Assembly (NCBI GenBank): GCA_025786725.1
Contig: JAHLTZ010000003.1
Coordinates: 620,001-684,000, forward strand
DNA: 64,000 nt
Direction: 5' to 3'
Source: Syncephalis fuscata
Lineage: Eukaryota > Zoopagomycota > Zoopagomycetes > Zoopagales > Piptocephalidaceae
Below the pieces are notes generated by a model. The model saw only the letters and a list, made by a program, of their open reading frames with translations. It searched no databases and was not told the origin of the DNA. The translations under genes and the position numbers were made by a program. Below are positions 1-64,000 of this stretch, piece after piece (position 1 is the first letter of the stretch; each line of letters begins with the position of its first letter).

Positions 1-1350
1 AATCGTAAACTTATCAACAATAGTCTTGACCCATCCAAGCCAGTTAGTGGACTGGAGACCGGCTGGTGGGTCGGAGTAGATCAAAAGATTGGGTGTATCA
101 TTTGCTATGCCTTCCAAAGCACCCTTGGTCGCCTCATCGATGATCTTTTCCTTAAGGTGCTTGGGCTTCACAACTGATGGATCAGCTTCTTGTGAAAGAT
201 AATAGGCCATAAGGCCGCAGACGTGAGGGGAAGCCATGGAAGTACCGGAGATAGTGTTGGTGGCCACGTTGGAGCCAATCCATGTCGACAAGATGTTGTG
301 ACCAGGAGCAAAGACATCGGTACATTTGCCGTAGTTAGAGAACCAGGCGCGTGTATCCTCAATGGTAGAAGCACCAACAGTGACGGCCTTGTCAGCGGAA
401 GCAGGTGAGTAGTCGCAAGCATCACGGTTATCATTACCAGCTGCCACGGCAAAGTGCACACCAGCCTCAACAGCAGCGTTGACTGCCATATTCAAGGCAC
501 GAGAGAAGCCACCGCCCAACGACATGTTGGCTACGCTAGCATGTCTCTTCTTCGACTTCTTGGCCTCTTGAGCGGCCAATCCATGTGCTTCGGCGACCCA
601 CTGGACACCACCAACGACGTCGGACATAGAGCCGGATCCGTTGGAGCGCAACACCTTGACTGCAACGATATTGGCGTTTTTGGCAACACCGTAACGATGG
701 CCAGCTACAGTACCAGCCACATGCGTACCGTGGCCGTTGCCATCCTTATCTTCGTCGTTTTGTGGGATAGTGGCGCCCCATGTAGCACGGCCTTCAAAAT
801 CGACATGATGGATATTGACACCAGTATCCACAATATAGGCAGTAATATCATGGCCACCATCATGCGCGTATGGGTATTTGTTAAAGGTGCGGAAGGTCAA
901 CGTCTCACGGTGAGCAATACGAGCTAGACCCCAAGGGGCATTTCTTTGCAAATCAGTTGCGTAGACAGTCGAGTCATGTTCGACAAAGGCAACTTCATCG
1001 GCATTGCGCACCTTGTCGACCACTTCACTGGTAAATTTGCCAGCATAGCCACGCAGTCCATCCATTTCGTATACGTGATGCATCTGGTTTTCACCACCAT
1101 CACTAACAAGACCGCCGTGTTGGGCAAGGAAAGCCGCCAATAGATTGTGATGTGATTCAATCTGCTGTTCAGATAAATCCTTTTTCAACACAACGATGTA
1201 GCTATCTTGAATGACATCGGCATTATCGGTTGATAGCAAAGGAGCTACATTGCCGCTTGTGTGATGACGTGCATCAACACCAACTGAAACCAAAGCAATC
1301 ACCGCAACTGCTGCGGAAGCAAGCAAATACACTGTTCTAACAGGACGCAT
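1..1350 (-). CDS. Subtilisin-like serine protease (Proteinase K / cerevisin type), 3' end cut off
   Basis: The reverse strand is open without introns from an ATG at 1350 down to the window edge (450 codons, no stop reached). The N-terminus MRPVRTVYLL... is a signal peptide. An I9-type propeptide follows (SYIVVLKKDLS, about residues 60-130). The S8 catalytic triad is visible: Asp175 in YIVDTGVN, His207 in GHGTHVAG, Ser371 in GTSMASPHV. This is the layout of secreted or vacuolar fungal subtilases (proteinase K, yeast Prb1), which degrade proteins after autocatalytic loss of the propeptide. The missing part is the extreme C-terminus. Whether it is secreted or vacuolar cannot be told from the sequence. 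Family call is very secure. Confidence 0.95.
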   Translation of the reverse strand, partial: MRPVRTVYLLASAAVAVIALVSVGVDARHHTSGNVAPLLSTDNADVIQDSYIVVLKKDLSEQQIESHHNLLAAFLAQHGGLVSDGGENQMHHVYEMDGLRGYAGKFTSEVVDKVRNADEVAFVEHDSTVYATDLQRNAPWGLARIAHRETLTFRTFNKYPYAHDGGHDITAYIVDTGVNIHHVDFEGRATWGATIPQNDEDKDGNGHGTHVAGTVAGHRYGVAKNANIVAVKVLRSNGSGSMSDVVGGVQWVAEAHGLAAQEAKKSKKRHASVANMSLGGGFSRALNMAVNAAVEAGVHFAVAAGNDNRDACDYSPASADKAVTVGASTIEDTRAWFSNYGKCTDVFAPGHNILSTWIGSNVATNTISGTSMASPHVCGLMAYYLSQEADPSVVKPKHLKEKIIDEATKGALEGIANDTPNLLIYSDPPAGLQSTNWLGWVKTIVDKFTI

Positions 1351-2950
1351 CTTGAAATAGCTGCAACAATTAAAGGCTTAATCGAATCAGTGCTATTGAC
1401 TACTAGCTGATTGGCAAGACAGAGTAAAGTAGGTTGTTAAGCAAGAACCAACAGTTATGGAAAACAAAAGGTAGTGAAGGTAAAGGCAACAGATGAAGTC
1501 TTAATCGCCAAGCAATATAAAACAAAGTAGTAGCGATAGTAAATGTTGTTGTAGTAGAAGTAGTGGACTATGAAGAAAAAGGGGCGATGATAGAAACAAT
1601 GACGCTAGAGACTAGCAATAGAAAAAAAGTGCCGTTGATGATAAGAGTAGTAGTAGTAGTAGTAGTAGTAGTTAAGTAAAGGAGAAAGAGAAAGAAGAGT
1701 ATGACGAGAGTATATGTGATGGGAGCTCGCCAGTCACTTTACGGACATTTATAGGTTCGCGGAACTATAGACTGGTCATGTGGTGTTGAGAACAGCAATT
1801 GTATTGGCTAAAATACAATTGTGTGTGTGTGAGAGTGAGTAGAGCAAAGTTCTATATTATATGGCAATAATGGTAATAATAAGGATGATTTAATGAAAAG
1901 GGGATACAAACTGATGGATGGCTCATTCTTCCCCAATAATATGATGACTCAGATGACGAATTGACATCATTCATGTCACCATACTAGCATACGATAGCAG
2001 TGTTGTTTATTTACATTAGTGATTACATATTTGTATATAATAAAGCTATTCGCTATTTACGATGAATACACTTATAGGCTAGTCATCAATTTGCCCATAG
2101 TCATACTATATGTATGTTGATACGCAGACCAGCATATGGTTCCCCTTGTACACCAGTTTGCAACAACAAGCAGTATTGAGCCTGTTGATTGGTGCGCTGA
2201 CACCAACAGTACTACATACAACAAGCATGTAATTGATTGATAGGACAGGTCATTAGCTGCAAAATCAACATATATATATATATATAAAACAGCATACGTA
2301 CTAGTCATGATATAATGGCTGGATATGCGCTATTGAATGCGTACGCAGCAAAGTTACAGCTACATGCATCGGTAGTAGCAGATAGAAGCAGCAAGCTTGT
2401 AATTTACTCAAAACTGAATGTCAAAAAAGACAAAAGGGGTGAGCACAAATAAGTCGTCGTAGATAATGGATACAAGTAACATGTGCCATGGATTATTCAC
2501 TATTTGCTAGTCAATAAGCTGTAGCTTAGTTAGATGGCGGCGTTTATGACTAGTACTAGTATTACGATCCTTATTATGATTATTATGTTGTTGCTATAAA
2601 TTATACTAATGCACTCCTTTCAATTCAATCATTGTCAAAGTGTCAATAGACGTCATTATTCTACACTTTAACAGTCATCTATACAAGCTATTTCCTTTGA
2701 TCTACCATTTAATACTATTCGTATTTTTTTACCAATTCTGTTGTCGTTTTTAACTAGAAAGAAGCCAAGACTGTCCCACGAGTCGTCGTTGTTCGTATCG
2801 TATCCTATTCGCTAGGCATTGCTGGCGTGACCAGCTAGTACCTACCGTCTTCTACCTTTATTGTTTCTTTTAACCATTCTTCATCTTTACTTTTCTATCT
2901 TAATATTGCCTAGTCTGTCATTTTATTCCAATTGTGCTTGCCACTTAATA
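1351..2950. other. Intergenic region with divergent promoters and an AGT microsatellite
   Basis: No convincing gene. It lies between two divergent genes and must hold both promoters. An (AGT)n tract lies at about 1645-1672 and a short (TA)n at about 2270-2286. The small open frames here have no recognisable domain and begin at non-ATG codons or lack context. Confidence 0.6.
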
Positions 2951-5479
2951 ATGTTCCATTTGGTAGAGTCGCGCCCCACAAGTGGCGATAGTGTTGCTGG
3001 CTTGTGGCGGCCCTCATTTACGCGCGATCGACATCTTTTGTACACGATTGGTGGTGGGGGTGTAGTGCCAGAGCATGTGCAACAGCTTGATCTCCGCACA
3101 GGTATATGGACCAGTTTACAGGTGGGTTGCTGTAACAGGATATCATCTATATAGGAATTGCTAGCGAATAGCCACAATGATAACACTAGTAACTAACGGC
3201 TTGTTTGTTGTTACGACAGACTAAAGGTGGCACTCCACCTACAAAACGCTATGGCCACACAGCAGTATTATGGCGTAATTACATTGTAGTATTTGGCAAG
3301 TAGGCATTAAACACATACTACACTATATATATATATCTATGTATATATAGCTGTATATTATATGTAAATGCATTTATATAGCTATTAAACTAACTTGATT
3401 ATAGGTGGTATCAATGAACGACAAGAGTTTTGCGGTGATGTGCTTTTATTTGGTCTAAACGATCATATCTGGTACCAGCCAACGATCCATGGACATCATG
3501 CGGCACCGCGCTATCTACATACTGCTTTGGTCTACAAAAACAAGATGTATGTTTATGGTGGATTTTCAAAAAATACCACATGTAAGTGTATAGCATTACA
3601 GCTGCCACGATAAATTGACTAATTTATGTGTATTTATTTAGCTGGCCGTAAGTATCAAGACATTAATAATAGCTACATGTAATAATAATAGTTTAAAACA
3701 GTAACCTGTGTACTTGCACAAATGAATGTGCTTGATTTGAGCACGTTTACTTGGCAAAAGCCTTATATTGTACCGCCACGCTATAACCATTCTGCTTTGT
3801 TGGTCCACGATCAAATGTACATCTATGCCGGCAAGAATGGCGGCGGACATACTGTCATTGATATGTATGTTGTAGATCTTTGTTCTAACAAGATACGGCC
3901 ACAAGACAGTATTACCGGCCAGATTGAACCATTAAAGTCGCATCATTTTATGGAATCAGTGGGCGATAATCGTGTTGTTATGTTTGGCAAGTTTCTTAAG
4001 ACGCCTCAAAAGCTTGAATACACTGTTTGCTTGTTGGATTTAAACACTTCAAAGTGGCATAAATTTCCCAAAGAACGCAGCTTAGAGCAAGGTGTATGGA
4101 ACTATTTTACTACAGCAACTGCCGAGGAACTTGGCGACAACCTACTTGATGTCGATGACCCGCACCAGCGCCATCTTGTATTTCTCGGTAATACAGATCC
4201 TGATCGTCCTCCGCTATACGATCATTTCAGAGATATGCTTGTTGTAAGTCTAAAACCAACGAGTGTATGGCAAGTACCGCGTGAAACGATACAATACGAC
4301 TTTGATCAACTGTTTAAACTTCCGGATGTTGCTGATTTTACACTGAAGCCAGCCGATGGCAAGCCAATAGGTGTTCATCGGGCCATACTTTATGCAAGGT
4401 GGTCTCACTTTCGTAACATGTACAATAGTGGCATGAAAGAGGCGACATGTGACTGGATGGAGCTACTTGAGCCGCATTCAGTAGTTCTAGCATTTACTCG
4501 CTATATTTATACGGATAAATTGGCCGAAAACATGTCGACCGAAGAGGTGATTGGCGTATTAAGCATGGCCAATATGTATTTTGTGCCACGCCTTACAAAG
4601 CTATGCTGCCGTCGACTGGCTAAAAAGCATTTATCGCCCACAACAGCCGTTGCCATTTTTCAAGCTGCTCTGTTGAATCAAGAAGCCGGATTGAAGCTAG
4701 TTGCATTAGAGTATATCTTTCGTAACTTTGGTAGAATATGGCACTCTAGAGGACTTGAACAATTGAATGAAGAAGGCATGGAAGAACTTGATCGCTGCAT
4801 TCCAATGTACGCAGAACTGGTTGTTAAGAAGAAAGAAGTCTCTTCAGCGCCGACTATATTACCGGCAACAGTTGAATCAGAGCATAGCATCGATCCAGCT
4901 GCCACACTTGCTACTCAAAATACTTCAAATACAACTGATATGGTAGCAATGTTGATTACTGCTGTTGCCACAGCTTTATCTACACAAGATCAGCAACAGT
5001 CACAGCAAGAGTTGTTGCCACTACAGCCGACTATACTACAACAGCAGATTCAACAAAATCTGCAACAATTAGTTCAACAACAACAACAACAACAGCAACA
5101 ACCTCAAGAGCAATTGCAAGGACTTTTGCAACAATCATTACAAGCACTACAACAACGACAGTTACAACATATACAAACATTGTTACAACAAAACCAACAA
5201 CAACAACAACAACCGGGACAAAGAAACCAACAACAACAACGACAACGACAAAGGCGACAACAGCTGCAACAACAACAACAACAACAAAATACAAATCTAC
5301 TAGCTCCTCCATTTATCAACGATTTATACCGTAGTATGAATGATTCGCCTATTTTAATTCAACATGAAATAAGTCGTATTGGTAATAGCGAACATGAAGA
5401 TGATTCTGTAGAGTATGATGAAGAAACTGTTACCAATACTTATGAAGAAGAGATTGAAGCAGATACAAGCACTAATTGA
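2951..5479 (+). CDS. Kelch-repeat / BTB domain protein with C-terminal polyglutamine tract
   Basis: Proposed exons 2951-3121, 3220-3295, 3405-3581, 3642-3647 and 3702-5479 total 2208 nt (735 aa) in one continuous phase. Kelch blades span residues 15-310 (LYTIGGGG, VVFGGINER, MYVYGGFS, MYIYAGKNG). A BTB/POZ domain covers about 350-450 (FKLPDVADFTL ... VHRAILYARW), followed by a BACK-like helical stretch and a glutamine-rich region at about 580-670. Kelch/BTB proteins usually act as substrate adaptors for cullin-3 ubiquitin ligases or as scaffolds. Intron 2 has a GC donor (G|GCAAGT at 3296), because the GT alternative hits a stop. The fourth exon is only 6 nt; skipping it also keeps frame, so its use is not certain. 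Confidence 0.88.
5005..5300 (+). repeat. CAA/CAG repeat encoding polyglutamine
   Basis: An imperfect CAA/CAG tract inside the last exon of the kelch/BTB gene encodes a Gln-rich segment interrupted by Leu, Arg and Pro. The antisense strand shows false open frames rich in Val or Cys over the same stretch, which are shadows of the repeat. Confidence 0.9.
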
Positions 5480-7699
5480 TCTTTTTGATTTTATATTATA
5501 GCCAGACATACTATACATTTACATGTATGTTCTATTTAATGGTAGAACAGCAAAAACAAGCAATTTATTAATTCAAATTTATTTAGTCGTCTATCCTTAT
5601 ATTTTTATCCCTTTGTATAATTGACAATAATATATATTGATTAGTTGCTTGCTATTTTCACTCCATCTCCTTTTATTTGTTATAACTTTTGGTGTATATA
5701 ATCATTGCTGATCAGCATTAATTATAATAATAATCACAACAATAGTGTTAATAGTAATAATAGCTTTAATAGTTTTATAGTGATCATTATGGTAATAATA
5801 TATTAATGTGTGACTGTTTTAGTGTAATCTCCATTATTACATCATTTTAACTATAAATAATATGGCAAGCATCAGATAATCATAACTATAATTAAAGATC
5901 TTCATTAATAAGATTTTCTTTTTATTAATGACTTAGACCATCTAGTAAATCATTATACATATAATATCGAGTAAGGTATAATCTTGTGGAATAGGATAAA
6001 CCGACGACTATATGATTGTCTGGCGATCTTGACGCGGTGTTTGAAAATAAACCACATAACAAATCTGGCCCGTCTTGGGAACTTTTATCAATTCGAGGAG
6101 CACACACACACAATGCACGCACACACACACACAAATGCACACCACTCCTCTTTTACGATACATTTTGTTTCACTTTGATTGATATTAATCCACTAACAAG
6201 GACAAAAGTTTTAAATTTGCATGATACCTGTGTCGCGTGCACACATATCAAACTGCAACTACTCGTTTGCTCTAATTATATTCCCGTTTCTGCCCTGTGC
6301 TGCTCTCCTTCTTTCTCTATTAAGTAGTGTGCCTATGAAGGACTAGTACGCGTATACATTATACAGTATTAAACACTCTTTTTTCTTTCTTTCTTGCTTG
6401 CTTGCTTGTCGTTGATCCGTTTTACACGTTCATTTGCCTACATACACACGCCCATTCACTATTTCATTCGCCGTATGGCCCTTCATCTTTTATAGTATCA
6501 TTGAAACGAAGCTTCCAAGCAATTTCCTTTTTACTATTTCATTTCCTTTTATTGGCAAGCCTTCCACTTTTGTTTTCCACTTTCTGCCTTATAACTGAAG
6601 CCTCACTATATTACCCGACGACTCATACGTTTTTTCTAGCATTTACAACCAGCTATATCACTTTCCCTCTTGCTTCTAAAGACATTGAGTAACCAAAGTT
6701 TAGTCTCTGATCGTTTTGTCTCGGCACCGTCATATCTACTGCCTTAGGTACAATCGTGCACTTTTCTCTGTAACAGCAGTCAAACCAAATAGCTTATTGT
6801 TCGTCTAGCATTGCGCATGTGTAGACACCGCAATTAAACGTTCAAACATTTGGCAAAAGAAAGAGCAATAACGTTAGTAACAATAGCGAGCATATACATA
6901 TACATATATATATACTTATTTTATTCATATATACATATACTGATATTGATATTAATACAGAGCATCGTTTTTCTGTTTGTTGAACTGCACAGCAAGGGTA
7001 CTGCTATCTTTTCTACAAACGCGCGCTCAGACGCTTTTTCTCTTATTCGCTCATTTAAACTACTCTCATCTTACTGGCGTCGACGCCTTCCCCTTGTGCC
7101 TTTAAACGCTTTTATTTCTACTATCACTCATCTACCTGTCGAGGCGCGCGCAGCTGTGCTCGCGTGCTATTTCCCTGCCGGCAACTCTTTTTGGCTGTCG
7201 TGGCTGTGTCGAGTTTTTGCATCCGCACTTCATCTGCACCCACACTCTTCACCAACAACACACCACTCTTTCACCCGCACGCACTTCTCTCTCTCTCTTG
7301 CTCCTATTCTCTTTCGCTTTTTCAAGCTTCCACACCTTTTCTCTTTTTCTATTATCGCACCTTTGAGCAGTTGGATTGCGTGATCTTATCTTGTTGCTAG
7401 CTGGCTGGCTTGTTGTGCACACAAACATACCTGGGTAGTCTGATTATACACCCGTGCCGCAGCTTGGTATTTGACCCATCATTGTTCTATTGAACCGTTT
7501 GCTTTTACTGGTAAGCTATTGTCATCCTCATCGTTTCCTTGGCCAACCATGTTTGGCTAGATGAGAACTGGAAAGTACTTGAACACGTGTTATTAACGAA
7601 CCATCTTGTCTTTTTTACCTTGATGCGTATGTTGTGTGTGTGTGTGTGTGTGTGTGTATGCGTATTGGTGCTTGTATGCGTCTGTTTATAGTGGCCACC
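5480..7699. promoter_or_regulatory. Long intergenic and leader region upstream of the PKA gene, with CA and GT microsatellites
   Basis: No supported coding gene. An AT-rich part (5480-6050) is followed by a CA repeat at about 6100-6142 and then about 1 kb of strongly pyrimidine-rich DNA (6360-7400), typical of a fungal promoter and leader. A (GT)n tract at 7633-7658 sits about 40 nt before the PKA start codon, so it is probably transcribed. Open frames here are low-complexity products of the CT and CA runs. Confidence 0.6.
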
Positions 7700-9469
7700 A
7701 TGTCGTTTCTCAACAAGATTGGCCCGAGTGGCAAAAACTACGCTATAACTATGCCTGGAGCGTCGCCAAACTACGCTTATCATAAACAACAACCACAGAC
7801 CGGGCCGATCAAGGATCCATATCATGAACCGCAACAGTCACAGCAAAACCACGCTTATTACTCGCCTAACAATAACATTGCCAATACTACTACTACTTCC
7901 TCCACCTCGTTAATGCAACAACCACATCCATCATCGCCGCATGCGTATGGTGGCCAGCAGCACTACCAGCAACATCATCATTCTTCACAGCAGCAGCAAC
8001 AACAGCAGCAATTGAATTATGGTAGTGCATCTCCTGTGGCCACCAAACCACCACAGCCAGGCTATGGCTTGTCCATTCATCCATCGGCACAGCCAGTATA
8101 CGATAATGGGTATAACAAGGTAATTAATTGATTCTACCAGCATACATGCTATTAATTGTTAAATTATTTGAACTAATAATGAATATATGTATTTATTTTA
8201 TCATTAGCCAATTCCTTCGCCTAAACCGGCCAATGCTGTATCGTCGAGTGGGCTATCGATGATTTCAGAAACGAATCATGCTCATTCGGCTTCCGTAGCT
8301 ACACCAGCACTCCCTTCGCCACCCACGCACCCGGCGTCGCCACCTTCGCCGCAACAGCAGCAACGCCACAATGGAGCTACCGGCGTAGATGCGACAAGTC
8401 CGGCTCATGCAATGGCAAGTGCCAGTGCATCGACACCACGTGTGAATACACTTGAAGGTGTGCATTTAAAAGATTTTCATTTATCACGTACACTCGGTAC
8501 CGGTTCGTTCGGCCGAGTTCATTTGGTTCAGCTTAAAAGCACTGGTGCCTACTATGCGATGAAGGTTCTAAAGAAGTCGGAAGTTGTTCGGCTTAAGCAA
8601 GTGGAGCATATTGTCAATGAAAAGTCGATTTTAGAACGTACACGACATCCATTTTTGGTCAATTTACTGGCTACCTTCCAGGATTCGGTAAATCTTTATA
8701 TGATTATGGAATATGTTGTAGGCGGTGAAATGTTTACTTATTTACGGAAATTCCAAGTAAGTATTTATTACTGAAAAACTAATGGTTGTTTAACAAATAC
8801 TAACATAATAATTATTAGCGTTTTCCAAATCACGTAGCCAAGTTCTATGCAGCACAGGTAGTGTTGGCGTTTGAATACCTGCACTCGTTAGATGTCATTT
8901 ATCGTGATTTGAAACCGGAAAATCTGCTACTCAGCGAGTCGGGCAATGTAAAGATTACAGATTTCGGCTTTGCCAAACACGTCCCAGATGTGACATGGAC
9001 GCTATGTGGTACGCCCGACTATTTAGCGCCCGAAATTATCCAATCTAAAGGCTATGGTAAAGCCGTTGATTGGTACTCGCTGGGCATTCTTATTTTTGAA
9101 ATGCTGGCCGGCTATCCGCCATTCTACGATGAGGATCACTTCAAGCTTTACGAAAAGATCCTTATCGGTCGTATTAAATGGCCACCCCACATTGACCCAT
9201 TGGCCAAAGATCTTATTAAGCGCTTATTGGCGGCCGATCTTAGTAAACGTTATGGTAATCTGCGAGGTGGTGTAGAAGATATTAAGCGGCATCGGTGGTT
9301 CATGGATATTGATTGGGAGCAAATGAAGCGACTAGAGCTTAAAGCACCTGTCATTCCTGTAGTAAAGGGCGCTGGCGACACAAGTAACTTTGATCAATAT
9401 CCAGAATCTAACGAAGAATACGGCAGAGTGTGTGAAGATCCTTATGAGCAACTATTCAAAGGATTTTAA
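7700..9469 (+). CDS. cAMP-dependent protein kinase catalytic subunit (AGC kinase)
   Basis: Exons 7700-8119, 8208-8756 and 8819-9469 give 539 aa in frame. The ATG at 7700 has a strong context (gccaccATG). Residues 1-225 are low-complexity (Gln, His, Pro, Ser), as in fungal Tpk proteins. The kinase domain starts near residue 230: glycine loop GTGSFG (237-242), Lys259 in [15 protein letters not shown] (351-358), DFG (371-373), and [14 protein letters not shown] with the activation-loop Thr at 384. The protein ends in FKGF, an FxxF AGC tail motif. It phosphorylates Ser/Thr in the cAMP pathway that governs growth, nutrient sensing and morphogenesis. The regulatory subunit is not in this window. 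Confidence 0.96.
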
Positions 9470-10222
9470 GCATCATTTTCTTTAACTGATTCTTATTTTT
9501 TGCGCCTTTTGATCTTTTCACTCTGTTTCTCGTTTGATAACCATCGCTACTACACTACACTACTTACTACTTACTACTACTACTACTATTACTATTACTT
9601 CTACTACATTACTGTTACAGTTACAGACATTACTATTACTTCTACTACTAGTATTACTTCTCCTATTACAACAACGTTTACTACTATTATACCATTGATC
9701 GCCCCTACGCTTGTTTTTATTTTCATTTAAACTATTGTTGTTGCTGTTATTGTTTTACATTGAAAATAGGCACGCTACGTTTAGTATCGGTGTAATCCAG
9801 TGTTAAATATTGGTTTATATGGTTTTTTTGTTATTATGATATGGTTAGATAAGAATGATAAAAAGAGTACAAACTATTGATCGGTGCTTTATTGTATAGA
9901 GTGGAGGGACTCCAAATATTTATTTATTTTGAATCAAAGCATAGTGATATGAGTATAATAGCAATATTGAAACCATATCTTTGAATATCTATGTCTGAAC
10001 AGCTACAAATAATGAATAAAAGTCATTCTAGCCAAAATAGCAGTGTATTATTAGTAAAACAGTGAATAGTCTTTTAACATCAAAGTTTGATGTATATATA
10101 GCAATAATTAAATAATAGCCAACACCAATATTTTAAGGTATAATAATGGCCCACTAGTTTATTCATTTATTCATGCATAATATAGAGTGTGTAAAAATAT
10201 AATCTAATATAGCTATGTGCCA
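9470..10222. other. Intergenic region between convergent genes, with TAC/ATT repeats
   Basis: This is the 3' side of both the PKA gene (+) and the carrier gene (-). It contains imperfect TAC and ATT trinucleotide repeats at about 9545-9675. No gene seen. Confidence 0.6.
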
Positions 10223-11683
<1,461 letters not shown>

Positions 11684-12357
11684 AAAAAGTCGAATAAAAA
11701 AGTGGTAGTATAATAAGCGGGAAAAAAGTTAAGCTGCAATGGTGAATCGGAGATAAAAACAGTAAGACAGAGAAATACAAATCTGCCTGGCCACACAAGC
11801 ACACATGTGCTACAGCATGCGATAATGATTGCGTATTTTACTGCTCAATCATATGCAAGCCTATAAATAAATTGTAAAAATTACTAATAATTGACACATA
11901 TTGCACTATTTGACTTTATATTCATAGAATTCAATCATTATACGTAGCACCATACGAATAACAATATGTTACCATAAAGTCCGATCCGTCGATCCATATA
12001 CACTATATTTTAACTGGATTACTTATCCACTGTAGCTTATTCGTTTATTTTGCTTATATTATTCTATATTTATTACTAATTATGTTTTTTGTGGACTCCA
12101 ACTCGATACACTTGAATACATTTAAACACACGCTATATCATTAGTATTCATTTATTTCTTTGATCATTTAATTGATTTATATTATTTACTAGCTTGCAGT
12201 CAAGCATTCAATATAAATATAAAATTAAAACTAAAAAAGATCGAATCAAGAGCACAGTTTACATTGCGTCAACTCTCCAACAACGATCATATCACAGCGC
12301 AACAGTGTTAATTTTGTGACAAAAATTAATATAAAATAATAATAAAATTAAATGAAA
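11684..12357. other. Intergenic region, promoter of the carrier gene
   Basis: AT-rich sequence between two minus-strand genes. It should hold the carrier promoter and the ERG9 3' end. No further feature recognised. Confidence 0.5.
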
Positions 12358-13018
12358 CTATTGTTGCTGTGTATCAATAGCAATAAATCGGGTTGCTGCA
12401 AATGCTGCTATGCCAATGACAGTCGATGAAAGAACATTGGCCCATATATCTATACCGGACATAGGACGTTTCCAAGTGCCATTCGCGCCAAGTTGTGATT
12501 GAATCTAAATAGTGTTGTTAATAAATGTCGAAAAGAATAAGCTATTCAATTGTCGTCTTACTTGAGCAATAAATGTGGATAATTTAATAAAATTAGGATC
12601 AGAGGCATCATTATTCTTACGAGATATTTCTGCAAGAAACTCAAGGAAAATACCCCGGACCATCGTCATATCTTGTGCTTCGATAATAAGCTATTATTTA
12701 ATCCATAGAATAATTAATATTAAATATTATAATAAACTTGATTAGTAATCACTTACTTTGCATGCAAGTCCTTTACGAATCTTTATATTTCGTTCAAATA
12801 TCTGTGGATTATTAAACACTAATGCTAGTGTAGAGATGGCCATAACCTAAATAGACAATCTAGTTGGTATATGTCTCACTGTAATTATAGCAAATTACCT
12901 GGGGAATTGCACAGAAATTAAACACGGATTGATTACGAATAAGTGACATATACTCGATGGCATCGGGTATGTGTGATAATGCATCAAGACACATATGATT
13001 TAAACAAGCCAGAGCCTA

Positions 13019-13053
<35 letters not shown>

Positions 13054-14242
13054 TAGATATTAGTTAGAATAGTTTGTATAAAACAATAGCTGTAATAACA
13101 ATTAATAAATACTCACCTGTTTACGATTCTTTGGATCTCTAAACTCTTCAGGACTCTCAGCGTATTGTGCCCATATTTCTCGTGGCCAAAACAAACGACC
13201 ATCAATATGATCCTCAAGAAAATCACGAATAATATTTGTTTTTTGAAGCAATAAACCCATTGAATTAGAACTGTATAACGATCGGTTGGTTAGTATTAAT
13301 TCCTAATATTGATCCTATAACTTACAGATTTGTCTTTTCAGCAAATATTGGATCTGTATTAACGTATTAATATGGCATTGTATAACATAGATGTAATTTT
13401 ATTAAGCCTGCATTACCTTCCAGTTCCGATGCAGAGAATAACTCGCTTAGACCGATGCCCACCAGACCGGCAACATAATGGCAGTAAAGATCGTAGTCTT
13501 CTTTGTTGACTACACGGCGTGTACAAAATTCGGCCATACCATGACCCATGCGGCGAGTAATATCGGCAATGACTTGCTGATATCTATAGCATTGTATTAA
13601 GTATCTACTACACAATAGATAAACACGCCATTTACCTTGGCTTAATCAGTAGGAAAAAATCAATAATAACATTGAATTCCACCAATACATCTCGATCTTT
13701 CTCGTTGGGTCCAGCTAATGGTTGGTTATGATCACCATTAATATTGTGGTGTAAATAATAGCACCTACTTACATTCAGTAAAATTCCAACCCTTTTCAAA
13801 TATATATTCATGGAAATGTTGTAATACAAATATTTTGCGATCCAAGGATAATGTCATATCATCCTCTAATTAATAATACGGTGTTAGCAAACATTCCAAC
13901 TCACACTATTATTATTATTCACTTGCCTACAGTATCTAATGCTCGAAGAATAACATAAAATAGACACACCTATCAATTTATAATATTAATAACTATGTTC
14001 TTTATATAATTAAACACCCAACCTACCGGGTCCATTAACTCTTCATCAAGCTCTTTGATAACTGCCGAGAAAGAACGCGACGTTCTATTTAATAGGTTAT
14101 AGCAAATATAGCGCGCCTTATTGGTAATGGTGCCGTCTGCCGTCACAGCCGGATTGACAACAGCACTTGGCCGAACCAGCTTATAGTTAAGCATGGCGAG
14201 TAATTCCGCCGGCCGAATAAGCGCTTCAATAATAGGGCTCAT
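12358..14242 (-). CDS. ERG9: Squalene synthase (farnesyl-diphosphate farnesyltransferase)
   Basis: Eleven exons: 14242-14027, 13969-13927, 13865-13773, 13714-13636, 13583-13417, 13353-13326, 13270-13117, 13015-12899, 12846-12757, 12690-12562, 12504-12358. They sum to 1263 nt (420 aa), the usual family length. It joins two farnesyl diphosphates to squalene, the first committed step of sterol synthesis, on the ER membrane. Visible motifs: the aspartate-rich LRALDTVEDDM (Asp84-Glu87-Asp88) and [13 protein letters not shown] (225-229) that bind Mg-diphosphate, [35 protein letters not shown], and a C-terminal membrane anchor ([16 protein letters not shown]). Intron 2 has a GC donor (G|GCAAGT at 13926). 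A 101-nt intron carries an (ATA)n run. Same pathway as NPC1 (sterol transport) further along. Confidence 0.97.
13020..13053. repeat. (ATA)n microsatellite inside an ERG9 intron
   Basis: About eleven ATA/TAA units lie within intron 7 of the squalene synthase gene and make it about twice as long as its neighbours. Confidence 0.85.
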
Positions 14243-14557
14243 ATTACTTGCAAAAAATCAATAAGTAAGAAACAATAGGGCCGATACTGGCGTGTTAGTT
14301 GCTATGTTCGTTTTAATACTGGCCTCACACAAAGGCGTGCACATTTTCTATCATCTAGACCATCATGCTAGATATCGATAGACCAATCAGCAATGAGTGC
14401 CATGGATCAGGTCATCTATTCCTCCGACCAATGATGGTTACTTATGTATGATTATTGTTGTTATTTACAGACGTATTAATGTGAATCGGTAATTAAATTT
14501 AAATATTATTTTATTCAAATAAAACTATGCATAGACAAAGAATAACATAAATAAAGT
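14243..14557. promoter_or_regulatory. Short intergenic region, ERG9 promoter
   Basis: 315 bp between the ERG9 start codon and the stop codon of the next minus-strand gene. It must contain the ERG9 promoter. No sterol-response element could be identified with confidence. Confidence 0.5.
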
Positions 14558-15818
14558 CTAGCGAGTCAGTTCTAGAAATGCTTGCAGCGTATAGTGTGCG
14601 TCATTTCCGGCATTATGAAGGAAGTAGTGATCAATATTGAGCGAGTCGAGTAGCTTGGTTAGACTCGTTGGCTGAGCGGCACCAGTAATGGCACAGTGTA
14701 ACTTGCCAGTATCCAGTGTGATGGCCGACGTTGGCACTTTAACACCTAAACTTTCAAGGTAACGAATATCGCCCTTAACAGCATGTCCAATAAATACAAG
14801 TGGTGCATCCGTGTCAAGATCGGCTTGGATAGCTGCGGCAATCTCCTTTAATGAGGCCCATTTTGATGTGCCAAATACAAAGTTGTCACGCAGATCAGGT
14901 ACATAGCGACCATTTTTTAAAGCGCGGAACTCTGTAACGTTGTAGTGCTGGTCAAGATAGCGGTCGCGTCGTGCATCGTACATGCTCCAGCCAACTTCGA
15001 GCACGCGTCTCTGGTCACGCTCCCATGCTTCAACATCCACTGCTATAAAAATGTGTTTGGCAGCCCGTCGCAGATCACGAGCCATTTCAAGCACCTTCTG
15101 CAGGTCCTTTTGACGTGCTTGGTGTCGATACAGCTTGTTGTGCTCTTTTATAGCTGCCATAACATCGCTATACGCTTTATTATCTGGTATATGGACGGGT
15201 ACGACATCGTGGTAGATGGCTTGCGATATAACCGTTGGTAATGCTAACGATAGCCGTACTTCTAATTCTGCCTTAATCGCGCGTGCTTGCCCTCTGTTAA
15301 TAAAAGTGACTGTTTACCTTCGGTATTAACACCTAAGTGTGCGGCGTAGTAAGCCATAAACAGGTCATTAAATGTTATCAATATAATGTATATAGTGATA
15401 AGAAGGTGTAATATGCGATAGTTGCATCTATATCATACAACTTACCAAGGTGAAATTCCCATTCTGCATGTGAAATATACAGCTCCGGTATTTTTATCAA
15501 GCTGAGCATTTGTTGCTGCGATGCTTCATCAGTTATAAAGTGTTTCCATAGTGATTGTAGCTGCGAAACGTGCACCAACGAGCCTGCTTTGTACTGCTGT
15601 GGCGATTTGACAGCAGTGTCTGGCAATGAAGGATGAGGCAATACAGTTGAATTCGTAGCAACTACTGCTCCTTCTACTTGTGCTGCTTGACGAGGTGGAC
15701 TAAACGAGGCTGCTGTACTCATTATATACTTGCGAATAAAGATGGTATGCAGTGGTTGAATAGAATAGAATAAAGATAGTGGTCGTCTTGTACAAGTCGA
15801 TAATGGCGAGATGGACAT
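14558..15818 (-). CDS. Gfd2/YDR514C-like DEDD-fold (RNase H-like) protein
   Basis: Proposed exons 15818-15446 and 15309-14558 (374 aa). A second in-frame ATG at 15722 would give 342 aa and may be the true start. The C-terminal half carries exonuclease-type acidic motifs: IAVDVEAWE (DxE), IGHAVKGDIRYL (Asp), and HNAGNDAHYTLQAF (H...D). This matches fungal Gfd2-like proteins, some linked to mRNA export and some of unknown role; nuclease activity is inferred from the motifs. The intron must end at AAACAG (15310): the nearer CTTAG site leads to a stop codon, so the spliceosome would have to pass a usable AG, or a base is missing. Fold call good, function uncertain. Confidence 0.75.
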
Positions 15819-16445
15819 GTGCTTTCCTCAATCACTTAATCACTCACTCGCTTATTTCGTATTTTAATATGTGTGTGTGTAAATCATTTTATTTGTATTG
15901 ACGCATTCTGACTGCATCCTTTTACTTGTCTGCGTGCATTTGATTAATATTCATTATATCTCCCAAAACAGCAAGAACGTCATCGTTGCTGTGACTTTTG
16001 CATCTATGTGCTGTACCACTTCTCAACTACGTGTACACTTGTAGGTCCTTCTTTTCAAACAAGTCTATGCTCCTCATCTAGTTGTCATTGCAGTTGACAA
16101 ACAAGCTGAGCGTAGTGGCGAGTAACTCTCCAGTCAATGCTATTTGTTCTTTTTATGAAGTGACCACTGACCCGCGTGCTTCTTCCATTCACGGTATTCT
16201 TCCTCTTCCCCTTTTTCACGCATGTTAGCGTTCCTGTGTGTATCTGCATTTCTCTATTCAACGATTGCTTTTAAGGCTAGTACTTGCACGTTCTAGAGTC
16301 GTTGTCCAACGAATTGTTTCAAGTTGGTACTATCCTTCTTTTTCGTCAAGCAATTCCCTCTTTTCTTTCTTTCCACTCTACGCTTTGTGCATACGTCGTT
16401 TACTTATTGATGGCTCGCTACACTTTATGCAGTAATGCAGGCAGT
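15819..16445. promoter_or_regulatory. Divergent promoter region between Gfd2-like and CSC1 genes
   Basis: About 630 bp between two genes that point away from each other. It is pyrimidine-rich towards the CSC1 side (16180-16430). No other gene supported. Confidence 0.55.
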
Positions 16446-18172
16446 ATGCGGTTATGCATGTTAATAGTTGTTGCTGCCGTGCTATTGCTATCACTTCTGG
16501 CAGCAGACAATCTACTTGTTACAGCAAGGGCCACTGGCGTAATTGCTCCTTTGACATCCAGGACCGACTTACCGGCTTCACTATCGCTTCCTAGCGACGG
16601 TAACGATGCTAATAACAACAACGGCAGCAATAACAAGAATAGCAACAACAACAACAGCCACGATTATATTGACCAGTATATTAGCTATGACAGTAGTGAT
16701 AACAATAGCGAGGATCCAAAAGACCCAAAAGGTTATATATCAGTGCCATTGTATGCGCTTGTTACGCAACTGGCATCAACAAGCTTTATTGGTATGATTT
16801 GTTTTCTCTTATTTTGTGCTTCTCGCACTCGTTGGCCTACATTATACGCACCCAAAGAGATTGCACAGTAAGTTGGTTACGATAATATTGGTATTGCCAA
16901 GAACAATGGCCAATTAAATTAAATTAAATTAATTAATAATTTTTCTTTGTTATTTTAGTACAATTACACCAATTTCCTACTTGCCAAAAACATTTTTTGG
17001 ATGGATATCAAGTGTTTTAAGATTGCGAGAAAGCCAGGTCCTGGCCGTTCTGGGTCCTGATGCTGTTATGGTAGGTATTAATGATAACAAGTAGTAATAA
17101 TTATTGCTATTAAGCTAATTTATTACAATATTAGTTTCTTCGCTTATGGCATCTAGGCGCCCGTCTATTTGGTATACTTAGTGCTTGTGGCATTCTATTA
17201 ATAATGCCGGCCAATCTTGTGGCTAGCTATTACGGTGCCAATCATAGTGATGCCAGCCATGTACCATTATCAATGGATATTGTGCCATTCAACTCGCCAT
17301 TTTTAGTGCTACATATGCTGTTTATTTATTTCTTCACAGCAATAGCCTGCCATTATCTCCACAGAGAATATGTGGCATTTGTTACATTACGACGCCATTT
17401 TCTTGTTCGAACCAATCCTGGTGTACACACTCGCACGGTAATGGTTACTGGATTGCCATCTGATTTGCGCACCAGTGACAGTGTAGCTCTACGTAACTTT
17501 TTTGAAGGACTAGGTGTTGGCAAAGTACAACGAGCATGTGTTATGCCAATGACCGCTCATTTAGAATTAGCACTACATGAACGTGCTCAGATTCTACGTT
17601 CCTTGGAGAAAGCATACGTTAAATGGATCAACAAACGGCAACGAGCCGAATACCGCTATCAAGCTTCACGACATCAATTAAGTTCTGGTGAAGCATCGGC
17701 ATTGATTCGATCAGCAAGTACTTCATCTAGACCCATTATTCGTACACGATTTAGCGATGGCGATGATAGTGTTAGCTGTTTTCAATGGCTAACCTGTGGA
17801 TTGTTAAGTTGTTGTTGCTGTGGCAATTCAGAAAGTATGCAAGGCGAAATGGTGGACGCAATCGATCATTATACAAGTAAATTTAATGAGCTAGACAACC
17901 ATGTGCGTCAACTAAGACGTGGTTCGTTTGAACCATCCAGTACCGGATTTGTAACATTTAAAACACAATCTAGCGCTGTAAGTAAACAATAATTAGATGG
18001 GCAACATAATGAATGGCTGCTAATAATGCAATAATCACTATATCCAAACAAATTAGAATATAGTCGCACAGACATTAAATACAGATAAGCCATTATCTTG
18101 CTTAACTAGCATGGCACCAGAATATCGTGATATGTAAGTAATTATGCTGAATTATATCTAAACTGTACTAAC

Positions 18173-18207
<35 letters not shown>

Positions 18208-19923
18208 AATAGTTATTGGCCGAATGTCACAATGCCACCAATAACTAAAGGAACACGCACAGCAATGATTCAAGCCGCGGTTACTATCGTTGTTATTACT
18301 TGGTTTTTCCCTGTTCAATGGTTACAGCAGTGACCAATTTAGAATCATTGTATGATATATTCCCATCTATTAAACCGATACTCGAACTATCACCACTTAT
18401 TCAAGGTTTGGTCGAAGGTCTTATACCAACTGTTGCCATTAGTATTATGGTTTATTTCCTCCGTACTACATTTGAACGTAAGTAAATGGTTTTAGCCATT
18501 AATACAAATCAGCTAATAATTATAATATACAATTAGAATTATCCATGGCTGAAGGACATCGTACCTACAGTGGTATTGAATTATATACCATGTCAAAGTA
18601 TGTAAATCAATTGTTTACGTTTTTTTACTTATTAAGACTATGTATTATTTAGATACTTTTTATTTCAAATGATTAATGTCTTATTGGCTAAAATGATCAC
18701 CCAATCTGCGTTGGACATTATCAATATTATTATGGATCATCCAGGCAGTATATTGGAGATTCTTGGTGGATCACTTCCAAAGGTAGATTACTAATAACAA
18801 TACAAATGACTAGTTGAATAACCAAGTAATGTTTTATCAGACGGCACCTTTCTTTATTAATTATACACTATTGCAAGGGCTTGTTGTGTTACCTGCCACT
18901 GAATTGTTGCAGATCAGCTCGATATTTACTCATCTCTTCCATATTGTTGCCTCATGGACACCGCGAGAACATGCAGAACACGATATACCACCAGCGCCAA
19001 AATACGGTTGGCTCTATCCATTGCCCACTCTTCTATTTGTAGTGGGACTGACCTTTTCCATTACTGCACCGCTTATTCTTCCTGCAACAGCTCTCTTTTT
19101 CTTTATTGGTAAACTCATCTTTTCATACCAATTTGCTCGAGTCTATCAACCAAAATACGAAGCAGGCGGTCGAGCATGGCCATTTATTTTCCGCCGTATT
19201 ATTGTCGGTTTACTGCTCTTCCAGTTAAGTACTGCCGGTTTACTTGCACTCAAGGGCAGTAAAATATACTCGCTTTTGGCTTTACCGTCAATTATTATGA
19301 CACTTTTATTTTCAAACTACTGTGTACGAGTATATGAATCGCAGTCTTCCTATTTGCCATTAGATGTGGCCAGCGGCATAGCACGACAAGAAGAGGTCCT
19401 TTATAGCAATGAGACTGATGATGAAGATGACGATAAAGCGGGCAATATACCTGAGGCTCGTCCCGCCTTCAATTCAAATAATAGCAATGCTTCAATCACT
19501 ACCACAGGATGGCAACCAGAGGCTCGACGTGGCCGAAGCAATATATTTGGATTTAATCGTCGTTCTGAAAGTAATATTCTTTTACCTGATGCTCAGGACG
19601 ACAACAATGACGGAAACGATGCCGACGATGCAGGTGAAGGCACAGCCGACAGTAATGGTTGGGGAAAACGTATTAAGCGAGTTATGAGTGCAACTACAGG
19701 TGGTTTTCCTTCAATGAGCTCGTTACGCAGCAATGCTACTCAGGTGGTTAGAAGGTCCGAGACGCAAACACAGCCACCAATGACCCATATCGACGGTGTA
19801 CTTGATACAGAACTGACGCAATATACTCATTTGGCGGTTAGAGGCGAGTTGCCGCAACCATGGCCACCAGCAGGCTTACATATTCGCTATCGCGGCGGTG
19901 TCCGATCCTTCTTCTCTCTCTAA
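16446..19923 (+). CDS. CSC1/OSCA/TMEM63-type (DUF221) cation channel, one apparent frameshift
   Basis: Exons 16446-16867, 16959-17070, about 17135-17977, 18057-18133, 18213-18477, 18537-18597, 18653-18782 and 18841-19923 give about 997 aa. An N-terminal hydrophobic segment is followed by an Asn-rich spacer, then a membrane segment (YALVTQLASTSFIGMICFLL). Family landmarks follow in order: VLGPDAVMFLRLW, the cytosolic loop ending GFVTFKTQSSA, APEYRDIYWPNV, IQGLVEGLIPT, and APFFINYTLLQGL in the conserved multi-pass core. These proteins form osmotically or mechanically gated calcium-permeable channels. One base is missing between 18303 and 18317 (a T run or the CCCTGTTCA stretch); the frame resumes at once with MVTAVTNLE. 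The acidic, Asn/Asp-rich C-terminus is cytosolic. Confidence 0.9.
18172..18207. repeat. (TGAT)n microsatellite in a CSC1 intron
   Basis: About eight tandem TGAT units fill most of the intron before the YWPNV exon, ending about 5 nt before its acceptor. Confidence 0.85.
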
Positions 19924-20268
19924 TGGCCACTATAGCTGTAAGAACAGCGATTTGTTCTTCTTTGTAACCACTTGCGTAAATTTTGTTAGTGTACACTAAC
20001 TCGGTCTATTTGAATCTGTTAATCAACACCTTTATACTTCACACACACATATATTGACTGCACGCGTATAAGCTTATCTATTTTTGTTATTTTGCTATAC
20101 ATGCACATATATAACAACTAGCAATGAATAGCAACGAGGCAATTACTACCTACTATGGCTGATATACCACGACAACTCGCTGTATTCTTAATATAAAAAT
20201 TAAAGCAATCGCTGCTTATTGATCATTATAGTGTTTACGTTATTTATTGTCTTTAACTTATTAAATTA
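19924..20268. other. Intergenic region between convergent genes
   Basis: 3' flanks of CSC1 (+) and DCD1 (-). AT-rich, no gene seen. Confidence 0.5.
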
Positions 20269-21522
20269 CTAATTAGCCAACAAGTGCTGATGGCTCAATC
20301 TTACAGAAACTAATGGATATTGTCGTAGATACACGCCGGCTGCCGTAAATAACTCGGCTGTAGCTGTGTCCATACCATAGGATTGTGCATATACAACTTG
20401 TCGAATGCCCACTTGAACAATACGTTTAGCACAACCTAAAGTAGATATTGTTAATAACAATAATACTTAGTATAATATATTTACCTAAACATGGACATGT
20501 ATTGCAATAAAGTGTGCAGTCATCTCCACCTTGAATTCGCTCTCTTCCTGCCTCTAATAAGGCATTTTCCTCGGCGTGTAAACAAAGACAAGTGTCAAGT
20601 GCAGACCCACAAACAGCACCACTATTACAGCGAGCACAGCCATTCTCATTACAATTGTCAAGGCCGCGAGGTGTACCATTGTAGCCAGTAGCAATCACTC
20701 GATGGTCTTTCACCAGAATACAGCCCACACGTCGCTTCATACAGTTTGAACGAAGAGCGGCCAAGTCGGCCAAAAGCATAAAATAAGTGTCCCATCCTGG
20801 TCGTAACCATTCACCATTTACTAGGTCCAATCGTTTTACTTGATCGTACAATTCAGATACAGTAGGGAAGTGATTGGATACATGTACATCAGCATGTTGC
20901 ATTAAAGCTGAAATTGAATCAATTGATATGGTTTTAGATTCACCACCTATAGTTGGTGTAGACACGGGTGTTGGTAACAATGATGTAGATGTGTTGGGTG
21001 TTGTAATTAGCATCGACCCATAACGACTTGAATCATCATGCTTTAAAAATAATTCTAATGGAATATTGTCAAGTGTTCTGATAATACAAAAAATGATTAT
21101 AAGTATTTACTATAGTCTAACAATTGTAGTAATTATTACCGAGATTGATATCGTGCATATCGAACAAGTATCGGAGCATCAACGGAGAGAAGTAAAAAGA
21201 AAGGACGCCGCCTATTAACATAATTTAACGGTTTAAATACTATGTATTATATTAGTGCTATAACATACCGATATCGCTCTATCGTTTCTATTTCTTTTAT
21301 ATCACACGTAACAAATCGTTCTTGCCAACGCGTAGTAACATACGCTAGTAGACTTTTGTCATCATGAAATACATACTGTTGTTGTTGTTGTTGTTGTTCG
21401 TCGTGGCTAGATTCATTGACAAAGGAATCAATATCAAGACGTTTAAACCCCTCCTTCTCTACCAATAACTGTGCTATTGTATGTTTGCCACTACATAAAG
21501 GCCCAACAATACCTAGAAGCAT
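20269..21522 (-). CDS. DCD1: Deoxycytidylate (dCMP) deaminase with N-terminal kinase-like domain
   Basis: Exons 21522-21269, 21211-21140, 21077-20485 and 20435-20269 sum to 1086 nt (361 aa). It converts dCMP to dUMP, feeding thymidylate synthesis. The zinc site is visible: His276-Ala-Glu278 in CLHAEENAL and Cys305-x-x-Cys308 in CPCLGC, the latter interrupted by the last intron. The N-terminal 110 residues (MLLGIVGPLCSGKHTIA, then FFLLLSVDAPILVRY) resemble a P-loop nucleotide kinase, as in yeast Dcd1. Here the loop reads GPLCSGKH, so catalysis is doubtful. A short polyGln run sits at about residue 45. It is divergent from RRP40 with 133 bp between start codons. Confidence 0.94.
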
Positions 21523-21655
21523 TGTGTATACGCGTATAATATATATAATATATATAATATAATAAAAACAGTTGAAAATCAATTAATAAAATTAAAAAAA
21601 TCTGTGCTCCGTCTTAATTAATGTAATTATATTTTTTGTTTCTTTTTTTGCTACA
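21523..21655. promoter_or_regulatory. Compact bidirectional promoter of DCD1 and RRP40
   Basis: Only 133 bp separate the two divergent start codons. The DCD1 side is an ATATATAAT repeat (21530-21565) and the RRP40 side ends in a T-rich stretch just before its ATG. Confidence 0.7.
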
Positions 21656-22648
21656 ATGTCCAACATAATCCTACCAGGCGAATCGGTTAACGTAACAATA
21701 ACTGACGACTCAATCGATACCGCGTTGCCTGTATGTCTTGGCCCTGGTTTGGAACAGACAGAGACGGAGGTACGCGCGATAAGAGGCGGCATTATCCGTA
21801 GTCAAGAAACGGCACGTAGCTGGTGGATAGAATCAAATAAGAAACGGGCAAGTAATCTAGTGGCCTCCCTTTATATCAAGTCATATTAAGTAGCAAATGC
21901 TAATATCCTTTAATGCAATGTATTTAGTATGTACCAGTATTGGGTGAGCCAGTTATTGGGCAAATTACGTCACGACATGCCGAAGAATACCGTGTCGATA
22001 TTGGCGGTGCCCATATGGCTGTATTACCTGGGCTCGCATTTGAAGGCGCCACCAAAAAGAATCGGCCCAATCTTAAAGTAAATAGCCAAATAGTAGAATT
22101 ATTAATGTAATTGTATTTATTGGTAATTGTTGTTTTATTTAAATGTTATAGGTAGGCACATTAGTCTATGCTCGAGTATCACTGGCCGATAAAGATATGG
22201 AACCAGAACTTGAGTGTATTAATCCATCCACTGGAAGAGGTGAAGGTTACGGTGAATTGACTGATGGATTTATGGTGACGTGTAGTCTAGCTCATTGTTT
22301 ACGGTAAGTTTACTTATTAAATAGCGGCACTGTATGATTAATAATAACGTTAATATAATCAGACTATTAAGACCCAATGCCGCCGCACTATCGGCCCTAG
22401 GTCAACAGATTCCATTTGAAGTGGCTGTTGGCATGAATGGACGGGTTTGGATACGTGCCGATACCATTACGCATACAATATTAGGGGCCAATACCATTAC
22501 ACGGTCCGAGGATATCTATCGCGATATTATACCGCCTACAATAAAGGACAAAGAAGATGCTATGCAAGTGGATACACAGCGAGACCATACAAAGCTAGAA
22601 CTTGATGCTTGTCGTCGGCTCGTCCGACAATTGATGCAACAGCTTTAA
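21656..22648 (+). CDS. RRP40: Exosome complex subunit Rrp40 (S1/KH cap protein)
   Basis: Exons 21656-21847, 21928-22077, 22152-22303 and 22363-22648 total 780 nt (259 aa), normal for the family. Rrp40 is one of three cap subunits of the RNA exosome, which trims and degrades RNA in nucleus and cytoplasm. Visible features: the N-terminal strand region (LPGESV ... GPGL), an S1 domain (YVPVLGEPVIGQI ... GTLVYARV), the family signature GYGELTDGFM, and a KH-like end (EVAVGMNGRVWIRAD). Intron 1 uses a GC donor (CGG|GCAAGT at 21848), which alone joins NKKR to YVPVLGEP in frame. LRP1/C1D, an exosome cofactor, is also in this window. Confidence 0.94.
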
Positions 22649-23873
22649 TTCAGGATAATAGCCGTATAATAAAATAAACTAGAATAAACAATTAATTTAT
22701 AGTTGATTGATAATCATTTTAACTCCCTCCCCCCAAAGCAGTAAATCATTTTATGCAATCTATTGTAATAGTTTGATTCGATTAAATTGTGTTTAAATTA
22801 TCATTCATAATAAATATTAGTATAATATAATAACATTATTATTTCCATAAAATAGAATAAATGTAACAGAACATTGTATTAGTAATAATATTAAACATTT
22901 AAATAAATAATGTAACATACTGTTTGATTTCTTTGAAACGTTGAGGCCGATTATTAATGTTGTTGACCATGTGTAGAAAGATTGATTGAATATTAATAGA
23001 AACCATTGGTCGCAATTCCATGACATTCCGCATTTGTTGGTATTGCATCTAAATGGTCTTTTCTATTTTCTAATATTATGTTATTGCAGTTTGGGCATAT
23101 CTGTGATGTAAGATCACTATTAATATAATTGATATAAAAGTCGTTTATTAATCAGCTATTTCCCCTATAGCCAATCTGACTAAATAAATGGCATTTTGAA
23201 CAATCAATATTATAATGACAATACATATATATTAAAGCAATAATAAATATAATTAATTAAATTATTGTATTGATAATTACACATGAATTGATTAATGTTG
23301 GATATAATATTATACATGTTATAGTGATGAATAAGTGTTAATTGTCTAAAAAATTAAGCAAATGAGATAAAATAAGTGAATAAAGAAAATAAAATAAAGA
23401 GGCGCTGGACCTGTTTGTTTACTGACTGGACGAGTGGGCAGCTCAAAGTGAGATAGCAATCACTGTAAAAGGGACATGGAACAATCAAGACTAAAAGGCA
23501 GATGACGTTTACTAAATCACTATCCTCTGCTTTCCAAAGTCTAATGATTCAATGACATGATCGCTAACTATTAGTAAAATGACGCAATCCTAAGTATAGT
23601 GACTGCGCATTGTGATAAACCAGCAACTTTAATAAAATCTTCTCTTTCCTCACCTTTTACCTAGTGACAGGATTGATAAAGATCTGCCGCAAACCTTTTT
23701 CTTTACCAAGTCGCGTTTTGTCATGCACGGCTTTTTCCTCTTCCTATTTCTCGTCTCATCCACCTTCACACGCTATCAGCTTCTATCACCGCACCTCATC
23801 CTCACTCCCGTTAGCCTCTTCAATTCCGCTAGTATGTTTGGTACTGTTGGCATCTTTCTATCAATTCTGCACA
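22649..23873. other. Intergenic region holding a transposon relic and the Crinkler promoter
   Basis: Contains the relic at 22702-23105, described separately. The stretch from 23400 to 23873 is richer in G+C and pyrimidines and probably forms the promoter and leader of the Crinkler gene. Confidence 0.55.
22702..23105 (-). mobile_element. Relic of a TnpB/Fanzor-like (OrfB zinc-ribbon) transposon, copy A
   Basis: About 400 bp that recur almost unchanged at 32391-32812, starting near the run ctccccccaaagcag. On the minus strand the shared part reads ICPNCNNIILEN, then, in shifted frames, CGMSWNCD and MVSINI. This matches the order of the C-terminal zinc ribbon and final active-site segment of TnpB-family proteins (CxxC ... 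CGxxWNRDxNAxxNI). Frames are broken and there is no upstream nuclease core, so it is a dead 3' fragment. The family call rests on short motifs only. Confidence 0.5.
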
Positions 23874-25839
23874 ATGGATTTTGAAAAGATTAAACAACTC
23901 CTTGGAAGAGCGCCTCGTATCGTCCAAGGTAAGCTCATCCCAACAGCAATATACACATCTCTGCGCCTATTATGACATCTGCAAGGCGTCAAAAAGAGAA
24001 CTATGAGCTGTTTTGTGTCTCACGTCTTTCTATCTGTCATTGCTGTCAGGCTGGCGCATGAGTCTACGTGGCTCTTGTCACCCTTTATATCTCTTACTCG
24101 CTTTCTTTTTCTCGACGTCTTCGTTCTTACTCTAGCACTACCTGACCTCACCGTTGCCTGTAACCTTGTTCCTTTCTTTCTATTGCAGATCAAGATCAGC
24201 CAGTCTCAGCAGCACCTGAAGTGATGTCGGCCGTCTGGGTCAAGCTCCTTCAAGGTTCACCAAACAGTTCACGCTTTACGGAGCTGGGCATTGATAAAAT
24301 CACGAATCTCAATCAAAGCAATGATATTGCCGACCTTCGTAAAACACTTATCACCGATGTTGCTTTCAGAAACGAGCTTCAAGGTATTGATTCGTCCAAA
24401 CTCCAAGTCTACAACAACGACGAAGATGCTACCAACCAGAGAGAGCCTATTGAAGAAGATACTCCACTCTCAGAGCTTATTGAGACCGGGAAGGGCGGTA
24501 GGAAGAAGACTGCTTTGATTGTTGTAGCGCCACCCAAGCCTGGTAAGTAGCTTTGCTTTAAAGACCAGCAGTCAATACGGCTCCTTCCTCTGCCGTTCGT
24601 CCTTGCTTTACGTCTATGTAGTACTAATATTGTTTTTTTTCTGCCATTTCCAATGCATAGATGACGTCCATCCCGAAATCACAGCATTACGCAAACAGTT
24701 GTCCGACATCTCTAATTCGTCTATTAGTAAGTGAATACGTGACAGTGTGCTGCGTCAACGTCTTTGTTCACGTTCACTCATGCTGACATTATTTTTACAT
24801 TTTCATAGATGTTGGAATTGTCGTCAAGCCGGCCAAGAATGTCGTGTGCAGGTGGTCTACCGTAATAAATACGGCGACTATAGACGACTTGAAGAAAATC
24901 CTTCTTCACTATTTTCCTCAGTACAATCACAACGATTATCTGGAGTTACTTTTCTACAGAACATACACCGATAAGCCTGAAGCCATAAGCGATGACGAGG
25001 ACCTGCGCAGAATACTCAAGGTTGTCAAGACACAATCCATGACCAAGCTGATCATTTCACTAGGTACTCCAGCCAAGTCTTTTTCGACATGGACATTCAA
25101 AGATGTTATTTCTGAATATAAGTTCTCAGGATCAGCTAATGAGGGTATTTATATGTTTCCGCCGTTTACCGATATCCAAGCTGCACCGCTAAACTCTGAT
25201 CTTGAGAAGATGATGCTGGATCAGCTTATCAATGAGGTCAGATTAAGGATAAAAGTTTTAAAACTGTTTACCACAAACGAGGCAACAAGGTCGATAGTAG
25301 TCGCTTCATTTTTGGTTGCAGCGACAAATCTATTCGAAAAAGACTTGTACCTTGCATCCCAGCGAGACATTAGCGGACGCCGAGGAAATGGACCATTGGA
25401 CTTTTCGGTGCATTCGCAGAAGACACACTCTTACACTCTTGGCGTGACAGAGGTGAAGAAGGAGGATTTTCTACAAGGCGTGGCTCAGAACATTGTGCAG
25501 CTGGAATCGGCCTTAACAGAAAAGAAACGCAAGCGCGAGTTGCATGATGTTGGTGGAGAGAAAGAGTTGCCGATAAAGACGAAGTCTTACGGGATTGTTA
25601 CGGACGCAAGCGATTGGCTGTTGACTGAATGTACGCTGAATGAAGACGAAACAGTGTCGTACAGGATGACGCACCTTAAGCGGGCTATTGTATTCAATGA
25701 TAATTGGCAGGATGGTGCGAAATTTATTTTTGAAAGGCTTGTGTGGCTTTGGTCACGCATGCGGGATGAGATACCAGCACGCGAACGCTACTACAGTCAA
25801 ACGAATTTTTTATCCTACCGCAAGAGACCCGCTTTGTGA
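23874..25839 (+). CDS. Crinkler (CRN)-type protein with PD-(D/E)XK nuclease-like C-terminal domain
   Basis: Exons 23874-23928, 24189-24542, 24661-24726 and 24809-25839 sum to 1506 nt (501 aa). Residues 34-137 (VWVKLLQGSP ... LQVYNNDED ... TALIVVAPPKPG) match the ubiquitin-like Crinkler header domain. A second ubiquitin/PB1-like segment (about 160-250) precedes a C-terminal domain with GNGPLDF (Asp356), VTEVKK (Glu373, Lys375) and a downstream Gln385, the pattern of restriction-nuclease-fold domains found on Crinklers. There is no secretion signal at the start, which is common outside oomycetes. Introns are longer (260, 118, 82 nt) and the exons richer in G+C than in neighbouring genes. Known Crinklers act in host cells or in conflict between organisms; the role here is inference. 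Confidence 0.82.
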
Positions 25840-26392
25840 TCGTTCACTGCTGCAACAAATCGCGCTTACACCACATCTATTACATTTCACCTGCACATCA
25901 CACTGCAACAGATTGCGCTTTTAACACATCTACCACGTCTCCACTACGCTACCTGCAAATTAACATGTATAAAATACCTTGCAAATAAAAATTCATTGCT
26001 CTAAGCTGTGTCTCGCACATTCTGTTCCATTCCGTATTGTATTTATTTACCGTCAACTTCAAGTTGCTCAGCATATTTGTTTATCAAACAAGTTATAACA
26101 ACAGGCCTTTTGTATTTTATTCTAATATTACTCTATTTTTATAATGTTTCAAAACACCATCTGGACTTGTTCTATTGATTCACGTTGTATTCTAACAATA
26201 CAATCAATACAATAAACGTTCTGTTGATACTACAACATAATCATAGGTTTAAATAGAGCACAGAATATGCATAAATAGTCAGCGATATTACCATCACACT
26301 CTAATCTTCAGCAAATAAGCATTTTCACCTACTCTATATCAATTCTATTTCACTATTCATTTTACTTTTCTGTTTTAACAAACAATATCACC
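25840..26392. promoter_or_regulatory. Intergenic region with the promoter of the microexon peptide gene
   Basis: Holds the Crinkler 3' end and the upstream region of the small secreted-peptide gene. A TATA-like cataaata lies at about 26270, followed by a CT-rich leader that ends in atatcaccATG. No other gene seen. Confidence 0.5.
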
Positions 26393-27348
26393 ATGCGACT
26401 TTTTATTGCCATCTTCTGCGTTCTTTTTGTGGCTTTTGTGGCTAATACAAACATAGTAGATGCTACTCCAACTCTAACCCGGCGTGGTACGTTACAATTA
26501 CAATATATTTTATAGAGCTATGCTTATAGTATATAATTAACCAATGATGTTGTTAGGCGGTAAGTCGCAACTATGTAGCGTCGGTTATATGTTAACTGGC
26601 GATTCAATTAAACATTGCTTTTTATTAAACTAAAACTAATAGAAAGTAAGTACCATGCTCCATTAATTACATATACACTAATTTCATATTGCCTCTATGT
26701 ATCAATAATTTACTATTACCAGAACGTAAGTAGTATTGCATATTGGTTGTTTATCCTCTAATCACAAACTATGTATCGTATTCATTAACAATTTAATGTT
26801 AAAAGGCTGTAAGTAATACTGTATATTAGTTGACCACGTATTAAATAAATCCTATATGATATTTGTATTAAAAACTTAATATAATAGGTCGTAAGTTGTA
26901 TTGTATATTAATTAGCTACGCACTAATTGCATATTGTACACTTTGTGCATTAATAATTTAATATGGATAGCTTGTAAGTGGTATTGCATACTGATTAAAT
27001 ATGTGCTAATTACAATTTGTTTATTATGCATATTGGCAAATTAACATTGATAGATAGTAAGTGATATTGCATGTATATTATTCGTGTCAATAATTTAATG
27101 TTAATAGTTAGTAAGTTGTATTATATGTCAACTAGCTATGTACTAATTATATGATATGTATTTTGTTTATTGACAAATTGATTTGATAGATTGTAAGTGT
27201 TTTTACATGGAAATTAATTATTTACTAAATATATACTCACTATTTGCATCAAAAACTTAATATTAATAGGTTGTAAGTAGAATTACATATTATTGTTTTA
27301 TGAATTAATTATATGTCATTTGCTATGTGTATATATATAAACATAGAA
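26393..27348 (+). CDS. Secreted micropeptide encoded by a signal-peptide exon plus ten consecutive 3-nt microexons
   Basis: Exon 1 (26393-26486) starts at an ATG with good context and encodes MRLFIAIFCVLFVAFVANTN..., a clear signal peptide, ending ...TLTRR plus one base before GTACGT. Ten sites of the form AG-NNN-GTAAGT then follow, with 3-nt exons at 26557, 26643, 26723, 26816, 26888, 26971, 27054, 27108, 27190 and 27270. Introns are 51-90 nt. All keep phase 1, so each exon adds one residue: G-E-K-R-C-P-Y-I-N-C. The last acceptor (27346) supplies AA to the leftover T and creates the TAA stop, giving 41 aa. TRR and KR are Kex2-type processing sites, leaving a possible CPYINC or GEKRCPYINC peptide with a Cys pair. 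No known family recognised. The regular splice signals are seen directly; inclusion of every exon is inferred. Confidence 0.8.
26557..27346 (+). repeat. Tandem array of about 80-bp intron-plus-microexon units
   Basis: The ten intervals between microexons resemble each other. Most begin GTAAGT followed by a tattgcatat-like element, carry a tactaattgcatat-like middle and end in a taatttaatgttaatag-like 3' site. Start-to-start spacing is 86, 80, 93, 72, 83, 83, 54, 82 and 80 nt. The seventh-to-eighth unit is shortened. This points to growth by tandem duplication. Confidence 0.75.
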
Positions 27349-28236
27349 TAACTGATACACGCAAGACATTAACATTAGTAGCGTAATTAGACTGCAGCCT
27401 AATTTATTTTAAATACATATTTGAAAAGCAAAAACCACTGACACCTATGCCATTTAGACCATCCAAATATTAAATTTTAGCCAACTCTCTGGTTTATTCA
27501 TCTATGTAGACTTGTTTGAGTAAATACAAGTTTGTTTTAATTGTATTTAGCAATCTGTTACATTTTGTTCAGTGTTTATTTACATTCAATGATCAGCAGT
27601 GATTAATTAACTAAGTAAATTAACAGCAAATTTATACAAATATACTTTGTTTCAAATATATATACACGGCTGTTCCAATATTGATATTAAAATAGCAATA
27701 TTTTATTTGAATAGTGTGACAATATCCACTAACAATGTAATCAGCTGTACTAATTTGAAAAATGCCATACAGCCAAAGAGCTATAATATTGGTAAAAGTA
27801 TAGTAATACTTCATTATTCGCTTTGAATCTATGTATATTGTTATAAAACAGGCGTTATAGTATTGAATATTGCACAATTATTACGTCTACGATGCTAAGA
27901 ATAGTGCTGCTTAGTTAAAACTATTACCAAATTATGTGTTAAACGAATTAAGTGCGTACACTAATAAATAATCATGCTAGTGACAATTAATAGATACCAT
28001 GAAAAAGAAGACTAATTAGAAGATAAAGCAATATACTTAAAAATAAGCAGTGAATGTATTGGAATAAATAAATGATGTAAAATAGTTGACACTTCGAATC
28101 AAATAGTGTAATTAAATCTTTTTATTATGATCTAATATGAGCATCACTGAATAAATGGTCCAATGTGAATTGCACACTTGAATATAAGTTTTTATTCTTT
28201 TTATATATAGTAAATATGCAATTTTAAGCCGATATT

Positions 28237-29217
28237 TTAGAAAAGCGATTTTAACGTAATTAGGTGTTAAAATGCAATGGCATATAAATTAGAAATATTA
28301 GTCATTTAACTAATAGGGCGTTACTAATACTATGTATAACTTTACGTATAATAAAGTAAATTGTCTGATACTTCGCATAAGTGTGTGTATAACATATAGG
28401 TAGCTATTGACAAAATATACCGCAATTACATAGCGTGATAGTGTAATGGTAGTGATAATACGTTAATAAATGTGCAAAAATAGCAGTTTTTTACTGTTTA
28501 TGGCTTGTATAAGTAAAATACAGCAAAATAGTTGGCAGATTCAAGTTCCCCATGCTAAGCTGTACCGTTTGGTATAAGATTTAAAACAATGATTTTTGCA
28601 ACAAATGTTAGTCAAAAATGCAGTCTACGTATAAATTAACAAAAAGTGACTAGACTTTATAATTTCAAGCAATTTAATACTAATAATTAAATTTGGCTTA
28701 AAGTAAATTCAAAGCGTTCTACAACACTAAAACAAGCATAATAAGTTGTTATGCATAAATAACGACATATAGTAGTAAGTTATGCCATATATTTACATAT
28801 AGCAGATTTTCATTAAGCTACTTATGTAAATCGTATTTTTGACTAACATTTGTTGCAAAAATCATTGTTCTAAATCTTATACCAAATGGTACATCTTAGC
28901 ATGGGGAACTTGAATCTGCCAACTATTTTGCTGTATTTTACTTATACAAGCCATAAACAGTAAAAAACTGCTATTTTTGCACATTTATTAACGTATTATC
29001 ACTACCATTACACTATCACGCTATGTAATTGCGGTATATTTTGTCAATAGCTACCTATATGTTATACACACACTTATGCGAAGTATCAGACAATTTACTT
29101 TATTATACGTAAAGTTATACATAGTATTAGTAACGCCCTATTAGTTAAATGACTAATATTTCTAATTTATATGCCATTGCATTTTAACACCTAATTACGT
29201 TAAAATCGCTTTTCTAA
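28237..29217. repeat. Inverted repeat with two 383-bp arms around a 215-bp spacer
   Basis: The left arm 28237-28619 (from ttagaaaagcg to gttagtcaaaaat) is matched in reverse complement by 28835-29217. Only scattered mismatches are visible (for example gtaccgtttgg against gtaccatttgg, and ttaaaacaatg against ttagaacaatg). Arms are equal in length. No transposase frame lies inside. It could be a foldback element or a palindromic insertion, and its transcript would form a long hairpin. Confidence 0.85.
28431..28557 (+). other. tRNA-like segment inside the inverted repeat arm
   Basis: tagcgtg at 28431 can pair with catgcta at 28551 (7 bp, one G-U), as an acceptor stem would. An A-box-like tagtgtaatggtag follows the first, and a B-box-like agattcaagttcccc precedes the second. 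The distance between boxes is much longer than in a normal tRNA and the T stem does not pair well, so this is not a functional tRNA. It may be a tRNA-derived SINE head. The other arm carries the mirror copy. Confidence 0.3.
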
Positions 29218-29940
29218 TACTGTTGCATATTTTTATAGCATTGGGCCAATAGTTTCAAATTTAAGTTTGTAGACTAGCGTTTTATCAATATTCAAGTTAT
29301 TATAAAATCTATTTTTTTCATTGTATCCAATTATCTTTTAATTATATGCTATAATCTCTATAAACAATATATTTTATTACATTATCAATATACTAGTACA
29401 GTTCTTGTGAAGCCTAGATAAAAATATCACATGTGCTTCTTTATATATGTGTAAATCCTACATCGGTTGATTGATCTATATTCAAATCCTTGTTATATCC
29501 CACTGTTCAAATATACGCTTGATTGTCATTGATTTAATTATGATAGCCATATAGACAGCCTTAGTGACCAATTTTAGTTTTGCTCTTGTAGCTTCAACTG
29601 CGATGCCGTCAGTGTGACAGCTTGTACACTAAGCAGCATCAAATATTACATATAAATCAAGAGGCTTTGTATTTAGCTAATTCTGCTTGTACTAATTTCC
29701 CACCTAGCCTCTTACTGCTTGACAATGTATCTGGCTTGCTATCAACATTGATTAGTATACTAACATGTTTGATGAACGATTAATATGATACAAATACTGT
29801 GGTGTATTTATTTATTTGCTTCTGCCATCATCCAGCCATTTAGCGTCAATTATTTCACTACAAACCACACTTGATGCAAATGTTAATGTTTATTACTAAA
29901 AGTAATTGTCTATCATACTGGTGTTTTATAGTTAATTTTG

Positions 29941-31426
29941 TTAATCAGATACATGTAAACGGTTGGCATTTGTATTTCTATCAAATTGTCTCAAGTATTG
30001 GTCCGGCGTTAATCGCTCTTCGGGATTGAGTGTTAGCAGCCTATTTAGCATGTCTAATACGGGAGTATATTCATTTGGATGTGCTATATATATATCAGGA
30101 AGCATGCTATATATTCCTAGTTGGAAGAGCCCATTAAGCAAAAACTGTGAGTATCCTCGCAAAGGCTTATTTCCAAAAACACAGTTTTGCGCAGCAATGA
30201 ATAAGTCTAGCATTTCTGTCGTTAAATAAATTTGCTTGATTGGCGACAACGATATATCAATGCTGTTCTTTGGAAATCCGCTGTTCGTATTTAATAGAAT
30301 AGCTCGACCGTTATTTTTTGTTATTAATCCAGATTGATAGCTATCTTCAATAAGTTTCTTGAAGTATGGCATAAATCTTTTGAACTGCTGTTGTGTGTCG
30401 TGGAGTTCTGGCTTGACGTCTGGCATTTTGGAAAAAGTTTCTTCTAAAATTTGCTTAGTGGATTTTTTTGACATCTTAAAGTAGAATTCATATTGGAAAG
30501 CATAAAAAAGTTCGCCGATTCTCCATAGATCAGCCTTACGTGGATCGATTTTAGTATTTTTGATCCATTCAGGAAGATATAATAGTTTCATTTGAGGTGC
30601 ATCTATCGGTACTACAATATTGTTTTTAAATTTGATGCGTCTTAGCTGTTCAATTTTCATTACATTGATAACAGGATATTTACTGAGATTTGATCTAACA
30701 ACAATGCCTATAATTATAGTTAGCAATGGCTTAAATGTTAATGCGACATTTTCTTACTGAACTCATTTAAACTAATGTTGGTCCATCCAACTTTGTGGAT
30801 ATAATTAATACCTAATCATATTTCATTATGAGCTACTGTGCATACTCAAACATATCGGCTAGGCCTACCTTGTATCAATTTAGTGAAAAATGATAAAATC
30901 GATTTAGCTTCAGCCAAAGATGGTATGTAATTTAAATAAAAGTCATTCAAATTTTCATCAACTGAGCGAGGCATAACAAAACAGCGCTTGCCTCGAAAAG
31001 TGAACGAGCGTTGCGGGTGTAAAACATACTGGCGTCCGGGATCATTTTGTAATAGCACTCGTTTGTGGCTAAGGTCCTAGATTTATAATTGCTTAGCTAG
31101 TTGTAATATTGGCAATATTTAATAAATACCTGAAGAAATCGAAATTTATTATTGAGATTGTTTCGTATGCGACACATGACATTCACATCCATGCCTTGTA
31201 GTTGTTGCTCCCATGATGTCTCTTCACCTTGTTCAAATCCAGCGGGTATATCAATACCATCGTATACTTGCGGTGGATCAGGTTCAAATACATCTATATA
31301 TCAATGCTATTAGTATGATGCATAAACTATCTGGTATAATAATCTACCTTCGGGTAAATTGGCTTTACGCGGTGTAGCAAATATAGGCTGAACAATAAAT
31401 ATCAGTGCCAAGACGCTGCTTATCAT
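29941..31426 (-). CDS. Secreted or lumenal protein-kinase-like protein (probable pseudokinase)
   Basis: Exons 31426-31348, 31293-31130, 31076-30869, 30811-30758 and 30707-29941 sum to 1272 nt (423 aa). The first 17 residues (MISSVLALIFIVQPIFA) form a signal peptide. The body follows the kinase plan: an N-lobe-like strand region (YVLHPQRSFTFRGKRCFVMPRS), a catalytic-loop position YIHKVGWTNISLNEF where HRDLKxxN would stand, a C-lobe KADLWRIGELFYAF like the DxWSxG helix, and a final LDMLNRLLTLNPEERLTPDQYL typical of kinase ends. The HRD and DFG residues needed for catalysis are not evident. So it is probably an inactive, exported or ER-lumenal kinase fold. Its place beside the Crinkler and peptide genes hints at an effector role, which is inference. 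Confidence 0.75.
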
Positions 31427-33360
31427 TGTAACTTGATTTCATTTCAAAATTGGCATCATGTTTATAATTAGTTACTTTAAGAATACGTGTAGAAAAGTAA
31501 GTGCAAAACGTAATGTACTTATCGTGGAAAATATTGAACAAAAATGCTCAACAGACGGCATATTTATGTCTTTTTTGCTTTTATTCTTCAATGCTTTATA
31601 TTGCCATTTAAAAACAGGCCATGCCACCCTTGCTTGTTAAGGTATATTTAAATATCCGCAATATATATATTGCTCCTTGATAACACCTTCCATTTGAGCA
31701 AAAAGCGACTGAGTGCCAAATATTCTGAAATAAAGTGTGTATATAATTATTTCTTATTTTTGCATTCTTATTCTTTTGCTTATTTATATTTTTGTTTTAA
31801 ATAAGTCATGTTGCTATTGCCAATTAATTTACTATGTCTAAAAAACGTGATACATATATATATTAGTATTAGTATTATCATTAAGGGATCAAATACATTA
31901 TATATGAGTATTATTATAAAAGCATAACCTCGTGATTATGTAGAAATATTAGCACTGTTATGCTTTAGTATAATCGTGGGTGATAAATCAATCCAATGTA
32001 AATTGCATGTTCAACTCTAAATTCTTTTAAGTTTATTTATTTGTTGATAACTAAGATGCAACTGTAAACTATGACATCAAAAGCCTTTTTTTTAAATCTG
32101 TATAATAACTTTAATATAAATAAAATACTGTGGCTATACATTATGATTTCTACAAACAATGGATATAGTGTCACATGATTGCTTTTTACCCACTTTCTTC
32201 CTATCAGGCAATACTAGATCCACATGGCTTCGCCTATGCCTTTTGCGAGTACACTTGCGCACACGAATTAAGGTAACATAGCTATGTACATGATGCACGA
32301 GGGACTCTGCGTTTATTCATTCATTAGTTCGACCTCAGTGGTCTTTAACAATGAAACGAGACTGATATCAAATATAAAACATGCGAATCTTATGTTGATA
32401 ATTACTTTAAACCCCTCCCCCCAAAGCAGTAAATCATTTTACGCAATCTATTGTAATAGTTTGATTCGATTAAATTGTGTTTAAATTATCATTCATAATA
32501 AATATTAGTATAATATAATACATTATTATTTCCATAAAATAGAATTAAATGTAACAGAACATTGTTTAGTAATAATATTAAACATTTAAATAAATAATGT
32601 AACATACTGTTTGATTTCTTTGAAAGTTGAGGCCGATTATTGTGTTGTTGTTGACCATGTGTAGAAAGATTGATTGAATATTAATAGAAACCATTGGTCG
32701 CAATTCCATGACATTCCGCATTTGTTGGTATTGCATCTAAATGGTCTTTTCTATTTTCTAATATTATGTTATTGCAGTTTGGGCATATCTTGCATGTAAG
32801 ATACTCGTCTATGGTGACAAAGAAAGTAGGGCGACTAGCGTTTCTGATGTTCACTATTCTCTTGAGCATTTTTGGTATTAACTTGATAGACACAGATTAT
32901 TTGCCGACCGTTGATAAAACAAATGGCCTCCACCATATGCAATAATGATAGGCTAAGTGTCTTTACCAGGGAGATCTTGTGGCGACAGTTGTAACCAGAA
33001 TATACGGCATGCCATTGAGGTTACTTGAACAGGTGTTGATGTAAAATAAGAGAAATAAAGACTAGGGATTGAATAATGTTATTTATTGATGTTTAAATAC
33101 GCATGTTATTTGTATTGTTATATTCGACATTATCACATAATATATTACTAAATAAAACAATAATGTAGCAATAAGTGAAAGACGGTGAAAGCAGTAAATA
33201 AAATGTGGATCAAAGTATAATAGCTCCGTTAGTTGATTAAATTTGTACTGAGTAATGGTGATTATTTTAGTGTCACAGTCCTAGTGAAACTCAAATACTT
33301 TGCTTTTTATTGATTCCATCTAGGCCACCCACATTTAGAACCATTCGACTTGATTTCACT
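31427..33360. other. AT-rich region with the second transposon relic; promoters of flanking genes
   Basis: Apart from the TnpB/Fanzor-like relic (32391-33060) no gene is supported. The 5' side holds the pseudokinase promoter and the 3' side that of the Nab2-like gene. Confidence 0.55.
32391..33060 (-). mobile_element. Relic of a TnpB/Fanzor-like transposon, copy B (longer)
   Basis: Shares about 410 bp with copy A at 22.7 kb and extends further into the coding part. On the minus strand a 70-codon frame (32893-32681) reads LIPKMLKRIVNIRN ... VTIDEYLTCKICPNC, resembling the DEYxTSxxCxxC zinc-ribbon entry of TnpB/Fanzor (OrfB) proteins. Upstream, in another frame, PIIIAYGGGHLF recalls the strand preceding it in the RuvC-like nuclease. 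Downstream frames give CGMSWNCD and VSINI. Several frameshifts and the lack of an N-terminal part make it non-functional. The full 5' end and element borders are not visible. Confidence 0.55.
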
Positions 33361-35462
33361 ATGGCAGTGAATTTTGAACCTGGAACAGCTGCGGCTAACG
33401 AACTACAGGTAACCAATTTGTATGTACTTTATTAATTTACTTAGATCGCATTGCCATCTAGAGTGCAATTCATAGTAAACTGATCGAGTATGGCTACGTG
33501 GCAGCAGAAGGTAAGAACAGCTACCGTTTTTCCCTATACTTGTACTCATGGTCATCGCGACTAGATCCTGTACTGGCCCAGTATATCGGCGTAAGTCTAT
33601 ATTATAATAGCAATAACGTGTGTAATAACCACGGTTATATAGGTTATGATTGCTAATGGACGAAACATCGACGATGTCAACAAAGAGCTTTATGACTGTA
33701 AGTCATCGTTATTGATATATATATATATATTAGTACGTGGACTAATGAATAATAATATTTATAGTTATGGGCGACTCGTATAATATGCAGTTTTCTGTAT
33801 GGCTATTTCAATGGGTCGATGCCTATTTAAAAGGCAATATAAATCCTGCTCAACCAACAACAATACCAAGTGTTGTGGTGCCACCTTTTTTAACTGAAAA
33901 TAATGTTATTGGTGAAAATGAATCTATGAAAGAGTAATTGATAATATATTAATATATTGTTAACTAATTAACTAATTGTTGTTAATATTGGTATTAGAGA
34001 GAGAAAATCACAACAAAAACCATCACGCCTATTACATTCGGCATTAAGTGATGCAAACCGCGATGCTCAACGGTCCAGTAAAAGCAATAGGCCTGGTAAA
34101 TAATAATAATTAACTATTAACTGTAATATAGTTATTAATAGTATAAACATGAATAGATCGACGTCATCATACATCCAATGATAGGAGTAGTGATACGGAA
34201 GACCGACATCGTCGTTCTAGAGCAACATCATCGCCAAGAGACATTGATAGAATATCACGACAGGATGGTGATCGTAATCGATCGCGTAATCGATCGCGTA
34301 ATCGATCACCTAATCCAATGAAAAATGTTAAATTTACGGTTAACTTGGGTAAGTGTAATGATAGTGTATATATAATAATACTGATATATTAAATAAGGTC
34401 CACGATCCAATACATCCTTTAAATCAACGCCAAAGAAGAGCAAGTCTGCATTGGATGAACAACAGCGTGAAGCAATACGTGCTCATGCGGTACTTGATAA
34501 AGAGGAATCTACTGGTACAAAAACAACTCGATGCAGCTTTTGGCCTCAGTGTGCAAAAGGTACTGAGTGTCCTTTCCATCATCCATCGACTCTTTGTCCG
34601 TAAGCAATATCGATGAATTACGGTATATGTTGTATTTAATATGAATGTTTTATTGAATACATAGACTATTTCCTAATTGTCCAGAACCAGCCGATAAATG
34701 TCTTTACATCCATCCAGCGACCACGGCACATCAATTCAATGGATTAAATGCAAATACCACTGCAATTCCTTGCAAGTTTGGATTACAATGTACCAATGCC
34801 AATTGCTTATTTGCTCATCCAGGATCATCAGCCAGTAAGTTATTGTTGTTAATTAGTAGATTGTTACAGTTTACTTACAGTTTACTATTTAGCTAGTGAA
34901 ATACCGTGCCGTTTCTATCCCAACTGTCTTAATACAGCCTGTCCATTTAAGCATGGAGAAACAGCTGGTAACGGTGTAGCACCAACGGCGATAGGTGAAT
35001 TATTAGCAGAACGGCCTATACGCAGAGTGCCTATTCCTTGCCGTGATGGTGCCGAGTGTAAACGATCAGGTTGTCACTTTATACATCCTGGTGATGAAGT
35101 GGAAAATGTAGCTACTATTCCGGTATGTAATTATTAAATAACATTAATGGATAGATTGTAACTAAATGATACTAATATGACTATTGTTGGATTAGTGTAA
35201 ATTCGGTATTGGTTGTACACGGCCTGATTGCAAATTCTTTCATACATTCAAGAATAAATCGCTTCGTTTCCAGGATGGTCGTCCTATATCGGATTCGTCA
35301 TCATCTGGAACGGCATGGCATGTTAGTGAACGGTCTTTTGCGCTCGAAGAAGCATCTGAACACTTGCCAGTCGCCGGTAATGCGACAGGCAACACACGTC
35401 CAACAGCAGTAACATCGTTGCCAAACACGGCCTCCGAAGAGACAGTTGATATGGAATTATAG
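33361..35462 (+). CDS. Nab2/ZC3H14-like nuclear poly(A)-binding CCCH zinc-finger protein
   Basis: Eleven exons: 33361-33408, 33462-33510, 33565-33590, 33643-33697, 33765-33933, 33998-34095, 34157-34348, 34398-34599, 34665-34834, 34893-35122, 35196-35462; 1506 nt, 501 aa. The N-terminus (LQSAIHSKLIEYGYV ... DDVNKELYDFMGDSYN) matches the PWI-like fold of Nab2. A basic Arg/Ser/Asn stretch follows. Then come six CCCH fingers with C-x5-C-x4/6-C-x3-H spacing, for example CSFWPQCAKGTECPFHH, CKFGLQCTNANCLFAH, CRFYPNCLNTACPFKH and CKFGIGCTRPDCKFFH. Such proteins bind poly(A) in the nucleus and control tail length and mRNA export. All splice sites are GT-AG and every exon is open. Confidence 0.93.
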
Positions 35463-35599
35463 GCTCTTATTCATTTATTCATATTATTTGCAAAATTATA
35501 GTAAAAAAGATAACCATATGCATTATGACCATTTAATTTGCTTTACTTTATCATTTATTATTGTTATTGTTATTATGCTTGTTACTATCAGTGTTATTA

Positions 35600-38500
35600 T
35601 TAACGATTCATAACAACAATACGATCATCAGGATTTGGATCAAGTAAATCTTCATCTTCCGCTTCATCCGAATCGTGTAGTGGTCGTCGTAAAGTATTTG
35701 GTTGTTGATGTCGTTGACGTCTTAGCTGTTGTCTAATTAGCTGTTGACGACGTGATGGCACCAAGAATGAGGATGAGTCCTGGCTTGCACCTATACTTGC
35801 CAAATTCCAACGAATAGGGCCGGCACCACCACCTACCAGACTAAGTAGTACCGGCAGTAGAATAAGACCGTGTAAAGCACCCAGTAAAACAATGGCCAAA
35901 TAAACACGGAAATAATAAATGACAAATATCTTGCTACGTGAAAAGGCAAGAATACCGATACCAATCAATTTGGTCATAGTAATACCCGAGAATACCTATT
36001 ATTAACATTAAATAAATATTAGTATTACCATTAAATATTCGATATTACTTACTGAGCTGCCTACATCAACTAATGCTCGATGTGCACGTTGATTTCTTCC
36101 ACCTGATTCGATAAGAAAAGCGCGTGCTAAATGGCAACAGAATTCAACGCTAATGCCAATGCAAATCATTAGATTAACGAGACTGACAGCGTTTAAACTG
36201 ACACCCCATAGTGACATAACACCAACGACATCGATAACAATCATAATAACACAGGTCATGACAATGAGGGCCGTTGAAAATGAGGCCAGTAACAGCCAGG
36301 TTACAATACCGATAATAAGTATAGCAATGCCGAGTAGCTTCACCGTTAGTGGTACAATATCAATATACTGTGCAAAGAATAGATAAAAGACCGAGTAAGG
36401 AAAGACAGGTTGGCCGATGTCTTGTGATATGTTATCGGCAATGCGTTGTGCTGATCGATACGCTTCAATGTAGTCGGACTGTGAACGGACTGGTGTGTGG
36501 AACGTGCGGAAATGTGAAGCAATAACCGTTTTAGCATCATGGTCAATGGTGATGGCATCCTTGTAGGCGGCAGCTCCAGCCAATGGACATTGTTCATCCG
36601 GTACCGAGGCAAGCCAATGGTCAAGATAACGTAGAAATTCATCATCTTGTGGCATGCCATGTAGTGTAATATTCCAATCAGGCGTACGTGAATTAAAGCA
36701 AGGTTCGCACTCATCTTCATCGTCCCATGAACTGCAAAACTCTTGCTTATTACGACGTTTAACACGACAGCACATATCTGCTAGCGGATTTAACCAATGG
36801 AAGAAATCATCGAGCCAAATAGATGCCGGCTGAGCAATCCGCGATACATCTGGTCGTTTCCTCTCCTGTTCCAATGTATTGGCCAGTGATAACGTATTGC
36901 AAGAAGGAAAACGGCCGCATAGACTTTTCTGACCAGGTCGTTCAGTTGGTTGACCGCCTTCAACGACAAAATAGACTGGAGGACCTGTACGGAAGTAGGT
37001 GTCCAGATTATTAAAATATGGAATTAAATAGGAGTCACTTGGTAATGCCACTCGTTGATCTAATTCAATAATACATTAATGAATAGATAGATCATTAGTT
37101 AATAATATGTAACTTACCTAGACCCAAGGCTAAATTGGGTATTTGAATAGCACAAACAAATAAAAGTCCAATAAAGCCTAAAATAACTGATAATTTGACA
37201 GTACGTTGTAGTAAGAAGGGTGCGTAGGTTAAACGGAAGAATCGTTGTATTAAGCCTTCTTCATTTGGTTTATCTGTATCGTTGACACGAATACATGGGA
37301 AGCAATCAATACGATCATCCTGTATTATAAACAATATTAATACTAAATAGAATTATAGAATAGTATTAGCAAAATACACTTACTTCAGCTCGTTCGGCAT
37401 CAAGAGCCATACAGGCATAAAGCGGTGACCTGTAGCATAAAATCAACCCATACTGCTAAAGCAGCATACATGGCAAATGAACTGACTGCTGGCATATCCA
37501 CAAATCCACCTAGGCCAAAGGCCAGTGTTTCGGCCAGTGCTGACAATAGAATACCCGGCCCATACGAGCTAGTGTACGGCCACACCGTTCGGGCACCGAT
37601 GCATTCTCGTCTTCATCAAAACAGTCGTCTGTTTGGCGTTGAAACTCTTGTACAAGGATAAATACATTATCAACACCAACGGCCAGTACTAGAATGGAAT
37701 AACCTCGGCGATAATAAGTGTACAGCGTCGACCTATAAATGAAAAGACGCCAACCGAGATGGATACCGAGGCTAGTACAATGAAAATACCACAAATGCCT
37801 AATTGAAACTTTGATTCAACGGCCAATCGACGCCATGAACCAGCCCGAGAAAGTCGCCCCAAAGCAATCGATACATAAAAAAACATAGCCAAATAGCTAA
37901 TAACAACGGTTCTAATATCTGTATTACTAGATTGATTCAATTCTTGTTCAACTGAAATCTATATTATTATTAACACAGTTAGTATTGTATATAGTTAATA
38001 AACTATCTGCTATTTATATTACCTCAGATGAAAAGTCCACCTGTACATTAGTTGTATTAAAGAGTGGATTCTCTGGTAGAGATTGCATAAAATTAACAAA
38101 TGCCTGTTCCCATTGCATAGCCCGTTGTGTGTAATTGCCATCCATCGAGTTACGTAATACATAGGTAACAAACAATGCCTTGGCTTCTGCATAATTGGCG
38201 GCATTAAACCCACCCAGAATCATATCTGGCTTAATTGGCTGTTGAAAATCTGGTAAGCAACTTGCTGGCTGATGAGTACAGCTAGCGAATTGTGATTTCC
38301 AAGTATCTGACTTGAATCGAGCCTCATCGTTACTCCAATAGCCGGTAACGATTGGATAACACAGCCTTGCTCTGTTGGTTTAAGACACAAATCATTAAGC
38401 GTAATGTTACGCTGAATGGTATTATTATTATCATCATTATCATCAGATGCTGGATCCACGACAGATAGTTGAGCAATGGCCTTTTCAATTCTGAATAATA

Positions 38501-39950
38501 AACGAATGGCCTCTTCATTAATAACGGATCGATTATTTGCTTCATCGGTTGACGTAATAATAAGCTGTTGCGTACGGTAGAAAGGTGAAAAGTGTTCATC
38601 AAAAAAGGCTTTCTGTTTTGCCACTGTTGACTTCGGCCCAACCCATAGTTTCTCCGGTGATGTATCTACTTTAAAGTGAGCCCATCCAAGTGAGCAGAAA
38701 CCAGTAAAGAGCAGTGAAATAAGAATAGTTTCATAGGGATGTGTTGCACAAAAGACGCCTAGACGATAGAAAAAGCGTTGACTACGTAATTGCCATCCAC
38801 TAGCTGTATCGCCGTAAATATCGTCATCCATAGCCAATTCATTAGCTGTACCAGCCATAGGTGTATCCGTTGATAACTGGACTGCATCCTCCGATTCATA
38901 TGGGATAGGTTCGAATTGAGCCGTATCACGATTAAAGTAGCCGCGGCGTATAGCTGCAATACCACCAATCACAATGACTAATATAAGTGTATAAAGTGTG
39001 ATAAGTGCAATGGTTAAACAGTGCCATTGGCCCACATAGCACTGTGAGCCTTGTGTAGGCACTGCCTTCAATACAGGACACACTGAATCACAATCAACAC
39101 ATGAGCATCGTGAATCAACATCGGTATCATTACAGCGTCGAGGTGGTGGATTCAATGGACGCATAGGCCGCATCGGTGATCGTTGCGGGAAATCAAGCTG
39201 GAAAGGTGAGCCACCAAATCGTTCCTGGCCCATAAATTCAAGCATTTCTTGGTAATTTTTTGCGCCACCACCAATCAATTCCATAACAAAGGTGTTATCT
39301 GATGGAAATTTAACATCTTTACACGAATCGTAAAAGGCACGACCAAAGGTAGGTTCGACGAAAATATCCGTTCTAGTAACAATCTTTTCTTCGTTTGAGG
39401 CGATACTTGGGTGGCTGTCACATTAACAAAGGTCGATTGATCGGGTGAGCAAGTAAATTCGCAGAAGAACTTAAGCATATTGTTCCAACAAGCCGGACAA
39501 GCATTAACAATATTCTGCGCTACTTTAATCTGTGACTGTAGTGCATCCAACTGATTGATGTCGCAGCAAGCATCACGTTTACGAAATGATTCACCACACA
39601 CTTCGAGTAAACGAGCCCGATGAGCACTACTAGGCTAATAGACGATATAATTGTATTAATCCATTTGTGTTGGTGTATTTTATTCACTATTCACTTACCT
39701 GTATGGCATATTGGTCTGCTGGACAATTAAGTGGCGGTGCAAATATACTTGATGACTTTCCACCGCATTGACCATACATGGCACATCTACCTAGTGAATG
39801 ACGTGCCTCCTTACGAACAGTAGCGACACTACTTGCTGTTGTTACTGTCGTTGATAGACATAGCGTGGCAATAGTAAATAATAATGCTAGTAACATTTTA
39901 CACTTCCATTTCGCTAAAGGCCATAGCCCAATAGATATTTTTACAGGCAT
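35600..39950 (-). CDS. Niemann-Pick C1-type sterol transporter, with several 1-2 nt frameshifts
   Basis: Six exons: 39950-39699, 39634-38023, 37958-37384, 37319-37118, 37059-36053, 35995-35600; about 1349 aa after allowing for small gaps. NPC1 (yeast Ncr1) hands sterol from the lysosomal or vacuolar lumen to the membrane. Visible: signal or anchor segment, cysteine-rich N-terminal domain ([37 protein letters not shown]), first membrane helix, sterol-sensing domain (GVFSFIG ... [10 protein letters not shown] / [15 protein letters not shown]), lumenal Cys-rich loop, and C-terminal membrane block ([19 protein letters not shown]). The frame slips at about 39385, 38349, 37691, 37558 and 37414-37423. 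Each time the expected family sequence continues in the next frame, so the gene itself is probably whole. Confidence 0.9.
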
Positions 39951-40271
39951 AATATTGCAGTAGTAATAGTAGAATAGTTGATAGCACAAGTGAATAGTAG
40001 TAGAAGTAGCAATAGTGGAAATAGAAGTAGAAATAAAAGTGGCTAAAAGAGCTAATAAAGGCAACAATGAATATAATAGATATGGAGTACGTATATTGCT
40101 AGAATGTAGTCAATGTATTTGTTTCATATTTATTTAGATCACATGATGTCTCTTATTCATTCAAATTTCTAGTAAATAATCTTCTCCTGAATGTTCAATT
40201 TACTTCTTTCTATTCTTTGTAGATCCCCCTTCTAATAGTACATATCACTATTAACATAGATGCATTGTCGC
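39951..40271. promoter_or_regulatory. NPC1 upstream region
   Basis: 321 bp between the NPC1 start and the LRP1 stop codon, both minus strand. An upstream non-ATG extension of the NPC1 frame exists, but the ATG at 39950 leads into a signal-like segment and is preferred. Confidence 0.5.
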
Positions 40272-41040
40272 TCATTGGATCAACCTACTGCTTTTACGTT
40301 TGCGTTGAGATTTGCTAGATTCGTTATTGGAAGACTGGCCTGCCACTTTTGATTTCTTTCGGCTATCTGCTACTGTGTCGCTATGATCACTTTGAGTACT
40401 ATGATTTACGTCATCGTCTTCTATTACATTTAGATTGTTAGTCTATTAATTAGTAATTATTTATTAAATACTCATCAGTGACTTACGTTCAGTAGGTTGA
40501 TCAGATTTTGGTAAATGATGTTTAATAAATCGAGCAGCTGCATCTTTATCAATAGTCATTGTAGCTATAAATGAAACACAATCATTAGCCATTATTAAGT
40601 ATAATAAATAATAGCTTACGTTGAGGTGGATTCTCAATTTCTTGAATCTTATTAATATATACTCGAATACGGTCCTGATAAATTGTTACATTAATTACAA
40701 ATATATTAATCCAATTATTATAAACCATACCAATTCTTTTTTGACTGGATGTGCTTCAACTGCATCACCTTGCATTTTTAAGTAGACTAGAAGCATCATT
40801 TTCATTATCATTACATTAGCGTCAAACTACAACTATTCTATTCAAATTACCCCAAAAGAGCGAATTCAGCGTATAGGCTAGCATTACTTGGAATTTGGCA
40901 CGGTCTGCTGCTTTAAGTCGGCCTGCTGTTTCATTATACGGCGTTTGTAATAATAAAGCTAATTGTTGTTGGATGGTTTCAACCGTTAAAGATAGATTGT
41001 TGGCAGTATTGGCCAATTCAGCTGTAGTTGCTTCTGCCAT
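40272..41040 (-). CDS. LRP1: Exosome-associated nuclear cofactor C1D/Lrp1 (Rrp47)
   Basis: Exons 41040-40851, 40786-40731, 40674-40620, 40564-40487 and 40420-40272 sum to 528 nt (175 aa). The Sas10/C1D domain is clear: FQVMLAYTLNSLFWVYLKMQG ... HPVKKELDRIRVYINKIQE, followed by the family motif IDKDAAARFIKHHL. The tail is Ser/Lys-rich with KSQRKRKSSR. C1D/Lrp1 binds the nuclear exosome nuclease Rrp6 and helps process rRNA, snoRNA and snRNA. RRP40 elsewhere in the window belongs to the same machinery. The last intron ends at TAATAG (40421), since a nearer AG leads to a stop. Confidence 0.92.
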
Positions 41041-41276
41041 TGTAAACTATGAATACTAATTGGCTTGTTTATCCTTTAAGTGATTACAGTAAACAACTAG
41101 ACTAAAAAACAAGTGGCAAGTGTAATAATAAGAAAGAAAAAATAAAATAAAAACGAATTGTATTTATTCAAGCCGTATTTATTAAATGATCATATCGTTG
41201 ATTGTCACAGATTTAGATACTGTTTATTTAGCTGTTTATTTATTTTACATATTCTAAAGTTAAAAGCAATGCCAAA

Positions 41277-43418
41277 TTAGTCAATAATAATCACATCAGT
41301 ATTGGAGTTTGGCTGAGTGTCACTAAATGACGTAGATCTGTATCGTTTATGATAAAATGAACGAATATGACGATCTTTTGATACATGTAGTTTATCTAAT
41401 ACGCGTTTTTTAGAATAATAATAGACATTGTTACTAGTATTACTGGTATTAGTGTCACTATCTTCATCGTCATCAACGAGAATAATGCTATTATTATACT
41501 TGCTACAAGTGTATTCAGCATCTTCAATGGATACATCTACTACATCCACATTAGATGTGGCAATTATAGCACTTGTAGTGCCATCGGGCTTTACAATACA
41601 TCGAATATCGTTTGGATATTGCTGTAATGCCAATATAAATATCCCATCTATTTGCAGATCCTAAATTATTCAACTATTTAACTAATTATTATGATCATTA
41701 CGCAACTATTTACCTTATAATTTAACTCCTTATTACAGATAGTGCAGCATAGATTAATAGAATGTTCATGGAACTTTATAAATGTCTAATAATCCATTAT
41801 TATTATTATTATTATATATTTATTAATATTTAAATAATTACTCTTACCTCTAGATCAAAGCACTGACGATGCAGACATTCAAATCCTTTGGCTGGATGAA
41901 TAATTCGGGATAAGCCAAGAGGACATATTAGTGAAACTATTTCATCTTCCATAATTAACTCATCGTCTTTAGTGGCTATATATATATATACATTAATATT
42001 AAGCTTATGGCTATTAAATAGTTAATTAATGACATACATTGATTATTGTTTGGAATTAGTGCAGGTTTTAAATTTAATAAACTTTGTTGTAATATGGTAA
42101 TATTGTCGATTTCAGAATGATCTAACGTATTTTGAGTAATTTTTGCAATGGTTTGTCGATAAGTTTGTTTTATAATCTAATTATTGATTAAATTAAAACT
42201 GATATGTAATTATTCAATGGCACTTACCTTTGAAGGAATAACGGGAAATTGTTGTCGAATACATATAACACCCCTGTTTAGTGAATAGTGGCTGATTTGC
42301 AGTTCTATCTCAATCACTGGAGCTTTTGGAACTTTTTTTCTACCTGGCTTATCTCGTATAATGCTAGCCAGTTGTTGATTTTATTTATATCCAAACAAGA
42401 TGTAATGTCGACGCCGTAATCATATTTTGTACTGTGTTCTTGATTTAGTACAGCAACTCGCTTTCCATTGACTAAAAGTGTCGCTTGATTTGATAAAGCA
42501 TCCACAAGACATATAGATTCTAATTGATCATAGTCATAGATGTATAGCCATATACTTGCATTATTAACATTGCTACTATCATCAGCATCGTCTTTAGCAG
42601 AAAGATTTGCATTTTCTTTTAGAAATGCCATAGGATTGTAAAGTTGGTCTATAGAAAATGATAAAACTAGCCGATTATCATAAATGTCACGACTTGCAAC
42701 GTATGTAGAATCTTTATAGCAATAAGCTGCTGCATAAATTATTTGCCTTTCATGGTCGTTAATTGGCGTGGAATAGCCTAACTTTTTCCATAAACGTTTT
42801 TTTTCAATTGAATCATAAGATAATTGACTTAAAGTAGTTAAACGTATAAATAATTAATAATAGCTAATTACCAATTAATTACCTATTTTTTAACAAATGT
42901 ACCTGCAGGTGATCAAGTAGAAGAAGCGTTCTTGTTTTTGCAATACCATCACATAGTTGTGGCAATTTTAAATATTTGGCTATAGCTTTGATATATTCAT
43001 TCTTTGTTTTAGGCCTCGGTTTAATCGACTGTCTAATACCGCAAGGAATACAACTGAATATGGGTTTTAGTTCATAAACATAGAGCTGTTCTAAACCAAA
43101 TGTACTCTAATAACATACAATTAAATCTTAGTAAATTATATATATATATATATATTAGAGACTGTAAACTTACCAAAATAGACATAATCAAATTGATGGC
43201 TGATTTACTAGTTGAACGGATCATATATAGCCAATCTTCTAATTCAAAGTCTCCTAAAGGCCAGACATCTTTATAAAATGGCAATGTATCCAATTGATAC
43301 GCTTTATCATTTTCTTCATCTATTTATTATACTATTAAAAATAATCTGTATATAGTCATAACTCACTATCTGATATGGCAGACGGCTTTTTGGCTAATGA
43401 TCGTTTTACACGTGACAT
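41277..43418 (-). CDS. SUMO E3 ligase of the SIZ/PIAS family (SP-RING), one apparent frameshift
   Basis: Eight exons: 43418-43367, 43319-43174, 43106-42883, 42827-42228, 42176-42038, 41975-41848, 41785-41714, 41660-41277; about 581 aa with one base restored. A PINIT-like region is visible (TLLVNGKRVAVLN ... GVDITSCLDINKINNW). The SP-RING domain follows: EIVSLICPLGLSRIIHPAKG, then ECLHRQCFDL, then CCTICNKEL, with the zinc ligands in place. The C-terminus carries two acidic-flanked SUMO-interacting motifs, SIILVDDDED and the very last residues VIIID. These enzymes attach SUMO to nuclear proteins. The frame slips once near 42366; the downstream frame (RKKVPKAPVIEIELQIS) joins the SP-RING. Overall family call is firm. 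Confidence 0.87.
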
Positions 43419-43939
43419 GAATTGTAGTATGTATAATTCCACTAATTAACTAGTACTTCACGTTTACAACTACAAGGAAAAGATATGGTAGATAGAATAC
43501 CAGCTGTTGTATGTGAATTGATAAAGTAGTTGGTTGGTGTCCAGGTTAGCAAAAAACAGAATTCAATGGTCAAGTGTAAACAAGTGATAAATAAAGATTA
43601 AATTAATATTATTTCAGTTTTTGGCTTTAATAGGGCCAAATATTTATCATTTAATCAATGTTCATGTACTGAAGCTGCGATTCTAACACATATAATGTCG
43701 GCGATTGAGAGAGAAAGAGAATTGTTACACTTGTCTACACATATTGTTTTCACCTTTAGTTGAATCATTTTTAATTAAATATGTAAAATAAAATGTAAAA
43801 TAAAATGCGTATTTATTGAATACAATCGCAAATGTGAGTAGTTAATGAATAATAATGTGATTTAACATACTAAAGATAATGAATTAAATGAATAACAAAA
43901 CGAAGAACGGAACAAATAAAAATTCAATGATTATTACGC
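43419..43939. promoter_or_regulatory. SIZ-type gene upstream region
   Basis: 521 bp between two minus-strand genes. No open frame of interest. It should contain the SIZ promoter and the NVJ2 3' end. Confidence 0.5.
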
Positions 43940-46919
43940 TTAATGTGTGGCGGCCCAAGCTGGACCGGTTCCCCATGAATCAGTTAGATCGGTGGTGGAT
44001 CTTAGTGAATTGGCCGAGTCACTATCTAAAAAGTAGTCGCTATTGGTATCTATTAAACTATTAAACATTCGACGTCGACGTGTATTTTCAGTGGGCGCAC
44101 GTTTCTGTGTCGTTGTAGCGGTACTATTGGCAGCATGTATGGCAGCAGTTGTTGTTGTGCCGCTGTTGATGGCGATGGTGATGTCAACACTTGCTGCCGA
44201 GTATTACTCGTCGGTGTCGTTGATGCCGATGGCATACTAGATGTGGGCCGTGTCACTTCACTATTCCAACTCGTGGTCGTTATAGGCATGGCAGCAATAG
44301 TAGCCGCTGGTGAACGAGTTATAATACGATGGGTAATTGCATAAGCGGTCGTCATTGTTGTTGCCGTTGTTGTTGCCGACGATAAAGCTGGTGAAGAAGA
44401 AGAAGGGAACGATGATGTCAAATGTTCGCTAATTTTAGATTTTGGTTGTGAAGCAGTTGTAACCGTGCGTAAACAATTATCTTCGGTGGAACGAGAACGT
44501 AGCATGGCCGATGACGTTAATGGCGATGTTGACGATGTTGATGAGTTAGAAGCTTGTTGCATTAAACGGGATAGTCCGGCCAGTCCACCATCTGGTCGTC
44601 TAGCTGATAAAAACAAAGAAGGCGATGCAGTCAACCGAGTTGGCTGAGCAGGTTGATCGCATCCATCTTCAGGTACTGATGAAGATAATGATGTAGTAGT
44701 ATCAGAATTGTTAGTGACTAGATCTGGTAATTGTGTTTCTGTAGAACGAAGTGCTGTAGCCGTGGCTGCTAAATCTGTTGGCTGTGGCGCTTTAATACTA
44801 CCAGCTATCGGTCCTTTAGTATCTTCTGGAGTTTTTAATGATCTCGTCTCTTGGCTTTCATGGCTACAAGTACTACTGCTAGTATTTATTGCAGCTGGCA
44901 TTGATGTTGCTTCCTGTATTGTTTCTGCAAGTTGTTCATTTGCCATTGCTTCAGGTTGATCAGCAGGTTGTTCAGATAGCGACGCTGCTATTAAAGATGC
45001 TTTTTCTTTTTCTTCTTCTTCTTCTTGCTTTTCCATCGTCGGTGGATGTCTGATTTTACTACCAAATAGTCCACCAGTACCGTATGTTTCAAAAAATGGC
45101 ATATCGTCCATGTTGGGTAATACAATTGTTTCGCGCATCATATCGCGCACTCGATTTAAAATAGCTTGAGTAATCATTGGATACTTGAGCGATTTTGTAC
45201 TAACGACTGGTTCCATAGATATATCCATATCTGGCATATCAAAAAAGCCGACCCATATTCGATTTGATGGTGGCGGTTTGATTTTGACAAGCATGCGTCC
45301 TTCAAAGTGTTTAACTTGTGCTGATAATACTACTGGTACATGGATAGAGCGTAAATGTGACGATACACTTAAAACGGCGCCTGTTTCAATCTCAACCTTA
45401 AATCCACCTTCATAACGAATTCGTAGAGCAATTCGTAATGTGCCATCGGGTGATAATTCAAGTAGACGCGGGTCCCATATATGCGGCGTTTGTTCGCCCA
45501 CGTCCAAGTCCCTGACTCGAATATCATCAATAAAATCCGGCTTACGTAGTCGTTTTGTCTTTTTAATAATCTTATTAATGAAATGCTGTCGCAGCTCAGA
45601 TGTTTTATAAACACTTAGAAATAGTCGACCAATAAGTGCATTTAGCCATGGCACCGACTGTTCTGAATCGGCATCCGAGTACACCTGACCAATAACTCGA
45701 CGCATTGCTTCAACGTCAAAGTGTAAAGCAGTTAGTGGATTTTCACAAGATTGACTTGGTACATCTGCTGTTATGTCATCGGAATTACTGTCGATACTAT
45801 TGGTACTGTTAGCGCTACTGGTCTGGAAATTGGTAGTATCATTGCTGTTGTTATTCTGTAAAGTGGATGGAGCGGTTGATGTTTAGGTTCACCGTGCGAA
45901 TTATCCATATCGTCAAGACCGCCATGACGTGACGACTTTAATAGAGCAAAGTACCAATCTTCCTTCTCTACCGGCGCATTAATAAATAGATAGTAGTCGC
46001 GGGAACCTTCTTCCATAACGTCGTCGTGTTCAGTATGTCGTCGTGTTAGACGAATAGGTGTATCTTTAAGAAATATTTCATTTTCAGGTAATTCTTGAGG
46101 ATAAATGCTTACATCGTGTAATGAGGTTAGAATAACACCACGACAATCTAACTGTTCATCTGTATCATATAGAAAAAGTGTATCATACTTAAGAACAGCA
46201 AAGAATGTATCAATTTCTGGATGTTGTTGTTGTTGTTGCTGCGACTCTTCCCGTTCCATTTGTTTTTGCATAAATGAACCTGATTGATAAAGTGCTGAAG
46301 TGCTATTACTACTGGAATTCCTTCTACCGCGTAGCCGACGATATAGCGATGTGGCGTATCCATTGGCTGATGACACAATAGACGAAGCTCGTGTCGACAA
46401 CTTATTACTGCCCACGCTATTACCTTGGTTGACAGCCGATGCCGGTATATTCGCATCTCCATCGATTGGCATACCTTCCGTTACCGTCTTGGCCGGATCG
46501 TCGCCCATTGACCAGGTGTTGGTGTATTGTGAAATAGTTGGACGTGCTGCAGTATTTTTACGCATTTTTAAGCTTTGTCTAACAAGTGCGCCCCAGTCAG
46601 AAAAGTCAACAGTAAGTCCTCGTGGATTGGGTGTGCGTGCTACTCGCATCCAGCCTACTCGATAATAGTGCTCATTATCTTCGTCGTCGATTTCTTCTTC
46701 GCCGTCATTATTGTTACTATGCTCTGTAATACCCAAGCCTAATGGATCAGCTTGTCTATTATTCCTGCCACGGGTACCACGACGTTTCTTCTTTGTAAAT
46801 CCACGATGATCGGGCAGTCGCGTAAATACAGCGTATACTACAAAGCCTATAATGCTTAATAGACAAATAATCACGAAAGCAATCCCAGCCAAAAAGCCAG
46901 CCGCAAACGCGACAGCCAT
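43940..46919 (-). CDS. Nvj2/TEX2-type lipid-transfer protein (membrane anchor, PH-like, SMP domain), two apparent frameshifts
   Basis: Intronless; about 993 aa if two missing bases are restored. An N-terminal hydrophobic anchor (MAVAFAAGFLAGIAFVIICL) is followed by a basic/acidic linker, a PH-like domain (DTFFAVLKYDTLFLYDT ... YYLFINAPVEKEDWYFALL), and an SMP domain (VPWLNALIGRLFLSVYKTSELR ... IWVGFFDMPDMDISMEPV). SMP proteins move lipids at organelle contact sites; Nvj2 works at ER contacts with vacuole or Golgi. The frame slips at about 45874, before QNNNSND ... ENPLTALHFDVEAMRRVIG. A second slip between 44140 and 44200 leads to an end RRRRMFNSLIDTN ... SWGTGPAWAATH with stop at 43940. Without that slip the protein would stop at 44053; the longer end is inference. 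Confidence 0.82.
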
Positions 46920-47209
46920 ATTGTTTTTTGTATCAAAGTGTAGTTAGGAAAGCCACCGAACAGGCTGGCTAATGATCAAACAATAAAATGATTTAATAAT
47001 GCTGCAATAGTTGATGGAAAGGAGAAGTAGAGATGAGTATATGCCTATGCATATAATATATATATAAAAGTGTAGACAGAGAGGAAAATTGATAAGTGTG
47101 GGCATATGAATGTGTGTGTGTGTGTGTGTGTGTGTATGAAGAAGAGTGAATGGGCGTGTGACGGTCAATACGTGGTGTGACTGGGCCTCATGTGATTCTA
47201 GAACGAGTA
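46920..47209. promoter_or_regulatory. NVJ2 upstream region with a GT microsatellite
   Basis: 290 bp between NVJ2 and PSTK. Contains a (GT)n run at about 47110-47134 and a short (TA)n at 47049-47066. Confidence 0.55.
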
Positions 47210-48407
47210 TCAGGCCATCGGTAAAGTATGAACTGCTTGGACAAATTGTTGTTTAGCTTCGTCGATTGATGGTCGTTGTTCAATAGAAAGTTGTTTGATT
47301 GTAAAAAAATGCTTTTGTTTAAGCGATCTTAAATGACGCGACCATATTTTGATATCAAGTGGAATAATACTTAGCGGTAGATGTTGCATATATCGACCGA
47401 TCTGTCGATTTAATGCAATATTCAATTGATGTAAGTAGTCCTGCGTAATACGTTGTTGTTCCTGTATCTATGATAGTGTTTTGATTATAAATAAATAAAT
47501 AAGTAATAATTGAGTAAATATTACCGTTTGCTGTTTAGTAAGTTCGTTTTGTTGTTGGTATATTTGTTGTCGACAAGCCGCCCATTGCCAGGCCGGCCAA
47601 AAAGATTCGCCAATCCATCGGGTGACTCTAAGCAGTAAAAAAAATTAGCTTTATCTATCTAGAAACCATTCATGACGTACTGATGAGCATCATGAACATT
47701 TTTATTTGCTGATAGCCAAGTCACGGTATTATATTCCCATGCTTGTATGCTGTGATCCAGGAGTATAGTATGAGTTGTATTCATGTCGTTGTCGGTGCTA
47801 TTTGATTGAAAATGCAGTGGCGATTGAGGAGGTTCAAAGCGTTTAGCCATTCTACGGATAATATCATCAGGTACACATTGTTTCAGGCTGGTTCGCTGTG
47901 AATTTCGTTTGAGTGCAGTTACTAAATCACACTCTAGCCATAATTGAAGAAACGTAACTTTATCTATGCTACCGGTTAATGCTATGCTATGCGGCATTCT
48001 ATTCAGCTTTGCTTACACTTTTGTGCCAGTTGATAGTAGGTATGACGCATGCTCGTGTAATACATATTATCGTCAACGAATAAAATATGACTCAATGGCT
48101 GGTTAGTAACTGCCATTGATGTAAGCTGTTGTAGACAAGCTTCTACTTGTGTTTGAATCATATGACGATCTTGTTTAAACGTGCTTTCTACTTGTGATGG
48201 TGCAGTAGTTGGCATATGCCATTGTGGCAGTAGTTTATCTATAGACCAAACATGTGTTTGGCACTTTGTCCAAATAGCATTGTTTAATGGACAATTGTCA
48301 TAATACTGTGTCAAGTATTGATCTAGCTGCTTTATTAGCGTCGATTTGCCTGCTCCTGGCAATCCACATAATACAACTAAAAGTATGTTGTTGTAATGAC
48401 TTGTCAT
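47210..48407 (-). CDS. PSTK: L-seryl-tRNA(Sec) kinase (phosphoseryl-tRNA kinase, PSTK)
   Basis: Exons 48407-48017, 47963-47681, 47627-47525 and 47467-47210 sum to 1035 nt (344 aa), almost the length of animal PSTK. It phosphorylates Ser on tRNA(Sec), the step before SepSecS makes selenocysteine. The P-loop LCGLPGAGKST sits at residues 13-23. Family-specific features follow: VDDNMYYTSMRHTYYQLAQKY, then VTFLQLWLECDLVTALKRNSQR, then VPDDIIRRMAKRFEPP, then AWEYNTVTW. This order separates PSTK from Kti12, which shares the fold. The intron between exons 1 and 2 (53 nt) joins LAQK to YKVTFLQL exactly. No selenoprotein or other Sec-pathway gene was recognised in this window. Confidence 0.88.
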
Positions 48408-48783
48408 GAGCTACAGTAAGTTACAAGTAAAAAGAAAAAAACAGCTATAACGTACTCATTGTACAGCTATTGGTCTACAACCATATAATTGATTTCAATA
48501 AAGCATGCTTAGCCGTACAAACACTGTATAGCCATGGCATTTGTCGCCATCTACTACAAACATTTAATAAACACTGTACACACTATTCATTGATACAAAA
48601 ACTTTTGATTGCAGTATATGTTTAATTCGCGAAAAAAGCAGCCGATAAGGAAAAAAGCAATGTAAAAGCGCAGCACAAAAGTGCTTAGTAACGAAGTTAA
48701 AGGCAAATAGCTCTAAATGCTGCACCTATAAACAACATAGTGCATTGGCAGGTTGTTGTTGTTGTTGTTGTTATTGTCACTGC
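48408..48783. other. Intergenic region between PSTK and histone H3
   Basis: 376 bp with the PSTK promoter and histone H3 3' end. A (TTG)n run lies at about 48752-48772, just after the H3 stop codon. No histone stem-loop was recognised. Confidence 0.5.
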
Positions 48784-50834
<2,051 letters not shown>

Positions 50835-51773
50835 TTAATCAAAAATACCATCTGTCCATGGTGGAAATTCACAATAACGCTCGCGTCGTTTAATTCCAGC
50901 TATTTGCTTTACGTCATCGTCGTCTAATGGTACTTCGACAAAATTCGATTCAATACGGCCTGGATTCACAGACTTGGGTATTACCGATGTGCCACGTGTT
51001 ACAGCCCAATTAATAAGCACTTGTATTGGGGTGCACTTGTGTTTCTCTGCAACAGACGTAATAATTGGCTCTGATTGCAATGGTGCACCGGTGGATCCAA
51101 GTGGACTGTACGCCGTCACATGTATACCTTTGCTGTGGCAAAATTCGACCAACTCGTCTTGTGGTAAATACGGGTGCAGTTCGACTTGATTAACGGCTGG
51201 CACCACGCGTGCACTATAAACCAAGCGCTTCAAATTGGTAATGTTAAAGTTGGCAACACCAATAGCCTTGACCTTGCCTGATTCCAATAAATCCTAATAT
51301 GTAGGTATAAGCATACGTGTACAAATAATGCAGCAGTTACATACCTCCATTGCATTCCAAGTATCGTTGAAATCAATATTATCGATACTATCAGTGGTGA
51401 TTTTTCCTTCAGAAATGTTTACATTTCTTTTAAATGCGATTGGCCAATGCATAAGGTACAAATCAAGATACTCAAGACCAAGATCGCTTAACGTTTTGTC
51501 TAAGGCATTGGCGACATCTTTGGGAGCATGATTGGTGTTCCATAGTTTGGATGTAATGTGCAACTCGTTTCGTGGCACTTTGGTGTTTTTCAATGCTTTT
51601 CCAACTTCAGCCTCTTGGTTGTAGATGGCGGCCGCATCGATGTGGCGATAACCTGTATTGATTGCATGAGTAACAGCGGCTTCTACCTTACCTGGCTCGG
51701 ATTGCCAGGTACCCAGGCCGATAGCTGGTATTAAAGCACCAGTATTTAGCTTAAAACCATCGTGAAGACGCAT
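50835..51773 (-). CDS. Aldo-keto reductase
   Basis: Exons 51773-51345 and 51293-50835 give 295 aa, standard for the family. NAD(P)H-dependent reductases of this type act on aldehydes and sugars in the cytosol. The catalytic tetrad is complete: Asp46 and Tyr51 in IDAAAIY, Lys76 in ITSKLWN, His109 in LMHWP. The C-terminal half has GVANFN, NQVELHPYLPQ and the cofactor site VIPKSVNPGRIESN. The exact substrate (glycerol, xylose or other aldehydes) cannot be told. Confidence 0.95.
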
Positions 51774-52785
51774 GATGAAAATAGTATTTGTAAAAAGATA
51801 GTATTATAGTGTAATTATTATATAGTATTTATAGCAATACGTATACTTAATACATATGTTTAATACTTAGTTTTGACGTGCATGAATAAAACACATATCA
51901 CTCGGAAATTGTTTGAAATGGAACCTGATGTAAAAGTAAATCGGTTATTAATTTGATAATAACAGTAACTGATTCGTTTAAGAAACAAATGTTTGAGCTG
52001 TAGTACTAGTTGTTATGCATTGTGTAAGCCAAAAAACACATAATTTAGCTAAATATGTAAAGCAATATTTAAATGTTATTATCATTATTTTTTAACGACA
52101 TAAGCAAATACAGAACAATATTGCTGTGATAAATAGAATAGATAATAAGATTTTCAAACACAAACCTTTTTAACTTTTAAAAATTAATAAATATTTATTA
52201 ATTAAATCCTTTTTTGTTTACACCACACTTTGTTTCTTGCAATGGCGTTCATCGCAGATTAAATACTCTTTAATAACACGTTTTTTTATAGCTGTTTCAT
52301 TAGTAGTTTGTATTTATTTAATAAAACAGTTATCTCAACATCAACTACTGTTTCAACATTATTAGGATTTATACAATTACAACTTTTGTTATAAATATGT
52401 TAATTTGGGCTATTATTAAAAATTAAAGTCATTTGATATTATTAATAATTTTTTATTAAAATGGTATTTTTATTTATGATTTTCAAAAAGAAAATTTTAT
52501 TATAATTATTTTATTTACAAAATAAATAAAATTAAAAGTATCTATTTTAGCAAATTCACTAGATATCACGAATATGGTAATTTAATTGTAAAAGGGCCGT
52601 TATTCCAAAGGGTTGATGGCCTTTGAAGGTTGCACAATACATATAAATTCAAAATATACGTCATGCATATGATCATTATAGATACGCGTTATGATTGCTA
52701 TCTTTAATAAAATATTACTGACATGAATAGCCCTTAGCGATTTAGCAACTATTTCTTTTCTTTATTTTATTTACACTTATGCATA
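51774..52785. other. AT-rich intergenic region
   Basis: Contains the aldo-keto reductase promoter and, from 52573 on, the start of the inverted duplication. No gene recognised. Confidence 0.5.
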
Positions 52786-54413
52786 ATGGATTATATCCCT
52801 ATACTTGTTATTGGCCGTGTTGCCGTATATGCCGACAACGACTCACTTGTTCTACTTTCATGCTGCAGTAAATGGCTGCGGTATTGTGTCAGTCAACAGA
52901 ATAATCTCTGGCATCAGCGATATAAGCAGTATTACAATCTTGCTGACGACAATGAGATGAAATGGCTGGCCTGGTATGTAAAGACAGTACATGTATCAAA
53001 ATTGTTGGCAGCACAGACCAAAAAAACAATCAACAACATCGAATGGTTTTATGCATTCTGCTATCGACGTGCTACTGATGCAAATTGGCTTAAAGACACG
53101 CCATATCCAATCAAGGATGTAGTGTTAGAAGAACCAGCTAACATCCGTTCTATTGTATTGCAACGGATTGCTTATCGCCATACTAACCTGCGGAAATGTT
53201 TTATTGTTGAGCAATGTCAGCCAACAGGAGAAGCACCAAGTAAACGATTTTGGCGCTTGCGTAAACTATTTCGGAATGATGAAAACTATATGTTTCAAGT
53301 AAAGCAATGTCTGATATCAGACAGATTTGTGGTGGTTATCAGTGAGCAAGCAAATAGTGCAGATTTTAATAACATAAAGCCATGCATTGTTTCTATTTGG
53401 CCGGTGCATCTAGTCTCAATTATGCGACCGCGTCAATTCTCTTGTTTATGTGATAATGCAAGCATTTGTGGCCGTTGGATAATGGTTAATTATTTAGAAC
53501 CAGTATTCAAAAAGACAGATAAATCTAATGTACTAACAACCACTCGCGTTTTTGATCTTGCTAACGGCCAAATGTGCATGGGCATTATTACAACCTATCA
53601 TGGCGGATCGTTTTTATTAAGAGCTACTGAAGAAACAGCAACCGTCTTTAGCAGATCATTGTATCACTCAGATATCATTATTACAGTGAAATGGAATGTA
53701 TGGGAATTTTCAAATCGCCATCTAGGATATGGTCCACGCTGTCTAATGCAAGGAGAAATCTGCTTTAAGAAATTTAACGATTTTAGTATTATCATTAAAA
53801 ATTAGATGATAATCGAGTTTTAATTGAAAATACCTCGCCGCTAGCTGCTAATATGTTGGGCAAAAATAGTGCAGATGAAATAAGCATGGCCATGATTTTA
53901 ACAGAATGCGGCTACTCGAATATTTGCATTAAAAACGTAAAGCCCATTTGGACACGTAGCGAAGATATTTACGGTACAGTGCCGCTGTTTGGTTCTGATT
54001 GCATTCTTGTTATAGCTAAGAAAAGATGGACGGTTCACAGCATAATCGATGGTGCTACACTAGCACACATCAATATAGAAACTTTAGGTTCAGTGCTTGA
54101 AACCCCTCGTTTATTTAATATAAACGTATATACTAGGCGTCTTTCATTATATGTTGGAAGATTCGTTCTTTATAATTCTATACGCGACGGTACATTTACA
54201 GCAGTAGATTTATTTCATTCAAACCGTATTACAAATTTGGGTATAACAAATTCAAAGTATTTGCACAAAAAATCATATGGATACCGCGGTATTATTGCAA
54301 AATTTAACGACTTAATTAAATATCCTTTTTTATTAAGTGACACTGTTAGCACAAGAAACGCGATGTTGATGGAAGATGACAAAGAATATAAAATAATAGA
54401 TTTGTCATTTTAA
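52786..54413 (+). CDS. F-box-like protein of unknown target, left copy, one apparent frameshift
   Basis: One intronless frame of about 542 aa if a single missing base near 53797-53801 (an A run) is restored. The first part ends there at a TAG, and the second continues KNSADEISMAMIL in the next frame, exactly as the right-hand copy does. The N-terminus (YIPILVIGRVAVYAD, SLVLLSCCSKWLRYCV, NNLWHQRY) follows the F-box pattern of PxxVxxxIxxxL, LxxVCxxW and W. The remainder has no repeat family that I recognise but contains WPVHLV and RVFDLANGQMCMGI, resembling degenerate beta-propeller strands. F-box proteins recruit targets to SCF ubiquitin ligases; the role here is inference. Confidence 0.7.
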
Positions 54414-55069
54414 TTTCTATTGACTTATTTTATTATCTATTAACAGTTTATTTATAACAAATTGCTAATTAATAATCAATTAATTAAATTACTAAATTTG
54501 ATAATCAAACATTACGGCTATGATTGTACCAATTTGCTAGAAAAATAATTATAGTGTAGTACACTGAACCGAAAGTTTGACTGGTCACCGGTTGTAAAAG
54601 CTATAAAATATTGCTATATTCAGATACACGAATTGTGTATGCCCAGTATAAATACATACATGATAATTTGTTAAATATAATCAATATAAATTTCAGTAAA
54701 GTCATTAGAATTAGTTATTTTGAATAAATAAATTATATAATTATTACTTATTACTTTAATGAGTGCAGATTCATTTACTGACAAAATTAAAGCAGTATGC
54801 TTACACAGATAATGCATTATATCAAATCTGGATAATTATATACAAGCATATGCTACTTATTTATTTATTTTTGTAATTACTATAAGTATACATTTTATTT
54901 ATCAAGCAATATTAACACTATAGTATGTTATAGTGTGTCAATATGTAATGGTGGCAATTACTTGACCACTATCATATTTTATAACACTAATAATTGCAAT
55001 ACATCAATATTAAATAATTGTAAACGGACCGTTTAATAAGTAATAAAAAAGTAAAATAAATGAGCGGCA
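54414..55069. other. Spacer of the inverted duplication
   Basis: About 655 bp of AT-rich, unique-looking sequence between the two arms. No gene seen. Confidence 0.6.
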
Positions 55070-56672
55070 GTTAAAACGACATATCTATTATTCTATATTC
55101 TCCGTTATCTACGATCACCATTGCGTTTCTTCTGTTAAATGTATCATTTAGTATTAAAGAATAAGTGATTAGGTGGTCAAATCTTGCAATAATACTACGA
55201 CGCCCAAGTACTTCTTTGTATAAAATTTTGAGTTTGTTTTGCCCAAAGTTCTAGTACGATTTGAATTAATCAAATCTATCGCTGTAAATGTGCTGCTGTT
55301 TTTAGATTCACAAATAACAAATCTTCCAATGTATAATGAAAAAATACCAGTATATATGTCTGTATTTACGACGGAATAAGGTTCAAGCACTAGATTTAAA
55401 GTTTCTTCATTGATGTGTGCAGTATAGCACCATCGATTATGCTGTGAACCGTCCATTTTTCTTAGCTATAACAAGAATGCAATCAGAACCAAACAGCGGC
55501 ACTGTACCGTAAATATCTTCGCTACGTGTCCAAATGGGCTTTACGTTTTTAATGCAAGTATTCGAGTGGCCGCATTCTGTTGAAATCATGGCCATGCTTA
55601 TTTCATCTGCACTATTTTTGTTCGTCATATTAACAGCTAGCTGTGGGTTATTTGCAATCAAAACTCGATCATCATCGAATTTTCTAACAAAAATTCGATA
55701 GTTTTTGAATTTCTTAAAGCAGATTTCTCCTTGCATTAGACAGCGTGGACCATATCCTAGATGGCGATTTGAAAACTCCCATACGTTCCATTTGAATGTG
55801 TAGTGTATCTGTGTGATGTAATGTTCTACTAAATACGGTTGCTGTTTCTTCAGTAACTTTTAATAAAAAGATCCGCCATGATAGGTTGTAATAACGCCCA
55901 TGCACATTTGACCGTTAGCAAGATCAAAAACGCGAGTGGTTTTTACATTAGATTATCTATCTTCGGTCTGTTCTAAATGATAACTACATCCACGGCCACG
56001 ACGCTTGCATTATCACATAAACAGGAGAATTGACGCGGTCGCATAATTGAGACTAGATGCACCGGCCAAATGAAATATGGACATTTTTTCAGTAAAAACT
56101 CATACTGCTTTGCTCACTATAACCACCACAAATCTGTCTGATATCAGACATTGCTTTACTTGAAACATATAGTTTTCATCATTCCGAAATAGTTTACGCA
56201 AGCGCCAAAATCGTTTACTTGGTGCTTCTCCTGTTGGCTGACATTGCTCAACAATAAAACATTTCCGCAGGTTAGTATGGCGATAAGCAATCCGTTGCAA
56301 TACAATAGAACGGATGTTAGCTGGTTCTTCTAACACTACATCCTTGATTGGATATGGCGTGTCTTTAAGCCAATTTGCATCAGTAGCACGTCGATAGCAG
56401 AATGCATAAAACCATTCGATGTTGTTGATTGTTTTTTTGGTCTGTGCTGCCAACAATTTTGATACATGTACTGTCTTTACATACCAGGCCAGCCATTTCA
56501 TCTCATTGTCGTCAGCAAGATTGTAATACTGCTTATATCGCTGATGCCAGAGATTATTCTGTTGACTGACACAATACCGCAGCCATTTACTGCAGCATGA
56601 AAGTAGAACAAGTGAGTCGTTGTCGGCATATACGGCAACACGGCCAATAACAAGTATAGGGATATAATCCAT
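55070..56672 (-). pseudogene. Decayed right copy of the F-box-like gene
   Basis: The first 185 codons (from ATG 56672) are identical in translation to the left copy. The frame breaks just after RFVVVI at about 56118 and meets stops. Further pieces of the same protein appear in separate frames (55905-55714, 55736-55437, 55456-55169), with substitutions and at least four breaks. The sequence between the breaks also differs in length from the left copy. A truncated protein could still be made, but the gene as a whole is broken. Confidence 0.8.
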
Positions 56673-56885
56673 TATGCATAAGTGTAAATAAAATAAAGAA
56701 AAGAAATAGTTGCTAAATCGCTAAGGGCTATTCATGTCAGTAATATTTTATTAAAGATAGCAATCATAACGCGTATCTATAATGATCATATGCATGACGT
56801 ATATTTTGAATTTATATGTATTGTGCAACCTTCAAAGGCCATCAACCCTTTGGAATAACGGCCCTTTTACAATTAAATTACCATA

Positions 56886-57282
56886 CTTGAGTTATCTACT
56901 CTATCTAGCATGATAATGTCGTTCTGTATCACAATATTACTATATATTATCTCTTTAATAATATAATATAAGCTTTTGTAGTTATGTTAAGCCTACAACA
57001 TAATATGTGTCATGTTAATATTTGCCAACATGAATTATCATACTAAATAATATTATTAAGATTATATGAATGTTAAACCAAAATGTAAACATTAGCAATA
57101 GAATTATCGATAATACTAACTGTGGCGTAGTTTAGTCGTCAATGTTATGCAATATAACAACAATTAACTAACTGATATGGATAAAATATGAGTTCCACTA
57201 ATTCTTTCAACATTTATATTTCAATCACTAAATTAATTTTGATTTTGCAAAAAATACTATATTAAATAGATTGTATAATTAT
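56886..57282. other. Intergenic region beside the inverted duplication
   Basis: 397 bp, AT-rich, on the 3' side of PWP1 and the outer flank of the inverted duplication. No gene seen. Confidence 0.5.
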
Positions 57283-59368
57283 TTAAGCAGTCTCATCCTC
57301 TCCATCGTCGTTGCTATCCATGCCGGCCATTGGATCAACGTCTGGATCATTTTCGTCATCGTCCGAATCGTCGCTATCAGGATCCATACCGCCACCATCG
57401 GCAACGCATAAAATAGGTTTCTGTATAGCATTGCAGTCAATAGTCAGCGTGTTGTAAATATAAATAGCTGTATTACTCGTTGCTAATAAAAACTTACATC
57501 TCTAATATCCTCTTCCTTGGGGAATGTAGCACGATCAGCAAATGTGCGACGTACTGCTCGGTTTGTAGATACATCCCATATACGTAAGCCACCAGTAGTA
57601 CCACAGACTGCCAGATTAAGCAGCGAATCGGGACAGAAACGGGCGTTGAATACTTTGCCTACACCTACTTCACGGCTCGCTACCATTGTTGGTTTTCCGC
57701 CACGTACATCCCAAACTTTAACAGTTTTATCGACTGACCCAGTTACCAAACAGCCAGCAATGGCAGGATGCACATCCACACTTGAGCAAGCATCATCGTG
57801 TGCTTGTAGAGTAAACACCGGTGCGCTATCATTGCCATTGCGTACATCAAAGCACAATACGTTACCATTTTCGGTGCTGACCTGTTTTCAGTTAATTATT
57901 AGCTATTTACGTATAATAAATAGACAGATTATACGTACATAAAGCTGCTGTGGAGAATGAAGGTCCCAAGCAACTGCCTCAACATCGGCAGCAACCGACC
58001 AGCGGGTGACATTATCAGGCGCGCGTGAATCAAATGCCATTACTTGACGATCGTAGCCACCGGTGGCCAACACAGTACTTTCTACAGGATGCCATGTTAC
58101 TGCTTGAACCTATTATAAATAGTATTAACTATAATTTATCTATAATGTGCTGACTACTTTGCTTACTTTATCTTTGTGGTGCTCCAAAGAATGTGCGCAT
58201 TTCAATGTATTCAAATCCCATAGCTTCACAGTTGTATCAGCAGAAGCACTAGCCAGGATATTTCTATACGAAATAATTAGGCTAAATAACAATTGATTAA
58301 TAATCTAAATTACCGATGAAGCTTGTTCCACGACAATGCCATAATAGCATCAGTATGATGTTCCTTTGATTTCTAAATTATACGTATATGTTAATTTATT
58401 TTGTAACAATCGTTGCATAGCTATTTACCTTGGCCTTCTTCTTCTTCTTATCCTTTTTAGTAGAGTCACTACCTCCTAGAATAGCGTCTGGATACATAGA
58501 GTCTACTGTATCCAAGTCCCAGATTTCAATTTCTGGTTCAAAGGTACCAACAGCAACATAATTGCCTATAACAAGTGCCATATTAGTGTTCTATCCCATG
58601 ATTGCTACATGCTATCCATTTACCATGACCGCCTTCTCCGGCACGTCGACCAGCTCGGAAATCCAGCCATTCAACGCAAAGTGGGAATGAAGGTAACATT
58701 ACGTCATGATGCACATACAAATTATCTTCTTGCTCTTCGAATACATATACTTCCAAATGACTGACATCGTCTTCGGTTCTGGCTGCCACAAGCATATTGT
58801 CAGTGGCACGAATACGTACATCTTCGTCATCGGAATCATTTTCATTCTAATTTTTGTTGAATAAATACACTCTTTATCATTTTAATTCCTACCTCATTCA
58901 TTACGATGTATGGATCTTCATCATTAGTTGTATGATAACTTAATCCTTGGATATTGCCAAAAATCGACACGCCTATTATTCAATTAAATATTAGAATACG
59001 TTTATAGCTATTTCCCAATAAAACTTGCCATTCTCATCACCATCATTATCTATCGCATCCTCGTCATCATCTGATGCTGGATCATCGTAATTATCCAAAT
59101 CATATTCAGCCAGTTCTGGATCAGTAACTGCAATTGATGTACCATTTGGCTGCTTTGTTTTAGTTGGTTTCTGCTTAGCTTCCGTTTCCACGTCCATTTC
59201 CGTATCTTCTGCCATGGCCATGGCTGCTTCATTGCCATCTAGGTCGGGCATACGCAGACGATCCCCAGCTAATTGGCTTACACGTTGGAATTCCTCTTCC
59301 GTCAACTCGTACTTGTCTGGCACTTCCCGTGCTACACCCTTGCGAATCCATGCTAAGGAGGAAATCAT
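57283..59368 (-). CDS. PWP1: Periodic tryptophan protein 1 (WD40, ribosome biogenesis)
   Basis: Nine exons: 59368-59029, 58972-58893, 58846-58624, 58565-58429, 58372-58314, 58263-58167, 58109-57939, 57881-57498, 57420-57283; 1629 nt, 542 aa. The N-terminus MISSLAWIRKGVAREVP and the acidic stretch before FGNIQGLSYHTTNDEDPYIVM are diagnostic. WD repeats follow: EPEIEIWDLD, SASADTTVKLWDL, VTGSVDKTVKVWDVRGG and CGTTGGLRIWDVS. The C-terminus is Asp/Glu-rich. PWP1 works in the nucleolus in rRNA transcription and 60S assembly. Intron 1 has a GC donor (G|GCAAGT at 59028). The start is 234 bp from the divergent RPAIN gene. Confidence 0.95.
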
Positions 59369-59602
59369 ATCTGGTTCTGTATTCTACCACTGTTACTACT
59401 ATCACCACAGCCACTTTTACAATAAGCCACTAGGAAAAAGAAACGAAAAAAAAGAAAAAACAAATCAAATTGCCGCTTGCTAATTTTGAATATAATAAAC
59501 CACGTGATTTGTTAGCTAGCTAGCTATTCTTTATTACTCATTTCGTTTATAAAAATACTTATGCATTCTGGTTCGTTGTTGTTATTCCAGTGTTAAAGGA
59601 GT

Positions 59603-60315
59603 ATGCATCGTAGAAAACAGTGTTGGCGAGCTACATTTTTGGAACGCTGTCATGCTGCTTCCTGTAATCAGCGTAGAAGAAAAGTAGAAGAGCAGCGGCA
59701 AATAAAGTCGTCTATAGTGAACCGGCAACGCAAACACACTCTAGAATTGGACGTTGATCCTTTCATTGATCAGACAGTATATAAACGGCAAAGACAGACT
59801 GTTCATAGCAATGAATTGCAAATGAAGATTAAAGTATCGGTTGCACAGACAGAATGTCAACCATCAAATACCTGTTCTAATATGATGTCGCATGAAGTGG
59901 CTTTTCTACCCTCTGATGACGATGACGAAAATAGTAATTATGGTAAGCAATAAAGACAATTAGTATAATAAATGCTTATTAATTTATTTAAATCTAGAAA
60001 AACAACCGGCTGTTATATGTCCGTTGTGTTGTGCGGAATTATTGAACTGTCAAGATCATAACATACTTTGCAGTTGTGGTATGAATCTGGACGTTGGCGC
60101 CAGTCTAAAACCACTCACTTATTTATTGACCGTATTAGCAGTACCACAAATGAACATGCGTAAGTCCCATTTTATTTGTTTAAATATTACAGATAATTAA
60201 TACTTAATACAGCTTAAACTGCTCCAAGCGATTGGCATTTACCTTGGATATAGTTTGTAAAACAAGTCTAGTTGTTCAATGTGCCTCGTGTAGCTATTAT
60301 GACATTGTGGTTTAA
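59603..60315 (+). CDS. RPA-interacting protein (RPAIN) family, one apparent frameshift
   Basis: Exons 59603-59942, 59998-60159 and 60213-60315 give about 201 aa with one base restored near 60125. The basic N-terminus (MHRRKQCWRATFLERC) matches the nuclear-import region, where RPAIN proteins begin with a WK-type basic motif. The C-terminus holds the zinc-finger cysteines CPLCCAELLNCQ, LCSCGMNLD and, after the slip, LNCSKRLAFTLDI ... CASCSYYDIVV. RPAIN imports the single-strand binding protein RPA into the nucleus. The frame must move between LTYLL and DRISSTTNEHA; the last exon makes sense only after this slip. Confidence 0.75.
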
Positions 60316-60447
60316 TTGTATTTATTTGTTGCATAATTGCGATAGAGTAAGAAAGTAAGAAAGAAGCGTAGAAAGAATTGAAAGAAATAAACGCAGATTT
60401 ATGGCTGCAAAGCAATAATGTCAACAAGCATATGTAAAGTGTGTAGC
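60316..60447. other. Short gap between convergent genes
   Basis: 132 bp separate the RPAIN and WOPR stop codons. Nothing else seen. Confidence 0.5.
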
Positions 60448-62444
60448 CTATTGATGGGGAAAAGCATTGGACATATAATTGCAGAAAAGCTCTTCTTTAA
60501 AAACAGTATCATCAGACATAGAAAGCGAAGTGTGGCGTGTTTCATTAGAGGGTGCGCCTATACTGTTGTGTTGTGTAGAAGCAGTTGATATGGGAGATAT
60601 CGCCGATGGCGGTATATGCGTTAATGAAGATTCTTGTGGAATTAATAATGGGCGGTGGATATATAGCCATTGTTATGCTCGGCTCTTTGTTGTAGCCAAT
60701 ACATAATGGCCATGTTCATTTCTTGTGAGTGAATTGACGATAGTGTTGTCAATGCGGCTGTAGATGTAGGCAATAATGAATACTGCGATGGAAATGGCGG
60801 TGGTCCACAAGATACGATACGCGATGATGCTGGTGGTGGTATAGAAGAATGGTAAAGAGGACAAGATGCTAATGAATTCGTCGTAGATGATGTCGTATAA
60901 GGTAATGTATACAAGGGAGATGAAGGTGGTGGCGGTGGTGGCTCCAGTTGATATGGTTTATGTTGTTGTATATCTTCAAATAAAGATAGATCCATGATTC
61001 ATATTGTCATTGTTATCATTAGCATCATCATTATTGAAGATAGGTGAATCAAGTGGTGTTAATATAAAGTTGTCTGAATCATTGGCGCAGCACCCTGTGG
61101 TTTGTGACTTGTTTGCGTTTAAATTGGTAAGATACCATCTAGTATCAGTAGGCAATGAATACAAGTCAGTATCAATGTGGATTGTTATAGGACTGGCATT
61201 GTTGAATCTATCGGTAGAAATGGCTCTAGATGATGGGAATGATAGATTGGGATCCTCATCTTCAGTTTTAACAATAGGCGATGCTGATAAGGATTGACGA
61301 CGACCAACAAGACTTGGATCCAATAGCAGCTTATCTTTCTGTAGCGTTGCCAATCTAGCAATGTTATTGAATGGGCGTAAAGGGCGGCGAAAATTTTGTT
61401 GTTCAATGAGTTGCGGACTAACAGTCAATCCGGCTAGTAAAGGCATTTGATCTGGATGTTTCAAGTTGAGCGGTGATTGTGCTATCATCAAATAACGTAA
61501 GCATAAAGTCCCACGTTTTTTATATACTTGCCTCGGTCGGAGTGCTGATAAGCCACTAAATGACAAGGATGTCCGTTGATCTTTACGGATATTGTACGTT
61601 TGATCATGCCATTGATTTTCAATACATAAAGTCCTTTATTACTGTTGAGTATTTGTGATGTATGAAATTCGCTAATTTCTGGATAAATTTTGTACAAGCG
61701 GTGCAAGGCTGCTTTCACATCCTTTGTAGACTTTAAAGAACTATAGGAACATTGGTTTTGGCCGTTAGCTGTTGCTGTTGTTGTCTTTTCAAGTAATCTG
61801 CCGATAGAAAAAACTTCACCATTATCAGCAGTCATTTTTTCTTCATCATCACTGTTATCTTCATCTTCGTCGTCGTCGTTTGATGGTGCTATAATGTTCC
61901 ATAAGCGAGAAAAAAGCTTCCGTGATCGATTAGGCCGCCAAGGTATTTTTAATTTAGCCTCTCGGTAAACAAGAAAATTACCATTGATACGAGAGGGCGA
62001 CCATAGTCGGCCATCGGTCCACCGACGTACACCGCTTGTCTCTTCGTCGAAAGTATAAACGCTACCGGGCCGAATAGTGCTTTTCTCACACTCGAGAAGA
62101 CGTCTTGCGGCAAACGATAGGATTCCTTGATGGCAAGCCTCTTTTAAAGTAACATAGGTAAGCAACCGTTTAAAAATAGTACAGAGTCTGTACTGCTTAC
62201 CAAATATCAGCAATGCATCCTCGGTCGTTGTGACCAAGGCTAGGCAAAATAGCAACTATGTTAGTTGGATATTGAAGCTGTTGCTAGCATCGATGACATG
62301 CAATTATAGTTACCGAAACAGGTTTCCAAAAAATGGGCGGTTGATGACTTGAACATCTTTAGCGCGAAAGAATAGTTGAAGAGCAAGAAGGTTAAGCGAA
62401 GCAGGTGATAAAACGCCGTTTAGATGTACGGCAATAAGTGGCAT
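60448..62444 (-). CDS. Gti1/Pac2 (WOPR) family transcription factor, first intron and C-terminus uncertain
   Basis: The secure part is the exon 62255-61532. It carries both WOPR boxes: TTEDALLIFGKQYRLC ... ARRLLECEKSTIRPGSVYTFDE ... VRRWTDGRLWSPSRINGNFLVYRE, and after an acidic linker, LYVLKINGMIKRTISVKING ... CHLVAYQHSDR. A GC-AG intron (61531-61482) joins it to a Ser/Pro/Asn-rich tail (AQSPLNLKHPDQMP). An ATG at 62444 (MPLIAVHLNGVLSP ... INRPFF) probably starts the protein, but its junction with the WOPR exon is one base out of phase. The tail slips frame near 60985 and 60663 before a stop at 60448. WOPR proteins (Wor1, Ryp1, Sge1) are DNA-binding master regulators of morphology and effector genes. 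Confidence 0.8.
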
Positions 62445-64000
62445 AACTAACTAGCCTATATCAATAAAGATAAATGGCTATGATTGCATTTTGTTGGATG
62501 AAGAGTGTATTTAACAAGCGAATAGGCTAATAAAATGTTAAAGTATTCGACAAAGTAATTTATATGAAACCATATGGAACAATGACGCTATAGCAAGTGA
62601 GCCATCTATGTATCACTAAAAGTAATGCTATTAGCATAGCTAAAAACTGCTTTTATTTTACTAATCATACGGTTATTAGCAATTTATGTGTGCAATAAGT
62701 AATTATACCAAGCAATTATATTTACAATACGTATTACTATTAGCATTAATGTCAACAATACTAATACTGGTGCAATTAATGTATCAATCTAGTTAGTAAG
62801 TTTATCAATTTTTTAGTATTACACAAAAATAAATAGTAATAAATCATTTAACTATAAATGTTGATATGTACACTATAACAGTGTTAAATGGCACATGCTA
62901 GCACAACAGTAATAAATGGCATGTTTAGTAAAACTAGTTATAGTTGCAATAAAAATAGACTCAGCCGTGGGCCGATAACAAGTTGTGTAAAAAAAGGGCT
63001 GGAGTCGGCTGGGTCCGTATCAATATCGGCCATCACCGGAAAATAATTATAGCCAAAGAATGTTTTATTTTCCAAGTCCTATGTGGTCAAATGCAGCTGT
63101 TGCAACTGCAGGTCAGCTGAGTTATTGGGCATATCAAGCTGATCTATTGACGGAGCAAAATTTTACGTTTAGTGTTACAAAATAAGCCGGCCAAGAAAAG
63201 TATCCCCCACGCTACTAATGCCGAAATGTATACACTTGTGGGTACACCATCAGTTCAAGTGAATTATTTCATGGTCTCTGTTGACCGCATGAAAAACATA
63301 TCAACAGGCTTTATCGATATTGCATCAGCATTGCATTTCAATAGACTCGCGGCATTGCTTATCGATCTAGACGTACAGACGTACAGACGCGCATACCGAC
63401 ATACCCACATACATAAGTGCAGACAAGCATAGGTACGCAGGACAACGCGTGTACAAATCAGTCAAAGGACAAGCAAGGATGGCATGGTGCACATAGTTAT
63501 TACTGGATGGGTCGGGGAGGGATTAATGGTTGGATAGACGACTGGATAATGGCCTCAAAATGACGATTAATTATTTTCTCCTTTTGCATCCACATGGCAG
63601 CCTGAACAGAATTAGATAACAGAATTCTGTGACACAACCTCATCGGTGTATGTGTGTGTGTGTAGGCTTGTTGGTCTGCTGAGCTCTTGACTGACCTACT
63701 TGTTTACCGACCTATCCTCCCTCCACCCTGTATATCTGTGTTTTCCATCTGTGCCTGTGTTTGTACCAGTGCGAGCGAGTGAGTGGATGGGATACATTTG
63801 CATGCCCCATTTTAACGTTATCATTTGCCCATCCACGCCTGTCTGTCTTAGCATTGAGGACCGTTGATTGCTTTGGCATCATTGCCAATGTATTTGCTGT
63901 TGTACATTTCTAGCAATTATCTCCGCGCTACCAAAATTGTTCCTGCACGATATAAAGCCACCCTTTGTGCAGCCACTTACTTTTTTTGTAGCCATTCTTT
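62445..64000. promoter_or_regulatory. Gene-free right end; WOPR gene upstream region
   Basis: About 1.55 kb without a supported gene. An 87-codon open stretch at 63172-63432 has no domain and a low-complexity end. The last 400 bp are pyrimidine-rich with a short GT run (63650-63662), like the leader of a plus-strand gene beyond the window. Long upstream regions are common for WOPR regulators. Confidence 0.45.

Follow-up and report, generated by a model that had tools for sequence, protein, structure and literature searches.

Can a fungal gene be assembled from one signal peptide exon and a chain of exons of only 3 nt? This question was raised by a locus on the + strand of the analyzed DNA, a 64,000-nt stretch of the Syncephalis fuscata genome (Zoopagales, Zoopagomycota) called here the window, for which an initial annotation had proposed such a structure. 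The analyses described below make it very probable that this locus is one short member of a large S. fuscata family of secreted peptides, in which nearly every codon of the mature part would be interrupted by an intron.

Structure of the locus in the window

The motif AG-NNN-GTAAGT occurs ten times in series on the + strand from 26555 to 27278, in constant phase after the signal peptide exon. The whole window contains 13 such motifs on the two strands, ten of which form the series, compared with a mean of 1.84 and a maximum of 5 in 100 dinucleotide-preserving shuffles, so the array was rightly regarded as nonaccidental. The regular series of units is real, though their spacing ranges from 54 to 86 nt and not from 54 to 93 nt as first reported. 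The gene model (26393–27348) comprises a 94-nt exon 1, ten 3-nt exons, a terminal exon, and eleven introns of 51–83 nt:

26248..26256, + strand, TATA-like TTTAAATAG, 145 bp upstream of the ATG, read directly, with a presumed role
26393..26486, + strand, exon 1, 94 nt, signal peptide MRLFIAIFCVLFVAFVANTNIVDATPTLTRR and first base of codon 32
26487..26556, + strand, intron 1, 70 nt, donor GTACGT, phase 1
26557..26559, + strand, predicted microexon 1, GCG
26643..26645, + strand, predicted microexon 2, AAA
26723..26725, + strand, predicted microexon 3, AAC
26806..26808, + strand, predicted microexon 4, GCT
26888..26890, + strand, predicted microexon 5, GTC
26971..26973, + strand, predicted microexon 6, CTT
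27054..27056, + strand, predicted microexon 7, ATA
27108..27110, + strand, predicted microexon 8, TTA, preceded by the shortest intron (51 nt)
27190..27192, + strand, predicted microexon 9, ATT
27270..27272, + strand, predicted microexon 10, GTT, the last T being the first base of the stop codon
27347..27503, + strand, start of the terminal exon (AATAAC...) and 3′ untranslated region, stop codon completed at 27347–27348

Exon 1 contains 31 codons and one base and ends at a dibasic RR, and the terminal acceptor reads ...ACATAG/AATAAC. The predicted precursor has 41 residues, MRLFIAIFCVLFVAFVANTNIVDATPTLTRR-GEKRCPYINC, with RR-GEKRCPYINC at its end, and its stop codon (T/AA) would be created by the last splice; the coordinates, the length of the product, and the origin of the stop codon had all been given correctly. 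The term “single-codon” exon needs correction. Since exon 1 ends in phase 1, every intron of the mature part lies inside a codon, and each 3-nt exon completes one codon with two bases and opens the following codon with its third. The array introns are of the GT-AG type with GTAAGT donors, and they resemble in size those of an ordinary gene of this genome (one gene, the mitochondrial carrier gene of the window, whose first intron was placed by tblastn and further short ones by eye).

The TTTAAATAG motif is also present upstream of another family member, L010, and the upstream region of the window gene is homologous to that of the intronless paralogs L063, L064, and L065. On the other side, homology to the intronless paralogs begins 15–26 bases inside the terminal exon, and the segment 27362–27503 shows 67–72% identity with four of the five paralogs compared in their 3′ regions. 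Two near-identical copies with the same ten units (L043 and L044) are located elsewhere in the genome. About 550 bp upstream of the gene, a 331-codon open frame (24844–25839, + strand) was found that has no Pfam match.

Predicted microexon genes across the S. fuscata genome

When AG-NNN-GTAAGT followed by another unit 58–75 nt farther on was searched for genome-wide, 2,889 occurrences (1233 + 1656) were found compared with 1 + 3 in the reversed controls. A pattern for the dibasic end of exon 1 plus its donor gave 134 matches (13 in controls), and the terminal exon pattern AKAGAATAAYYGRTR gave 21 (3 in controls). Homologs of exon 1 were scored at 150 places among 263 candidates in the genome, intronless members included; as gene numbers these are approximate, because small contigs carry some of the copies, which may represent second haplotypes.

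The long members contain 27–56 exons of the 3-nt type each. In the dynamic-programming model L059 has 39 microexons and encodes ANEEKCTAYYEKYCVFCKPEDKKSYIDDCIARCNQNRCPK up to a stop codon, while L010 and L090 have 34 and 32 microexons, one of 6 nt in each, and encode GVAECKTCLSHCTRGGDTRKYCKIHCSHNYFPAQC and GAPKRANPFCPCGVTFGNCPPPSGPPCQVCAPC, respectively, again up to a stop codon. L062, modelled without its end, has 27 microexons (DCDDCKKRCRPWASSYLKCVTYCDKQC), and the residues KHQHWW were excluded from its exon-coded part because of a weak acceptor. The longest gene sampled, L058, continues beyond the fetched end. It has 56 modelled exons after exon 1, one of 15 nt and 55 of 3 nt, codes for VGTPEQEQKLQSFATQLQQEIDSFRPSCSEDIQKLYDQADKLHDELLVKLNKFLNEYIKQ, and would need at least 57 introns to encode its first 60 mature residues; the residues GKLYCI, read past the last sure exon (another unit follows), were excluded from the exon-coded part.

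Modelling of 11 genes by unpenalized dynamic programming, which for L059 and L090 gives a result different from that of the penalized model, showed that 306 of 315 exons are exactly 3 nt long and 311 are multiples of 3; the exceptions measured 6, 6, 9, 9, and 15 nt, and four had odd lengths (2, 10, 20, and 20). Within the arrays, the acceptor-like WWAWYAG is followed by GTAAGT at no more than 45 nt in 211 cases, near-copies included; the two are 3 nt apart in 208 of these and 6, 6, and 15 nt apart in the others. In 16 gene models, introns account for 87–94% and 309 of 380 microexon donors are GTAAGT, a sequence that the model favours.

Exon 1 of the modelled members begins with M and has a hydrophobic core and, except in L057 (GR), a dibasic end, RR. 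The signal peptide was called from these features, and the regularity is partly a matter of construction, exon 1 having been found by similarity. A second dibasic site, KR, was found in the window gene, L047, L048, L049, and L090. Some of the latter four keep one exon of 6 or 15 nt carrying this KR before the 3-nt series, which is perhaps an older exon structure.

Several loci, for example L047, L054, L060, and L088, contain exons other than 3 nt or look damaged: L088 can be modelled only with a 2-nt exon, and in L047 a donor is changed and the terminal exon was evidently modelled wrongly. No gene could be modelled at L087 and L091. An array intron of L048 is lengthened by a foreign-looking insert, GAAAAGCTTGTGAGCCCCCGCTGCACA..., likely a mobile element, which is absent from the window; the models of L009 and L060 break off in what appears to be the same insert. 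Two pairs of closely related microexon genes lie in opposite orientation on one contig (C1), L009/L010 (475k and 534k) about 59 kb apart and L011/L012 (576k and 609k) about 33 kb apart.

Stop codons and cysteines depend on the order of joining

The reading order was analyzed first in 16 modelled genes with 343 exons of 3 nt, which were chosen after the models had been seen and from which near-copies and genes with odd exons or uncertain ends (e.g., L009, L039, L053, L054, L056, L060, and L088) were left out. At the three reading offsets 4, 32, and 0 stop codons were counted, the third offset being free of stops in 327 codons. Shuffling of the units would predict 16.7 ± 3.2 stops at this offset, and none of 5000 shuffles was as low as the observed value. 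The same offset yielded 34 cysteines, while 17.9 ± 3.1 were obtained after shuffling, and again none of the 5000 reached the observed number.

A second, model-free test was based on 277 strict units in 32 runs, each with four or more of them, left after 13 of 45 runs had been dropped as near-copies and selected without reference to the peptide. The consecutive joins contained no stop codon in 245 cases versus 9.3 ± 2.3 in shuffled arrays (0 of 3000 shuffles were as low), and the joined units gave 25 cysteines versus 15.9 ± 2.9, the largest value in any shuffle being 27. The lack of stops at consecutive joins shows that selection has acted on a message joining each unit to the next.

The picture at other junctions bears on whether microexons are alternatively skipped so that each gene gives a library of peptides, as had been suggested in the initial annotation. 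Removal of any number of 3-nt exons keeps the frame, single skips (unit i to i + 2) make a stop in only 12 of 311 junctions of the 16 models, and with dozens of introns some erroneous skipping would be likely. However, the 12 stops are not clearly fewer than the 15.9 ± 3.0 expected (266 of 2000 shuffles were as low), and the model-free every-second joins gave 9 of 213 versus 8.2. At the i + 3 junctions 17 of 295 versus 15.2 were found in the models and 10 of 181 versus 7.1 in the model-free set, so in both tests selection on skipped forms was not seen at these two junction types. The visible selection is thus limited to the fully joined message, and random skips would also break the cysteine spacing. 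A skipping-based library is accordingly rather unlikely, and we prefer the joining of all units in order.

Intronless paralogs share the flanks of the microexon genes

Using the annotated S. fuscata protein P0122 as a query, family members were found in which the mature domain lies in one open frame. Sixteen of 25 candidate intronless loci have a single open frame of at least 64 aa with the family signal peptide and the dibasic site (among them L063 and L064, which encode the same protein); the remaining nine failed the regular expression. Contiguous mature domains were seen in L063–L066, L068–L073, L075, L081, L084, L085, L024, L034, L046, and L094. Many of the intronless members, which occur in one genome together with the microexon members, are cysteine-rich with C-x2-C-x3-C.

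In a first comparison of four microexon genes with five intronless loci, the array itself had no match. The 5′ region of L010 aligned with the five loci over 246–612 bases (L063 being shortened by the fetched stretch) up to the end of exon 1, where these queries stopped by construction, and the boundary was retested with longer queries that kept 300 bases of the array, using 16 microexon genes and 17 intronless loci (the 16 and L046). Exon 1 homology was found in 271 of 272 pairs. In 225 pairs it ended within 3 bases of the exon 1 end, while in 24 it extended 4–13 bases farther and in 22 it stopped short of that point. The 3′ boundary was examined in 12 of the 16 genes (204 pairs), and 103 pairs gave a match. 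In 17 pairs the match started at −1 to +2 relative to the predicted terminal exon (L010, 9 of 16; L051, 3 of 10; L090, 4 of 7; L089, 1 of 1), in 61 it began deeper in this exon, and in 25 it began upstream of the exon by more than one base. These early starts belonged to L047 (16), L049 (7), and L010 (2), the terminal exon of L047 and L049 being mis-modelled or altered. L010 and L024 are 86% identical over 915 alignment columns from the first base of the terminal exon, and L010 aligned with four of the intronless loci over 380–900 bases from the terminal exon on. The idea that the intronless paralogs are retroposed copies is disfavoured, as they have both flanks in common with the microexon genes and are distinguished from them by the array and the residues it encodes, which argues against retrocopies inserted elsewhere. 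A search for intronless counterparts of the mature parts that spliced L058 and L059 would encode yielded none; the L058 query ended in six residues of intron read-through.

The spliced product of L062 has the cysteine framework C2C3C9C3C3C, which is that of the intronless L070 (ECEECLNICFSQLNSSLHCYSSCRPKC), and none of 200000 unit shuffles reproduced it. This exact framework occurs in one microexon gene; L010 matches its first four spacings (2, 3, 9, and 3), and the others differ. Similarly, spliced L049 reads RR-AVAPLAKR-A and the intronless L094, which encodes P0132 in one open frame, reads RR-AVEPLAKR-A. In the exon 1 tree, L062 is located inside a group of otherwise intronless genes (support 100/98). 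The 37-row tree, with 19 of its 32 inner branches open, needs seven changes between the microexon and intronless states, of which at least two are forced by well-supported branches.

These data also bear on two other readings of the arrays. The first takes the array for a satellite or tandem repeat of 80-bp units that lies within a single long intron, with exon 1 spliced straight to the terminal exon and AG-NNN-GTAAGT being a mere repeat motif with a variable core. Direct joining of exon 1 to the terminal exon would indeed be in frame, and intron cores are more alike within a gene (mean identity 0.64–0.67) than between genes (0.60) or in shuffled sequence (0.52). A satellite, however, would hardly explain why the 3-nt cores are stop-free only when joined consecutively in the phase of exon 1, joins at lags 2 and 3 being ordinary, why the message of one gene reproduces every cysteine spacing of an intronless paralog, or why the exon length is so strictly 3 or a multiple of it, and we regard this explanation as extremely improbable. 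According to the second reading the arrays are relics or pseudogenes, and the intronless paralogs are the working genes. The 16 intronless loci with a single open frame agree with this, as do L047, L048, and L060, in which donors or terminal acceptors are changed or sequence is inserted. Against it stand the 245 stop-free joins, chosen without regard to the peptide, the prevalence of GTAAGT among the donors (even if favoured by the model), and the comparison of the window gene with its two copies, where none of the 30 microexon bases but 17 and 11 intron or splice-region bases differ. That the arrays are relics is therefore very unlikely. The proposed gene model, a signal peptide exon followed by ten in-phase 3-nt exons in a fungus, is supported by the family-wide tests, namely the stop-free consecutive joins, the end of homology at the exon 1 donor, and the common cysteine framework.

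Growth and change of the arrays

Alignment at the level of units showed that L035 and L062 differ by an indel of eight units, the 51 exon bases compared being unchanged, and it revealed unit and block indels involving several units between L009 and L010. Thirteen nearby unit pairs with intron identity above 0.93 were listed, and the codon is the same in seven (e.g., GAG GAG in L048 with 0.96, and TTC TTC two units apart in L089 with 1.00) and different in six. These observations support the view that arrays grow when whole [intron + 3 nt] units are duplicated and shrink when they are deleted, with accompanying codon change.

Repeated insertion of an introner-like mobile element into an intronless gene could also be considered. 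Introner-like elements insert in many genes across a genome (PMC9860276), families of them are described in fungi (PMC4457414), the introns studied here are related in sequence within and between genes, and the six pairs with different codons fit insertion as well. However, it is implausible that independent insertions would have occurred at 3-nt intervals and always in phase 1, and the seven same-codon pairs and the unit-sized indels point to duplication of [intron + 3 nt]. We consider an introner origin unlikely; moreover, it concerns the origin of the arrays alone and says nothing on how the genes work at present. The introns of introner families and those of the S. fuscata arrays are alike in being sequence-related, but the relatedness of the latter was established within one gene family, where they are stacked at 3-nt spacing.

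From the first alignment it appeared that microexon codons change faster than introns, but gains and losses of units misalign the copies and the claim was dropped after unit-level alignment. In six recent pairs (out of eight), 5 of 243 microexon bases and 72 of 6453 intron bases are changed, and clear purifying constraint on microexon bases was not seen in these recent copies. In the two older pairs, which may still be misaligned, 11 of 30 microexon and 70 of 776 intron bases are changed.

It is possible, although we hold it only tentatively, that the one-intron-per-codon design serves residue-level diversification, with units recombining and loci switching to the intronless state, and provides an arsenal for a mycoparasite. 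Each unit would then be a module of homologous recombination, by which the length and sequence of the peptide could be altered residue by residue without frameshift. Switching between array and intronless states would probably occur when a locus recombines with cDNA made from its own spliced transcript, a process that would spare the promoter and the 3′ flanks. Such a device would give the fungus a quickly changing set of secreted peptides. Syncephalis is treated as a mycoparasite genus (PMC6784888, PMC10386755).

Predicted expression and product

The architecture, reading phase, selection on consecutive joining, homology to the intronless paralogs, and unit indels can be read from the genome itself, and from these we infer transcription and splicing, Kex2 processing, secretion, and use on host fungi. 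The signal peptide exon, usually with a dibasic end, would be spliced in phase 1 to the series of 3-nt exons, which would all be joined in order, the stop codon coming from the terminal exon. Neighbouring introns are probably never engaged simultaneously, since their 3′ and 5′ splice sites are 3 nt apart and the spliceosome would be sterically hindered. After removal of the signal peptide, a Kex2-type protease probably cuts after RR, and in several members a second cut of this type at KR may leave a short peptide, which is cysteine-rich in many members. At the gene level, the [intron + 3 nt] segment of about 80 bp serves at the same time as a unit of duplication and loss, so that residues can be gained or lost without frameshift.

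The likely product is thus a Kex2-trimmed, often cysteine-rich secreted peptide used on host fungi. A role at the host interface is suggested by the signal peptide, the dibasic sites, the cysteines, the large and diverse family, its restriction to this species in the searches described below, and the fungus-parasitic life of the species. Pfam matches were not found for L058 and L059. Structure prediction of the intronless P0122 from a three-row alignment gave a mean pLDDT of 59.7 and a pTM of 0.33, values too low for interpretation. Two profile searches, whose reach was set by shared 5-residue words and by annotated proteins (unannotated microexon genes being invisible to them), returned S. 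fuscata proteins only and no relatives from other species.

In other fungi, secreted peptides are described as being released outside the cell as short products of precursors cut by KEX2 (PMC6339444). The S. fuscata family fits this scheme with its dibasic site after the signal peptide, where cleavage is presumed. The fungal KEX2 precursors carry repeated peptide motifs, whereas the S. fuscata precursors contain mostly one peptide and have an odd exon structure.

Comparison with known microexon genes

The initial annotation had compared the locus with the schistosome micro-exon genes (MEGs) and the bicycle genes of aphids, and this is fair as an analogy. In both the MEGs and the S. fuscata family the signal peptide is in the first coding exon and many small symmetrical exons follow. 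MEG exons vary in size and are larger than 3 nt. The S. fuscata genes differ in their long series of 3-nt exons, in introns that are related repeats, and in having intronless paralogs with similar flanks, and the likeness is one of architecture. The MEGs are described as encoding secreted proteins with a signal peptide, mostly tiny symmetrical exons, and a fast-evolving mature part, acting at the parasite–host interface, and are reported as restricted to platyhelminths (PMC4350168).

The bicycle genes are presented as a large family of putative secreted effectors that evolves fast and whose numerous, unusually small internal exons nearly all start at codon position 2; they have about 17 exons on average, and the related megacycle gene has more than 100 microexons for about 2000 residues (PMC9168663). 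An exon-per-residue array is not described in the available text of that report (PMC9168663). The phase is the same in the S. fuscata family, where exon 1 ends in phase 1 and the 3-nt exons keep it, but the megacycle gene codes for many residues per exon, and here too the likeness is one of architecture. Bicycle proteins have the CYC cysteine pattern.

Even smaller exons are documented in plants, where the 1-nt exons of APC11 and VPS55 were confirmed by RNA-seq and RT-PCR; VPS55 has strong GTRAGT donors, and intronless copies of APC11 were explained by reverse transcriptase-mediated loss (PMC8831610). These plant microexons occur singly or in small numbers in ordinary genes, whereas in S. fuscata the whole mature protein would be built from microexons. 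A single regulated microexon is reported in Trichoderma (PMC11121469). Among the matches listed in searches of open-licence papers, none described a chain of 3-nt exons, a fungal gene of this kind, or the gene structure of Syncephalis. The design seems more extreme than any that we found described, in that nearly every mature residue would need its own 3-nt exon. We found no known kind of gene in which a protein is encoded with one residue per exon, though the architecture can also be read as the limiting case of micro-exon genes. If transcripts confirm the splicing, these would be, to our knowledge, the most intron-dense protein-coding genes, as judged from L058 and from the intron share of the 16 models.

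If the model is true, the family probes the lower size limit of exons that can be spliced repeatedly in succession. It also bears on the importance of strong GTAAGT donors next to exon bases that may vary freely, and on whether introns have to be removed in a set order. The intronless paralogs, whose flanks are homologous and whose mature domains are in part similar, offer a natural paired experiment on what introns do.

Annotation of the family

A large effector-like repertoire may have been missed by annotation in S. fuscata and in other fungi, because gene finders and aligners appear to handle tiny exons poorly (PMC8831610, PMC7821500). Fourteen proteins of the family were found in the NCBI annotation, and microexon use was seen in none of the five that were examined for it: P0122, P0125, P0127, and P0132 each lie in one open frame, and P0124 appears to read through an intron. 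Where an annotation reads into intron 1, the true mature peptide would be missing from the protein databases. The annotated P0124, P0129, and P0121 seem to read into intron 1; P0124, for instance, has a tail that looks like the translation of an array intron.
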